From Hydrogenispora sp. (lineage in GTDB: Bacteria > Bacillota > UBA4882 > UBA10575): DNA of 44,160 nucleotides. The stretch covers positions 1 through 44,160 of the forward strand of contig DUQQ01000005.1 in the NCBI GenBank assembly GCA_012837705.1, read 5' to 3'. Position 1 is the stretch's first letter; every line of letters begins with the position of its first letter. Below the pieces are notes generated by a model. The model searched no databases and was not told where the DNA came from. It was given only the letters and a program-made list of their open reading frames with translations. Positions 1 to 44,160 of this stretch are shown piece by piece. A program made the translations under genes and the position numbers.

Positions 1-125
1 ACGGGGAGGTGATCTGCCTGGCCTGCGAACAGCGGCTGGCCCGGTTAGAAGTGGCCGATGAAGATTATCCCCAGTGGCTTGATGGGCTCCGCACCCTCTG
101 GCATAAATGGCTGAAAGGAACGTAA
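1..125 (+). CDS. Sigma-G inhibitor Gin (CsfB-like), C-terminal fragment
   Basis: The frame is open from the window edge (codons from base 3) to TAA at 123-125, giving the last 40 residues of a protein. The fragment has a CxxC (ICLACE) followed by a D-x-D-Y motif and an amphipathic tail, as in the second half of CsfB/Gin, the small zinc-finger protein that inhibits sigma-G (and, in B. subtilis, sigma-E) during sporulation. The location supports this: in B. subtilis csfB lies a few genes upstream of tmk-yaaQ-yaaR-holB-yaaT, the same order as here. The N-terminal CxxC lies outside the window, so the call rests on the C-terminal motif and on synteny. Confidence 0.7.
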   Translation, partial: GEVICLACEQRLARLEVADEDYPQWLDGLRTLWHKWLKGT

Positions 126-128
126 GCG

Positions 129-154
129 ACCTGGTTTCGTACCAGGTTTTTTTA
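129..154 (+). terminator. Intrinsic terminator after gin
   Basis: A perfect 7-bp stem (ACCTGGT/ACCAGGT) with a 5-nt loop is followed by a run of T. It sits 4 nt after the gin stop and separates it from tmk. Confidence 0.85.
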
Positions 155-260
155 TTCGCTTCTGCTTGAAAAAAGGAAGCGGGGCCTTTATGTCGAAAAA
201 AATAGCGAAGGGCGGCCCGTGGATGGGATGATAAATAATCTTGTAAATGAAGGAGTAAGC

Positions 261-929
261 ATGAAACAGGGCATTTTTATAACTTTTGAAGGGATCGACG
301 GGTCTGGGAAGTCCACGCAAGCTCAGATGTTAGCGGCCCGCCTAACGGCGGAGGGCGTCCCCACGCTGATCACCCGGGAGCCGGGCGGGACGGTGCTGGC
401 TGAAAAGATCCGTGATCTACTCCTTTTTGCGGAGGAAGATCCGGCCCCGGAGACTGAGATTTTACTTTACGCCGCGGCGCGGGCACAACACGTTGGCAAA
501 GTGATAAGGCCGGCGCTCGCCCGGGGCGCGGTGGTCATCTGTGAACGTTTTACCGATTCAACCTTGGCCTATCAAGGATTTGCCGCGGGGAACGATCCGG
601 AGCTGATTCGGCAGATGAATACTTTTGCCACCGGCGGCTTGGTCCCCGACCTCACCTTTTTGCTTGATCTCACGCCGGATCAGGGCTGGCGTCGGGTGCA
701 GGAACGGAGCAGCAGGATCGGAACGGACCGGATTGAAGCCAGGGGTCTCTCTTTTCAGGAGAAAGTCCGTCAAGGCTATTTACGGCTGGCGGCCGCCGAG
801 GCCGAGCGGTTTTGTTTGCTCACCGGTTCCGACCGGACAAAGGAGGAAGTTCACCAGCAAATCTGGGTGCGGTTTCTGGAGAAATTCCCCTTCATACCGG
901 TTGGAAGCAAAGGGAAAGGAGGAAAATAA
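261..929 (+). CDS. tmk: Thymidylate kinase
   Basis: Phosphorylates dTMP to dTDP in the cytoplasm, the step shared by de novo and salvage dTTP synthesis. The 222-residue product has the P-loop GIDGSGKST near the N-terminus, the ERFTDST...AYQG substrate motif in the middle, and a lid region with a conserved RIE before a KVRQGY-type helix. An in-frame ATG at 219 exists, but ATG 261 has AAGGAG 5 nt upstream and gives the usual TMPK length, so 261 was chosen. It is the first gene of the tmk-darA-yaaR-holB-ricT cluster, and its stop abuts the darA start. Confidence 0.96.
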   Translation: MKQGIFITFEGIDGSGKSTQAQMLAARLTAEGVPTLITREPGGTVLAEKIRDLLLFAEEDPAPETEILLYAAARAQHVGKVIRPALARGAVVICERFTDSTLAYQGFAAGNDPELIRQMNTFATGGLVPDLTFLLDLTPDQGWRRVQERSSRIGTDRIEARGLSFQEKVRQGYLRLAAAEAERFCLLTGSDRTKEEVHQQIWVRFLEKFPFIPVGSKGKGGK

Positions 930-1259
930 ATGTTACTGCTGATCGCTGTGGTTCAGGATCAGGATGTAAATCGCCTGCTCACTGCTTTACTGGAGAAGGG
1001 ATACCGCGCAACCAAACTGGCCAGCACTGGAGGGTTCCTTCGCCAAGGAAATACCACGTTGTTAATTGGGGTCCAAGAAGAACAGCTTGAAGAGGTCAAT
1101 TCGATTATTAAAGCCGTTTGCCGGACCAGGAAAGGGCTGGTCAGTCCGATGGCGGCGGTGGACCAAACTTTGAATACCTACATTCCGACCCCGGTGGAAG
1201 TCGAAGTCGGTGGGGCGACCGTATTCACCCTGAAAGTTGAATCTTTCGAAAAGATTTAG
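930..1259 (+). CDS. darA: Cyclic-di-AMP receptor DarA (PII-like, YaaQ)
   Basis: Small PII-like cytoplasmic protein, a homotrimer in studied relatives, that binds the second messenger c-di-AMP. The 109 residues match the B. subtilis protein in length and in its conserved blocks: VVQDQD at the start, TKLASTGGFL with GNTTLLIGV in the first half, and PVEVEVGGATVF near the C-terminus. ATG 930 directly follows the tmk TAA, with AAAGGAGG 7 nt upstream, so the two are translationally coupled. Its downstream target is not established in general and cannot be read from the sequence. Confidence 0.95.
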   Translation: MLLLIAVVQDQDVNRLLTALLEKGYRATKLASTGGFLRQGNTTLLIGVQEEQLEEVNSIIKAVCRTRKGLVSPMAAVDQTLNTYIPTPVEVEVGGATVFTLKVESFEKI

Positions 1260-1271
1260 GAGTGAAGAGGA

Positions 1272-1715
1272 ATGCGGATTAAAGGAGTCGGAGCCGAATC
1301 GCCTCCTCCTCTAACCGAGCGGGGCGAATTAAACCCAGAAAACGGGGGTAAAGTGGCGTTTAAGCAGATCCTAAAAACCGCTGGGGAACATGAGGCCGCC
1401 GGCTGGGATCAGCTTTTAAACCGGGTTGATGAAGCCGGTAAAAAACTGTTAAACCAGCCCAGTATGGCGACGCTCCGTTCCTACCGGGCGGCGGTACGCG
1501 ACTTTCTGAAAGAAGCAATCAGCGGTAGTTATCAGATGAAGGGGGAAAGCCGCTGGGACCGGCGGGGCAATCGCCGGGTGTTCTGTGTGGTACAGAAGAT
1601 CAACCAAGCCCTGGAAGAGTTAACAACGGACGTTTTAGAGAAAAACGCCGCATCAATGACGCTGATGGCGAAGATTGATGAGATCCGTGGTTTATTAATT
1701 GATTTATACTACTGA
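1272..1715 (+). CDS. yaaR: YaaR family protein (DUF327)
   Basis: A 147-residue, mostly alpha-helical protein of unknown function that sits between darA and holB in many Bacillota. Length matches B. subtilis YaaR (146). The N-terminal 30 residues are low complexity (Pro/Glu-rich); the rest is charged and helical, with the family's basic stretch around RSYRAAVRDFLKEA and a C-terminal KIDEIRGLLIDLYY. ATG 1272 follows an AGGAGTGAAGAGG stretch that begins at the darA stop. Assignment rests on length, position and these short blocks; no catalytic motif is visible. Confidence 0.85.
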   Translation: MRIKGVGAESPPPLTERGELNPENGGKVAFKQILKTAGEHEAAGWDQLLNRVDEAGKKLLNQPSMATLRSYRAAVRDFLKEAISGSYQMKGESRWDRRGNRRVFCVVQKINQALEELTTDVLEKNAASMTLMAKIDEIRGLLIDLYY

Positions 1716-1744
1716 AGCGTAGTTTTTAAAGAAAGGTTTTTGCG

Positions 1745-1773
1745 TTGTATCCGGAACCGGATTCCGTTACAAT
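1745..1773 (+). promoter_or_regulatory. Sigma-A-type promoter upstream of holB
   Basis: TTGTAT (1745-1750), a 17-bp spacer and TACAAT (1768-1773) lie in the only sizeable gap of the cluster. The element could give holB-ricT a secondary promoter independent of tmk. Confidence 0.5.
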
Positions 1774-1820
1774 ATTAAAGGACCGGTAAGGACAGCCGGA
1801 GAGAACCAAGGAGAATGATT

Positions 1821-2630
1821 GTGACTGAAAAGCTAGCAAACAGGCGTTTTGCCGAACTAGAAAGGATCTTTGCCGGCGGGAAGGCCAGCCATGCCTATCT
1901 GTTTTTGGGACCGCTGAACGCGGAGAATGAAACGGGGATTCGGCGTCTTGCCCAAACCTTGCTTTGCGAGGGGGAACGGGAAAAACCTTGTGGCCGTTGT
2001 CGCACCTGTCGGTTGATGGAACAGGGTAGTCATCCGGATTTCCGTGTACTGGCGCCCGAGGGGGGAAAGATAAAGCTGGAAGAGGTACGACAGCTTTGCT
2101 ATGACGCCCTCCTCAACCCGTATCTTTCCGCGGGCAAAGTTTATTTTTTTCAGCAATTTGAGCTTCTGACCGAAGTGGCGGCAAATGCGTTCTTGAAAAC
2201 ACTGGAGGAACCACCACCGGCGGTTTATTTTCTGGCGCTGGCCGAGGATGAACGGGGTGTTTTGCCCACGATCCGTTCCCGGATGCACCGGGTGCAGCTG
2301 GGCGGTGCTGGTCTGGAGGGCAGTTTTCCCGAAAACAACGGTGTTGATCTCCCGGTGTCCGATCTGGGCGCGCTTTTGCGGCAGGCGGAACAGTTAAGTA
2401 GTACCGACCGGAACCAGGTGGATCTTTATTTACAAGGGCTCCAAGCCCATTTTCGGGCCGCATTATTGGCGGCGGCTGGCGCGGGGACGGCGACGAAAGG
2501 TTTAATTGGGGCAAATGCGGCTGTCCAGCAAGCCCGGGCGTACGTGGCGGCCAACCTTAACCTCCGCCTTTTATTGGAGGATCTTTTTCTGACCCTCTAT
2601 GAAGAGTTGGGAGATGGTCCTCGGCACTAA
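1821..2630 (+). CDS. holB: DNA polymerase III delta' subunit
   Basis: AAA+-fold subunit of the clamp loader that places the beta clamp on primed DNA. The N-terminus has the SHAYLFLGP motif, a four-Cys zinc module (C, then CGRCRTC), and the ANAFLKTLEEPP block. The Walker A loop is degenerate with no GK[TS], as expected of the non-hydrolysing delta', and the SRC motif reads SRM. An in-frame ATG at 1815 is only 1 nt from AAGGAG, whereas GTG 1821 is 7 nt away, so GTG was chosen (269 residues). Divergence is strong after residue ~170, as is normal for this family. Confidence 0.9.
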   Translation: MTEKLANRRFAELERIFAGGKASHAYLFLGPLNAENETGIRRLAQTLLCEGEREKPCGRCRTCRLMEQGSHPDFRVLAPEGGKIKLEEVRQLCYDALLNPYLSAGKVYFFQQFELLTEVAANAFLKTLEEPPPAVYFLALAEDERGVLPTIRSRMHRVQLGGAGLEGSFPENNGVDLPVSDLGALLRQAEQLSSTDRNQVDLYLQGLQAHFRAALLAAAGAGTATKGLIGANAAVQQARAYVAANLNLRLLLEDLFLTLYEELGDGPRH

Positions 2631-2666
2631 AGGTGGGCGAATTTGAGCCGGAAAGGAGGAAGCAGT

Positions 2667-3503
2667 ATGGATGAAGAAAAACAGACGACGGAGAGTTCTC
2701 CGGCGGAATCATATACAGTCGTTGGCGTTCGGTTTAAACGGGCCGGTAAAATCTACTATTTTGACCCGAACAACATGGATTTAAAGGTTGACCAGGAAGT
2801 GATCGTCGAAACGGCACGGGGTATGGAGTACGGCAAGGTAAAGATTGGGCCGAAGGAGGTTCCGGCGAGCGAGATCACACCCCCGTTAAAAAAGGTGATC
2901 CGGGCCGCCAGCGAAAAGGACAAGGCCCAGTACCTTGAGAATAAAGATAAGGAAGCCAACGCCTTTCGGATCTGCCTTGAGAAGATTAAACAACACGGGC
3001 TTGAGATGAAGCTGATTGATGTGGAATATACCTTTGACCGGAACAAAGTAATCTTTTATTTTACGGCGGACGGACGGGTTGACTTCCGCGAACTGGTCAA
3101 GGATCTGGCCTCGGTGTTCCGGACCCGGATTGAGCTCCGCCAGATTGGGGTGCGGGATGAGGCGAAGATGCTTGGCGGGCTAGGCCCCTGTGGGCGCTCG
3201 CTCTGCTGTGCCACCTTTTTAGGGGAGTTTGATCCGGTATCGATCAAAATGGCCAAGGAGCAGAACCTGTCGTTAAACCCCACGAAGATCTCGGGGATCT
3301 GCGGCCGTTTAATGTGTTGTCTTAAGTATGAATCCGAAACTTACCGCGAGAGTAATCAGATGCTCCCCGCGGTGGGCAGTAAGGTGGAATACCAAGGCAA
3401 AGAAGGAACGGTTGTCCAGATCAATATGTTAAAAGAAACACTAGTGATTCAGTTCCCAGAAGGGGAACCCTTTGAGGTACCCCTCGGCGAGGTTAATTTT
3501 TAG
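2667..3503 (+). CDS. ricT: Regulatory iron-sulfur complex subunit RicT (YaaT, PSP1 domain)
   Basis: In Bacillus, RicT forms a complex with RicA (YmcA) and RicF (YlbF) that carries [4Fe-4S] clusters and promotes RNase Y-dependent mRNA processing, affecting competence, biofilm and sporulation. The 278-residue protein has the PSP1 core and the Cys-rich signature GPCGRSLCC followed by GICGRLMCC. ATG 2667 was chosen over the in-frame TTG at 2643 because AAAGGAGGA ends 6 nt before it. It is the last gene of the cluster, closed by a hairpin terminator. Confidence 0.93.
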   Translation: MDEEKQTTESSPAESYTVVGVRFKRAGKIYYFDPNNMDLKVDQEVIVETARGMEYGKVKIGPKEVPASEITPPLKKVIRAASEKDKAQYLENKDKEANAFRICLEKIKQHGLEMKLIDVEYTFDRNKVIFYFTADGRVDFRELVKDLASVFRTRIELRQIGVRDEAKMLGGLGPCGRSLCCATFLGEFDPVSIKMAKEQNLSLNPTKISGICGRLMCCLKYESETYRESNQMLPAVGSKVEYQGKEGTVVQINMLKETLVIQFPEGEPFEVPLGEVNF

Positions 3504-3522
3504 CTAGCCATTGTCGATCAGA

Positions 3523-3549
3523 GAAAACGGATGGTTTCATCCGTTTTTC
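3523..3549 (+). terminator. Intrinsic terminator after ricT
   Basis: A 7-bp core stem ACGGATG/CATCCGT with a GTTT loop, flanked by A and T runs, ends in TTTTTC. Confidence 0.9.
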
Positions 3550-3624
3550 TTTGCTTGGCTTGGCTACACTTCGGTTACACTCAAGTAAAACTTTGTCACA
3601 AGGAGCGCGTGAAGCGAAAACACC

Positions 3625-3657
3625 TTGCATAATTATAAGCTATGAGTTATAATTATG
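3625..3657 (+). promoter_or_regulatory. Sigma-A promoter overlapped by an 11-bp palindrome (possible ArgR operator)
   Basis: TTGCAT (3625-3630), a 17-bp spacer and TATAAT (3648-3653) form a near-consensus promoter. An exact inverted repeat, CATAATTATAA (3628-3638) and TTATAATTATG (3647-3657) with an 8-nt gap, covers the -35 edge and the whole -10. The half-sites resemble the A/T-rich ArgR box (TGMATWWWWATKCA type), most clearly TGCATAATTAT. The downstream genes encode a polar amino-acid transporter and argR is 5 kb away, so ArgR control is a reasonable inference, not a demonstration. Confidence 0.65.
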
Positions 3658-3716
3658 AATACAATTAAGATGAACGCCTTAATACCAGCTATTTCCAAGA
3701 GAGTGGGGGTTTAATC

Positions 3717-4514
3717 ATGAAAAAGAAGCCTTTATTGTATGGCCTAATTATTCTTGGTGTAATTGTTGTGATCGCCCTGGTTGGGATGAATGTTTTCGCG
3801 CCTAAAAAGGAAGTCGGGACCGAGACCAGTGCGGAGGTGCTCGTCGTTGGGTGCGACGCGGCTTTTCCTCCGTTTGAGTATCTAGACGAAGAAACCGGTG
3901 AGTTGCTCGGATTTGACCTTGATCTGATGCGAGCGATCGGTGCCGAATTGGGGATGAAGGTCGAGATTAAGAATGTATCCTGGGACGGGATCATTCCCGG
4001 GCTGCTCAGCGGGAACTACGATGTGATTGCTTCCGGCATGACAATTACGGATGAACGGAAAGAAGTGGTTAACTTCTCTGATCCGTATATCAATGCCGGT
4101 CTGGTCATTGTGACCCGCGCGGGTGATAACAGCATTAAAGGTCCGGAAGATTTAGTCGGCAAACGGTTGGCAGTACAGATTAACACCACCGGTGACTTGG
4201 CTGCCACCGAGATGCAGGCACAAGGGGTGGCGATTGCCTCCATTAAAAGATTTAATCACGCGACTGATCCGTTCTTAGAACTGAAGAACGGTGCCGCCGA
4301 CGCTGTGGTCATGGATCTACCGGTGGCCGGGGCGCAGATAAAAGCCAATCCCGGGCAGTATCAGATCGTCGGTGAAGCCTTTACGACCGAAGAGTATGGC
4401 TTGGCCCTCCGGAAGAGTGACACCGAATTGTTGGCCAAGATTAACCAAGCTTTAAAGACCCTCAAGGCCAACGGAACTTATGATGAGATTTACCACAACT
4501 ACTTTGGTGAATAA
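3717..4514 (+). CDS. Amino-acid ABC transporter substrate-binding protein (SBP family 3)
   Basis: Extracellular receptor that delivers a polar amino acid to the permease/ATPase pair encoded just downstream. The 265-residue protein has an N-terminal hydrophobic segment (about residues 6-28) and then the family-3 fold: CDAAFPPFEY, GFDLDLMRAI, and TITDERKEVVNFSDPY, whose Arg normally binds the substrate alpha-carboxylate. There is no lipobox Cys after the hydrophobic segment, so it is probably held by an uncleaved helix rather than by lipid. Gene order and the upstream palindrome favour an arginine-type (ArtPQM-like) substrate; the exact substrate cannot be read from sequence. Confidence 0.92.
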   Translation: MKKKPLLYGLIILGVIVVIALVGMNVFAPKKEVGTETSAEVLVVGCDAAFPPFEYLDEETGELLGFDLDLMRAIGAELGMKVEIKNVSWDGIIPGLLSGNYDVIASGMTITDERKEVVNFSDPYINAGLVIVTRAGDNSIKGPEDLVGKRLAVQINTTGDLAATEMQAQGVAIASIKRFNHATDPFLELKNGAADAVVMDLPVAGAQIKANPGQYQIVGEAFTTEEYGLALRKSDTELLAKINQALKTLKANGTYDEIYHNYFGE

Positions 4515-4530
4515 TTATGAAAAGGCGAAA

Positions 4531-4555
4531 AGGCAGCCGACGGCTGCTTTTTCGA
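4531..4555 (+). terminator. Intrinsic terminator/attenuator between SBP and permease genes
   Basis: Stem GCAGCC/GGCTGC (extended by A-T pairs) with a 3-nt loop and TTTTT. Inside a transporter operon this placement usually lets more binding protein than permease be made. The remaining gap to 4697 shows no convincing separate promoter. Confidence 0.75.
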
Positions 4556-4697
4556 TTCTAAGAGGAGAAGAGGGTTTTAAATCTTTTCCCTCGTCCTTGT
4601 TGGGATTTTCTGTGTTGACCTGATTATTCTAGAACGACGCAAAAAAGCCTTTGCTGTTGTCGGGGTTGGGGATCGCGCAAATGAAGGAGAGGAAGTT

Positions 4698-5360
4698 ATG
4701 GGTTATAAATGGGATTTAAGTGTAATCGTCCGCTTTTTGCCCGTTCTATTGCAAGGGGCGGCTCTAACCATCCAGCTGACCTGTATAGCGGTGGGGATGG
4801 GGATCTTAATCGGAACATTTGTGGGGATTGGGCGTGTCTCCAAGAACAAACTGATCTTTACTTTAAGTTCGATTTATGTCACATTTATCCGGGGAACGCC
4901 CATGTTGGTCCAGCTCTATTTGGTTTATTTTGGGCTTCCCGCGTATTTTGGTACGATTCCGCCGTTGATGGCGGCGATTATTACCCTGTCGGTCAACAGT
5001 GGAGCCTATGTGGCCGAGATTGTGCGGGCGGGTATCCAGTCGATTGACCGGGGACAGTTGGAAGCGGCCCGTTCGTTAGGGATGACCTATCCCCAAGCCA
5101 TGCGGTATGTGCTGATCCCACAGACTTTTAAACGGATTGTTCCGCCTCTGGGGAATGAGTTTATCGCCCTCCTCAAAGATTCTTCGATTGTTTCCGTGAT
5201 TGCCCTGGAAGAGCTGGTGCGGAAAGGCTCGATGATCGCGGGGCGCACCTTTCGTGCTTTCGAGATCTGGACCGCCGTGGCCCTGCTTTTCTTATTCATG
5301 ACGCTTCCCATCACCCAACTGGTTAATTACGCGGAGAGGAGGCTGAAACAGAATGATTAA
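4698..5360 (+). CDS. Polar amino-acid ABC transporter permease (HisM/ArtQ type)
   Basis: Integral membrane subunit forming the translocation path. The 220 residues contain about five hydrophobic segments and the EAA loop that docks on the ATPase: [17 protein letters not shown] followed by LIPQ and the [12 protein letters not shown] block typical of the His/Glu/Arg permease subfamily. Only one permease gene is present, so it probably works as a homodimer. ATG 4698 has AAGGAGAGG upstream. Its end overlaps the ATPase start by 8 nt. Confidence 0.93.
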
Positions 5361-6078
5361 GACGGTAGACTTGCAAAAAAGCTTCGGCTCTCTTCGGGTT
5401 TTAAACGGCATTACCAACGAGGTCAAGGATGGTGAAGTCGTCTGTGTGATCGGACCCAGTGGTTCGGGGAAGAGTACCTTTCTACGTTGCCTTAACCTGC
5501 TGGAAATTCCCGACGGGGGTCAGATCTATTTTGACGGTGTTGAAATTACCGATCGGAAGAAGGTTGATATCAACCAAATCCGGGCCGAAATGGGGATGGT
5601 TTTTCAACGGTTCAACCTGTTTCCCCATATGAACGTGGTCGACAACATTTGCCTGGCCCCGCTCAAAGTGCGGAAATGTTCCCGGGAGGAGGCCGAAGCA
5701 AGGGCTTACGACCTGTTACAGAAGGTTGGCTTGAAGGAGAAAGCCTTGTCCTATCCGGACACCCTTTCGGGCGGACAACAACAGCGGGTGGCGATTGCCC
5801 GGGCCTTGGCGATGCAACCAAAAGTGATGCTCTTTGATGAACCGACTTCCGCGCTGGATCCGGAGATGATCAAGGAAGTCTTGGATGTGATGAAGGCTTT
5901 GGCCAAAGACGGGTTGACCATGGTCGTGGTTACCCATGAGATGGGTTTCGCCCGTGAAGTCGCCGACCGGGTGATGTTTATGGATGAGGGGTTGATCATC
6001 GAAGAGAACACTCCGGAACAGCTCTTTAATAACCCGCAAAACGAGCGGACCAAACTCTTCTTAAGTAAGATTCTTTAA
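5353..6078 (+). CDS. Polar amino-acid ABC transporter ATP-binding protein (ArtP/GlnQ type)
   Basis: Cytoplasmic ATPase that powers the adjacent permease. All motifs are present in order: Walker [11 protein letters not shown]-loop [13 protein letters not shown], signature LSGGQQQR, Walker [14 protein letters not shown] and the switch His in VVTHEMGFA. The 241-residue length and the FNLFPH block are typical of the polar amino-acid subfamily; the usual QQFNLF reads QRFNLF here. It overlaps the permease by 8 nt, indicating coupled translation. A strong hairpin closes the unit. Confidence 0.95.
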
Positions 6079-6114
6079 ACCAAACCCGCTCCCATCCCTA
6101 AAAAAGACCAAGTT

Positions 6115-6147
6115 AAAGACCGTTGCCGCGTGCAACGGTCTTTTTTA
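6115..6147. terminator. Bidirectional terminator between convergent units
   Basis: A 12-bp stem (AAAGACCGTTGC / GCAACGGTCTTT) with a 5-nt loop has T runs on both strands: TTTTTT after it on plus and an A-rich flank that is a T tract on minus. It serves the amino-acid transporter (plus) and the flippase gene (minus). Confidence 0.9.
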
Positions 6148-7533
6148 TAGTTTGGGCAGGTGGAAAAATTTACTTTTGAACAAGAAAAACCATTTAGTAT
6201 TGGGCACGACGGTATAAAAGGTTTCCTTTAGCAATAAGCAAAAGAGCAGGGCTTGGCTGATAGTCAGCGCCCAGGCGGCACCCGCCAACCCAAAAGCGGG
6301 TAACGGTACAAAGGCCGCCATGACGCCGGTTTTAATAAAGATCAAAACCAGGGTTGCCCGGAGCAAAAAGACTTGTTTACCGAGGCCTTCCGCCACAGGG
6401 GTTAATAGATTGTTCATGATCATAAAAGGCAGCGCTGGCAGGAGAAAAGGAAGGTAGCGGGTGGCGGCGGTTGTTTCGTAGAGCAACAGGGATAATGGCT
6501 TTGCGAATTTGAGGAGGAGGAAACTCACTCCGAGGGAATACAGGAGTGCCCCCCTTAAAAGCCAACGGAGCTTTTGAAAATAGACCGGAAGATTGTTTTT
6601 GACGGTAGCGCGGGCGGTGGCCGGAAGGATTAAAGTGGAAACCGGGGAAAATAGGATCAGCGGAAAAAGCAGGAGGGGCATCGCCATTTCCCAGTATTCG
6701 CCAAGGTTGTGGGCGATTTGGGTTGGGGTGAGCCCCCCCTTCGTCAATAATTTGGGTAAGAGGATGCTTTCGGCGATACGCGCCAGGGACAAAACTAACT
6801 GCTGGGCCATGAGGGGGAAAGAAGAACACAGTAAGGGTAAGAGTTTTCGCCCGGAGGCCGCTTGGGGTGCCGTGTTGGTCAGGACGGGACGGACACGAGA
6901 GCGGTCATAGAGAAAGAGGGCACCGAGACAAGTTGCTTCGCCCAGCAGATACCCTTTGGCCAGGATTAGGCCGGCTGCTTCCACACTCAGCCGGGGACAG
7001 GGACGGGAGAACAGGAAGAGGAGAATAAAGGTGGTTTCGCCCAGGGTTTCGATGAGGTCGGCAAAGGCCAGTGGGGCAATGCGATCAAGACCATGAAAAT
7101 ATCCCCGGTAGACCAGGCAAAGACAGTGGAGGTTGAGGGCGAGCGCATAATACTTCAGGAGCGGACCAGTACGAAGATCGTTATAAAGCAAGGAACCCAG
7201 CGGCGTAGCAAACAGAAAGAGGAGGCAGGAGACAAGAAAGGCGGTGACGGCCACGAAAGTGAAGACGGTCTTTTTGGATTGTAAAATCCAAGCGGTATTT
7301 TTTTTCGCTTTTTCAATAGCGATTAAACGCACAAAAGCGGTGGGCAATCCCATTGTAATCAGGAGACTTAGCAACCGGTAAAAGGGGAAGATCATGCCCA
7401 GGAGGCCGAAGGGTTCGGCCCCAAAACAACGGAGGAGAAAGAGGCGGTAGATCACCCCGTAGACCCGTAACAACAGACTGGACATAGTAAGGAGTACATA
7501 TTTTCTGCAGTAGGGGTGGAGCTTTGCTTTCAT
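6145..7533 (-). CDS. SpoVB/MurJ-superfamily polysaccharide flippase
   Basis: A 462-residue integral membrane protein of the MOP flippase superfamily, with roughly 12-14 hydrophobic segments and the SpoVB-like opening in which an amphipathic basic start precedes a helix and the GAEPFGLLGMIFPFYRL block. Relatives move lipid-linked oligosaccharides across the membrane; SpoVB acts in spore cortex synthesis. It is distinct from the murJ at 16.9 kb. A GTG at 7566 extends the frame, but ATG 7533 is preceded by AAGGAAGGT at good spacing and was chosen. It is a single minus-strand gene divergent from nadK. The sporulation role is inferred from similarity only. Confidence 0.8.
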   Translation of the reverse strand: MKAKLHPYCRKYVLLTMSSLLLRVYGVIYRLFLLRCFGAEPFGLLGMIFPFYRLLSLLITMGLPTAFVRLIAIEKAKKNTAWILQSKKTVFTFVAVTAFLVSCLLFLFATPLGSLLYNDLRTGPLLKYYALALNLHCLCLVYRGYFHGLDRIAPLAFADLIETLGETTFILLFLFSRPCPRLSVEAAGLILAKGYLLGEATCLGALFLYDRSRVRPVLTNTAPQAASGRKLLPLLCSSFPLMAQQLVLSLARIAESILLPKLLTKGGLTPTQIAHNLGEYWEMAMPLLLFPLILFSPVSTLILPATARATVKNNLPVYFQKLRWLLRGALLYSLGVSFLLLKFAKPLSLLLYETTAATRYLPFLLPALPFMIMNNLLTPVAEGLGKQVFLLRATLVLIFIKTGVMAAFVPLPAFGLAGAAWALTISQALLFCLLLKETFYTVVPNTKWFFLFKSKFFHLPKL

Positions 7534-7691
7534 CTTCTTACCTTCCTTAAAAGCCCCTTTAAGCACGCCTTTCTTTACGGCCGAGGCGGGTGGCTAATGA
7601 TATAAAACTATGACCCTTTGCTCATCTTCATGCAGGATTTCACCGAGATCTAATGAATAAATATAAAGGGACTCAAGAGGACTGAGGTGTA

Positions 7692-8552
7692 ATGATGAAA
7701 AAGATAGGCGTATTCCCGCTTTTGGAGAAACCAGAAGCGGTTCGGGTTGCCCGCGAACTAATCGGCCTCTTGGAACAGGCGGGCTTCAAGGTGGTTATGG
7801 AAGAAGAGAGTGCCGCGCGTCTTGGCACCGTTGAACTGGGCTGCCGGGAAGAGGAGTTACCAGCCCAGCTGGACTATGGTGTGGTTCTAGGTGGGGATGG
7901 CGCGCTTTTGTCACTGGCCCGACGACTTTACCCGTGGGAAATACCAATCTTCGGCATTAACCTGGGTCATCTGGGTTTTTTAACCGAAGTGGAAGATAAA
8001 GATCTGAAATGCGCCGTGGAAAAACTGAAAAGTGGCGATTTTGTCTTGGAAAACCGGATCATGGTCAACGCGGAGGTGACCAATGGCGGCAAGCGGCGTG
8101 CCCGTTTAGTGGGGCTCAATGATATAGTGCTCAACAAAGGATTCTTCTCCCGAATGCTCCGGTTTGAACTGCTTATTGACGGTTTTTTTACCGGCATGTT
8201 GGCGGCAGACGGGTTAATTATTGCCACGCCGACCGGATCAACCGCTTATTCATTGTCGGCGGGGGGACCGATCGTCTCACCTCAATTATCCGCGTTGGTA
8301 CTGACCCCGATCTGTGCCCATTCGCTCTTTAACCGCCCTCTGGTGGTGGGGAGTAATTCGGTTATTGAGATTAAATTTACGGCACCACCCCACGAAGTGA
8401 TGCTGACGGCCGATGGCCAGGAGTGTCTGGCCTTGGAGGCCGACGATCGGATTAAAATCTATACGGCACCGCATCGGACCAGGTTTATTCGCTTTAAGGA
8501 GAAAAGTTTTTATCATATTTTGCGTGAGAAAGTTAAAGAAGGAAAATTGTAA
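7692..8552 (+). CDS. nadK: NAD kinase
   Basis: Phosphorylates NAD to NADP. The 286-residue protein carries the diagnostic GGDG motif (VLGGDGALLSLARR), the FGINLGHLGFLTE block, and the C-terminal ATPTGSTAYSLSAGGPIV motif that contributes to NAD binding. Two adjacent in-frame ATGs (7692 and 7695) follow GAGGTG; the second has the better spacing (5 nt), so the start is uncertain by one codon. It begins the nadK-argR-recN run, an order common in Clostridia and Bacilli. Confidence 0.96.
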   Translation: MMKKIGVFPLLEKPEAVRVARELIGLLEQAGFKVVMEEESAARLGTVELGCREEELPAQLDYGVVLGGDGALLSLARRLYPWEIPIFGINLGHLGFLTEVEDKDLKCAVEKLKSGDFVLENRIMVNAEVTNGGKRRARLVGLNDIVLNKGFFSRMLRFELLIDGFFTGMLAADGLIIATPTGSTAYSLSAGGPIVSPQLSALVLTPICAHSLFNRPLVVGSNSVIEIKFTAPPHEVMLTADGQECLALEADDRIKIYTAPHRTRFIRFKEKSFYHILREKVKEGKL

Positions 8553-8600
8553 AGGCTTTTGCGTAATGAAGGCCAAAAGCCAGGAAAGGGAGGGTGAATC

Positions 8601-9053
8601 ATGAAAGCCCGTCGCCACGGCTTAATCCTGTCGATTATTAAAGAAAAGTCAATCGAGACCCAAGAAGCGCTTGGAGCGGCGCTGAAAGCCGAAGGGGTCG
8701 AAGTGACCCAGGCTACCCTTTCGCGGGACATCAAAGAACTTGGTCTGATCAAAGTACCGACCCCCAGTGGGAACTACCGTTATTCGTTACCCTTGGACCG
8801 TAGCTTTCCCGATCTACTAAAGCGGGCGGAACGGATGTTTGAGGGTGCGGTGACCAGTATTGACCATACCGAAAACCTGATTATGATCAAAACAACCAGC
8901 GGTGCTGCCCATGGCGTGGCGGCGGCTTTGGATGATTTGGACTGGAATGAGGTGGTCGGGACCATTGCCGGGGACGATTCCATTTTAATGATTGTCCGGC
9001 GAAAACAGCAAGTTGACCAAGTTCTGGAGCGGTTGTATAAGTTGAGGAGGTAA
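8601..9053 (+). CDS. argR: Arginine repressor ArgR/AhrC
   Basis: Arginine-responsive hexameric regulator that represses biosynthesis and controls catabolism or transport genes. The 150-residue protein has the N-terminal winged helix with the recognition segment VTQATLSRDIKELGL and the C-terminal oligomerisation/arginine-binding domain ending in GTIAGDDSILMIVR, which includes the GTIAGDD arginine-binding motif. ATG 8601 has AGGGAGGGTGA upstream. It lies 48 nt after nadK and 4 nt before recN. A candidate operator in this window is the palindrome at 3628-3657. Confidence 0.96.
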   Translation: MKARRHGLILSIIKEKSIETQEALGAALKAEGVEVTQATLSRDIKELGLIKVPTPSGNYRYSLPLDRSFPDLLKRAERMFEGAVTSIDHTENLIMIKTTSGAAHGVAAALDDLDWNEVVGTIAGDDSILMIVRRKQQVDQVLERLYKLRR

Positions 9054-9057
9054 GAGG

Positions 9058-10803
9058 ATGCTGCGCGAGCTGATGATCGAGAATTTTGCCCTGATAGAGC
9101 GGTTAAACCTAGAGTTTGGACCGGGGTTTAACATTTTGACCGGGGAGACGGGCGCCGGAAAATCGATCATAATTGATACGGTCAGCTTGCTTTTGGGCGG
9201 ACGTTCTTCTTGGGAACAGATCCGGGCGGGCGCCGATTCGGCCAGGATTGAAGGCGTCTTTGATCTGGGGGGGCGTCCGGAAGTCGACAACCTCCTCGCC
9301 GACTGGGGAATCCCGGTGGGCGATGACCGCCTCCTGGTGGTCAGCCGGGAGATTAAAAAGTCCGGACGCAGTCGTTGTCGGATGAATGGACAGACTGTGA
9401 CCGTCCTCACACTCAATGAGGTCGGTCGTTTGCTTATGGATATCCATGGCCAACATGAACATCAGTCCCTCTTCTCCGCCGTCTCCCAGCGGGAGATTTT
9501 GGACCGCTTTGGCGGGGAGCAGATAAAAGAGGAAGCGGACCGGGTGGCCGCGTTATATACCAAATGGCAAGGGATCAAGAAGGAACTGGCTAGCTTGGAG
9601 ACGGACGAAGCCGAAGAGCAGCGGCGGGTCGAGCTGATCAGCTTTCAATTACAAGAGATTGAAGCCGCCCAGTTGCAACCGGGGGAGGAAGAAGAATTAA
9701 GCCGGGAACGGGATATTCTCGCTGGTGCAGAACGGCTTTACGCTTATATCGCCGAAGCTTATCAACGGTTTTACGGGATGGATGACGGTGGTTCCATTCT
9801 TGACCATTTAGGAGCAGGCGTTGAAGCTCTGACCAAAGCGGCGGAGGTCGACCCCGCATTAAAACCGTGGGTCGAGACGACAAGCCAGGTTGCGTGTGAG
9901 ATTGAAGAAGTGGCCCGGGAGCTCCGGACCTACCGCGATCAGATCACGTTCGACCCGGAACGCCTGAATCAGGTGGAAGAACGGCTGGATGCGATCGCGA
10001 AGTTGAAAAGGAAGTACGGCCAAGGAATCCTGGAAATTCTGGATTACGCAGCGAAATTACGAAAGGAACTGGGTTCCCTCGGCGACCGCACCGAACGACA
10101 GCAGGAACTGGTGCAGCAGTTGGCGGCCGTGGAAGCAGAATTAATTACGGCGGTACAAGCCCTTTCGGTCTTGCGGCGGGAGGCGGCGGACCGTTTGGAG
10201 GCGGCTGTGATGGAACAGCTGCATGAGGTGAATATGGGAAAAACCGTCTTCAAAGTGGCGTTGAATCGGATTCCCGATGCTCAGAAGGGGATCAAACTGG
10301 ATGGCGCAGAAGTGGCGGTGGGGAAAGACGGTGTCGACCAGGTGGAATTCATGGTGGCACCCAACCCCGGCGAAGGTCTACGGCCGTTGGCGAAGATCGC
10401 TTCCGGCGGAGAACTTTCCCGTTTGATGTTGGTGTTGAAGGTGATTCTGGCCGAAGCCGATCAGATTCCGGCGATGGTTTTTGACGAGATTGATACCGGG
10501 ATTGGTGGGCGGACGGCGCAGGCGGTTGCGGAGAAACTTTTGCTCTTGGGCGAGACTCACCAGGTGATCTGTGTCACCCATCTGCCCCAGATCGCCAGTT
10601 TAGCCCATCACCATTATTATATTGAGAAAAAGACGCATGAGGAGCGTACAAAGATAAAGGTCCGAGCGTTGGATCAAGAGGAACGGGTTGAGGAACTTGC
10701 CCGAATGCTTGGGGGCGCTGAGGTCACGACAACCACCCGCGAGCATGCCCGTGAGATGCTGCAGTTGGCGGCGGCCCTTCGTTCGGAAATGAGCAGAACA
10801 TAA
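9058..10803 (+). CDS. recN: DNA repair protein RecN
   Basis: SMC-like ATPase acting early in double-strand break repair. In its 581 residues: N-terminal Walker A (GETGAGKS), ENFALIE opening, two long coiled-coil arms rich in Glu, Arg and Lys (about residues 150-370), and a C-terminal ATPase half with the LSRLMLVLKV signature region and Walker B (MVFDEIDTGIGG), followed by VTHLPQIA. ATG 9058 has GAGGAGGT upstream, 4 nt after argR. No LexA-type box is visible in the short upstream gap, so it is probably co-transcribed with argR. Confidence 0.96.
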   Translation: MLRELMIENFALIERLNLEFGPGFNILTGETGAGKSIIIDTVSLLLGGRSSWEQIRAGADSARIEGVFDLGGRPEVDNLLADWGIPVGDDRLLVVSREIKKSGRSRCRMNGQTVTVLTLNEVGRLLMDIHGQHEHQSLFSAVSQREILDRFGGEQIKEEADRVAALYTKWQGIKKELASLETDEAEEQRRVELISFQLQEIEAAQLQPGEEEELSRERDILAGAERLYAYIAEAYQRFYGMDDGGSILDHLGAGVEALTKAAEVDPALKPWVETTSQVACEIEEVARELRTYRDQITFDPERLNQVEERLDAIAKLKRKYGQGILEILDYAAKLRKELGSLGDRTERQQELVQQLAAVEAELITAVQALSVLRREAADRLEAAVMEQLHEVNMGKTVFKVALNRIPDAQKGIKLDGAEVAVGKDGVDQVEFMVAPNPGEGLRPLAKIASGGELSRLMLVLKVILAEADQIPAMVFDEIDTGIGGRTAQAVAEKLLLLGETHQVICVTHLPQIASLAHHHYYIEKKTHEERTKIKVRALDQEERVEELARMLGGAEVTTTTREHAREMLQLAAALRSEMSRT

Positions 10804-10863
10804 CCGTAGATCCCGCAACCTTGACGACGCTCAAGACCAAATGGGTGACGTGAGGTGAAAAGG

Positions 10864-11367
10864 ATGCTTAACGAACTCTCAAAGCAGCAAAGGAAAGTTC
10901 TTCTTCTGCTGGCCGCAGCGCTTTTACTTGGTGCGGGGCGCTTGGGGTTCCAAGCGCTCTCCCGGGGTGACTTGGAGGTGCATTTGGTGGCACCAGTCAG
11001 TGTCGCGTGGCCCGGTACGGTACGGGAGGGGACGGAACTGATCGCGCGGCGCGTCGATGCCATGCTGCCGCCGGGTGAAACCGGACCGGAGGCGGGGACC
11101 CAGGAAGAATCGGCAGATAAAGGGGCGCCGTCCGCATCCGGAGAAGAGACTGCGGCGGAGACGGCGACCTCTGGTCTTGATCCGAATACAGCGACCAACG
11201 CCGAACTGCAGACTTTACCGGGAATTGGACCGGTACTAGCCGCCCGGATCATCGAATACCGGGAGACGGTAGGTAAGTTCCGGACCATCGATGACTTGCT
11301 GGCGGTGAAGGGGATCGGCGAAAAAACGCTGGCCAAAATCCGGCCTTATCTTGAGATTAAGGAATGA
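10864..11367 (+). CDS. comEA: Competence DNA receptor ComEA
   Basis: Membrane-anchored DNA receptor of natural transformation, 167 residues. One N-terminal hydrophobic helix (about 12-31), a short linker, a low-complexity Gly/Glu/Ala stretch, and a C-terminal helix-hairpin-helix pair (LQTLPGIGPVLAARII, then AVKGIGEKTLAKI). The SLBB domain usual before the HhH region is reduced to a weak segment after the membrane helix. GTG 10855 lies inside the ribosome-binding site, so ATG 10864, 6 nt after GAGGTG, was chosen. The stop overlaps the comEC start (ATGA). Confidence 0.92.
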   Translation: MLNELSKQQRKVLLLLAAALLLGAGRLGFQALSRGDLEVHLVAPVSVAWPGTVREGTELIARRVDAMLPPGETGPEAGTQEESADKGAPSASGEETAAETATSGLDPNTATNAELQTLPGIGPVLAARIIEYRETVGKFRTIDDLLAVKGIGEKTLAKIRPYLEIKE

Positions 11368-13700
11368 TTTCCCGCTGCCCTCTCCTTTGGGCTCCTTTTT
11401 TCCTAGGAGGCGGGATCATCACCGGTTGGTACGGCCGACACTGGAGTGCGGCTGTTCTTCTCCTTTTAATTTTTGGCCTGCTCTTGTTTCTGGGCGGGTG
11501 GCGCCTGCGGCGGCGGCAAGGGACCGGTCTGCTTTTATTTTTGCTGATCGGGGTTATTTTAGGTGGGGCCGAAGCGAAGCTCCACCTTCGCCACCGGGCG
11601 GTTCTCGCCGACCACCAGGGGCAGTTGGTTGCGCTGGTTGGGACGGTGCTTGAAACCCCGGCCCCGTGGCGGGACGGTTTGCGGTTTGCTTTTCGTGTTG
11701 AAACGTTCCACGGGGTGGATTTAACCGTCCAGCCAAAAGTAGAAGTGTTTCTGCCTACCCCAGGCGCTTACCACTATGGGCAGCGTCTGGCGCTGCGGGG
11801 GCGTTTGTTCGGCGACGATCAGCGCGCCGGGTCCGTATGGGTCCGGGAGCGGATTACCGGCGGGTTACTGGTTGAAGGTCAACCGGTGGAGCACGGCAAC
11901 GGAAAGGTTTCTCTGGTGGGTCGCTTGGTTAATGCCGGGCAACGCAGGTTAATTGCGGTCGGAGAGGCGACCTTACCACCACGCGCCGCGACGATCCTCC
12001 ATGGGATGCTTATGGGGCGGCGGGAACCGGGGTTGTCAGCACTGACCTTCGAACGGGTCGGGGTTGCCCATTTACTCTCCGTCAGTGGACTTCACCTCAC
12101 GTTTTGGCTTAGTTTGTTTTGGGGGTTGGGCAAGGCTCTGCGTCTGCCCGATCGGGTGCTGGGCGTCCTGGCGGTGCCGGCTGTGGTCCTTTTTCTCTTG
12201 GTTGCCGGCGGCGGTGCTCCTGCCTTACGGGCGGGAATCATGGGTTTATTGGCTTTGTTTGGCGATCTGACGCAGCGGCGTACGCACCGGCCGCTGCATC
12301 TGGCGATTGCGGCGGTGATGATCTTACTTCTTCGCCCCTTGGAGATTTTTGCCTTCGGGTTCTGGCTTTCGTTTGCGGCTTGTGTTGGCTTGTTGGTTGT
12401 TTATCCTCGCTGGGAGCAATCTTGGGCTGCTTATCCGATGTTTGCGAAAGGCCGCCCTTTTTTTCTTTCCTTAGCAGCGCAAATGATGGTCGCCCCGCTG
12501 ATCGCCAAGGTTTACGGTGGTTTCTCCCTGGTGGCGCCGTTAGCAAATTTGATTTTAGTCCCTTTAGCTGGTTTAGCGGTGCAAATTGGTTTGGTGGCTG
12601 CGCTGAGCGGTTTAGTTTTTTTACCATTAGCTCGCCTCCTGAACGCCGGGAATGCGGTCATTCTTGACGGCTTTTGGCAGCTCACTATTTTTCTGGCGTC
12701 TTGGCCGGGGTATCTCCGTTTTCCCCCTTGGCCTTGGTTGACGGTGGGAGCTACTTATGGGGTGATATTTTTGCTCACTTGGGGTATGACGGTTAACCCG
12801 GTTACTAAAAAAAGAAGACTGCCTTTATTCTACATCCTGCTGATTTTGGCTGTGATTGGTCTGGTTGTGACCGGTTATTATCTGGTCCAGGATCTAAAGC
12901 CATGCCTCGAACTGGTCTTTTTCGATGTCGGGCAAGGTGATGCGCTTTTAATCTCCGCACCGGGGGACTATCATATTTTGGTCGATGGTGGAGAAATGGG
13001 TGCTTATGCGCGGGAGATCCGTCCCTATCTGCAAGCCCAGGGGATCCGGGCCCTTGATTTAGTGGTGGTCACCCACCCCCATGAAGACCACTTAGGCGGG
13101 GTGGTGCGCCTCCTCGAAGACGGCCGGATCGAGGTTGCTCAGATCCTAGAGAGCGGCTACACCCACACGACCCGGCTCTATGAAAGGTTTCTTACCTTAA
13201 CACAGGAACGGGGGATCCCGCTGCGGCAAGCGGTGGAGGGGACCACGCTGCAGGTGGGGGCGCTGAAAGGACTGGTACTCCACCCCCCTCCCACGCCCTG
13301 GACGGGGGTTGATCTGAACAATAATTCCCTGGTTTTGCTTTTGGACTGGCATTCGGTACGGATTCTCCTCACGGGGGATGTGGAGGATCTGGGTGAAGCT
13401 CGCCTGCTGGCGGAGTATGGGGATGGCTTGCGGGCTAACCTACTGAAGGTGGGCCACCATGGTAGCGCTACGGGAACGGGAAGGGCTTGGCTGCAAAAGG
13501 TCCAACCGGAGTTGGCTGTGATCAGCGTGGGTGCGGGTAATTCTTTTGGCCATCCAGAGCCTGTTGTTCTTTCCCGGTTAGATGAAGCCGGGGCCCGCGT
13601 TTACCGCACTGACCAAAGGGGCCGGTTAACCTTTCGGATCCGTCCGGCCCGCCGGGGAGGTCCGGCGCAGATTGAGGTACAAAGCGAGGTTAGAAGATGA
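11364..13700 (+). CDS. comEC: ComEC/Rec2 DNA-uptake channel
   Basis: Polytopic channel that carries single-stranded DNA into the cell. The 778-residue protein has the family order: N-terminal membrane helices with a DUF4131-type soluble domain, a central competence domain with the SVSGLHLTFW signature (around residue 235), several helices, and a C-terminal metallo-beta-lactamase domain with the metal motif HPHEDHLGG and later VGHHGS. All three expected domains are present and intact. ATG 11364 overlaps the comEA TGA and its own TGA overlaps the holA start, so comEA-comEC-holA are translationally coupled. Confidence 0.96.
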   Translation: MISRCPLLWAPFFLGGGIITGWYGRHWSAAVLLLLIFGLLLFLGGWRLRRRQGTGLLLFLLIGVILGGAEAKLHLRHRAVLADHQGQLVALVGTVLETPAPWRDGLRFAFRVETFHGVDLTVQPKVEVFLPTPGAYHYGQRLALRGRLFGDDQRAGSVWVRERITGGLLVEGQPVEHGNGKVSLVGRLVNAGQRRLIAVGEATLPPRAATILHGMLMGRREPGLSALTFERVGVAHLLSVSGLHLTFWLSLFWGLGKALRLPDRVLGVLAVPAVVLFLLVAGGGAPALRAGIMGLLALFGDLTQRRTHRPLHLAIAAVMILLLRPLEIFAFGFWLSFAACVGLLVVYPRWEQSWAAYPMFAKGRPFFLSLAAQMMVAPLIAKVYGGFSLVAPLANLILVPLAGLAVQIGLVAALSGLVFLPLARLLNAGNAVILDGFWQLTIFLASWPGYLRFPPWPWLTVGATYGVIFLLTWGMTVNPVTKKRRLPLFYILLILAVIGLVVTGYYLVQDLKPCLELVFFDVGQGDALLISAPGDYHILVDGGEMGAYAREIRPYLQAQGIRALDLVVVTHPHEDHLGGVVRLLEDGRIEVAQILESGYTHTTRLYERFLTLTQERGIPLRQAVEGTTLQVGALKGLVLHPPPTPWTGVDLNNNSLVLLLDWHSVRILLTGDVEDLGEARLLAEYGDGLRANLLKVGHHGSATGTGRAWLQKVQPELAVISVGAGNSFGHPEPVVLSRLDEAGARVYRTDQRGRLTFRIRPARRGGPAQIEVQSEVRR

Positions 13701-14710
13701 AAGCATCCGATTTTATCTATAGTTTGCAGCAAAAGGGGAGCGCCCGCCTCACACGACCCGTCTTGTTTCTGGGCGAGGAAGAATACTGGACAGTCACCGG
13801 GATCAACCAGATTAAGCGGTTGCTTTTTCCCAACGCGGAAGAAGATTTTAACGTTATGGTGATGGAGATCAAAGAGGTGGAAGCGCCTTTGCTCGGTACC
13901 GAACTGGCCACCGTCCCCTTCTTTAGCGCCAAGCGTCTTCTGATCCTCAAAGGGTTGGAAGAGATGAAAACGGCCCAAGAAGAAACGCTCCTGGCGGCCC
14001 TTCCCCAGTTGCCACCGGGGGTTTTCCTGATTTTAACCGCCCGGAGCCTTGACCAGAGAAAGAAGGGGGCCAAACAACTAAAGGCTTTGGTCGAAACGGT
14101 GTATTGTACGCCCTTAAAAAGCTATGAAGCCAAAAATTGGCTCCGTCAGGAAGCAAAAGGTTTAGGCCTTGATCTTTCCCCCGCTGAACTCGATCTGCTG
14201 CTCGCGGCGAAGGGAACTTCATTATTTAGTTTAAAGAATGAATTGGATAAAATCCGAGCTTACTGTGGCCAAGGGAAAAAGCCGACGTCAATGGAAGAGT
14301 GGAATACCCTTCTGGGGGAAGGAATGGAGACCAATATCTTTGCTATGATCGACGGGGCGATTGAAGGAAAGACCGGTGTGGCGTTGAATCTCCTCCACCG
14401 GTTGCTGGCTGCCGGTGAACCGGAGGCGAAAATTCTAGCTCTTTTGGGGAAAGAAGTGGGCCGCTTATTACAGGGCTGGTCCCTGTTACAGGCAAGGCGG
14501 GGCCATGAAATCCAAAAGGAACTGGGCTGCCATCCCTATGTGGCGGAAAAGATAAAGAAGAGAGCCGCCCATTTGTCCTTTGCCCAACTCCGCCGGGCGC
14601 ACCAGCGGATCTTGGCCGCCGATTACCGTTTGAAGACGGGCCAAACCGAGGCCGGTTTAGAGCTTTATTCCGTGGTGCTTGATTTGGGTTCCTATTTTAC
14701 GGCAAAATAA
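13697..14710 (+). CDS. holA: DNA polymerase III delta subunit
   Basis: Clamp-loader subunit that opens the beta ring. The 337-residue protein fits the HolA family: N-terminal domain with FLGEEEYW and TVPFFSAKRLLILKGLE, middle block LTARSLDQRKKGAKQLK, and a C-terminal helical collar domain with KSYEAKNWL... and FAMIDGAIEG. It follows comEC in the standard comEA-comEC-holA order of Bacillota, with a 4-nt overlap. With holB at 1.8 kb, two clamp-loader genes lie within 13 kb. Confidence 0.93.
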   Translation: MKASDFIYSLQQKGSARLTRPVLFLGEEEYWTVTGINQIKRLLFPNAEEDFNVMVMEIKEVEAPLLGTELATVPFFSAKRLLILKGLEEMKTAQEETLLAALPQLPPGVFLILTARSLDQRKKGAKQLKALVETVYCTPLKSYEAKNWLRQEAKGLGLDLSPAELDLLLAAKGTSLFSLKNELDKIRAYCGQGKKPTSMEEWNTLLGEGMETNIFAMIDGAIEGKTGVALNLLHRLLAAGEPEAKILALLGKEVGRLLQGWSLLQARRGHEIQKELGCHPYVAEKIKKRAAHLSFAQLRRAHQRILAADYRLKTGQTEAGLELYSVVLDLGSYFTAK

Positions 14711-14723
14711 TCTTAGCAAGACA

Positions 14724-14750
14724 AAACCGCCCGTTTTAACGGGCGGTTTA
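14724..14750. terminator. Bidirectional terminator between holA and rpsT
   Basis: A GC-rich stem (AAACCGCCCGTT / AACGGGCGGTTT) with A/T flanks on both sides. The T tract is short on plus and TTTTG on minus, so it probably serves both convergent units. Confidence 0.85.
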
Positions 14751-15026
14751 TTAGGCATTAACGGCCGCTGTCAGCTGGTTAAATTTACGCATCAGACGGC
14801 TTTTTTTCCGTGCCGCGGCATTTTTGTGGATCAACCCTTTACTGGCAGCTTGATCCAGCTCTTTTATTGTAAGGGTAAGTAGATTTTTTGCTTGTTCGAG
14901 GTCGGTTTCCATCGCAATCTGGGTGTTTTTCACGAGGGTCCGTAGTTTCGAGCGTTCGCTACGGTTCTTTAAGCGACGAAGTTCAGAGACAGCAACCCTT
15001 TTCTTGGCGGATTTGATATTGGGCAA
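14751..15026 (-). CDS. rpsT: Ribosomal protein S20 (TTG start)
   Basis: Primary-binding 30S protein that contacts 16S rRNA. The 91-residue sequence is strongly basic and helical with the family opening PNIKSAKKR. The first possible start, GTG 15035, lies inside the Shine-Dalgarno (GGGAGGTG). The second of two tandem TTG codons (15026) is 6 nt downstream and yields the conserved MPNIKSAKKR N-terminus, so TTG 15026 was chosen. E. coli rpsT also starts with UUG, where it is linked to autoregulation. The gene is alone on the minus strand with its own promoter. Confidence 0.95.
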   Translation of the reverse strand: MPNIKSAKKRVAVSELRRLKNRSERSKLRTLVKNTQIAMETDLEQAKNLLTLTIKELDQAASKGLIHKNAAARKKSRLMRKFNQLTAAVNA

Positions 15027-15061
15027 CAAGTTCACCTCCCACTATTCCATAAGCTCATTAT

Positions 15062-15090
15062 ATTTTACCCTTTTTCGCCAACGAATGCAA
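15062..15090 (-). promoter_or_regulatory. Sigma-A promoter of rpsT
   Basis: On the minus strand: TTGCAT (15090-15085), a 17-bp spacer and TAAAAT (15067-15062), about 35 nt upstream of the TTG start. Confidence 0.7.
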
Positions 15091-15115
15091 GGTCTTTCTT
15101 GATTAAAGCATAATT
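15087..15115 (+). promoter_or_regulatory. Possible sigma-G-like promoter for yvlD-like/gpr unit
   Basis: GCAAG (15087-15091), a 17-bp spacer and CATAATT (15109-15115) resemble the forespore consensus (GHATR / CATWHTA), each with one mismatch. gpr is a sigma-G regulon gene in Bacillus and no better candidate was seen directly in front of it. Confidence 0.35.
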
Positions 15116-15167
15116 TGCCTGACCACGGGGGAGGATAAGATCAAGAATTTGAAAGGGAGGTAGTTCT

Positions 15168-15494
15168 GTGATAGGGGCAGTAATTCGCTTTGTGGTCTCC
15201 GCTTTAGTCTTGCTGTTCGTTGGCTTTCTTGTACCGGGGTTTAAAGTCGGCGGTTTTGTCGGGGCTTTAATCGCTGCCGTGGTGATCTCGGTCCTCGGTT
15301 ATATTGTTGAAAGCCTTTTTGGTCGGGAGGTCTCTCCCCAGGGACGAGGTTTGGTCGGCTTCTTAACCGCGGCGGTCGTCATTTATCTGACCCAGTTCAT
15401 CGTGGCCTCGGTGGAAGTCTCGATCATTGGTGCATTGTTGGCCTCAGCGGTCATCGGGGTGATTGATGCGATCGTCCCGACGGAATTGCGATAA
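15168..15494 (+). CDS. YvlD-like / phage-holin-4_2 family membrane protein
   Basis: A 108-residue, very hydrophobic protein with four predicted membrane helices and a short charged loop (about residues 52-60, GREVSPQGR). Pattern and length fit the widespread YvlD/DUF360-type family, whose function is unknown; the holin name is historical. GTG 15168 is preceded by GAAAGGGAGG at 7 nt and there is no better start. It lies 25 nt upstream of gpr and is probably co-transcribed with it. Confidence 0.8.
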   Translation: MIGAVIRFVVSALVLLFVGFLVPGFKVGGFVGALIAAVVISVLGYIVESLFGREVSPQGRGLVGFLTAAVVIYLTQFIVASVEVSIIGALLASAVIGVIDAIVPTELR

Positions 15495-15519
15495 ACGTGG
15501 GGCAAAGGAGGATGGTCTC

Positions 15520-16479
15520 ATGACATCAGCACCGATCCTGGGTGAGATCCGCACCGATCTGGCAATGGAGACCCACCAGTTTGTTGCGGGTATACGCGGT
15601 CCTTCCGTACCGGGGGTTGAATCTTACACCGAAGAAAAGGGGAAAACAAAGGTTACCCGGGTAATTATTCAAACCCCTGAAGCCGGTCAAGCTCTAGGAA
15701 AAAAGCCCGGCTACTATGTGACAGTGGAATCTCCAGCTTTACGCGGACGCGATAAGGATGATTTAGAAGAGGTTGCTCAGGAGATTGCGGCAGAACTCCG
15801 CACTTTTATTGCCGGTTTTAATCTCAACGACGAAGCGAGTTGCTTGGTCGTCGGCTTGGGAAACTGGAACGCCACTCCGGATGCCCTCGGCCCTAAAGTG
15901 GTGGAGAAGATCCTGGTGACCAGGCATCTCTTTGAGAGTACACCGCCGGAGAAAAGAGGAGGACTGCGTCCTGTCTGCGCCGTATCACCGGGCGTCTTAG
16001 GGATTACCGGAATCGAAACCAAAGAGATTGTCGCCGGGATTGTCCAGCGGGTCAAACCGGCCTTTATTCTGGTTATTGATGCCCTGGCCTCCCGGAGTAC
16101 GGAGCGGATGGGGAGTACGGTCCAGATCGCCAACACCGGAATCAATCCCGGATCCGGCGTTGGGAATCGCCGGTTAGGGCTCACTACTGAATCCTTAGGC
16201 GTACCGGTGATCGCGGTTGGAGTCCCCACGGTGGTCCAAGCGCGGACGATTATCCACGATGCGCTTGAACAAATTACCAGCTTAGGAGGGCCCTCAACCA
16301 AGGCTTTCCGGAAAGAGGTTATTGATCGGGTGCTCTCCCCCTATTTTCAGGATTTGATTGTTACCCCGAAGGAGATTGACGTGCTGATCGACGATATCTC
16401 CCGAGCGTTGGCGGGGGCAATCAATATTGCTTTGCACCCGGGGGTCACCGCCGAAGAGGTCTTTCGCTATCTCGAGTGA
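15520..16479 (+). CDS. gpr: Spore germination protease GPR
   Basis: Aspartate-type endopeptidase (family A25) that degrades small acid-soluble spore proteins early in germination; it is made as a zymogen in the forespore. The 319-residue protein has the family blocks RTDLAMETHQ at the N-terminus (zymogen-processing region), CLVVGLGNWNATPDALGP, TRHLF, SPGVLGITGIET, VIDALASRS, and the C-terminal VTPKEIDVLIDD. It is somewhat shorter than B. subtilis GPR (368), lacking an insertion before the C-terminal block. ATG 15520 is preceded by AAAGGAG; longer in-frame starts lie inside the upstream gene. Marks the organism as a spore former. Confidence 0.96.
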   Translation: MTSAPILGEIRTDLAMETHQFVAGIRGPSVPGVESYTEEKGKTKVTRVIIQTPEAGQALGKKPGYYVTVESPALRGRDKDDLEEVAQEIAAELRTFIAGFNLNDEASCLVVGLGNWNATPDALGPKVVEKILVTRHLFESTPPEKRGGLRPVCAVSPGVLGITGIETKEIVAGIVQRVKPAFILVIDALASRSTERMGSTVQIANTGINPGSGVGNRRLGLTTESLGVPVIAVGVPTVVQARTIIHDALEQITSLGGPSTKAFRKEVIDRVLSPYFQDLIVTPKEIDVLIDDISRALAGAINIALHPGVTAEEVFRYLE

Positions 16480-16489
16480 GGAGCGACAT

Positions 16490-16519
16490 ACATATTACCT
16501 CCCCCTTCTGACATAGAAT
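16490..16519 (+). promoter_or_regulatory. Sigma-E-like promoter
   Basis: ACATATT (16490-16496), a 15-bp spacer and CATAGAAT (16512-16519) match the mother-cell sigma-E consensus (KMATATT-N14/15-CATACAMT) except for one base in each element. The predicted start at about 16526 leaves only a short leader before the gene at 16541. Confidence 0.5.
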
Positions 16520-16540
16520 AAAGGGATAGGGGGGGTGGTC

Positions 16541-16813
16541 ATGGGCGTCAAGCGAGATCCGGTTAAGATTCCTCCGGTGGTAGTTAAAAACTTCTTGTAT
16601 TTAAACTTGCTGATCATCTTAACACTAACCTTTTCCGCCTTTGGTTTGCATTACTTTCTCCGTCCGAAAGCCCTCCCCACCTTCGCCCGGACCGGTGAGC
16701 GCGACGAACGGGCAAGCCGCGGGGTCATGGTTTTCTGGGAGATTGAGACTGCACGCGCCCGGCGGATCCTTTATGAAGGAATGCCAATTTTAAAGCGTCG
16801 TTACAACCCCTAG
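16541..16813 (+). CDS. Small single-pass membrane protein, unknown function
   Basis: A 90-residue protein starting at ATG 16541 (an in-frame GTG at 16535 lies within the G-rich ribosome-binding stretch). One hydrophobic helix (about residues 16-37) is preceded by a short basic cytoplasmic part and followed by an Arg-rich tail ending KRRYNP. I do not recognise the family. It directly follows gpr, where spoIIP lies in many spore formers, but it is far too short to be SpoIIP and has no amidase motif. The sigma-E-like promoter suggests mother-cell expression. A terminator begins inside its stop region. Confidence 0.7.
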   Translation: MGVKRDPVKIPPVVVKNFLYLNLLIILTLTFSAFGLHYFLRPKALPTFARTGERDERASRGVMVFWEIETARARRILYEGMPILKRRYNP

Positions 16814-16838
16814 CCTTTATTTAGGTACGGGGTTTTTT
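16805..16838 (+). terminator. Intrinsic terminator after the small membrane gene
   Basis: Stem AACCCC...GGGGTT with an inner CCT/AGG pair, then TTTTTT. It overlaps the stop codon. Confidence 0.8.
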
Positions 16839-16936
16839 GCTAAAGTTTTAGTTTCCTTGATTTACGCAAGGAAGGAGTTTTCACAAGCGTAGGGAATGTT
16901 TGGAGAGATAGATTTTTGTGAGGAAGGATTGTTAAA

Positions 16937-18511
16937 TTGAAAACATCACCTGTTTCATCTGGACAGCTCGCCCGGACCGCCGGGATGATTTCCGGAATGA
17001 TCCTTTTCAGCCGCTTGTTAGGTTTTGTCCGGGAAGCGCTCACTGCTAATTTATTTACCCGTGCCGAAACGGATCCTTTTTTTGCCGCTTTTACGATACC
17101 GGACTTTATGTATTATCTTTTAGTTGGTGGCGCCTTATCGGCCGCCTTTATTCCCCTCTTCTCGGAATATTTGGCCAAAGGGGAGGAAGACGAAGGGTGG
17201 AAGATGGCCAGTACTTTCTTGAATGTAACCATCATTCTGCTGGCTTGCTTTTCGCTGCTGGGGATGGTCTTTGCCCGCCAGATCGCCCCTTTACAGGCTT
17301 ACCAAATGAAAGAAGGCAAACTCGAGCTTCTGATAGTGCTGACCCGGATGATGTTTCCGGCGGTCTTCTTTACGGCCTTGGCCGGTTTGATGGGCGGGGT
17401 CCTCAATTCCTACCAACGGTTTTTTATTCCGGCCTTCGGACCCATCTTATATAACGTGGGAATCATTTTAGGCGCGTGGTTTTTGGGACCGCGTTTTGGG
17501 ATTAAAGGAATGGCCTTTGGGGTGGTGATCGGCGCGATCGCGAACTTTTTAACCCAAGCCTTTGCCGTTAAACAGATCAGTGGTTATAACCCTTTCTATA
17601 TTAACCTGCAGCACCCGGGGTATAAAAGAATGATCCGATTAATGATCCCGGCGATCCTGGGTCTGTCCGCTACCCAACTAAACATCTGGGCAACCACCAA
17701 TATGGCTTCAGCTTTGCCGGAAGGAAGCATTACTTATCTCCGCTTAGCCCAAAGGCTGGTCTTGCTTCCTTTGGGGATCTTTGCGTCCGCGGTCTCCACT
17801 GCTTTCTTCCCTACTTTGTCGCAACTAACCGCCGTTGGCAAATGGCAGGAGTTTAAAGAGAACCTTGTTTTAGGAATCCGTGTCATTCTCTTCATTACCA
17901 TCCCGTCTGCCTTCGGTTTTATCACCATGCGGACCGAGATTATCCGCTTGCTCTACGAAAGGGGCGAGTTTACCGCGTACCAGTCCGAACTGACTGCCTA
18001 CGCTTTACTCTTCTACAGCTTGGGCTTGTTCGCCCATGGGGTAATTCAGATTTTACCCCGCGGTTTTTATGCGCTGAAAGACACCATTACGCCGGTGAAA
18101 GTCTCCATCTCTACCGTGCTGTTGAGTATCATCCTGAACTTTCTGTTCTTAAAATATACTCCGTTGCAGCATGGTGGTTTAGCCCTCTCCTTTTCCTTGA
18201 TGGGGGTTGCTAACATGTTGCTTTCATTCTATTTATTACGGAAAAAAGTCGGCGGTCTCCGCAGCGGGAAACTGATCAAGACCGGAATTCAAGCTTCCAT
18301 CGCCGCGCTGGGGATGTCCGTAGCCATTCGACTGTTCCTACCGGTTTGGAACCAGTTTTTAGCGGGACTGGGCCTCACCGTCAACTTGTTCCGCCTTATA
18401 CAGGTGATGGGTGGGATTGGGGTTGGCGTCTTGATCTATCTGGCACTGGCGGCGTTTTTGCGGATGGAAGAAGTGAAGCTGATAAAGAAAATTATCCGGA
18501 AAAATGGGTAG
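16937..18511 (+). CDS. murJ: Lipid II flippase MurJ (MviN)
   Basis: Flips the peptidoglycan precursor lipid II across the cytoplasmic membrane. The 524-residue protein has about 14 hydrophobic helices and the MurJ N-terminal signature: SRLLGFVREALTA, DPFFAAFTIPDF and GGALSAAFIPLFSEY, with LLYERGEF in the C-terminal half. The start is TTG 16937, 8 nt after AGGAAGGA; no ATG is available before the conserved opening. It is followed by a strong terminator, so it forms its own unit. It belongs to the same superfamily as, but is clearly different from, the SpoVB-like protein at 6.1-7.5 kb. Confidence 0.94.
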   Translation: MKTSPVSSGQLARTAGMISGMILFSRLLGFVREALTANLFTRAETDPFFAAFTIPDFMYYLLVGGALSAAFIPLFSEYLAKGEEDEGWKMASTFLNVTIILLACFSLLGMVFARQIAPLQAYQMKEGKLELLIVLTRMMFPAVFFTALAGLMGGVLNSYQRFFIPAFGPILYNVGIILGAWFLGPRFGIKGMAFGVVIGAIANFLTQAFAVKQISGYNPFYINLQHPGYKRMIRLMIPAILGLSATQLNIWATTNMASALPEGSITYLRLAQRLVLLPLGIFASAVSTAFFPTLSQLTAVGKWQEFKENLVLGIRVILFITIPSAFGFITMRTEIIRLLYERGEFTAYQSELTAYALLFYSLGLFAHGVIQILPRGFYALKDTITPVKVSISTVLLSIILNFLFLKYTPLQHGGLALSFSLMGVANMLLSFYLLRKKVGGLRSGKLIKTGIQASIAALGMSVAIRLFLPVWNQFLAGLGLTVNLFRLIQVMGGIGVGVLIYLALAAFLRMEEVKLIKKIIRKNG

Positions 18512-18535
18512 AAGGGAAAGAAAGGACGGCAGTGG

Positions 18536-18568
18536 AGTGGTTGGGACAAAACCAACCACTATTTTTTT
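18536..18568 (+). terminator. Intrinsic terminator after murJ
   Basis: A 9-bp perfect stem AGTGGTTGG/CCAACCACT with a 7-nt loop, then ATTTTTTT. Confidence 0.9.
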
Positions 18569-18650
18569 GGTAAACAACGGATTTGAGAAGGATTTCCAGC
18601 CTGGGAAGAGAAAGGAACAAAGGTATGAGAGGTCTAAGGGGGCAATCTGT

Positions 18651-19331
18651 TTGCGAAAAAAAATGGTTCTTAATCGACTGCTGATCTCCTCCCTCCGGCC
18701 GAAGCCCTTGGCTCAAGCCACTTCCGGCGGGCATGGGGCAACCGGGAACGATGAGGGGGAAGCCCTTTTAGTCAGCAAAGCCAAAGCCCGCGATGGAGAA
18801 GCCTTTCGTGCGCTAGTTGAGATGCACCAATCCAAAGTCTATCATCTACTATTAGGGATGCTGCGTGATGAAGATCAGGCCCAGGAACTTACCCAGGAAA
18901 CCTTTGTTAAAGCGTGGAAAGGTTTGCCGACTTTTCGCGGGGACTCAACCCTTTGGACCTGGTTGTACCGGATTGCTTACCATACGGCCTTGGATTATTT
19001 GCGGAAAAGGAAGCGCCAGGAAGATCTGGTTTTGCTCGAAGAAAGTGGCGTGGAGTTACCGAAAGGAACGCAGAATGACCCCCTCGAACTGGTGATTAAA
19101 CGGGACAAAGAGGAAGATTTGCATCAAGCCCTGGCCCGTTTGTCCTTTCGGCAACGTGCCGTGTTGATCCTCTATTATTTTCAGGGTCTCTCCTACCGGG
19201 AAATCGCCGCGGTTACCCGTCGTCCTTTAGGATCGATCCGAGCCGATTTACACCGCGGTAAAGAGAAGCTCCGCCAAATGATCATAAAAAAGTGGGGGTT
19301 GAAAGATGCAGAAACGCGACCAAGGGCTTGA
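18651..19331 (+). CDS. ECF-type RNA polymerase sigma factor (SigW/RpoE group)
   Basis: An alternative sigma factor of about 226 residues. Region 2: EAFRALVEMHQSKVYHLLLGML, then DQAQELTQETFVKAWKGL and TWLYRIAYHTALDYLRKRKR. Region 4: LSFRQRAVLILYYFQGLSY then REIAAVTRRPLGSIRADLHRG. The N-terminus is uncertain: the frame opens upstream to 18504, but that stretch spans the murJ terminator; TTG 18651 has AAGGGGG 9 nt upstream, ATG 18663 is the next option. An extra ~45 N-terminal residues of Gly/Arg-rich sequence precede region 2. Its end overlaps the next gene by 26 nt, the usual sigma/anti-sigma arrangement. Confidence 0.9.
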   Translation: MRKKMVLNRLLISSLRPKPLAQATSGGHGATGNDEGEALLVSKAKARDGEAFRALVEMHQSKVYHLLLGMLRDEDQAQELTQETFVKAWKGLPTFRGDSTLWTWLYRIAYHTALDYLRKRKRQEDLVLLEESGVELPKGTQNDPLELVIKRDKEEDLHQALARLSFRQRAVLILYYFQGLSYREIAAVTRRPLGSIRADLHRGKEKLRQMIIKKWGLKDAETRPRA

Positions 19332-19776
19332 ACAAGGCCAGTATGACCAGGTCGATCTACTTTTGGCCAGTCTTCACCGGCTTCAACGTCCTGGAAAGTT
19401 TACCCCACTGGCTGAGGCTTGTGGTTGGGTCAAAAAAGAAGTCCCCCCCGATCTTGTGGAGGGGATCATCCTCAGGATCCAGCGGGAGGAAAGACTGCGC
19501 CGCTGTAGACGGCTCTGTCTTTCCGGCAGTCTCACCTGCTTGCTTCATGTATTTATTTTTATTGCTGCAGACCGCGTGATGAACGTGGCGGAAACGATCA
19601 AGTACGTCCCTGGGCTTGTGGGGAGCTTTTGGTTACTGGCCAGCCTTTGGGTGGGTTTTCTCCTCCCCATCTGGTTTCTCTTGGCCTACGTCGTGCGGCA
19701 AGAAGTAAAGGCACAACCAGCGCTTACTGCTTCGGCCCGGATCTTTCCGTATGCTCTTTCCAGGAAGAGTTCGTAA
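19306..19776 (+). CDS. Probable membrane anti-sigma factor
   Basis: A 156-residue protein starting inside the sigma gene (26-nt overlap), so the two are translationally coupled. The soluble N-terminal half (about 1-65) contains DLLLASLHRLQRPG and a helical VPPDLVEGIILRIQREE; two hydrophobic helices follow (about 70-90 and 103-130). This is the layout of an anti-sigma factor that holds its sigma at the membrane. No HxxxCxxC zinc motif of the ZAS class is present, and I do not recognise a named family. The function is inferred from position and topology. A short minus-strand ORF overlaps its 3' end. Confidence 0.65.
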   Translation: MQKRDQGLEQGQYDQVDLLLASLHRLQRPGKFTPLAEACGWVKKEVPPDLVEGIILRIQREERLRRCRRLCLSGSLTCLLHVFIFIAADRVMNVAETIKYVPGLVGSFWLLASLWVGFLLPIWFLLAYVVRQEVKAQPALTASARIFPYALSRKSS

Positions 19777-19852
19777 TCAACTCGCGTAAACCCGAGGTGT
19801 CCCCACTGAGGATCAGATGTTTAATTAGTTTTTCGACCCGATTATTCTGCAT
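19724..19852 (-). CDS. Possible small protein (42 aa), antisense to the anti-sigma gene end
   Basis: On the minus strand, AAAAAGGAGG lies 7 nt upstream of ATG 19852, opening a 42-codon frame to TAA at 19724. The product begins MQNNRVEKLIKHLILSGD and contains LRELITNSSW; it is charged with a helical N-terminal half, no membrane segment and no family I recognise. The perfect Shine-Dalgarno and good spacing are the main support. The last third runs antisense to the end of the anti-sigma gene. No convincing promoter was found upstream of it, so it may be spurious. Confidence 0.4.
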   Translation of the reverse strand: MQNNRVEKLIKHLILSGDTSGLRELITNSSWKEHTERSGPKQ

Positions 19853-19965
19853 AATTAAACCTCCTTTTTAGTTTACAAGGGGTATTTTATGCGGTAGCAA
19901 AGGAAAAGGTGACTGTTTTTCGGTTAACTACTGGTTAAGCCGGCGAAATTCGGAGGTGAAAGGGG

Positions 19966-20496
19966 ATGAGGTTTAGTTTGCTTTTGGACGGCGTATTTTG
20001 GGGTGTTCTCCTGATCATCCTTGGCCTGTGTGCGATCTTCAAGACAATTTTCCATATTAATATCTCCTTATTCCGGATTGGCTTTGCCCTTCTGATTATT
20101 TATATTGGCTTGAGTATGTTGTTTAAAGAATCTCCCTGGCGGGCCGAAAGGAATACCGTGCTCTTTGACAATCGGGTGCTTGTCCTGGAAGAAGAGGATG
20201 AATACAACGTGATTTTTGGCCGGGGTCTTTTTGATCTGACCACGCTCCCCTCGGATAACGGGGCCCGGCGGATTACGCTTAACGTGGTTTTCGGTGAAGG
20301 CGTGATCAAGATAAAGCGGGATGCGCCGCTCACGATCAAGGTTAACTCGGTTTTTTCCGGGGCGCGCCTGCCGGATGGGAATCGGATAACCATGGGTGAA
20401 TATATTTACCGATCCGGGGAGAAGACGGAGAACAAAGAGCGTGTCCTGGTCGAGGTGAATGTGGTCTTTGGGAGCTTGGTGTTTAACGAAGAATAA
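19966..20496 (+). CDS. LiaF-like cell-envelope protein
   Basis: A 176-residue protein with two N-terminal hydrophobic helices (about 5-25 and 30-50) and a soluble beta-rich C-terminal half with repeating short strands (NVIFGRGLFDLT, LNVVFGEGVIKIK, VNSVFSGARLP, VNVVFGSLVF), the pattern of the LiaF C-terminal (toast-rack-like) domain. LiaF proteins restrain envelope-stress signalling in Bacilli, but no LiaRS pair is adjacent here; the neighbour is an ECF sigma/anti-sigma pair. ATG 19966 follows CGGAGGTGAAAGG. Upstream (19920-19940) a GGTTAA direct repeat with a 6-nt gap could be a regulator site. Confidence 0.75.
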   Translation: MRFSLLLDGVFWGVLLIILGLCAIFKTIFHINISLFRIGFALLIIYIGLSMLFKESPWRAERNTVLFDNRVLVLEEEDEYNVIFGRGLFDLTTLPSDNGARRITLNVVFGEGVIKIKRDAPLTIKVNSVFSGARLPDGNRITMGEYIYRSGEKTENKERVLVEVNVVFGSLVFNEE

Positions 20497-20569
20497 CTGG
20501 TTGGCATAATGTCATAACTTGTTTCCAATAAAGATCGTTTCATTATACATGAATTAAGGAGGAAAGGTG

Positions 20570-21016
20570 ATGACCAATAGTGTCTTATTGGGTGAGATGA
20601 GAGAAGCTTTAGTTACCCACTTGGTAGCGGTGGAAGAGCAAAGTGCCAGTTTTATTGAGGAATTTTTCCCTAATTCCGATCCGGAACGGGCGAAAGCCAA
20701 AGGAATAGTGGAGGAATACATCAAAAAGCTGGAAGGTCTCGTTCAAGAAGCACACTTGTGCAATAACCCGGGCGCTTTTCCTCTGGCGATCATCGGTAGC
20801 CGCGTTGAAGTTGAAGACCTTAATACCAACGAAAAGATGGCGTTCCAAATTATTTCTCCCCTCGGCGAATTGCCGGACGAAAACGGGATCTCTCCCCTTT
20901 CTCCAGTGGGAAAAGCCCTGTTTTTAAAGGCGATCGGGGAGGAAGTGAAGGTGGAAGCCCCGGGAGGGACCTTTCACTACCGGATCACCGCGATTCACTA
21001 CCCAGCGGTCGGATAA
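20570..21016 (+). CDS. GreA/GreB C-terminal-domain protein
   Basis: A 148-residue protein. The C-terminal half matches the Gre factor FKBP-like domain, with IIGSRVEVEDL, PLGELPDENG and the hallmark SPVGKALFLKAIGEEVKVEAPGG. The N-terminal half is helical and could form a hairpin, but lacks the GDLSENAEY-type acidic tip of transcript-cleavage factors. It may bind RNA polymerase near the secondary channel without stimulating cleavage, as Gfh1 and Rnk relatives do; this is inference. ATG 20570, 7 nt after AAGGAGG, was preferred over GTG 20567. Closed by its own terminator. Confidence 0.8.
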   Translation: MTNSVLLGEMREALVTHLVAVEEQSASFIEEFFPNSDPERAKAKGIVEEYIKKLEGLVQEAHLCNNPGAFPLAIIGSRVEVEDLNTNEKMAFQIISPLGELPDENGISPLSPVGKALFLKAIGEEVKVEAPGGTFHYRITAIHYPAVG

Positions 21017-21045
21017 AGGTCAGCATTGAGGGATGCCGCTTGCTT

Positions 21046-21076
21046 CCGGAAGCCGTTTTGGTTTTCCGGTTTTTTA
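21046..21076 (+). terminator. Intrinsic terminator after the GreA-like gene
   Basis: Stem CCGGAA...TTCCGG extended by CC/GG across a one-base bulge, followed by TTTTTT. Confidence 0.85.
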
Positions 21077-21122
21077 TTATATTTTCAACTCAGAATGACA
21101 ATATACAAACGGAGGCGGGGCA

Positions 21123-21860
21123 ATGATCGGTAGAGGAACAATCATTAATGTCATCGCGATTGTGGTCGGTGCCAGCGGTGGACTTTTACTCAAAAACGGG
21201 ATTCCGGAACGGATGAAACACACGATTATGCAGGGGATCGGCTTAGCCGTGGTGATGCTTGGACTATCCGGCGCCCTGCAGGAACTTTTTCTGCTCTCGG
21301 CTGAAGGCCGTTTAGAGCGACGCTTTACTATGCTGATGATCCTCTGTTTGGTTGGGGGTGGGATGATCGGTGCGGCTTTTCGGATCGAGGAACGGTTGGA
21401 ACGTTTGGGTAAACGGGTGGAGCAGAAGTTTAGTGGTCTAGGCGGTAATTTTGCACGGGGCTTCATCACCGCCAGCCTGGTCTATTGTGTTGGCGCGATG
21501 GCGGTGGTTGGTGCTTTGGAGGATGGCTTAACCGGTAAAATCGAAATTCTGCTTTCCAAATCCATCCTGGACGGGATAAGTGCGGTGATTTTTGGGGCCA
21601 GCTTAGGACCGGGTGTTCTTTTTTCTGCCGTTTCGGTCTTCCTGTACCAGGGGACCTTAACCATCCTGGCCGGCCTGGTCAAAACAGTGATGAGCCCGGA
21701 AGTACTCAGCCAGATGTCGTTGATCGGGGGTATTCTGATCATGGGGATCGGTGTTAATCTGTTAGAAATCGGTAAGATCAAGGTGGGAGACCTGCTCCCG
21801 GCCATCTTCTTACCGCTTCTGTTGGAACTGGTCCCAAAGTGGTTCGCGGTTTTGGGATAA
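21123..21860 (+). CDS. DUF554 family membrane protein
   Basis: A 245-residue integral membrane protein with about seven hydrophobic segments. Its opening (GTIINVIAIVVGASGGLLL followed by KNGIPERMK), the central FITASLVYCVGAMAVVG and the LSKSILDGISAVIFGASLG block are typical of the DUF554 (YdfK-like) family, a putative transporter group of unknown substrate. ATG 21123 is preceded by CGGAGGCGGGG. It is a single-gene unit between two terminators, with no neighbour that suggests a role. Confidence 0.85.
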   Translation: MIGRGTIINVIAIVVGASGGLLLKNGIPERMKHTIMQGIGLAVVMLGLSGALQELFLLSAEGRLERRFTMLMILCLVGGGMIGAAFRIEERLERLGKRVEQKFSGLGGNFARGFITASLVYCVGAMAVVGALEDGLTGKIEILLSKSILDGISAVIFGASLGPGVLFSAVSVFLYQGTLTILAGLVKTVMSPEVLSQMSLIGGILIMGIGVNLLEIGKIKVGDLLPAIFLPLLLELVPKWFAVLG

Positions 21861-21867
21861 AGTAAAG

Positions 21868-21904
21868 ACCGAAAAGACCTGGCTTACGACCAGGTCTTTT
21901 CGGT
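21868..21904. terminator. Bidirectional hairpin terminator
   Basis: A perfect 15-bp inverted repeat (ACCGAAAAGACCTGG and its complement, 7-nt loop) lies between the convergent DUF554 gene and the Gln/Asn-rich gene. The T tract is within the stem on both strands. Confidence 0.8.
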
Positions 21905-21934
21905 AAATGGCGGGATTTGGTTAATGATGATCCG

Positions 21935-22282
21935 TTATTGCTGCGACTGTTTTGACTGTTGTGACAGGACTTGGCTGAGCGGACCGGTGGCTTGGTCCAC
22001 TTCCAACTGGGCATTGCTTTGGTAATTCTGATTTTGATTAGTGTATTGATTCTGGAACTGGTTTTGGTTGGGAGCTTGCCCCTGGTATGGATTTTGATTG
22101 GCTTGCCCCATGCTGCCGATTTCAAGGCCGACCAGTTTTTGGGTAGCTAGGATACGGCTGATTTGCCCCGTTGACTGGGTTAGTTCACTTCCCATTTCGA
22201 ATTTTGTGTTATTTTGGTTTTGGGCCTGGACAAACTGTTGGTTGGCTTGTGGTCCCTGGTTTTGGGCGTTCTGTGTATGCAT
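21935..22282 (-). CDS. Gln/Asn-rich small protein, candidate gamma-type SASP-like spore protein
   Basis: A 115-residue hydrophilic protein with 31 Gln and 15 Asn (40 percent). Two non-repetitive segments stand out: residues 27-34 (KFEMGSEL), followed by TQSTGQISRIL, and residues 92-110, where EVDQATGPLSQVL repeats that pattern. FEMGSEL resembles the GPR cleavage site of SASPs (E-I/F-A/S-S/T-E type), and Gln/Asn richness is typical of gamma-type SASPs, which store amino acids in spores. ATG 22282 has AGGAGGTG 5 nt upstream, and a sigma-G-like promoter precedes it. No named family is recognised; a coat or other spore protein is also possible. Confidence 0.7.
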   Translation of the reverse strand: MHTQNAQNQGPQANQQFVQAQNQNNTKFEMGSELTQSTGQISRILATQKLVGLEIGSMGQANQNPYQGQAPNQNQFQNQYTNQNQNYQSNAQLEVDQATGPLSQVLSQQSKQSQQ

Positions 22283-22384
22283 CGTTTCACCTCCTAAGCG
22301 GCCAAAAATAGCACTGATTGTTCACCCAATTCTTATTTAAGGCCCCTTTCTGGCGTAGACGGTAGCCAGCGGGGCGACTACCTA

Positions 22385-22414
22385 TATTATGCGGTTAAAG
22401 CACGAAGATCATGA
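22385..22414 (-). promoter_or_regulatory. Sigma-G-like promoter of the Gln/Asn-rich gene
   Basis: On the minus strand TCATG (22414-22410), an 18-bp spacer, then CATAATA (22391-22385). The -10 is a full match to CATWHTA and the -35 matches GHATR at 4 of 5. The leader would be about 95 nt. Confidence 0.5.
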
Positions 22415-22453
22415 GTGCAGTTCTTACATGAAGAGGAAGAAGATAACGTCGCC

Positions 22454-22480
22454 AAACCCCGGCAGGGGTTTTTCTTTTGC
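22454..22480 (+). terminator. Orphan intrinsic terminator upstream of gerA
   Basis: AAACCCC GGCA GGGGTTT followed by TTTCTTTT points rightward, but no plus-strand gene lies before it (the gene to the left is on minus). It may insulate gerA from readthrough or end an unrecognised RNA. Confidence 0.8.
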
Positions 22481-22495
22481 GGTCTGGCCGTTGCT

Positions 22496-22525
22496 GGTTA
22501 GTTTGCCAAGTTCCCGCCCATACTA
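22496..22525 (+). promoter_or_regulatory. Sigma-G-like promoter of the ger operon
   Basis: GGTTA (22496-22500), an 18-bp spacer, then CATACTA (22519-22525), a full match to the sigma-G -10 (CATWHTA) with a 3-of-5 -35. The start would fall just before the ribosome-binding site. gerA operons are sigma-G-dependent in Bacillus. Confidence 0.5.
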
Positions 22526-22547
22526 AGATCAAAGAAGGGGGAAGACG

Positions 22548-24137
22548 ATGTTCGAAATGCTTTGGCGGAAGTTACGTCTCGCCCATCAACGGAAAAAAAC
22601 ACCGGTTTCGCGGTCCCGCCGGGATTTAAGCCCGAACCTGGAGGCGAACCTGACTGCTTTTCAGGAAGAACTGGGGGCTAGTCCGGACCTGATCATCCGG
22701 CGTTTGACCTTGGGTCCCAGGCCGGGGAGTGCCGGGGCTTTAATTTACATCGACGGCCTCATCGATAAACAGGTCGTCAACCAGGATGTTTTATTGCCGC
22801 TCCTGAACGAAGGGAATTGGGGAAAAGGGCAAGACGTCACTGATTTACTGGGTTATGTCGCTCAAAGCATACTGGCTGTAGGTGAAATGCAAACGGAAAC
22901 CGAGCTTCGCCAAGTTGTCCAAGGACTTTTAGCCGGGGATACCATCCTCCTGGTTGACGGGCAAGCCGCCGCTTTGCTCCTTTCTACGAAAGGATGGGAT
23001 AAAAGGGCGATCCAAGAGCCGGAAGCGGAACAGATTATCCAGGGTCCCCATGAAGGGTTTACCGAAAACCTCCGGACCAACACCGCGCTGCTTCGGCGGA
23101 AGATCGCCACCGCCGGGCTCCATTTCGAAGAAATGAAGCTGGGGCAGCGGACGCAGACCGCCATCGCCATTGCTTACCTGAAAGGAGTAGTCAATGAAAA
23201 ACTGGTCGAAGAGGTGAGGCTTAGGTTAAAGCGGATTAATATCGATTATATCCTCGATGCCAATTATCTCCAGGAGTTTATTTCGGATGCCCCTTTTTCC
23301 CTCTTTCCGACGCTCACCTTTACGGAACGGCCGGATGTGGTCGCCGCCAAACTCCTGGAAGGGCGGGTCGCCATCTTTGTCGATGGAACACCCGTCGTCA
23401 ATACGGTTCCCGCTTTATTGGTAGAGAATTTCCAAAGTCCGGATGACTACAATTTCCCTTATTATTACGCCACGATGATCCGCTGGTTCCGTTATCTTTC
23501 ATTTTCCCTTGCTGTGTTGGCGCCGGCGCTTTTTGTTGCTTTAGGATCTTACCACCAAGAATTAATCCCGACGCCGCTGATGATCACGCTGAAAACGGCG
23601 ACGGAGGGAACTCCCTTCCCCTTGGCCATCGAAGTGGTCATGATGGGGCTGGTCTTTGAGATTCTTCGTGAAGCGGGGGTGCGACTGGCGAGACCGTTTG
23701 GACAGACCATCAGTATCGTGGGGGCGTTGGTTATTGGCGAGGCGGCGGTCACCGCCGGATTGGTGGGGGCGCCGACGATCATTGTGATCGCGTTGACCGC
23801 GATCACTACGTTTGTGGTCCCAGGGTTATTGGGGCCCGGGATCTTTCTCCGCTTAATCTATACGATCCTCGGGGGGGTGCTGGGGGCCTACGGTATTTTA
23901 ACCGGGATGTTATTTACCCTCCTCCATCTTGCTTCTTTACGTTCCTTCGGTGTGCCCTATTTAGCCCCGTTGGCACCGGTTATTCCGGCCGATCTGAAAG
24001 ATGTGTTGGTCCGGGCCCCAATTTGGGCGCTGCGCACCCGCCCCCGCTTAATCGGTTGGCCACGACCACAGCGCCAACCCTTTGGCTTCGCGGTGGACGA
24101 GGAAGAAAAGGGTGAGGATGGCCATGACAAAGGCTAA
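22548..24137 (+). CDS. Spore germinant receptor A subunit (GerA/GerKA family)
   Basis: A 529-residue subunit of an inner-spore-membrane receptor that senses nutrients. The soluble N-terminal half (about 1-285) contains the family GALIYIDGLIDKQVV block and ends with the EGRVAIFVDGTPVVNTVPALL motif; the C-terminal half has several membrane helices with RLARPFGQTISIVGALVIGE and the APIWALRTRPR end block. ATG 22548 follows AAGGGGG. It overlaps gerC by 14 nt. The germinant cannot be read from sequence. Confidence 0.95.
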   Translation: MFEMLWRKLRLAHQRKKTPVSRSRRDLSPNLEANLTAFQEELGASPDLIIRRLTLGPRPGSAGALIYIDGLIDKQVVNQDVLLPLLNEGNWGKGQDVTDLLGYVAQSILAVGEMQTETELRQVVQGLLAGDTILLVDGQAAALLLSTKGWDKRAIQEPEAEQIIQGPHEGFTENLRTNTALLRRKIATAGLHFEEMKLGQRTQTAIAIAYLKGVVNEKLVEEVRLRLKRINIDYILDANYLQEFISDAPFSLFPTLTFTERPDVVAAKLLEGRVAIFVDGTPVVNTVPALLVENFQSPDDYNFPYYYATMIRWFRYLSFSLAVLAPALFVALGSYHQELIPTPLMITLKTATEGTPFPLAIEVVMMGLVFEILREAGVRLARPFGQTISIVGALVIGEAAVTAGLVGAPTIIVIALTAITTFVVPGLLGPGIFLRLIYTILGGVLGAYGILTGMLFTLLHLASLRSFGVPYLAPLAPVIPADLKDVLVRAPIWALRTRPRLIGWPRPQRQPFGFAVDEEEKGEDGHDKG

Positions 24138-25317
24138 TGATGCAGGGCGCCGAAGGCTATGGTGGAAAAAAAGCCTCTGGCTACTACTCTTGTTCATCAT
24201 GGTTTTTACCAGTGGATGCTGGGACCGGCGGGAATTAGAGAATTTAGCGGTTGTGCTTGGGATGGGGCTTAACCATACGCCTGGGGGGGAGGGCTATGAA
24301 GTCTCTTTCCAAATTGTGCGGGCGGCGCAGATCAAAAGTCCCGGCGTGAGCAGTGGCGGTGGGGAAAAGATGAGACCTTTTTGGATCTTACGCTCCAGCG
24401 GACCGACGGTATTTGAGGCGATCCGAAATGCTACGTTTCAAAGCAGCCGCCGGCTTTTCTTATCCCATAGTCAGGTGCTTGTGATCAATGAAGCGGTGGC
24501 CCGGGAAGGGTTGACACCAGCCTTGGATTTTTTCATCCGCGATCATGAACCCCGGTTGAGCCTGTGGCTGCTCCTCACCGCTGAGGATCCGGTCCAAATC
24601 TTTGATGCTTCGGCTGGACTGGAAATGGTCTCGAGTCAGGCCATTTCTGACCTTTTACAACAGTATCATTTAACTTCGAAAATTAGGCCGGTTCGTCTGG
24701 CCGAATATGTTCGGCTGATAATGGCAAAAACGACGGCCAACACCTTACCTGTGATCAGAACAATCGAGAACGCGGGAAAGAAGGAGTTTTATTTCGAAGG
24801 GACTGGGGTGATCAAAGGCGATAAACTGGTCGGTTTTTTAGACCCGATAGAAACCCGGGGTTTACTATGGGTTCTTGGCGAGGTACAAGGGGGCGTGATC
24901 ACTTTTGATGTTCCCGGTAAAAAAGGTAAGGCCACTTTAGAGATCTTTACTTCTTCTTCCACGGTGACGGTTCAGGTGAAAGCCGATAAAATACACGTTA
25001 AAATTGAAGTGCAAGTCCGGTCTGGGCTTGGCAATCAAACCACCTACACCGACCTCTCCACTCCGGATCAGTTCAAAAAGCTGGAAACGCGGCAAGCAGA
25101 AGTCATCAAAGGGGAGATCGAAGCAGCCCTGGCGAAAGCACGGGAATATGGGGCGGATATTTTTGGCTTTGGCCAGCAGCTCTATGGTCACGATAACCGC
25201 GCCTGGCAGCGGCTGGCGGCGGACTGGGAGCGGCATTTTAGGGAGGCGACGGTCGAAATTAAAGTGAAGGCAGTCCTGGTAGAACTAGGCCTGACGACCA
25301 GGCCGGTGCTGGATTAA
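24124..25317 (+). CDS. Spore germinant receptor C subunit, lipoprotein (Ger(x)C family)
   Basis: A 397-residue lipoprotein. The N-terminus is basic, followed by a hydrophobic stretch and the lipobox FTSGC with the family hallmark CWDRRELENLAVVLGMG; the modified Cys anchors it to the spore inner membrane. The rest is the Ger(x)C three-domain extracellular fold, with SHSQVLVINEAVA and FDPIETRG-type blocks. Two ATGs are close: 24118 abuts the ribosome-binding site (GGTGAGG), 24124 is 6 nt away and was chosen. Gene order A-C-B matches many clostridial ger operons. Confidence 0.94.
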   Translation: MTKANDAGRRRLWWKKSLWLLLLFIMVFTSGCWDRRELENLAVVLGMGLNHTPGGEGYEVSFQIVRAAQIKSPGVSSGGGEKMRPFWILRSSGPTVFEAIRNATFQSSRRLFLSHSQVLVINEAVAREGLTPALDFFIRDHEPRLSLWLLLTAEDPVQIFDASAGLEMVSSQAISDLLQQYHLTSKIRPVRLAEYVRLIMAKTTANTLPVIRTIENAGKKEFYFEGTGVIKGDKLVGFLDPIETRGLLWVLGEVQGGVITFDVPGKKGKATLEIFTSSSTVTVQVKADKIHVKIEVQVRSGLGNQTTYTDLSTPDQFKKLETRQAEVIKGEIEAALAKAREYGADIFGFGQQLYGHDNRAWQRLAADWERHFREATVEIKVKAVLVELGLTTRPVLD

Positions 25318-25336
25318 GACCGAAGGAGGAGCCTGA

Positions 25337-26428
25337 ATGGATAAAGAGCGGATCTCACCCCGACAGTTAACCTTCCTGGTGATCAGTTTTACCATAGGCA
25401 GTTGGATCGTGCTGCCTTCGGGGATTGAAGCTTGGCAAAACCTGTGGTTGATTATGTTCTTATCGCTGGGACAAGGACTGGGGTTTGCCTATCTTGCCCT
25501 CCTGCTTTTCCGGCGCCATCCGGGGAAGACGCTATTTGAGATTCATGAAATCGTCTACGGACCGCTGTTCGGGAAACTCTTTTCCCTGTTGTTTTTGTGG
25601 TTTTTCTTGCAGACCGGTGCCGGCGCCTTGGCCGTCTTTGTTACTTTACTGAAGACCACCGTCTTTACAACCACCCCCGATCTGGCCCTTTTAATCCCCT
25701 GGGTCATTATTGTCGTTTACGGTTGTCGCCGCGGAATTGAAGTCATCGCCCGGAGCAACGAACCTTTGGTTCTGGCGACGATCGGGCTGATTATTGCCTC
25801 TGTCTTTCTAGTGCTTAATATCTTTGAAAGAGAGAACCTTTTGCCCCTATTTAACCTGCCCCTGTCGGCGGTGTTATGGAACTCCCTGGGGATTGCCGTT
25901 TTTCCTTTTGGTCAAAACGTGCTCTTTTTGATGCTTTTGCCCAAAGTTAACCAGCCTCAGAAGGTGATGGGTGCCGTCTTCCGCGGGATGGTATTGGCGG
26001 GCTTACTTTTGAGTTTACTCCAATTTTTAGCGGTCGGTGTTCTCGGGAAAGTCGGTGAACTTTTTGTCTTTCCTACCTATGAATTTTACCGGATGATCAA
26101 CATTGGCGAGGTCTTAACGCGGTTGGAACTGATCCCCCTCCTCAACTTTTTGACGATGGGTTTTATCAAAATCATGCTTTGTGTATATACCATGGCGGTG
26201 GGAACTGCCCAATTGTTTAACTTGCGTGCCGTTCAACCACTGTTCTTTCCGTTGGGGATTTTAATCTTACTTCTGACGCGGCAGATCTATCCCAGTATTA
26301 GCCTTCATTTACAATATATAAAGGACGTGCAACCTTATTTTGGCCTCTTTTTCTGTCTCCTCTTGCCACTGCTAACCTTAGGGATGTCGTTCCTCCGTGG
26401 CGGCCCGCAGCGGGAGATGGCTTCATGA
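25337..26428 (+). CDS. Spore germinant receptor B subunit (GerB family, APC-like)
   Basis: A 363-residue integral membrane protein of the APC superfamily with about ten hydrophobic helices. Family features are the opening ISPRQLTFLVISFTIG, the central ARSNEPLVLATIG block and FGQNVLFLMLLPKV. GerB subunits are thought to form the germinant-binding part of the receptor. ATG 25337 lies 20 nt after gerC with AAGGAGGAG upstream; its end overlaps the next small gene (ATGA). Confidence 0.94.
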   Translation: MDKERISPRQLTFLVISFTIGSWIVLPSGIEAWQNLWLIMFLSLGQGLGFAYLALLLFRRHPGKTLFEIHEIVYGPLFGKLFSLLFLWFFLQTGAGALAVFVTLLKTTVFTTTPDLALLIPWVIIVVYGCRRGIEVIARSNEPLVLATIGLIIASVFLVLNIFERENLLPLFNLPLSAVLWNSLGIAVFPFGQNVLFLMLLPKVNQPQKVMGAVFRGMVLAGLLLSLLQFLAVGVLGKVGELFVFPTYEFYRMINIGEVLTRLELIPLLNFLTMGFIKIMLCVYTMAVGTAQLFNLRAVQPLFFPLGILILLLTRQIYPSISLHLQYIKDVQPYFGLFFCLLLPLLTLGMSFLRGGPQREMAS

Positions 26429-26637
26429 TCATCCTCATCGTCCTGGTTTTCCTCGGCCTTTTCCTCTACGAGGCCCCCGGCTTGGTGGCGGAAGAATACT
26501 GGCGGGAGCTGGCGGTCTTCACCTTGCTATTGCTATTGGGTTTGTTTTTGAGTATTTTGTTGGCCAGCGGTGTGGAGCTGCCCTATGTGGAAAGCGTTTG
26601 GCTTGACCTTTTTACCGGACTAAAAAAAGGGCTGTAA
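26425..26637 (+). CDS. Small two-helix protein, candidate germinant-receptor D subunit
   Basis: A 70-residue protein overlapping gerB by 4 nt, so translationally coupled. Two hydrophobic segments (about 1-12 and 31-48) flank a conserved-looking EAPGLVAEEYWRELAVF, ending in a short amphipathic tail. In Bacillus, some ger operons carry a small two-helix D protein that modulates receptor function; length, topology and position fit, but sequence similarity cannot be tested here. It is the last gene of the ger operon; no clear terminator follows. Confidence 0.7.
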   Translation: MIILIVLVFLGLFLYEAPGLVAEEYWRELAVFTLLLLLGLFLSILLASGVELPYVESVWLDLFTGLKKGL

Positions 26638-26703
26638 CTTTTTAGCGCTAGTCACGTCAAACTTAAGTAAACGTATATTTTTCGTAAATGAAGGAGGGAT
26701 TTG

Positions 26704-27558
26704 ATGAATAAAGTTAAAATAATTACCGATACCGCTTGTGATCTAACCATGGATTTCCTGGCGACCGAGGGGATTGGCGTTGTTCCGATGACCATTAATT
26801 TTCCCGAACGGTCCTATCGGGACGGCTTTGACCTAGGACGGGAGGAGTTTTACCGGCTCTTAACATCCGCGGAGAAGCTACCGACGACAGCGCAACCGAC
26901 CCCCGGCGACTTTCTGCAGGTGATGCAGGAAGCGGTGGCGGCGGGGCAGGAGGTTGTGGTGATCACCATTTCTTCCGGAATGAGTGGTACTTATGAGAGT
27001 GCGTTGTTGGCGCGGGAGCAGATCGACCAGAAAGAGAAGATAGCGGTCTTTGATTCCCGGACGGCTTCGTTGGGCCAAGGGCTTATTGTGCTCAAAGCGC
27101 AGGAGATGGCCGCAGCAGGAAAGGGTAAGAACGAGATTATCAAGGAATTGACGGGGATTCGTTCTCGTTTGTATTCCGTCTTTACCCTGGACACCCTGGA
27201 GTACCTCCAGAAGGGCGGCCGGGTCAGCCGAGTCCAGGCGGTGATGGGCGATGTCTTGAACATTAAACCCATCCTCGAAGTGAATAAGGAAGGCCGGATT
27301 GTCCCGCGGGAGAAAGCACGGGGTCGGCGGCGTGCCATCAAACGTCTTTTGGAGATCATGGCGTCTGATGGACGCGAATTGTACAACCAGTTGATCACCA
27401 TTGGCCACTCCCGGTGCGAGGAAGAAGCGGTGGCTTTTGGTGAGGAGATTAAAAAGCACTATAATACCAAAGAGATCCGGATCGGTGAAATCTCATCCAC
27501 CGTTGGGACGCATACTGGCCCCGGATGTATCGCCGTATTTTTCCAGGGGGAAAGTTAG
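26704..27558 (+). CDS. DegV family fatty-acid-binding protein
   Basis: A 284-residue cytoplasmic protein of the DegV/FakB family, which binds a fatty acid and, in FakB members, presents it to the kinase FakA. Seen: KIITDTACDLT at the start, VVPMTINF, TTAQPTPGDF (Ser/Thr-Gln-Pro loop), ISSGMSGTYESA, DSRTASLGQG, LEYLQKGGRVS, and GTHTGPGC near the end. ATG 26704 was chosen over TTG 26701 because AAGGAGGG is 5 nt upstream. No fakA lies nearby, so its partner is elsewhere. Confidence 0.93.
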   Translation: MNKVKIITDTACDLTMDFLATEGIGVVPMTINFPERSYRDGFDLGREEFYRLLTSAEKLPTTAQPTPGDFLQVMQEAVAAGQEVVVITISSGMSGTYESALLAREQIDQKEKIAVFDSRTASLGQGLIVLKAQEMAAAGKGKNEIIKELTGIRSRLYSVFTLDTLEYLQKGGRVSRVQAVMGDVLNIKPILEVNKEGRIVPREKARGRRRAIKRLLEIMASDGRELYNQLITIGHSRCEEEAVAFGEEIKKHYNTKEIRIGEISSTVGTHTGPGCIAVFFQGES

Positions 27559-27612
27559 TTCCGGAACCAAGCGGGTAGAAGAAACTGTCGTGGAAAGGGT
27601 TGAGGTGAAAAG

Positions 27613-28965
27613 ATGGGTCATCAGGGCGTAGTTCTAGATTATAGTGGAGCATTGAGTTTTTTCCGGCGGGAAGAAATGGACATGCTAGCCCCCCGGGTTG
27701 AGGCCATCCACCGGCAAATCGCGGCGAAACAAGGTGCGGGGAACGATTTTCTGGGTTGGGTTGACCTGCCGGTCAATGCTGATCAAGCGGAGATCGAAGC
27801 GGTTAAAGCCGCAGCCGCGCGGATCAGAGAAAGCTCGGAAGTACTGGTGGTTGCCGGAATCGGCGGCTCTTACTTGGGCGCCCGGGCGGCGTTGGAGATG
27901 CTGATGCCGTATTTTCGCACCACGCCTCCCCAAGCGGGGAATCCGGAGGTTATCTTTGTCGGTCATCATTTAAGCGGAGCCTATCTCGAGCAGCTTTTAA
28001 ATTACATCAAAGACAAAGAATTCAGTATCAACGTGATCTCGAAATCCGGGACCACCACGGAGACGGCGGTGGCCTTCCGCTTCCTGAAGCAATTAGCGGA
28101 GGAGAAATACGGTAAAAAAGGGGCGGCGGCACGGATCTATGCCACCACTGACCGCCAGCGCGGGGCCCTGCGGCGGTTGGCGGAGGAAGAGGGCTATACT
28201 ACTTTCGTGATCCCTGATGACATCGGTGGACGCTATTCGGTTTTATCGCCGGTCGGGTTGTTGCCGATCGCAGCGGCCGGAATTGACATTGATCCGATTC
28301 TGGCTGGAGCCGCTGCGGCTTACGAAGTTTGCTCCCATCCGGAATTAGAACAAAACCCGGTCTACCAGTATGCGGTTTTGCGCCATATTTTCTACCAAAA
28401 GGGAAAGAGCATCGAGTTAATGGTCAACTATGAACCGGCCTTGCATTATTTCGCCGAATGGTGGAAACAGCTTTTTGGGGAGAGTGAAGGCAAAGACGGG
28501 AAAGGGCTCTTCCCAGCCGCAGTCGATTTCACCACCGATCTTCATTCGCTTGGCCAATACATACAGGAAGGGCGGCGGCTTTTCTTTGAGACCATTCTGG
28601 CGGTGGAAAAGGACCGGTCCACTTTAGCGTTGCCGGAAGCGCCCGGTGATCCGGATGGTTTAAATTATATCGCCGGCCAACGCGTCGACGAGATGAACCG
28701 GCAGGCGCTGCGCGGCACCCTCCTGGCCCACCAGGATGGCGGCGTTCCTTGTTTGGTCGTGAAAATCCCGGAATTATCCCCGTTCTACTTCGGTTACTTA
28801 GTATATTTCTTCGAAAAAGCCTGTGCCATAAGTGGTTATTTACTAGGGGTTAACCCCTTTGACCAACCAGGCGTCGAGGAATATAAGAAGAATATGTTTG
28901 CCCTTCTGGGTAAACCCGGCTTCGAGGAACAACGCCAACAGCTGTTGGCCCGACTGGAGAAGTAA
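27613..28965 (+). CDS. pgi: Glucose-6-phosphate isomerase
   Basis: Interconverts glucose 6-phosphate and fructose 6-phosphate (glycolysis/gluconeogenesis). The 450-residue length fits the Bacillus-type enzyme. Motifs in order: [14 protein letters not shown], the phosphate-binding [16 protein letters not shown], the [16 protein letters not shown] signature, and the LGQYIQEG and [11 protein letters not shown] blocks with the catalytic region. ATG 27613 has GGTTGAGGTG upstream and lies 54 nt after degV. A strong terminator starts right at its stop. Confidence 0.97.
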
Positions 28966-28989
28966 AACCGTCGTCAGACGGTTTTTTTT
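28965..28989 (+). terminator. Intrinsic terminator after pgi
   Basis: AAACCGTC/GACGGTTT with a GTCA loop and eight T. It overlaps the stop codon's last base. Confidence 0.92.
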
Positions 28990-29157
28990 ATGCTATGACT
29001 ACACGTCCCGCCCTCTTTACGTGGCTTTGCCTTGTTCCGCAATGAAGTTCAGCGGGTGCAGACAACACAATATTGCGGTAAGGGTTTAATTCCGTGGATA
29101 CAATAGAGAAAGATTTGGCAATGCTATTAAGGTAGAAATGATCACGAGGAGAGGTCG

Positions 29158-30456
29158 ATGGCAGAATACATCTTCACGCCCATAAACTATGCGGACGGAA
29201 TTCCCTTTTATTACGCAAAAAACGTTTGCAACCAAAGGTTATATCGCTTAGAACCGGTTGCCACCCGCTTGCGCTGGGGAGAAGCAGGAAAGTTCCGTTG
29301 TCAAGTTGCGGCCCGGAAAGTGCTTGCTAACGAAGATGGTGCAAACGAAGGAATCCTTTTGGTGGCGGGACCACTTACCCACCAAGGCCAAACACTAATC
29401 GGCTGGGAAGCCCGTCCGGGGCGACCATTATTCCCAAACTTACTAAGGACGTTGTCGCTGGAAGAAAGATTAAACGCCCTAAAGCCACTGCTGCGCTCCT
29501 ACCAGACCTACCACCGGCAGGGGCTTATTGTTGGTTGCCCCGACTGGCGGCGCATTAACTGGGGCCCAACCGGGCTTTATATGCCCGACCCTTTACTTCT
29601 GCGCTATTTGAATGCGCCAAAACGGCAACTAACAAGAGGACTTGCGGCCTGCCATCCGCCGGAGATTTACCAGGATAGCCCTAGCCCTTTGAGCCCCAAA
29701 GGAGATCTCTTTTACTTCGGCCTCCTTGCTTATCTGGTCCTCGCCGGGGAGTTACCTTACCTTTTGGTACGGGGCTGGCCCACGCCCGCACTGCAGCAGG
29801 GATTGGTCATTCCCCCGACGCGGTGGCAACCGGATTTACCGGTGGGCCTTGCCGGTGCACTAGAAAGACTGCTTGCGGTCAAACCACAGAACCGGCCAGA
29901 CACCGATGAACTACTGTGTATTTGGCAGGAAGCCAAAACCCCGCAGGTCTCTGTTGGTGTGGGGAAGAAGAAAAAGGCGGCGCTCCGCGGGTTTCGGTAC
30001 CGGTTGTTCTGGCGATTATACCGGCGCCAATGGGGCCTTGCCGCCCTGGCCTTTTGTATTGTCTTCTTCTTCTGCGCATGGGGGCTAGGACGGGGCCCCA
30101 TTGGCACCGTTCCGGATCAGCTCCGGCCGGAAGATTTAACCGTACTCCTCCAGGCAGTGGCTGATCCCGGTTTTCCCGATGAACAGTTGCCGGGCGGTCA
30201 CGAAGTCTGGCCGGATCTGTTGGCGGCAAAGGAAGAACGCCGTGCTATGGCTACTACGCTCCTGACCCACCCCTTAGTTGAAGTGGGAAAGGTTACGGGG
30301 CTACAGCAGGAAGAAGATTATGCCCAGTTTGAAGCGGATCTGATTTGGTACCACTGGCGTGACCACCGCTGGCAGACCACGGAGGTTCGGGAGCAGATTA
30401 AAATGGTCCGTTCCGGTCCGCGCTGGGAGATTGTCGAACGAAAGCCAATACCGTAA
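29158..30456 (+). CDS. Membrane pseudokinase with extracytoplasmic domain
   Basis: A 432-residue protein I do not assign to a named gene. Residues ~100-255 resemble a protein-kinase C-lobe: CPDWRRIN (127-134) aligns with HRDxKxxN, keeping Asp129 and Asn134 but with HR replaced by CP; MPDP (142-145) replaces DFG; then PPE (168-170, APE-like), GDLFYFGLLAYLVLAGELPY (182-201) and NRP (246-248). No Gly-rich loop or clear catalytic Lys is visible in the N-lobe. A basic linker and one membrane helix (292-311) lead to a ~115-residue outer domain with W/Y-rich strands. Probably a catalytically dead or atypical sensor kinase; ATG 29158 follows GAGGAGAGG. Confidence 0.65.
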   Translation: MAEYIFTPINYADGIPFYYAKNVCNQRLYRLEPVATRLRWGEAGKFRCQVAARKVLANEDGANEGILLVAGPLTHQGQTLIGWEARPGRPLFPNLLRTLSLEERLNALKPLLRSYQTYHRQGLIVGCPDWRRINWGPTGLYMPDPLLLRYLNAPKRQLTRGLAACHPPEIYQDSPSPLSPKGDLFYFGLLAYLVLAGELPYLLVRGWPTPALQQGLVIPPTRWQPDLPVGLAGALERLLAVKPQNRPDTDELLCIWQEAKTPQVSVGVGKKKKAALRGFRYRLFWRLYRRQWGLAALAFCIVFFFCAWGLGRGPIGTVPDQLRPEDLTVLLQAVADPGFPDEQLPGGHEVWPDLLAAKEERRAMATTLLTHPLVEVGKVTGLQQEEDYAQFEADLIWYHWRDHRWQTTEVREQIKMVRSGPRWEIVERKPIP

Positions 30457-30472
30457 AGGAGGAAGCGGTTCG

Positions 30473-30502
30473 AAAACCCATGCCAATGGGTTTTCTTTTT
30501 TT
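30473..30502 (+). terminator. Intrinsic terminator after the pseudokinase gene
   Basis: AAAACCCAT/ATGGGTTTT with a 4-nt loop, then CTTTTTTT. Confidence 0.92.
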
Positions 30503-30594
30503 GCAGGATTCTTCCCGTCCGGACCCGAATAATCGGCCTGTAGGGATCTTTTAAGTTCTCTTGGGCGCAGGAAAAGGAGAAAGGAGCGATTAAG

Positions 30595-31392
30595 ATGGAA
30601 TTTGCCATTATCGGTGGGACCGGAGTATATGATCCGGCGATCCTAACCAATACGAGGGAGGTTAAAGTCGAAACGCCCTATGGTGAGGTTAGACCGACTG
30701 TTGGTGAGTATAACGGAGTTGAAGTTGTCTTTCTTCCGCGGCACGGCGCGGGCCATACAGTGCCACCACACCGGATTAACTACCGGGCGAACATCTGGGG
30801 ACTACGGCGTTTAGGAGTGAAGCGTATTCTGGCCACGACTGCCGTTGGGAGTCTGAATCCGGAGATGCGCCCGGGCGAGATGGTTCTGATCGACCAATTC
30901 CTTGATTTTACCAAAGGGCGGCCCAGTACGTTCTTTGAAGGGGGCCCCGCCGGGGTGATCCACGTTGATTATACGGAACCCTATTGTCCGGAGATCCGGG
31001 GCGTCGCGCTCGAAGCGGCGGCGGAATTAGGCTATAAAGCCCATGATCATGGGGTATATGTCTGTACCGAGGGACCGCGGTTTGAGACCCCGGCCGAGAT
31101 TCAGATGTTTGCCAAGCTTGGCGGGGATTTGGTTGGGATGACCAATGTTCCAGAGGTGGTTTTGGCGCGTGAAGCGGGGATCTGCTACGCTACCATCTCG
31201 CTGGTGACCAACTATGCGGCCGGGATCGCGGAGGGTGTGTTGACCCACGAGGAAGTAGTCGCCTTGATGGCCGAGAATAACGAGCGTTTGAAGCAACTCT
31301 TGATGCGGGTGTTGATCGCCATGCCGTCGGAGCGCAAGTGTCGTTGCCGGGAGGCCGTTCCTGATGTCGGCCGGTTCTTTGAGGAGGATTAG
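30595..31392 (+). CDS. mtnP: S-methyl-5'-thioadenosine phosphorylase
   Basis: Cleaves methylthioadenosine, a by-product of polyamine synthesis and other SAM reactions, to adenine and methylthioribose 1-phosphate. The 265-residue protein has the PNP/MTAP family blocks: AIIGGTGVYDP, FLPRHGAGHTVPPHRINYRANIWGL-type substrate loop, GEMVLIDQFLDFT, YVCTEGPRFETPAEI, and GMTNVPEVVLAREAG. A Cys pair (RKCRCRE) near the C-terminus is an extra feature. ATG 30595 follows AAAGGAG. It feeds MtnA, encoded 2 nt downstream. Some family members also act on inosine; substrate preference is inferred from the neighbour. Confidence 0.93.
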   Translation: MEFAIIGGTGVYDPAILTNTREVKVETPYGEVRPTVGEYNGVEVVFLPRHGAGHTVPPHRINYRANIWGLRRLGVKRILATTAVGSLNPEMRPGEMVLIDQFLDFTKGRPSTFFEGGPAGVIHVDYTEPYCPEIRGVALEAAAELGYKAHDHGVYVCTEGPRFETPAEIQMFAKLGGDLVGMTNVPEVVLAREAGICYATISLVTNYAAGIAEGVLTHEEVVALMAENNERLKQLLMRVLIAMPSERKCRCREAVPDVGRFFEED

Positions 31393-31394
31393 CT

Positions 31395-32444
31395 TTGGGT
31401 CAGAGTTTTACCACGCTACGCTGGGAAGAGCGGTCCTTGGTCTTGTTGGACCAGACTAAGCTGCCGGAGCAGGAGGTTTATTTGGTCTGTACGGACTACC
31501 GGATGGTCGCCGATGCGATCCGCCGGTTGGCGGTGCGGGGGGCGCCGGCCATTGGGGTGGCCGGCGCCTTCGGGGTAGTCTTAGGAGCATTTGAGCTCAT
31601 CCAGAACCCGAAGGACTTTTTCGCTGGATTGGAAGCGGTCTTTGCCGAACTGGCCGGGACGCGACCAACGGCGGTTAATCTGTTTTGGGCGTTGGACCGG
31701 ATGAAAAAGGTTGTGGTCGCCCGCCGGGCGGAAGCCCCCGCGGTGGTGGCGGCGGCGTTGGAAGCGGAAGCGCTCTGTTTATACCAGGAAGATATTGACA
31801 CCAACCGCCGCCTTGGCACCCATGGCGCGGCCTTATTGCAGGACGGGATGACGGTTTTAACCATCTGTAACGCGGGCGCTTTAGCCACGGTTGCCCACGG
31901 GACAGCGCTAGCCGTTATCCGCGCCGCGGTCCAAGAGGGGAAACGCATCCAAGTAGTGGCCTGCGAAACAAGGCCGTTATTGCAAGGGGCCAGGCTGACC
32001 ACTTGGGAGTTGATGAAGGACGGGATCCCGGTCACCTTAATCACGGATAATATGGCGGGTTACCTTATGCAACAAGGGCAGATTCAGGCGGTACTGACCG
32101 GAGCGGACCGGATTGCCGCCAACGGGGATGTGGCGAATAAGATTGGTACTTATTCGCTGGCGGTCCTGGCCCAGGCCCATGGTATTCCCTTTTATGTGGC
32201 GGCACCGATGTCCACCTTTGATCTGACACTGCCCGACGGGCAAGGGATTCCCATTGAGGAACGGGCTGCCGAAGAGGTTACCTGGTTACGTGGTCAACGG
32301 ATCGCCCCCGACGGAGTAGCGGTATACAATCCTGCCTTTGATTTAACGCCGGCCCGCTACGTGCAGGCCTGGATTACGGAGAAAGGGGTTTTTCGGGGTC
32401 AAGCGGGGAAAATTAAACTGATGGATGAGGGCTCGACGGATTGA
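31395..32444 (+). CDS. mtnA: Methylthioribose-1-phosphate isomerase
   Basis: Isomerises methylthioribose 1-phosphate to methylthioribulose 1-phosphate in methionine salvage. The 349-residue protein of the eIF2B-alpha-related fold has RGAPAIGVAGAFG, the catalytic-Cys block TICNAGALATV, and the catalytic-Asp block LTGADRIAANGDVANKIGT. The start is TTG 31395, 7 nt after GAGGAGG, just after the mtnP stop. The later salvage enzymes (mtnBCD or alternatives) are not in the window. Its 3' end overlaps the minus-strand protease gene by 32 nt. Confidence 0.95.
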   Translation: MGQSFTTLRWEERSLVLLDQTKLPEQEVYLVCTDYRMVADAIRRLAVRGAPAIGVAGAFGVVLGAFELIQNPKDFFAGLEAVFAELAGTRPTAVNLFWALDRMKKVVVARRAEAPAVVAAALEAEALCLYQEDIDTNRRLGTHGAALLQDGMTVLTICNAGALATVAHGTALAVIRAAVQEGKRIQVVACETRPLLQGARLTTWELMKDGIPVTLITDNMAGYLMQQGQIQAVLTGADRIAANGDVANKIGTYSLAVLAQAHGIPFYVAAPMSTFDLTLPDGQGIPIEERAAEEVTWLRGQRIAPDGVAVYNPAFDLTPARYVQAWITEKGVFRGQAGKIKLMDEGSTD

Positions 32445-32868
32445 GGGAGCTTAGTAGTTTGTCTTTGGAGAGTCTTAATTTAAAGGCCATAAACTCGGGA
32501 TCTACCCGGAAAAAGTCTTTTAGTTTCTGTGGCGGCATAAGCTTATATGCCTTCTCTAATTCGCGGTCGGGGATGAGATAGTTGACGGCCCAAACCATCG
32601 CGTGGTATTCCTCGCGATAAATGCCGATCCGGTTACGGCAATGATAGTGGATGAAGTTACACTCTTGCCGGGTTGTGAAAAAATGCCCAAGTTCTTCCGC
32701 CAGGACACAACGGAAATGTTTTATATCTGCGGTTATCCGTGGGTCCAGACCGATCACCGGGTTTTTGCCCGGATAGTAAAAATAAATGGCCTCAACGGGT
32801 GGTTCAAAATCCCAAAACTTTAACATAATCCTGTGCTTTTTGGCTAGGGCAATTAATTCATTTGGCAA
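32413..32868 (-). CDS. ImmA/IrrE-family metallopeptidase
   Basis: A 151-residue protein of the ImmA/IrrE (DUF955) family, which in ICEBs1 and phages cleaves the cognate XRE repressor. The motif region reads LAEELGHFF, so the first His of HExxH is Glu, a variant found in some members of this group; the downstream EYHAMVWAVNYLIP block is typical. Two TTG codons follow GGAGGG: 32874 abuts it, 32868 is 6 nt away and was chosen. It lies downstream of the XRE gene on the same strand. No integrase or phage genes lie nearby. Confidence 0.85.
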   Translation of the reverse strand: MPNELIALAKKHRIMLKFWDFEPPVEAIYFYYPGKNPVIGLDPRITADIKHFRCVLAEELGHFFTTRQECNFIHYHCRNRIGIYREEYHAMVWAVNYLIPDRELEKAYKLMPPQKLKDFFRVDPEFMAFKLRLSKDKLLSSLNPSSPHPSV

Positions 32869-32914
32869 GAGCAACCCTCCACTTTTTAAAGCAATGCTTT
32901 TTTAAAAGGGCTGT

Positions 32915-33244
32915 TCAGTCTTGGATCCCCAACTCTTCTTTGACCATTTTTATAAAACTCAGCACCGATTGGCGCGCGTTTTCTGGTAAATCCAAGATTG
33001 GGTCATCGCTGCGGTGGGCCGCCACGATCTCGACGGGACTCCGAATATCGGTCCGGTCGAGGAGGAAATCGATGGACACATTAAACAGATCAGCGATCCG
33101 ACGCAGCGTCTTTTGGTCGGGGAACCGTTCATTGTTCTCGTAATTGCTGATGGTTTTCTGGGAAAGTCCCAGTTTCTCCGCGAGATCCTTTTGGTACAAT
33201 CCTTGTTCTTCGCGTAAAGCGCGTAGTCTAGCTCCAAAGGACAC
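32915..33244 (-). CDS. XRE-family transcriptional repressor (ImmR-like)
   Basis: A 109-residue regulator: an N-terminal HTH (about residues 5-60) with LREEQGLYQKDLAEKLGLSQ and KTISNYENNERFPD, and a short C-terminal segment (LPENARQSVLSFIKMVKEEL) typical of repressors paired with ImmA proteases. The start is GTG 33244, preceded by GGTGGTGA at 4 nt. It is the first gene of a two-gene minus-strand unit with the metallopeptidase. The repeats at its promoter suggest autoregulation. The pair probably arrived by transfer, as it splits a methionine-salvage cluster. Confidence 0.92.
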   Translation of the reverse strand: MSFGARLRALREEQGLYQKDLAEKLGLSQKTISNYENNERFPDQKTLRRIADLFNVSIDFLLDRTDIRSPVEIVAAHRSDDPILDLPENARQSVLSFIKMVKEELGIQD

Positions 33245-33311
33245 TTGATCACCACCGTTATCGACACTTGGGCACTTGGCCCGTAGTTATACTTTAGAAA
33301 AGAGTACTGGC

Positions 33312-33370
33312 TGTTCACGCCACTTTATTTGTCAATACTGGTGTATACTGGTGGATACGGACGTGAACAA
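33312..33370 (-). promoter_or_regulatory. Promoter and composite operator of the XRE/ImmA unit
   Basis: On the minus strand TTGTTC (33370-33365), a 17-bp spacer and TATACA (33347-33342) form a good promoter. Two direct repeats ATACTGGTG (plus coordinates 33335-33343 and 33345-33353, 10-bp period) plus a partial third (ATAC at 33355) cover the -10 and spacer. Outside them lies an exact 8-bp inverted repeat, TGTTCACG (33312-33319) and CGTGAACA (33362-33369), the right arm overlapping the -35. This is a plausible binding array for the XRE protein. Confidence 0.6.
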
Positions 33371-33586
33371 CCCTTTAAAGCCGCTGGGGCTTGTTACCAC
33401 CGGGCGTTGATCGGCGTCTTACCGGACGACAGGTCGGCGTAGATTGCTATGGCTTAGTTCTTTGCGGGGAAAAATGGTTGCTGGGGTGGGTGCCTTGGTA
33501 ACCAGTATTAGGTAGCTATTTATTTAATCGTAGCATTGGCCATAAAAATTAATAGTTTTTTGCGCTTGGATTCTTCCCGGCTCTCC
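33371..33586. other. Gene-free stretch between the XRE promoter and the ahcY promoter
   Basis: No ORF with a ribosome-binding site and no clear terminator was found here. An inverted copy of the XRE-operator half-site (ACCAGTATT, 33501-33509) lies within a weak plus-strand promoter-like pair (TTGGTA 33495, TATTTA 33517). The segment 33371-33450 is GC-rich with short complementary blocks but no riboswitch consensus I recognise. Confidence 0.5.
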
Positions 33587-33615
33587 TTTTCATTTTACGT
33601 TTTATATAATATAAT
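33587..33615 (+). promoter_or_regulatory. Promoter of ahcY-mtaD
   Basis: TTTTCA (33587-33592), a 17-bp spacer and TATAAT (33610-33615) in an A/T-rich stretch about 45 nt upstream of the ahcY start. Confidence 0.6.
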
Positions 33616-33661
33616 TGGTTGATTACGGAATAAAAAGAAAGACAAGGGAAGGAGTGGTCTG

Positions 33662-34912
33662 ATGACAAACTATCAGATCCGCGATCTCAACCTGGCGGCG
33701 GCCGGGGATCAGAAGATTGAATGGGTAAGCAAACATATGCCGATTTTGAACCGGATTCGGGAGAAATATGCCACCGCCCAACCCTTTGCGGGACGCCGGG
33801 TGGCGGTTTCGGTCCATTTGGAAGCCAAAACAGCCTATCTGGCCCTTACGCTCAAAGCATTAGGAGCCGACCTTGCCGTCACGGGCAGCAATCCTTTGTC
33901 GACCCAAGACGACGTCGCCGCGGCTTTGGTGGGGAGAGGGATCCCCGTATTTGCCTGGCACGGGGCGACGGAAGAAGAGTATTGCGCGCATTTAGCCGCA
34001 ACTTTACAGCACAAACCGGAGTATATAATTGATGATGGCGGCGATCTGGTGAATCTCCTGCACACACAAAAACGGGACCTGCTGCCGTTGGTTAAAGGTG
34101 GCTGTGAGGAGACGACCACCGGAGTGCTCCGTCTCCGGGCGATGGCGGAAGCAAGAGAGTTGGCCTTTCCGATGATCGCGGTTAACGATGCCCTTTGCAA
34201 ACACCTCTTTGATAACCGCTATGGAACCGGCCAGTCAACCTGGGACGGGATCATGCGTACCACCAATCTGGTGGTAGCCGGGAAAACAGTGGTTGTTGCT
34301 GGTTATGGTTGGTGTGGACGGGGGGTCGCTTTACGGGCGAAAGGCTTGGGGGCCCGGGTTATTATATGCGAGGTTGATCCGGTTAAGGCTTTGGAAGCTT
34401 TAATGGACGGTTATATGGTGATGCCTGCTTTAGAAGCAGCCCGGATCGGTGATCTGTTTATTGCGGTGACCGGGTGTAAAGATGTCTTTGCCGAGCCCCA
34501 TTTTGCCCTGATGAAAGACGGAGCGATTTTGGCGAATGCGGGCCATTTTGATGTTGAAGTCAACAAAAAAGACCTGGCGGCGATGGCAAAGGCGGTTACC
34601 GAAGCCCGAACCAACATTACCGCTTACCATTTAAAAGACGGGCGTCGCCTCTACCTTCTGGCCGAAGGACGCTTGGTCAATCTGGCGGCTGGCGACGGCC
34701 ATCCCGCGGAAATTATGGACCTCTCTTTTGCTTTGCAGATCTTATCATTGCTGTATGTGATCGAGGCGGAGAAAGAAGGCGGGCTGGCGGCAGGAGTTTA
34801 TAACGTTCCGCAGAAAATTGATCACTTAGTAGCCCAATTGGCTTTGGAAGCCAATGGAGTAAAGATCGATACTTTATCAGCAGACCAGCAAAGGTACCTT
34901 AATAGCTGGTAA
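33662..34912 (+). CDS. ahcY: Adenosylhomocysteinase
   Basis: NAD-dependent hydrolysis of S-adenosylhomocysteine to adenosine and homocysteine, removing the inhibitor produced by methyltransferases. The 416-residue protein has SVHLEAKTAYLA, DDGGDL, the EETTTGVLRL block, the NDALCKHLFDNRYGTGQSTWDG motif region, the NAD site VVAGYGWCGRGVA, and NAGHFDVEV. The length fits the shorter bacterial/archaeal subgroup that lacks an insertion. ATG 33662 follows AAGGAGTGG. It is co-oriented with mtaD 22 nt downstream. Confidence 0.96.
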   Translation: MTNYQIRDLNLAAAGDQKIEWVSKHMPILNRIREKYATAQPFAGRRVAVSVHLEAKTAYLALTLKALGADLAVTGSNPLSTQDDVAAALVGRGIPVFAWHGATEEEYCAHLAATLQHKPEYIIDDGGDLVNLLHTQKRDLLPLVKGGCEETTTGVLRLRAMAEARELAFPMIAVNDALCKHLFDNRYGTGQSTWDGIMRTTNLVVAGKTVVVAGYGWCGRGVALRAKGLGARVIICEVDPVKALEALMDGYMVMPALEAARIGDLFIAVTGCKDVFAEPHFALMKDGAILANAGHFDVEVNKKDLAAMAKAVTEARTNITAYHLKDGRRLYLLAEGRLVNLAAGDGHPAEIMDLSFALQILSLLYVIEAEKEGGLAAGVYNVPQKIDHLVAQLALEANGVKIDTLSADQQRYLNSW

Positions 34913-34934
34913 GGTCAGATAGAAAGGAGATGGC

Positions 34935-36248
34935 ATGATGCCAGCGGAAGTTATCCACTGCGAATGGCTCCTGACCATGGCTGATGGGGCCGAGCCCATC
35001 CACGATGCCTATGTGAAGATTATTGATGATAAGATTGTCGAAGTTGGTCCTTGGCGCGAGGGAGTAGCGGACGAAGCCGATGTGGTCACAGACGCGCGGA
35101 CGAAATTGGTCATGCCCGGACTGGTCAATACCCACACCCATGCGGCGATGGTGCTTTTTCGGAGCCTGGGGGATGACTATCCCCTTTACACCTGGTTGCA
35201 GGAGAAGATTTGGCCCTTGGAAGCAAATCTAAGCGCAGAAGATGTTTATTACGGAACCAGACTGGCTATTAATGAGATGTTATGTTCGGGGACGACCACC
35301 TTTGCGGATCAGTATTTTTTCATGGATGAAGTAGCGGAAGCGGTTGCCGAATCAGGGATCCGGGCCGTGTTATCCCGCGGCATCCTTGGTTCCGACGATG
35401 AGGTCGAAACCAAGCTAGAAGAGGCGATTGAACAGGCGAAGAAGTGGAAAGGGAAGGCCGACGGGCGCGTTACGGCGATGTTGGGGCCCCATGCGCCCTA
35501 TACGTTATCACCAGCAGCCCTCCGCCAGATCATAACGGCGGCCCGGCATTATCAGCTATCTCTCCATATTCATGTATCGGAAACCCGCGATGAGCTGGAG
35601 GAGATTGGGAAAAACTACGGGAAGCGCCCCATTGCTTACCTGGTGGACCAAGGGCTTTTTTCTCGCCCGGTATTACTGGCCCACGGTGTGTGGCTGGATG
35701 AAGGGGAGATCTCATATTTAGCCAAACAAAAAGTGGCGGTGGCCCACAACCCATCCAGTAACCTAAAACTGGCCAGTGGTATTGCCCCGGTCGCGCAGTT
35801 GCAAAAGGCCGGCGTGCTGGTCAGTCTGGGGACCGACGGCGCGGCGAGCAATAACCGGCTTGATATGTTCACCGAGATGCGGACCGCCTCGCTATTACAT
35901 AAAGTGGTCAACAATGACCCCACGGTTTTACCGGCGGAGACCGCTTTAAAGATGGCGACGATCAACGGTGCCCGCGCCTTGGGCCTGGGGGATCAGATTG
36001 GCAGTTTGGAACCGGGGAAGAAGGCCGATTTAATCATGATTGATCTGGAGCAGAACCATCTGACGCCTTGTTTCAACCCGGTCTCTCTTATGGTCTATAC
36101 GGCACGTGGTAGCGATGTTTCTGCGGTGATGGTCAATGGTAAGTGGTTGGTGAAAGAGGGAAGAATCCTCGCGGAGGATGAGCAAAAGGTCCGCGTTACG
36201 GCCGCCGAGTGCGCAAGACGATTAGCCCAGCTACAACCGGGGAATTAA
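34935..36248 (+). CDS. mtaD: MTA/SAH deaminase (amidohydrolase family)
   Basis: Deaminates methylthioadenosine and/or S-adenosylhomocysteine, and adenosine in some relatives, to the inosyl forms. The 437-residue metal-dependent amidohydrolase has the HxH site (NTHTHAAMVLFRSLGDD), the distal metal ligands in HIHVSE and LAHGVW, and the GTDGAASNN motif with the metal Asp. Two ATGs follow AAAGGAGA (34935 and 34938; the second has 7-nt spacing), so the start is uncertain by one codon. Placed after ahcY, it could remove adenosine or SAH and pull AhcY forward; the true substrate range cannot be read from the sequence. Confidence 0.9.
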   Translation: MMPAEVIHCEWLLTMADGAEPIHDAYVKIIDDKIVEVGPWREGVADEADVVTDARTKLVMPGLVNTHTHAAMVLFRSLGDDYPLYTWLQEKIWPLEANLSAEDVYYGTRLAINEMLCSGTTTFADQYFFMDEVAEAVAESGIRAVLSRGILGSDDEVETKLEEAIEQAKKWKGKADGRVTAMLGPHAPYTLSPAALRQIITAARHYQLSLHIHVSETRDELEEIGKNYGKRPIAYLVDQGLFSRPVLLAHGVWLDEGEISYLAKQKVAVAHNPSSNLKLASGIAPVAQLQKAGVLVSLGTDGAASNNRLDMFTEMRTASLLHKVVNNDPTVLPAETALKMATINGARALGLGDQIGSLEPGKKADLIMIDLEQNHLTPCFNPVSLMVYTARGSDVSAVMVNGKWLVKEGRILAEDEQKVRVTAAECARRLAQLQPGN

Positions 36249-36342
36249 GGTAAACCAGACGAAAAACGGAGGAAAAAGAGGTAAAAACGACATAGAGGAA
36301 AAAAACAAGCCTTAAACCCCTAATTATGGGTTGGAAACTAAA

Positions 36343-36371
36343 TTGCGGATTCGATGCCAATCTGATATCAT
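36343..36371 (+). promoter_or_regulatory. Possible promoter of the candidate RNA
   Basis: TTGCGG (36343-36348), a 17-bp spacer and TATCAT (36366-36371). The -10 is good and the -35 is weak (first three bases match). Confidence 0.4.
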
Positions 36372-36375
36372 CTAA

Positions 36376-36560
36376 GTACAAACTCTTGGCAGATCCGTTT
36401 TGCCAAAGGGTTTGCAGAGCGTCATTCCGACGCTAGGCGCCAGCTGAGGGGTGAGGCTCGCCCTGCCTCTGACCACGCCGGCAGTCGGGGTAGGTGATTT
36501 TCTCGGTAACTCTAAAGGTTGCAATTCATTAGCCACCACATGGTGGCGCTTTTTTTTTGT
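36376..36560 (+). ncRNA. Candidate structured RNA or leader RNA ending in a strong terminator
   Basis: About 180 nt with no ORF but several nested hairpins: TTGGCA/TGCCAA (36386-36406), AGCGTC/GACGCT (36418-36434), and a tiered stem from GGCG (36436) to CGCC (36479) containing GAGG/CCTC and GGGTG/CGCCC. It ends with an intrinsic terminator, GCCACC ACAT GGTGGC plus a nine-T run (36532-36558). The next gene, the BaiN-like flavoprotein, starts 100 nt later. It could be a small RNA or a riboswitch-type attenuator. The short GGTGAGGCTC and GGTGATTTT strings recall the M-box, but its other conserved parts are missing. Confidence 0.5.
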
Positions 36561-36658
36561 CCAAAGCGGTTCTCGTTTTTTTTCGTATCAATGGTGGTAA
36601 AATGTAAGAGAAGTGGTTATACGGGGCGATGATCTTAAAGAAATGGGGAGGAAACGGT

Positions 36659-37882
36659 ATGGCTACGGATGGGGTTATTGTCATCGGGGGTGGACCGGCG
36701 GGCATGATGGCTGCGGGTACCGCCGGGCGTCGGGGCCGCCCGGTGCTTCTAGTAGAGAAAAACAAACGGCTGGGCCGGAAACTCTTAATTACCGGGAAAG
36801 GCCGGTGCAATCTGACCAACATGACCGATCTGGAGGGGTTGATTGCCAACATCCCGGGGAACGGGAAGTTTTTATACAGTGCGTTTCACCGTTTCTCGAA
36901 CCAGGATGTGATCGCCTTTTTCCAGGAATGGGGTCTTCCCACCAAGGTGGAACGGGGCGGCCGGGTCTTTCCCGCTTCTGATCGTGCCAGCGATGTCTTG
37001 GCGGCTTTAGAAAAGTTTTTAACCCATTCGCGTGTCCAGATCAAGACTGGTGCTGTGGCGGCGGTTTTGGTGGAAGAAGGACGGGTGTGTGGTGTAAAGC
37101 TGGATCATGGCGAGACGCTAGTGGCCGACAGTGTCATTATTGCCACCGGCGGCTGCTCCTACCCCCTAACCGGTTCGACCGGTGACGGTTACCGGTTGGC
37201 CGCGGCGTTGGGCCATACTATTACCCCTTTGAAACCGGCGTTGGTCCCGCTGGAAGCGGCCACCCCCTGGGTCCGGGAGGTGCAGGGCCTTTCCTTGAAG
37301 AACGTGGCCATCAAGGTCCTATCCAAGGAAGGAAAGACCATCTACACCGACTTTGGCGAAATGCTCTTTACCCATTTCGGGGTCTCCGGGCCAATTGTGC
37401 TTTCGGCCAGTACCCATCTGGAGTCCGCGACCCATTACCGTCTAGTTATTGATCTGAAACCAGCGCTCACTCCCGAGCAATTGGACCTACGCCTGCAACG
37501 GGATTTTGCGAAATACGCCCGGAAGCATTTCCGTAATGCCCTTGGTGACCTCCTGCCGCGCGCCTTGGTTCCGGTGATCGTTGCGTTGGTCGGGATCCCG
37601 CCCGACAAACCGGTCAACCAAATTACCCGGGCTGAACGGGAACGGCTGGGGGTGCTTCTGAAAGGCTTAGAAGTGGAGATTACCGGATTACGGCCACTTA
37701 CAGAGGCGATCGTCACTGCCGGTGGCGTAACGGTTAAAGAGATCAATCCGGCGACCATGGAATCAAAGCTCGTCAAGGGCCTTTATTTTGCCGGCGAAGT
37801 GATCGATGTGAACGCCTATACCGGCGGCTTTAATCTGCAGATTGCCTTTTCCACCGGCTACTTGGCCGGTAGTAGTTGTTAA
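36659..37882 (+). CDS. BaiN/HI0933-family flavoprotein oxidoreductase
   Basis: A 407-residue FAD-binding protein. The N-terminal dinucleotide motif is IVIGGGPAGMMAAGTA, followed by the family signature KLLITGKGRCNLTN; the middle has GRVFPASDRASDVL and ATGGCSYPLTGSTGDGY, and the C-terminus ITGLRPLTEAIVTAGGV and FAGEVIDVNAYTGGFNLQ. This family includes BaiN, implicated in bile-acid reduction in Clostridium scindens, but most members have no known substrate. ATG 36659 with GGGGAGG 7 nt upstream was chosen over the in-frame 36629. Confidence 0.9.
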   Translation: MATDGVIVIGGGPAGMMAAGTAGRRGRPVLLVEKNKRLGRKLLITGKGRCNLTNMTDLEGLIANIPGNGKFLYSAFHRFSNQDVIAFFQEWGLPTKVERGGRVFPASDRASDVLAALEKFLTHSRVQIKTGAVAAVLVEEGRVCGVKLDHGETLVADSVIIATGGCSYPLTGSTGDGYRLAAALGHTITPLKPALVPLEAATPWVREVQGLSLKNVAIKVLSKEGKTIYTDFGEMLFTHFGVSGPIVLSASTHLESATHYRLVIDLKPALTPEQLDLRLQRDFAKYARKHFRNALGDLLPRALVPVIVALVGIPPDKPVNQITRAERERLGVLLKGLEVEITGLRPLTEAIVTAGGVTVKEINPATMESKLVKGLYFAGEVIDVNAYTGGFNLQIAFSTGYLAGSSC

Positions 37883-37987
37883 AGGCGATCCGTTTCAAAA
37901 ACAATGAAAAAGGTTGGTTCGAATATATATTTGGCGCAAAATGGACATAGCGTGGGGAAAAAAAAGGAATAGGGGAGGTAAAAAAGG

Positions 37988-38037
37988 TCGACAAAACAAT
38001 ATATGGGGGTTATAATAAGTAGGACCACAAAATATAG
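37988..38037 (+). promoter_or_regulatory. nrdR promoter flanked by two NrdR boxes
   Basis: TCGACA (37988-37993), a 17-bp spacer and TATAAT (38011-38016). CAATATATGG (37997-38006) lies in the spacer and CAAAATATAG (38028-38037) lies after the -10; each matches the NrdR-box core (CWATATATWG) at 9 of 10. The boxes start 31 bp apart, three helical turns, the spacing known for cooperative NrdR pairs. Confidence 0.75.
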
Positions 38038-38078
38038 GGGTGGATGCTGACTGGAGCTCGGGATAAGGGGGGTAAAAA

Positions 38079-38546
38079 GTGCGTTGTCCTTTTTGCCATC
38101 AACTCGAAAGTAAGGTAGTTGACTCCCGCTCTTCCGAAGAAGGGCTGGCGATTCGACGGCGACGGGAGTGTTTGGCTTGTGAACGCCGGTTTACGACCTA
38201 TGAACGCATTGAAGAAGAGCCCTTAATTATTATCAAAAAGGACGGACGACGGGAGCCCTTTAAGCGGGAGAAGATCATCAACGGACTGCGTAAAGCCTGT
38301 GAAAAGCGGCCGTTATCCTTCGAAACCTTCGAAAAGATTGCCGATGAAGTCGAACAAGCAATCCGGAAGCGGAATGAGACCGAAACGCCAAGCACCGTGA
38401 TTGGCGAACTGATTATGGAGCGGTTGAAAGAGATCGATGAAGTGGCTTATGTCCGTTTTGCTTCGGTTTATCGGCAATTTAAAGATCTGGATATCTTCAT
38501 GCGCGAGCTCGAGCACCTCCTCGGAGCGAAGAAAAAACAGGAATAG
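38079..38546 (+). CDS. nrdR: Transcriptional repressor NrdR
   Basis: ATP/dATP-sensing repressor of ribonucleotide reductase genes. The 155-residue protein has an N-terminal zinc ribbon (CPFC ... CLACERRF) and an ATP-cone (IIKKDGRREPFKREKIINGL to the VRFASVYRQFKDLDIF end block). The start is GTG 38079, 5 nt after AAGGGGGGT, giving the invariant MRCPFC opening. The two boxes upstream point to autorepression, and nrdD follows after 14 nt. Confidence 0.96.
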   Translation: MRCPFCHQLESKVVDSRSSEEGLAIRRRRECLACERRFTTYERIEEEPLIIIKKDGRREPFKREKIINGLRKACEKRPLSFETFEKIADEVEQAIRKRNETETPSTVIGELIMERLKEIDEVAYVRFASVYRQFKDLDIFMRELEHLLGAKKKQE

Positions 38547-38560
38547 CGGGTGATTTTGAG

Positions 38561-40663
38561 ATGGCGAAAGTCCAGGAAGAATTGGAAAAAGATTTGGGGA
38601 ATGTCCGGTTAGTTCAATTCCGCAACCCGACCGCACCTCCGGAACGGATCTTTCGTTCGGTTCAGAAACGGGATGGGCGGATTGTGCCCTTCGAGATCAG
38701 TAAGATCACCGAGGCGATCTTTAAAGCGGCGCGGGCGGTTGGTGGCGAAGACAAGCAACTGGCGGAAGAACTGGCGCAGGTTGTCGTGAAATATGTGGCC
38801 AAAACCAAAACAGCCGGGATTCCTACCGTGGAAGAAGTGCAGGATGCGGTCGAAAAGGTTTTGATCGAAACCGGACATGCCAAAACGGCCAAGGCCTATA
38901 TTCTTTACCGGGACCGCAGAACACGCTTGCGCGAGACCAAGTCCGAACTGATGGATGTGGTGGAAGAGATCCTTGTGGAAACGAGCCGGGAAAACGCCAA
39001 TGTCAGCAATTCGCCATCGGCGAAGATGTTACAGATTGCTTCCGCGGCCAGTAAAAAGTATTACCTTTACCGTTTAATTCCAGAGGAGTTTTCTGAAGCA
39101 CATATTAAGGGCGATATCCACATTCATGACCTGGATTTCTACGGCAAGACCTTAACCTGTATTCAGATTCCTTTGGGCCGACTACTTACGGAGGGTTTTA
39201 ATACCGGCCACGGTTATATCCGGCCCCCGAAGCGGATTGCTTCAGCTGCCGCGCTAGCCGCGATTATTCTGCAAAGTTCGCAGAACGATATGCACGGCGG
39301 CCAATCCTTTGCCTTTTTCGACCGCGATATGGCGCCGTTTGTCCAGGGTAGCTCCGAAGATGAGGTCTACCAGGCGATGGAAGCGCTGATCTATAATTTA
39401 AACTCGATGCACAGCCGGGCGGGGGCACAGGTCCCGTTTAGCAGCATAAACCTGGGGACCGATACTTCTCCAGAGGGTCGGTTGGTCACCCGTTCACTGC
39501 TGTTGGCCCACGAAAGAGGGTTGGGACGGGGCGAGACGCCGATCTTCCCCAACATTCTGTTCCGTTTGAAGAAAGGGATCAACTTTGATCCGGGCGATCC
39601 CAACTATGACCTCTTCCAACTGGCGATGCGGGTGGCGGCGCAACGGTTGAATCCCACTTTCAGCTTTATGGATTCGTCATTCAACGCCCAGTATGGGACG
39701 GAGGTAGCCTATATGGGCTGCCGGACCCGGGTGATTGCCAACCGTCATGGGGCGGAAGTCTCCACCGGACGGGGGAACCTTTCGTTTACCACGATCAATC
39801 TTCCCCGGATTGCCATTAAAGCCCAGGGTAATCTGGAGTCCTTCTATAACGAGCTGGACCGGATTATTGTGCTGACCTGCCGTCAACTTTACCACCGCTA
39901 TCGGGTCCAAAGCAAACTAAAAGTTAAGGACATGCCGTTCCTAATGGGACAACACCTTTACCTTGATGCCGAAAAGCTTAAACCGGAAGATCCGATCGGC
40001 CCGGTGATTAAGCATGGGACCCTTTCTGTTGGTTTTATTGGACTGGCCGAAACCTTAACGGCGCTGCTCGGCGTGAACCACGGGGAAGACCTTGGTGCCC
40101 AACAGCTAGGCCTGGAGATTGTCAGTCATATGCGCCAGCGGATCGATGAGATGGCCGAGGAGTATGATCTGAACTATACTTTACTGGCCACCCCGGCCGA
40201 AGGGCTTTCCGGACGGTTTGTCGGGATCGACCGCAAAGCATACGGTGTGATCCCCGGAGTTACCGATAAAGAGTACTACACGAATAGTTTCCATATCCCG
40301 GTCGAACAGGAGATCAGCTGTTATGACAAGATTAACCTGGAGGGCCCCTACCACCGCTTCACCAATGCGGGGCACATCAGCTATGTGGAGTTTGACGCTC
40401 CGCCCGTGGATAACATGGAAGCTTTTGAGAAGATCATCCGGCACATGGCGGCGGCCGATCTCGGCTACGCCGGGATTAACTTCCCCATTGATGAGTGCTT
40501 GGTCTGTGGCAACCGGGGGATCTTTGAAGCGGAATGCCCTTCCTGTCAGTCGGCGGAGATCCGGAGAGTACGCCGGATTACGGGGTATTTGTCCACCGTT
40601 AACCGGTTCAATGACGCGAAAAAGGCGGAACTGAAAGGACGTAAATCCCATTTTAAAATGTAA
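38561..40663 (+). CDS. nrdD: Anaerobic ribonucleoside-triphosphate reductase (class III)
   Basis: Glycyl-radical enzyme that makes dNTPs without oxygen. The 700-residue protein has an N-terminal ATP-cone (about 30-125, SVQKRDGRIVPFEISKI) for allosteric control, the NrdD barrel with GDIHIHDLDFY, NDMHGGQSFAFFD and CRTRVIANRHG, a zinc site (CLVCGNRG ... CPSC), and the C-terminal radical region RRITGYLSTVNRFNDAKKAE with the radical-bearing Gly. It needs the activase NrdG, which is not encoded in the window. It is probably in one operon with nrdR. No hairpin follows it before the tRNA promoter. Confidence 0.96.
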   Translation: MAKVQEELEKDLGNVRLVQFRNPTAPPERIFRSVQKRDGRIVPFEISKITEAIFKAARAVGGEDKQLAEELAQVVVKYVAKTKTAGIPTVEEVQDAVEKVLIETGHAKTAKAYILYRDRRTRLRETKSELMDVVEEILVETSRENANVSNSPSAKMLQIASAASKKYYLYRLIPEEFSEAHIKGDIHIHDLDFYGKTLTCIQIPLGRLLTEGFNTGHGYIRPPKRIASAAALAAIILQSSQNDMHGGQSFAFFDRDMAPFVQGSSEDEVYQAMEALIYNLNSMHSRAGAQVPFSSINLGTDTSPEGRLVTRSLLLAHERGLGRGETPIFPNILFRLKKGINFDPGDPNYDLFQLAMRVAAQRLNPTFSFMDSSFNAQYGTEVAYMGCRTRVIANRHGAEVSTGRGNLSFTTINLPRIAIKAQGNLESFYNELDRIIVLTCRQLYHRYRVQSKLKVKDMPFLMGQHLYLDAEKLKPEDPIGPVIKHGTLSVGFIGLAETLTALLGVNHGEDLGAQQLGLEIVSHMRQRIDEMAEEYDLNYTLLATPAEGLSGRFVGIDRKAYGVIPGVTDKEYYTNSFHIPVEQEISCYDKINLEGPYHRFTNAGHISYVEFDAPPVDNMEAFEKIIRHMAAADLGYAGINFPIDECLVCGNRGIFEAECPSCQSAEIRRVRRITGYLSTVNRFNDAKKAELKGRKSHFKM

Positions 40664-40695
40664 TCGCTTTTTGCGTTTATTATGCGGCTTGGCTC

Positions 40696-40724
40696 TTGCA
40701 GGGCTATTCAATTTGTGCTATAAT
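40696..40724 (+). promoter_or_regulatory. Promoter of tRNA-Thr
   Basis: TTGCAG (40696-40701), a 17-bp spacer and consensus TATAAT (40719-40724), 24 nt before the tRNA. Confidence 0.8.
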
Positions 40725-40747
40725 CAATTATTGTTAGGATAAATAAA

Positions 40748-40823
40748 GCCAGCGTAGCTCAATTGGCAGAGCAGCTGACTTGTAATCAGCAGGTTATCGG
40801 TTCAAGTCCGATCGCTGGCTCCA
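40748..40823 (+). tRNA. tRNA-Thr (anticodon UGU)
   Basis: A 76-nt cloverleaf: acceptor stem GCCAGCG/CGCTGGC, D-loop region AGCTCAATTGGCAGAGC, anticodon stem GCTGA/TCAGC with loop CTTGTAA (anticodon TGT, reading ACA), T-loop GGTTCAAGTCC, discriminator T and an encoded CCA. It has its own promoter and terminator. Confidence 0.97.
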
Positions 40824-40836
40824 TTATGAAAGATAA

Positions 40837-40868
40837 AAGGTTTCCGGAAACGGAAACCTTCTTTTTTT
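40837..40868 (+). terminator. Intrinsic terminator of tRNA-Thr
   Basis: AAGGTTTCC/GGAAACCTT with a 6-nt loop, followed by CTTTTTTT. Its T run abuts the first base of the intron remnant. Confidence 0.93.
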
Positions 40869-41126
40869 GTGCGCCCAGCATGGGCGCGATCTAAGCGGTG
40901 AAAGTTTGTAGTCCGCCCTGGTAGTGGGAAGGACATTGCTGAACACCAAGGGTGTCCACCGCGAGGTCTCAAGGACAGGCGGAAACAGCGTATGAAGTTC
41001 GGTTGAAATAAGATTTATCGTGAGACGTCAGCAGAAGACAAAACTTTGGAACCGCCGTATATCGAACGGTACGTACGGTAGTGTGGGAGGTCGGCTATTC
41101 AACTAATGGGTAGTCTCCTACCCGAT
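40869..41126 (+). mobile_element. Truncated, ORF-less group IIC intron remnant
   Basis: The 5' end GTGCGCCCAGCATGGGCGCG and the following AAGGGTGTCC and CGCGAGGT blocks match the start of domain I of bacterial group II introns. At the 3' end, domain V (41050-41082, with GGAACCGCCGTAT ... CGAACGGTACGTACGGT) and a domain VI stem ending CTCCTACCCGAT (end about 41126) are clear. Only 258 nt lie between, versus ~600 nt for the ribozyme plus a maturase gene, so much of domains I-IV and the ORF are deleted. A C-A mismatch (41053/41080) sits at the catalytic triad. Insertion right after a terminator T run is the known group IIC preference. Confidence 0.85.
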
Positions 41127-41301
41127 TCCCTTTCTCTCCCCTACCCCGGGAAAACTTTGCGAATAATTTGGTTTGTTAGGCTCTTTTTCGACTACTTCTT
41201 GGGTTTTCTCTCCTTTGCCGCCCGTATATAAAGGGGGAGATCGTGAAATTGAACAGAAAGGTCAGGGTAAAGCAAAAGCAGTTTAATGTGACGAGTAAAC
41301 A
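41127..41301. other. Gene-free segment between the intron remnant and the convergent ABC operon
   Basis: A/T-rich and pyrimidine-rich sequence with no ORF that has both a plausible start and a family resemblance. A short plus-strand open frame from about 41243 runs through the terminator and is taken as chance. Confidence 0.5.
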
Positions 41302-41340
41302 AAAAAGAAGTTGTTCAAAAGCGGTGAACAACTTCTTTTT
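41302..41340 (-). terminator. Terminator of the minus-strand ABC operon
   Basis: A perfect 15-bp inverted repeat (AAAAAGAAGTTGTTC and its complement) with a 9-nt loop. On the minus strand it is followed by TTTTTTG; on plus by T-rich sequence, so it may work both ways. Confidence 0.9.
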
Positions 41341-41360
41341 CTGTTTTAGGTTCGGATTGA

Positions 41361-42524
41361 TTAATCCTCCAGCAATTGCTCGGCTTGGGCGTCCACTTGC
41401 TTCTGGGCTTGTTTCTTGCTTTGCCAAGCGTGGAGCGCAAGCGCCACGGCAATAACGCCGTAAGCCAGGAAGCTCCGGAAGTATTCACCGACTTGGGGAA
41501 TACCGAGGATGCGTTGGCCCGCAAGGGGCGAAACCACAAACAAGGTGTGGAAGAGCAGGACGCCAATGATCGCATTCCAAATGGTGGCTTTGGAGATGGA
41601 AGCACCACCAATCAAAAGGGCTGCAATGGAGAACATCCCGACTTGCTCGTGGCTGTTGTAGGTGTTAAAGGTGCCGAGGTTTTGCAGGTAGATTAATTGT
41701 CCCCAAGCCCCAAGTACGGTCGAGATGATGATGGCAATCAACCGGGTGCGGTTGACATTGATCCCGGAAACTTCGGCGATATGCATATCCTGACCGACGG
41801 CACGCATTTGCTGGCCCAATTTTGTCTTTGTAAAATAAGACGTGAAAAGGCATAAAGCAGCAATGACCAGGAAAGTAGCCCAGGGGATCTGGAAAGGTCC
41901 AAGTTTCAGGGAACTGAACAGGGCGCGGTCTAAAGCCCGGTTAACGGCGATCAAGTCCATGGTGTTGCGGAGCCCGATCCCGGAGGGAAGCATCATCTTC
42001 GGATTATTCATGGGGATCAGGGTTCCAACCAGAACCAAAAAGACTAGTTGGTAAACGCCGTTGGCGAAGAACCCTAGAATATAACCGGTGACCATCTCCC
42101 GTCCTTTCGCCCGGTTTAAAACCAGACCGGTCAACCAGCCGAGGAAAATGGAGAAAGGAACCGAGATCAAAGCAGCGAGTAAAAACCCGGGGAGTCCGCC
42201 GATTTCCAGATGGGTAACGATAATTAAAGCCGCCTGTCCGGACATGGCGCCAATGACAATTCCGAAGTTCAGTCCTAACCCGGCGATGACGGGAATGATC
42301 AGTGATAAGACCAAGAAGAGATTCCGTGCTAAACGGGTAATGATCTCATTGATCAAAAAACGCGGATTGAGCTGCGCAGCAACGATTCCGGCAAAACAAA
42401 GCAGCGCAAAGAAGAGCGGAACGGATAGCTCGCTGAGGATGCGATCGAAGCTAGATTGATTATTATCTTGTTTAACTGGTGGTTTCTGCAATGAGGTTTT
42501 TGGTGCAACTTTTGAATCAGCCAT
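41361..42524 (-). CDS. ABC transporter permease (sugar/nucleoside type, BPD_transp_2)
   Basis: A 387-residue membrane subunit with about nine or ten hydrophobic helices and cytoplasmic charged ends (a Lys/Gln/Ser-rich start, and a KKQAQKQVDAQAEQ tail). Family features include NFGIVIGAMSGQAA near the second helix, GMFSIAALLIGGASISKAT (the loop that contacts the ATPase), and GREMVTGYILG. ATG 42524 is preceded by AAGGGGGT. It follows a second, related permease, so the channel is probably a heterodimer. Simple-sugar or nucleoside substrates are equally possible from this sequence. Confidence 0.88.
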   Translation of the reverse strand: MADSKVAPKTSLQKPPVKQDNNQSSFDRILSELSVPLFFALLCFAGIVAAQLNPRFLINEIITRLARNLFLVLSLIIPVIAGLGLNFGIVIGAMSGQAALIIVTHLEIGGLPGFLLAALISVPFSIFLGWLTGLVLNRAKGREMVTGYILGFFANGVYQLVFLVLVGTLIPMNNPKMMLPSGIGLRNTMDLIAVNRALDRALFSSLKLGPFQIPWATFLVIAALCLFTSYFTKTKLGQQMRAVGQDMHIAEVSGINVNRTRLIAIIISTVLGAWGQLIYLQNLGTFNTYNSHEQVGMFSIAALLIGGASISKATIWNAIIGVLLFHTLFVVSPLAGQRILGIPQVGEYFRSFLAYGVIAVALALHAWQSKKQAQKQVDAQAEQLLED

Positions 42525-42530
42525 TATCTT

Positions 42531-43607
42531 TTACCCCCTTTCGTTCCTTGTTAAAGCGTATAGAATCATGCCGTTACTGATAATCATACGGGCAATCTCA
42601 CTAATGTCGGTCCCTTGTAGTACGGTTTGGGTTACCGGTAAAGCAATTGTCAATAAGGTTTGGAAGAGAATAGTCCCGATAATGATATGGCCGACGGTGG
42701 CTTTTTTCAGCGAAGCGCCGCCGATCAGAGCCGCCGCTACGGCAGGAAACGCCATATATAAAGGTGCTGTATAAAGCTGCAGGAACCCGTAACTTTGGGC
42801 GTACACCAGGGCGCCGATGGCAGCAAGCACATTCGAAAGGATCACGCTGGTGTAACGCATGGTGCGGGTGTCAATCCCAGAAGACTTTGCGTACATGGGA
42901 TTTGCTCCGGTTGCAACCATAGCCAGCCCGGTGCGGGTGCGGAAAAAGAGATGGGCTAGCAAACAGAAAAACCCAAAGAACAGCAATAATCCGGTGGGAA
43001 TGGTTACCCCAAAAAGCTTGAACGATAAGAAGTTATTGAGGATCCTGCTGTAATGTTCATACAAGGTTAGTGTGACGCGCAAGCCCTTGCCGCCGATGGC
43101 CCAGATCATGGATGGGTTCTTAAAGGGAGCCGTCAGCCAGAAGATACACATCCCGGCAACCACCGCAAAACCGACATAGGTCCCGACCATCATCTCTTGG
43201 CCCCGGACTCGATCCAGCAGTGCTGCGTATAAATAGCCGGTAATAACGGCGAGGGGGATGGCGCAAAGCATGGCCACAAAAAGCCCGGTAAAGCCGGTTA
43301 AGTCATACTCCATGCTGATGACGCCTCCGACCAACCCACAAACAAAACCGACGGGAAGGCCGAAGTTGAGACCGACCCCGGTCACCAAGGTTGGGAGCAT
43401 GGCCAGGACCAGGAGGCCGTTCATCCCGATCCGCGCTAGCGAGTCGCTGAGCAGAATAGTGATGTCCATTTTCATGATAAAAGCCAAAATAAAAAGGGCC
43501 AGAAGAAAACTGCTGATGATCAGGCGCGGCAAGCCGAATTTTTCGTAGAATGCCTTGAGATGGTGGGGATCAAAGATATTTTTCACTTTGCTCATCTTCA
43601 ATTCCAT
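42531..43607 (-). CDS. ABC transporter permease (sugar/nucleoside type, BPD_transp_2)
   Basis: A 358-residue paralogue of the neighbouring permease, with the same block order: GLNFGLPVGFVCGLVGG, GQEMMVGTYVGF and the ATPase-contact loop AFPAVAAALIGGASLKKATVG. ATG 43607 has AAAGGAGGTG 7 nt upstream and lies beside the ATPase stop (one base between). The order ATPase-permease-permease is typical of BmpA/nucleoside-type and some sugar importers. The binding protein is not seen and is presumably beyond the window edge. Confidence 0.88.
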   Translation of the reverse strand: MELKMSKVKNIFDPHHLKAFYEKFGLPRLIISSFLLALFILAFIMKMDITILLSDSLARIGMNGLLVLAMLPTLVTGVGLNFGLPVGFVCGLVGGVISMEYDLTGFTGLFVAMLCAIPLAVITGYLYAALLDRVRGQEMMVGTYVGFAVVAGMCIFWLTAPFKNPSMIWAIGGKGLRVTLTLYEHYSRILNNFLSFKLFGVTIPTGLLLFFGFFCLLAHLFFRTRTGLAMVATGANPMYAKSSGIDTRTMRYTSVILSNVLAAIGALVYAQSYGFLQLYTAPLYMAFPAVAAALIGGASLKKATVGHIIIGTILFQTLLTIALPVTQTVLQGTDISEIARMIISNGMILYALTRNERG

Positions 43608-43608
43608 C

Positions 43609-44160
43609 TCAGCCCACCTCCTTTGTTGGTTGCTTACCAGCGATCATTAGACCAAAGTCCCGATCAGAAGCATCCGGTTTCAGAATACCGGCGATTTTTC
43701 CGTCGTAAACCAAGGCGATCCGGTCACAGATCCTTCTTAACTCGTTGAGTTCACTAGAGGTCATGATAATTGTCATGCCGTATTCCCGGTTGAAGCGGAC
43801 CAAAAGATCAAGCACCAGTTTTTTCGCGCCAATATCGATTCCCCGGGTTGGTTCCGAAACCCAAAGGATCTCCGGTTCCAGCGAGAAAGCCCGGGCCAGA
43901 CAGACTTTCTGTTGGTTACCGCCGGAAAGGCGCCGTACCGGTTGGTTCGGTCCGGTGCATCGTATATCTAAATCTTCAATTATTTTTAAAGTATAATCGC
44001 GGACTGCTTTTTGGTCGAGCAGATGAACACCGGGAATCAGCGTCCGTCGTAAGAATTTGTTCTGCGCTTCGATACTGGTCAAAACGACGTTGACCGCAAT
44101 TGATTCGTCCAGTAACAAACCGACACCGCGGCGGTCTTCAGAGACAAAAGCCATTTTAGC
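43609..44160 (-). CDS. ABC transporter ATP-binding protein, C-terminal part (RbsA/YufO type)
   Basis: The frame continues past the window edge; 183 residues of the second nucleotide-binding domain are present, opening with FVSEDRRGVGLLLDESIAVN as in two-domain sugar or nucleoside ATPases. The signature is LSGGNQQKV. The Walker B segment reads ILWVSEPTRGID, so the usual Asp before the catalytic Glu is Ser while the Glu remains; relatives often have a degenerate second site. The switch region is TSSELNEL in place of a canonical His. It partners the two permeases just downstream. Confidence 0.9.
   Translation of the reverse strand, partial: AKMAFVSEDRRGVGLLLDESIAVNVVLTSIEAQNKFLRRTLIPGVHLLDQKAVRDYTLKIIEDLDIRCTGPNQPVRRLSGGNQQKVCLARAFSLEPEILWVSEPTRGIDIGAKKLVLDLLVRFNREYGMTIIMTSSELNELRRICDRIALVYDGKIAGILKPDASDRDFGLMIAGKQPTKEVG

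Follow-up and report, generated by a model that had tools for sequence, protein, structure and literature searches.

The window, a 44,160-nucleotide stretch of a Hydrogenispora sp. contig, carries a small minus-strand gene for a Gln/Asn-rich protein, together with a germination protease gene and a germinant receptor operon. The features to which we refer, in window coordinates, are as follows.

15463-16479, plus strand: gpr (TIGR01441), gene for the germination protease, with the actual start probably around 15520; family match, syntenic in relatives
21868-21904, minus strand: strong intrinsic terminator, 16-bp stem, 3' of the Gln/Asn-rich gene; from sequence
21935-22282, minus strand: Gln/Asn-rich protein, predicted SASP-like GPR substrate; open reading frame, 14-member alignment and dN/dS
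21962-21988, minus strand: repeat unit 2, TGPLSQVLS, residues 99-107, overlapped by predicted helix 101-112; alignment and model
22109-22126, minus strand: LEIGSM codons, residues 53-58, proposed GPR site 2; alignment
22145-22171, minus strand: repeat unit 1, TGQISRILA, residues 38-46, overlapped by predicted helix 40-51; alignment and model
22181-22204, minus strand: KFEMGSEL codons, residues 27-34, proposed GPR site 1 (E29-M30); family-wide best match and permutations
22290-22295, minus strand: ribosome-binding site AGGAGG; from sequence
22296-22384, minus strand: long leader, exceeding that of most relatives by about 80 nt and beginning with TAGGTAGTCGCCC; upstream comparison
22385-22391, minus strand: -10 element CATAATA, sigma-G type; anchored upstream alignment
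22410-22415, minus strand (approximate): weak -35-like element, AT at sigma-G spacing; alignment of 15 upstream regions
22548-26428, plus strand: germinant receptor operon of gerA-gerC-gerB type, with a separate -10 element, CATACTA, at 22519; family matches

The open reading frame at 21935-22282 encodes 115 amino acids from an ATG start that has AGGAGG a few bases 5' of it; the remainder of the interval that the preliminary description had given to the protein (22283-22414) is the leader and promoter of the gene. The product consists of exactly 40.0% Gln plus Asn, as had been stated, and the segments KFEMGSEL and LEIGSM and the internal TG-x-[IL]-S-x-[IV]-L repeat (TGQISRIL and TGPLSQVL) are present as described. 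Among the other open reading frames of at least 80 amino acids examined in the window and neighboring loci, homologs excepted, Gln plus Asn reaches at most 14.2%. The gene is single copy, with no paralog in its own genome. Thirteen further full-length homologs bring the family alignment to 14 members, which measure 86-175 amino acids, contain 27-45% Gln plus Asn, and have neither Cys nor Trp. E33, S37, G39, I41, S42, L45, E54, E94, S103 and L106 are invariant across the 14, and dN/dS between pairs is about 0.1, whether taken overall or within the conserved blocks; the frame is a real, conserved gene under purifying selection. An AlphaFold2 model from the 14 sequences has low confidence over most of the chain (mean pLDDT 49.7) and shows two short helices, located at the repeats, and the protein is predicted to be mostly disordered, as expected of a disordered storage protein.

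The 14-member profile matches 15 of the 29 genomes of the class, one of these matches (G004) being a truncated remnant. Among other genomes of the phylum, numbering about 370, the same kind of search returned a single marginal low-complexity match (E 0.005) inside an 811-codon frame. A scan with a profile of the f1 subset returned five loci, all from Bacillota metagenome-assembled genomes. L016, L017, L018 and similar weak matches were left out as low-complexity, one of them, L016, being an alpha/beta SASP whose tail is Gln-rich. As far as these profile searches reach, the family is confined to one uncultured Bacillota class. The gene is dispensable, because it has been cleanly lost in two congeners (G002 and G003) in which DUF554 and gerA are still in place, and is truncated in a third (G004; L007:1400-1660), which kept the promoter and the C-terminal part and lost the start and the N-terminal half. 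A similarly patchy occurrence has been reported for SASP genes (PMC3533761).

The nearby GPR on which the preliminary description relied is indeed encoded about 5.5 kb from the Gln/Asn-rich gene, and gpr lies about 6 kb away in most f1 loci that have both on the stretch; the conserved f1 stretch contains the gene together with gpr, murJ, a sigma factor, a GreA/B-like gene, DUF554 and the ger operon. The gene and the gerA operon are divergent, as described, with 266 bp between the gene and the start of the operon, but this arrangement is secondary, because a lemA-TPM-like gene pair that is missing from the window intervenes between the gene and gerA in relatives (L022-L026 and L030). The protein of GreA/GreB C-terminal type is encoded at 20567-21016 (plus strand); its orthologs (L023:6195 and L024:9249) have CATAATA 26-27 nt ahead of the start, and since they carry this box the GreA/GreB-type gene may be forespore-expressed too.

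The sigma-G-like promoter that had been proposed is upheld in its -10 element, but its -35 element is weaker than implied. In the alignment of 15 upstream regions, which is anchored on the -10, CATAATA is exact in 12, the positions ATA.TA are conserved in all 15, and the sigma-G form CATNNTA is found in 13; background upstream regions contain CATAATA in 4 of 197 cases. The gerA orthologs at the same loci carry CATA[AC]TA, and in B. subtilis germinant receptor operons depend on sigma-G. The -35-like element has its G one base further upstream than in the sigma-G consensus. The -10 box directly feeds the Gln/Asn-rich gene, because in most relatives it lies 24-27 nt before the start codon. The gene is likely expressed in the forespore, under sigma-F or sigma-G, as judged from this box. 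The major alpha/beta SASP genes of the class lack CATAATA and most of them have a sigma-F-like GGGAAAG[AC]TA box, located about 32 nt ahead of their starts (L058-L083 upstream regions).

The 13-mer TAGGTAGTCGCCC at 22372-22384 (minus strand) is followed by a GCTGGC-type hairpin. The genome contains two exact copies elsewhere (G000:C55:8440-8452 and G000:C73:1770-1782), near-matches are no more frequent than in the control, and the 13-mer is common to the leaders of close relatives and absent from others; it is possibly a small dispersed element. We also considered the leader as a riboswitch or other Rfam RNA and rejected this, as the matches are all sub-threshold and the fold has a z of -1.15.

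The GPR sites in the alpha/beta SASPs of the class read KYE[IV]A[NSQK]EL and those in the gamma SASPs of Bacilli GTEFASET. When a site profile made from both is scored against the columns of the family alignment, the KFEMGSEL columns are the best window, and none of 2000 column permutations is as good. The permutation result is 0.0015 when the two residues before the Glu are left out, 0.007 with the alpha/beta sites alone, and 0.03 with the gamma sites alone; for the site in the window protein itself, p is 0.001 against shuffles. The claimed likeness of KFEMGSEL to a GPR site, a matter of sequence similarity, would seem to hold for the family as a whole, but several members taken singly show it weakly (L005, L006, L010 and L015 have a shuffle p of 0.3-0.5). 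Counterparts of the segment are QQEIASEL in L014 and QFETASEL in L004, and the g3 members, three of which are without the first Glu, read STEVAKSP or QTEVAKSP instead. A profile of alpha/beta sites only gives low scores to true gamma sites and therefore cannot exclude the low-scoring members. At the second candidate site, an E[IF][GA] motif is found at E54 in 14 of 14 members.

The comparison with SASP families that had been suggested turned out negative. The window protein has no Pfam, NCBIfam or PDB match, searches of Pfam, NCBIfam, PHROGs and PDB returned nothing common to the family members, and no clear homology to a coat or phage protein was found (no coat family match, no shared PHROG). 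With the gamma SASP model PF04259 there is no match to the window protein at E <= 1, none to the other members and nothing above cut-off in the 29 class genomes, with a positive B. subtilis control; in the same search the model is found, besides B. subtilis, in only 6 of 398 phylum genomes. The alpha/beta model PF00269 is present in 29 of 29 class genomes, and the class therefore encodes spore-core SASPs; in the Pfam search it does not match the window protein or the other members. Profile-profile comparison of the family is not significant with either the gamma SASPs (probability below 1%) or the alpha/beta SASPs, although both best alignments land on GPR sites, with the LEIGSM region aligned in the gamma comparison. 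The gamma repeat around (F/Y)GTEFASET is not present, and only E-x-(A/G)-S-E is in common. The family does not widen the gamma-SASP group by homology, and the statement that the protein is a gamma-type SASP is not supported. Because neither PF04259 nor PF00269 matches the protein, we treat it as belonging to a separate family, which is better called a class-restricted, apparent functional analog of gamma SASPs.

The explanation that we consider best, and fairly probable, is that the product of the gene resides in the spore core and functions as a gamma-type SASP does. The developing forespore would make the protein from the sigma-G-type promoter and keep it in the dormant core, where it would form a disordered store that is rich in Gln and Asn and has neither Cys nor Trp. 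On germination GPR would cut it at KFE|MGSEL and probably at LE|IGSM, which are conserved motifs of the type Glu-hydrophobic-(Ala/Gly)-Ser, and its further degradation would provide amino acids. In favor of this explanation we count the purifying selection on the gene, the conserved -10 box and its counterpart at the gerA orthologs, the family-wide likeness to GPR sites, the composition and predicted disorder of the protein, the proximity of gpr in most f1 loci, and the presence of alpha/beta SASPs throughout the class. Expression time, core location, cleavage and storage role are what we infer here from sequence comparison. The earlier idea of a SASP cleaved by GPR survives insofar as a forespore-made, GPR-cleavable storage protein is the best reading, with E29-M30 as the best candidate site, but not as regards homology to a SASP family. 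We count against this explanation the weak site likeness of several members, the missing first Glu in three g3 proteins, the different promoter box of most alpha/beta SASP genes, the lack of significance in both profile comparisons, and the absence of the gene from half of the class genomes.

An alternative, which we regard as unlikely, is a forespore-made disordered core protein that gives protection from drying or crowding without being a substrate of GPR; the Glu motifs would then be part of the helical repeats. The motifs at E33 and E94 do open the repeat units, and a short predicted helix comes after each of them. The weak GPR likeness of several members agrees with this as well; however, the E54 motif is invariant although it is not part of either repeat, and the likeness of the N-terminal window to GPR sites exceeds chance across the family. 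It is distinctly improbable that the mother cell makes the protein as a Gln/Asn-rich component of the spore coat or exosporium. The low-complexity composition of the protein would be in keeping with such a role, and the box at five loci, CATAATATA, agrees with the sigma-K pattern CATANNNTA too, but this extension fails in the other loci, CATNNTA being the form that recurs, the gerA orthologs have the same box type, and the protein lacks Cys and matches no coat family.

That the protein is a true but highly diverged homolog of SspE, the gamma-type SASP, is very unlikely in view of the profile result, the different repeat, the absence of PF04259 matches above cut-off in the class genomes and the scarcity of PF04259 in the phylum, even though composition and small size are shared, GQFEFASMS in L015 resembles GQFGTEFASET, and the gamma GPR site is where the best profile alignment lies. 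It would surprise us as much if this were a vegetative or other non-sporulation protein placed by chance between gpr and the ger operon: the gene also adjoins housekeeping genes and, in relatives, the lemA-TPM pair, but its sporulation-type promoter box is conserved and every genome with the gene encodes SASPs.

For the gamma-SASP-like protein that we favor, an independent origin outside Bacilli is conceivable, and we hold it tentatively, at somewhat less than even chances: an unrelated class-restricted protein would have gained E-(hydrophobic)-(A/G)-S-E sites and become a GPR-mobilized reserve. GPR substrates would then evolve by convergence, and the view that only Bacilli have gamma-like SASPs would hold by homology only. 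SspE is a proposed amino acid reserve for outgrowth and was absent from all clostridial genomes examined in surveys (PMC3533761, PMC8452069), so that the role of gamma SASPs is vacant in clostridia. If our explanation is correct, the family shows how spore formers other than Bacilli may fill this role, provides a new substrate for testing the specificity of GPR, and suggests that SASPs are undercounted by homology searches alone.

Among known systems, the minor SASPs of Bacillales (SspH to SspP, Tlp) are likewise short spore-core proteins of narrow distribution, but the window protein matches no Pfam or NCBIfam SASP model. The resemblance to the alpha/beta-type SASPs (SspA/SspB, PF00269) lies in KFEMGSEL, which is similar to the GPR site KYEVANEL or KYEISKEL of the class; however, the window protein lacks the DNA-binding core GGxMVKRMIEAAE, the promoter box differs, and the alpha/beta SASPs are separate genes within the same genomes. 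With the gamma-type SASPs (SspE, PF04259) the family has in common small size, richness in Gln and Asn, the lack of Cys and Trp, disorder, patchy conservation, a proposed function as amino acid store, and the E-x-(A/G)-S-E motif, which resembles TEFASE. It differs from them in its repeat, E[LV]xQSxGxISxxL, in the second motif, E[IF][GA], in its occurrence in one uncultured Bacillota class, and in having no significant sequence or profile similarity to SspE.
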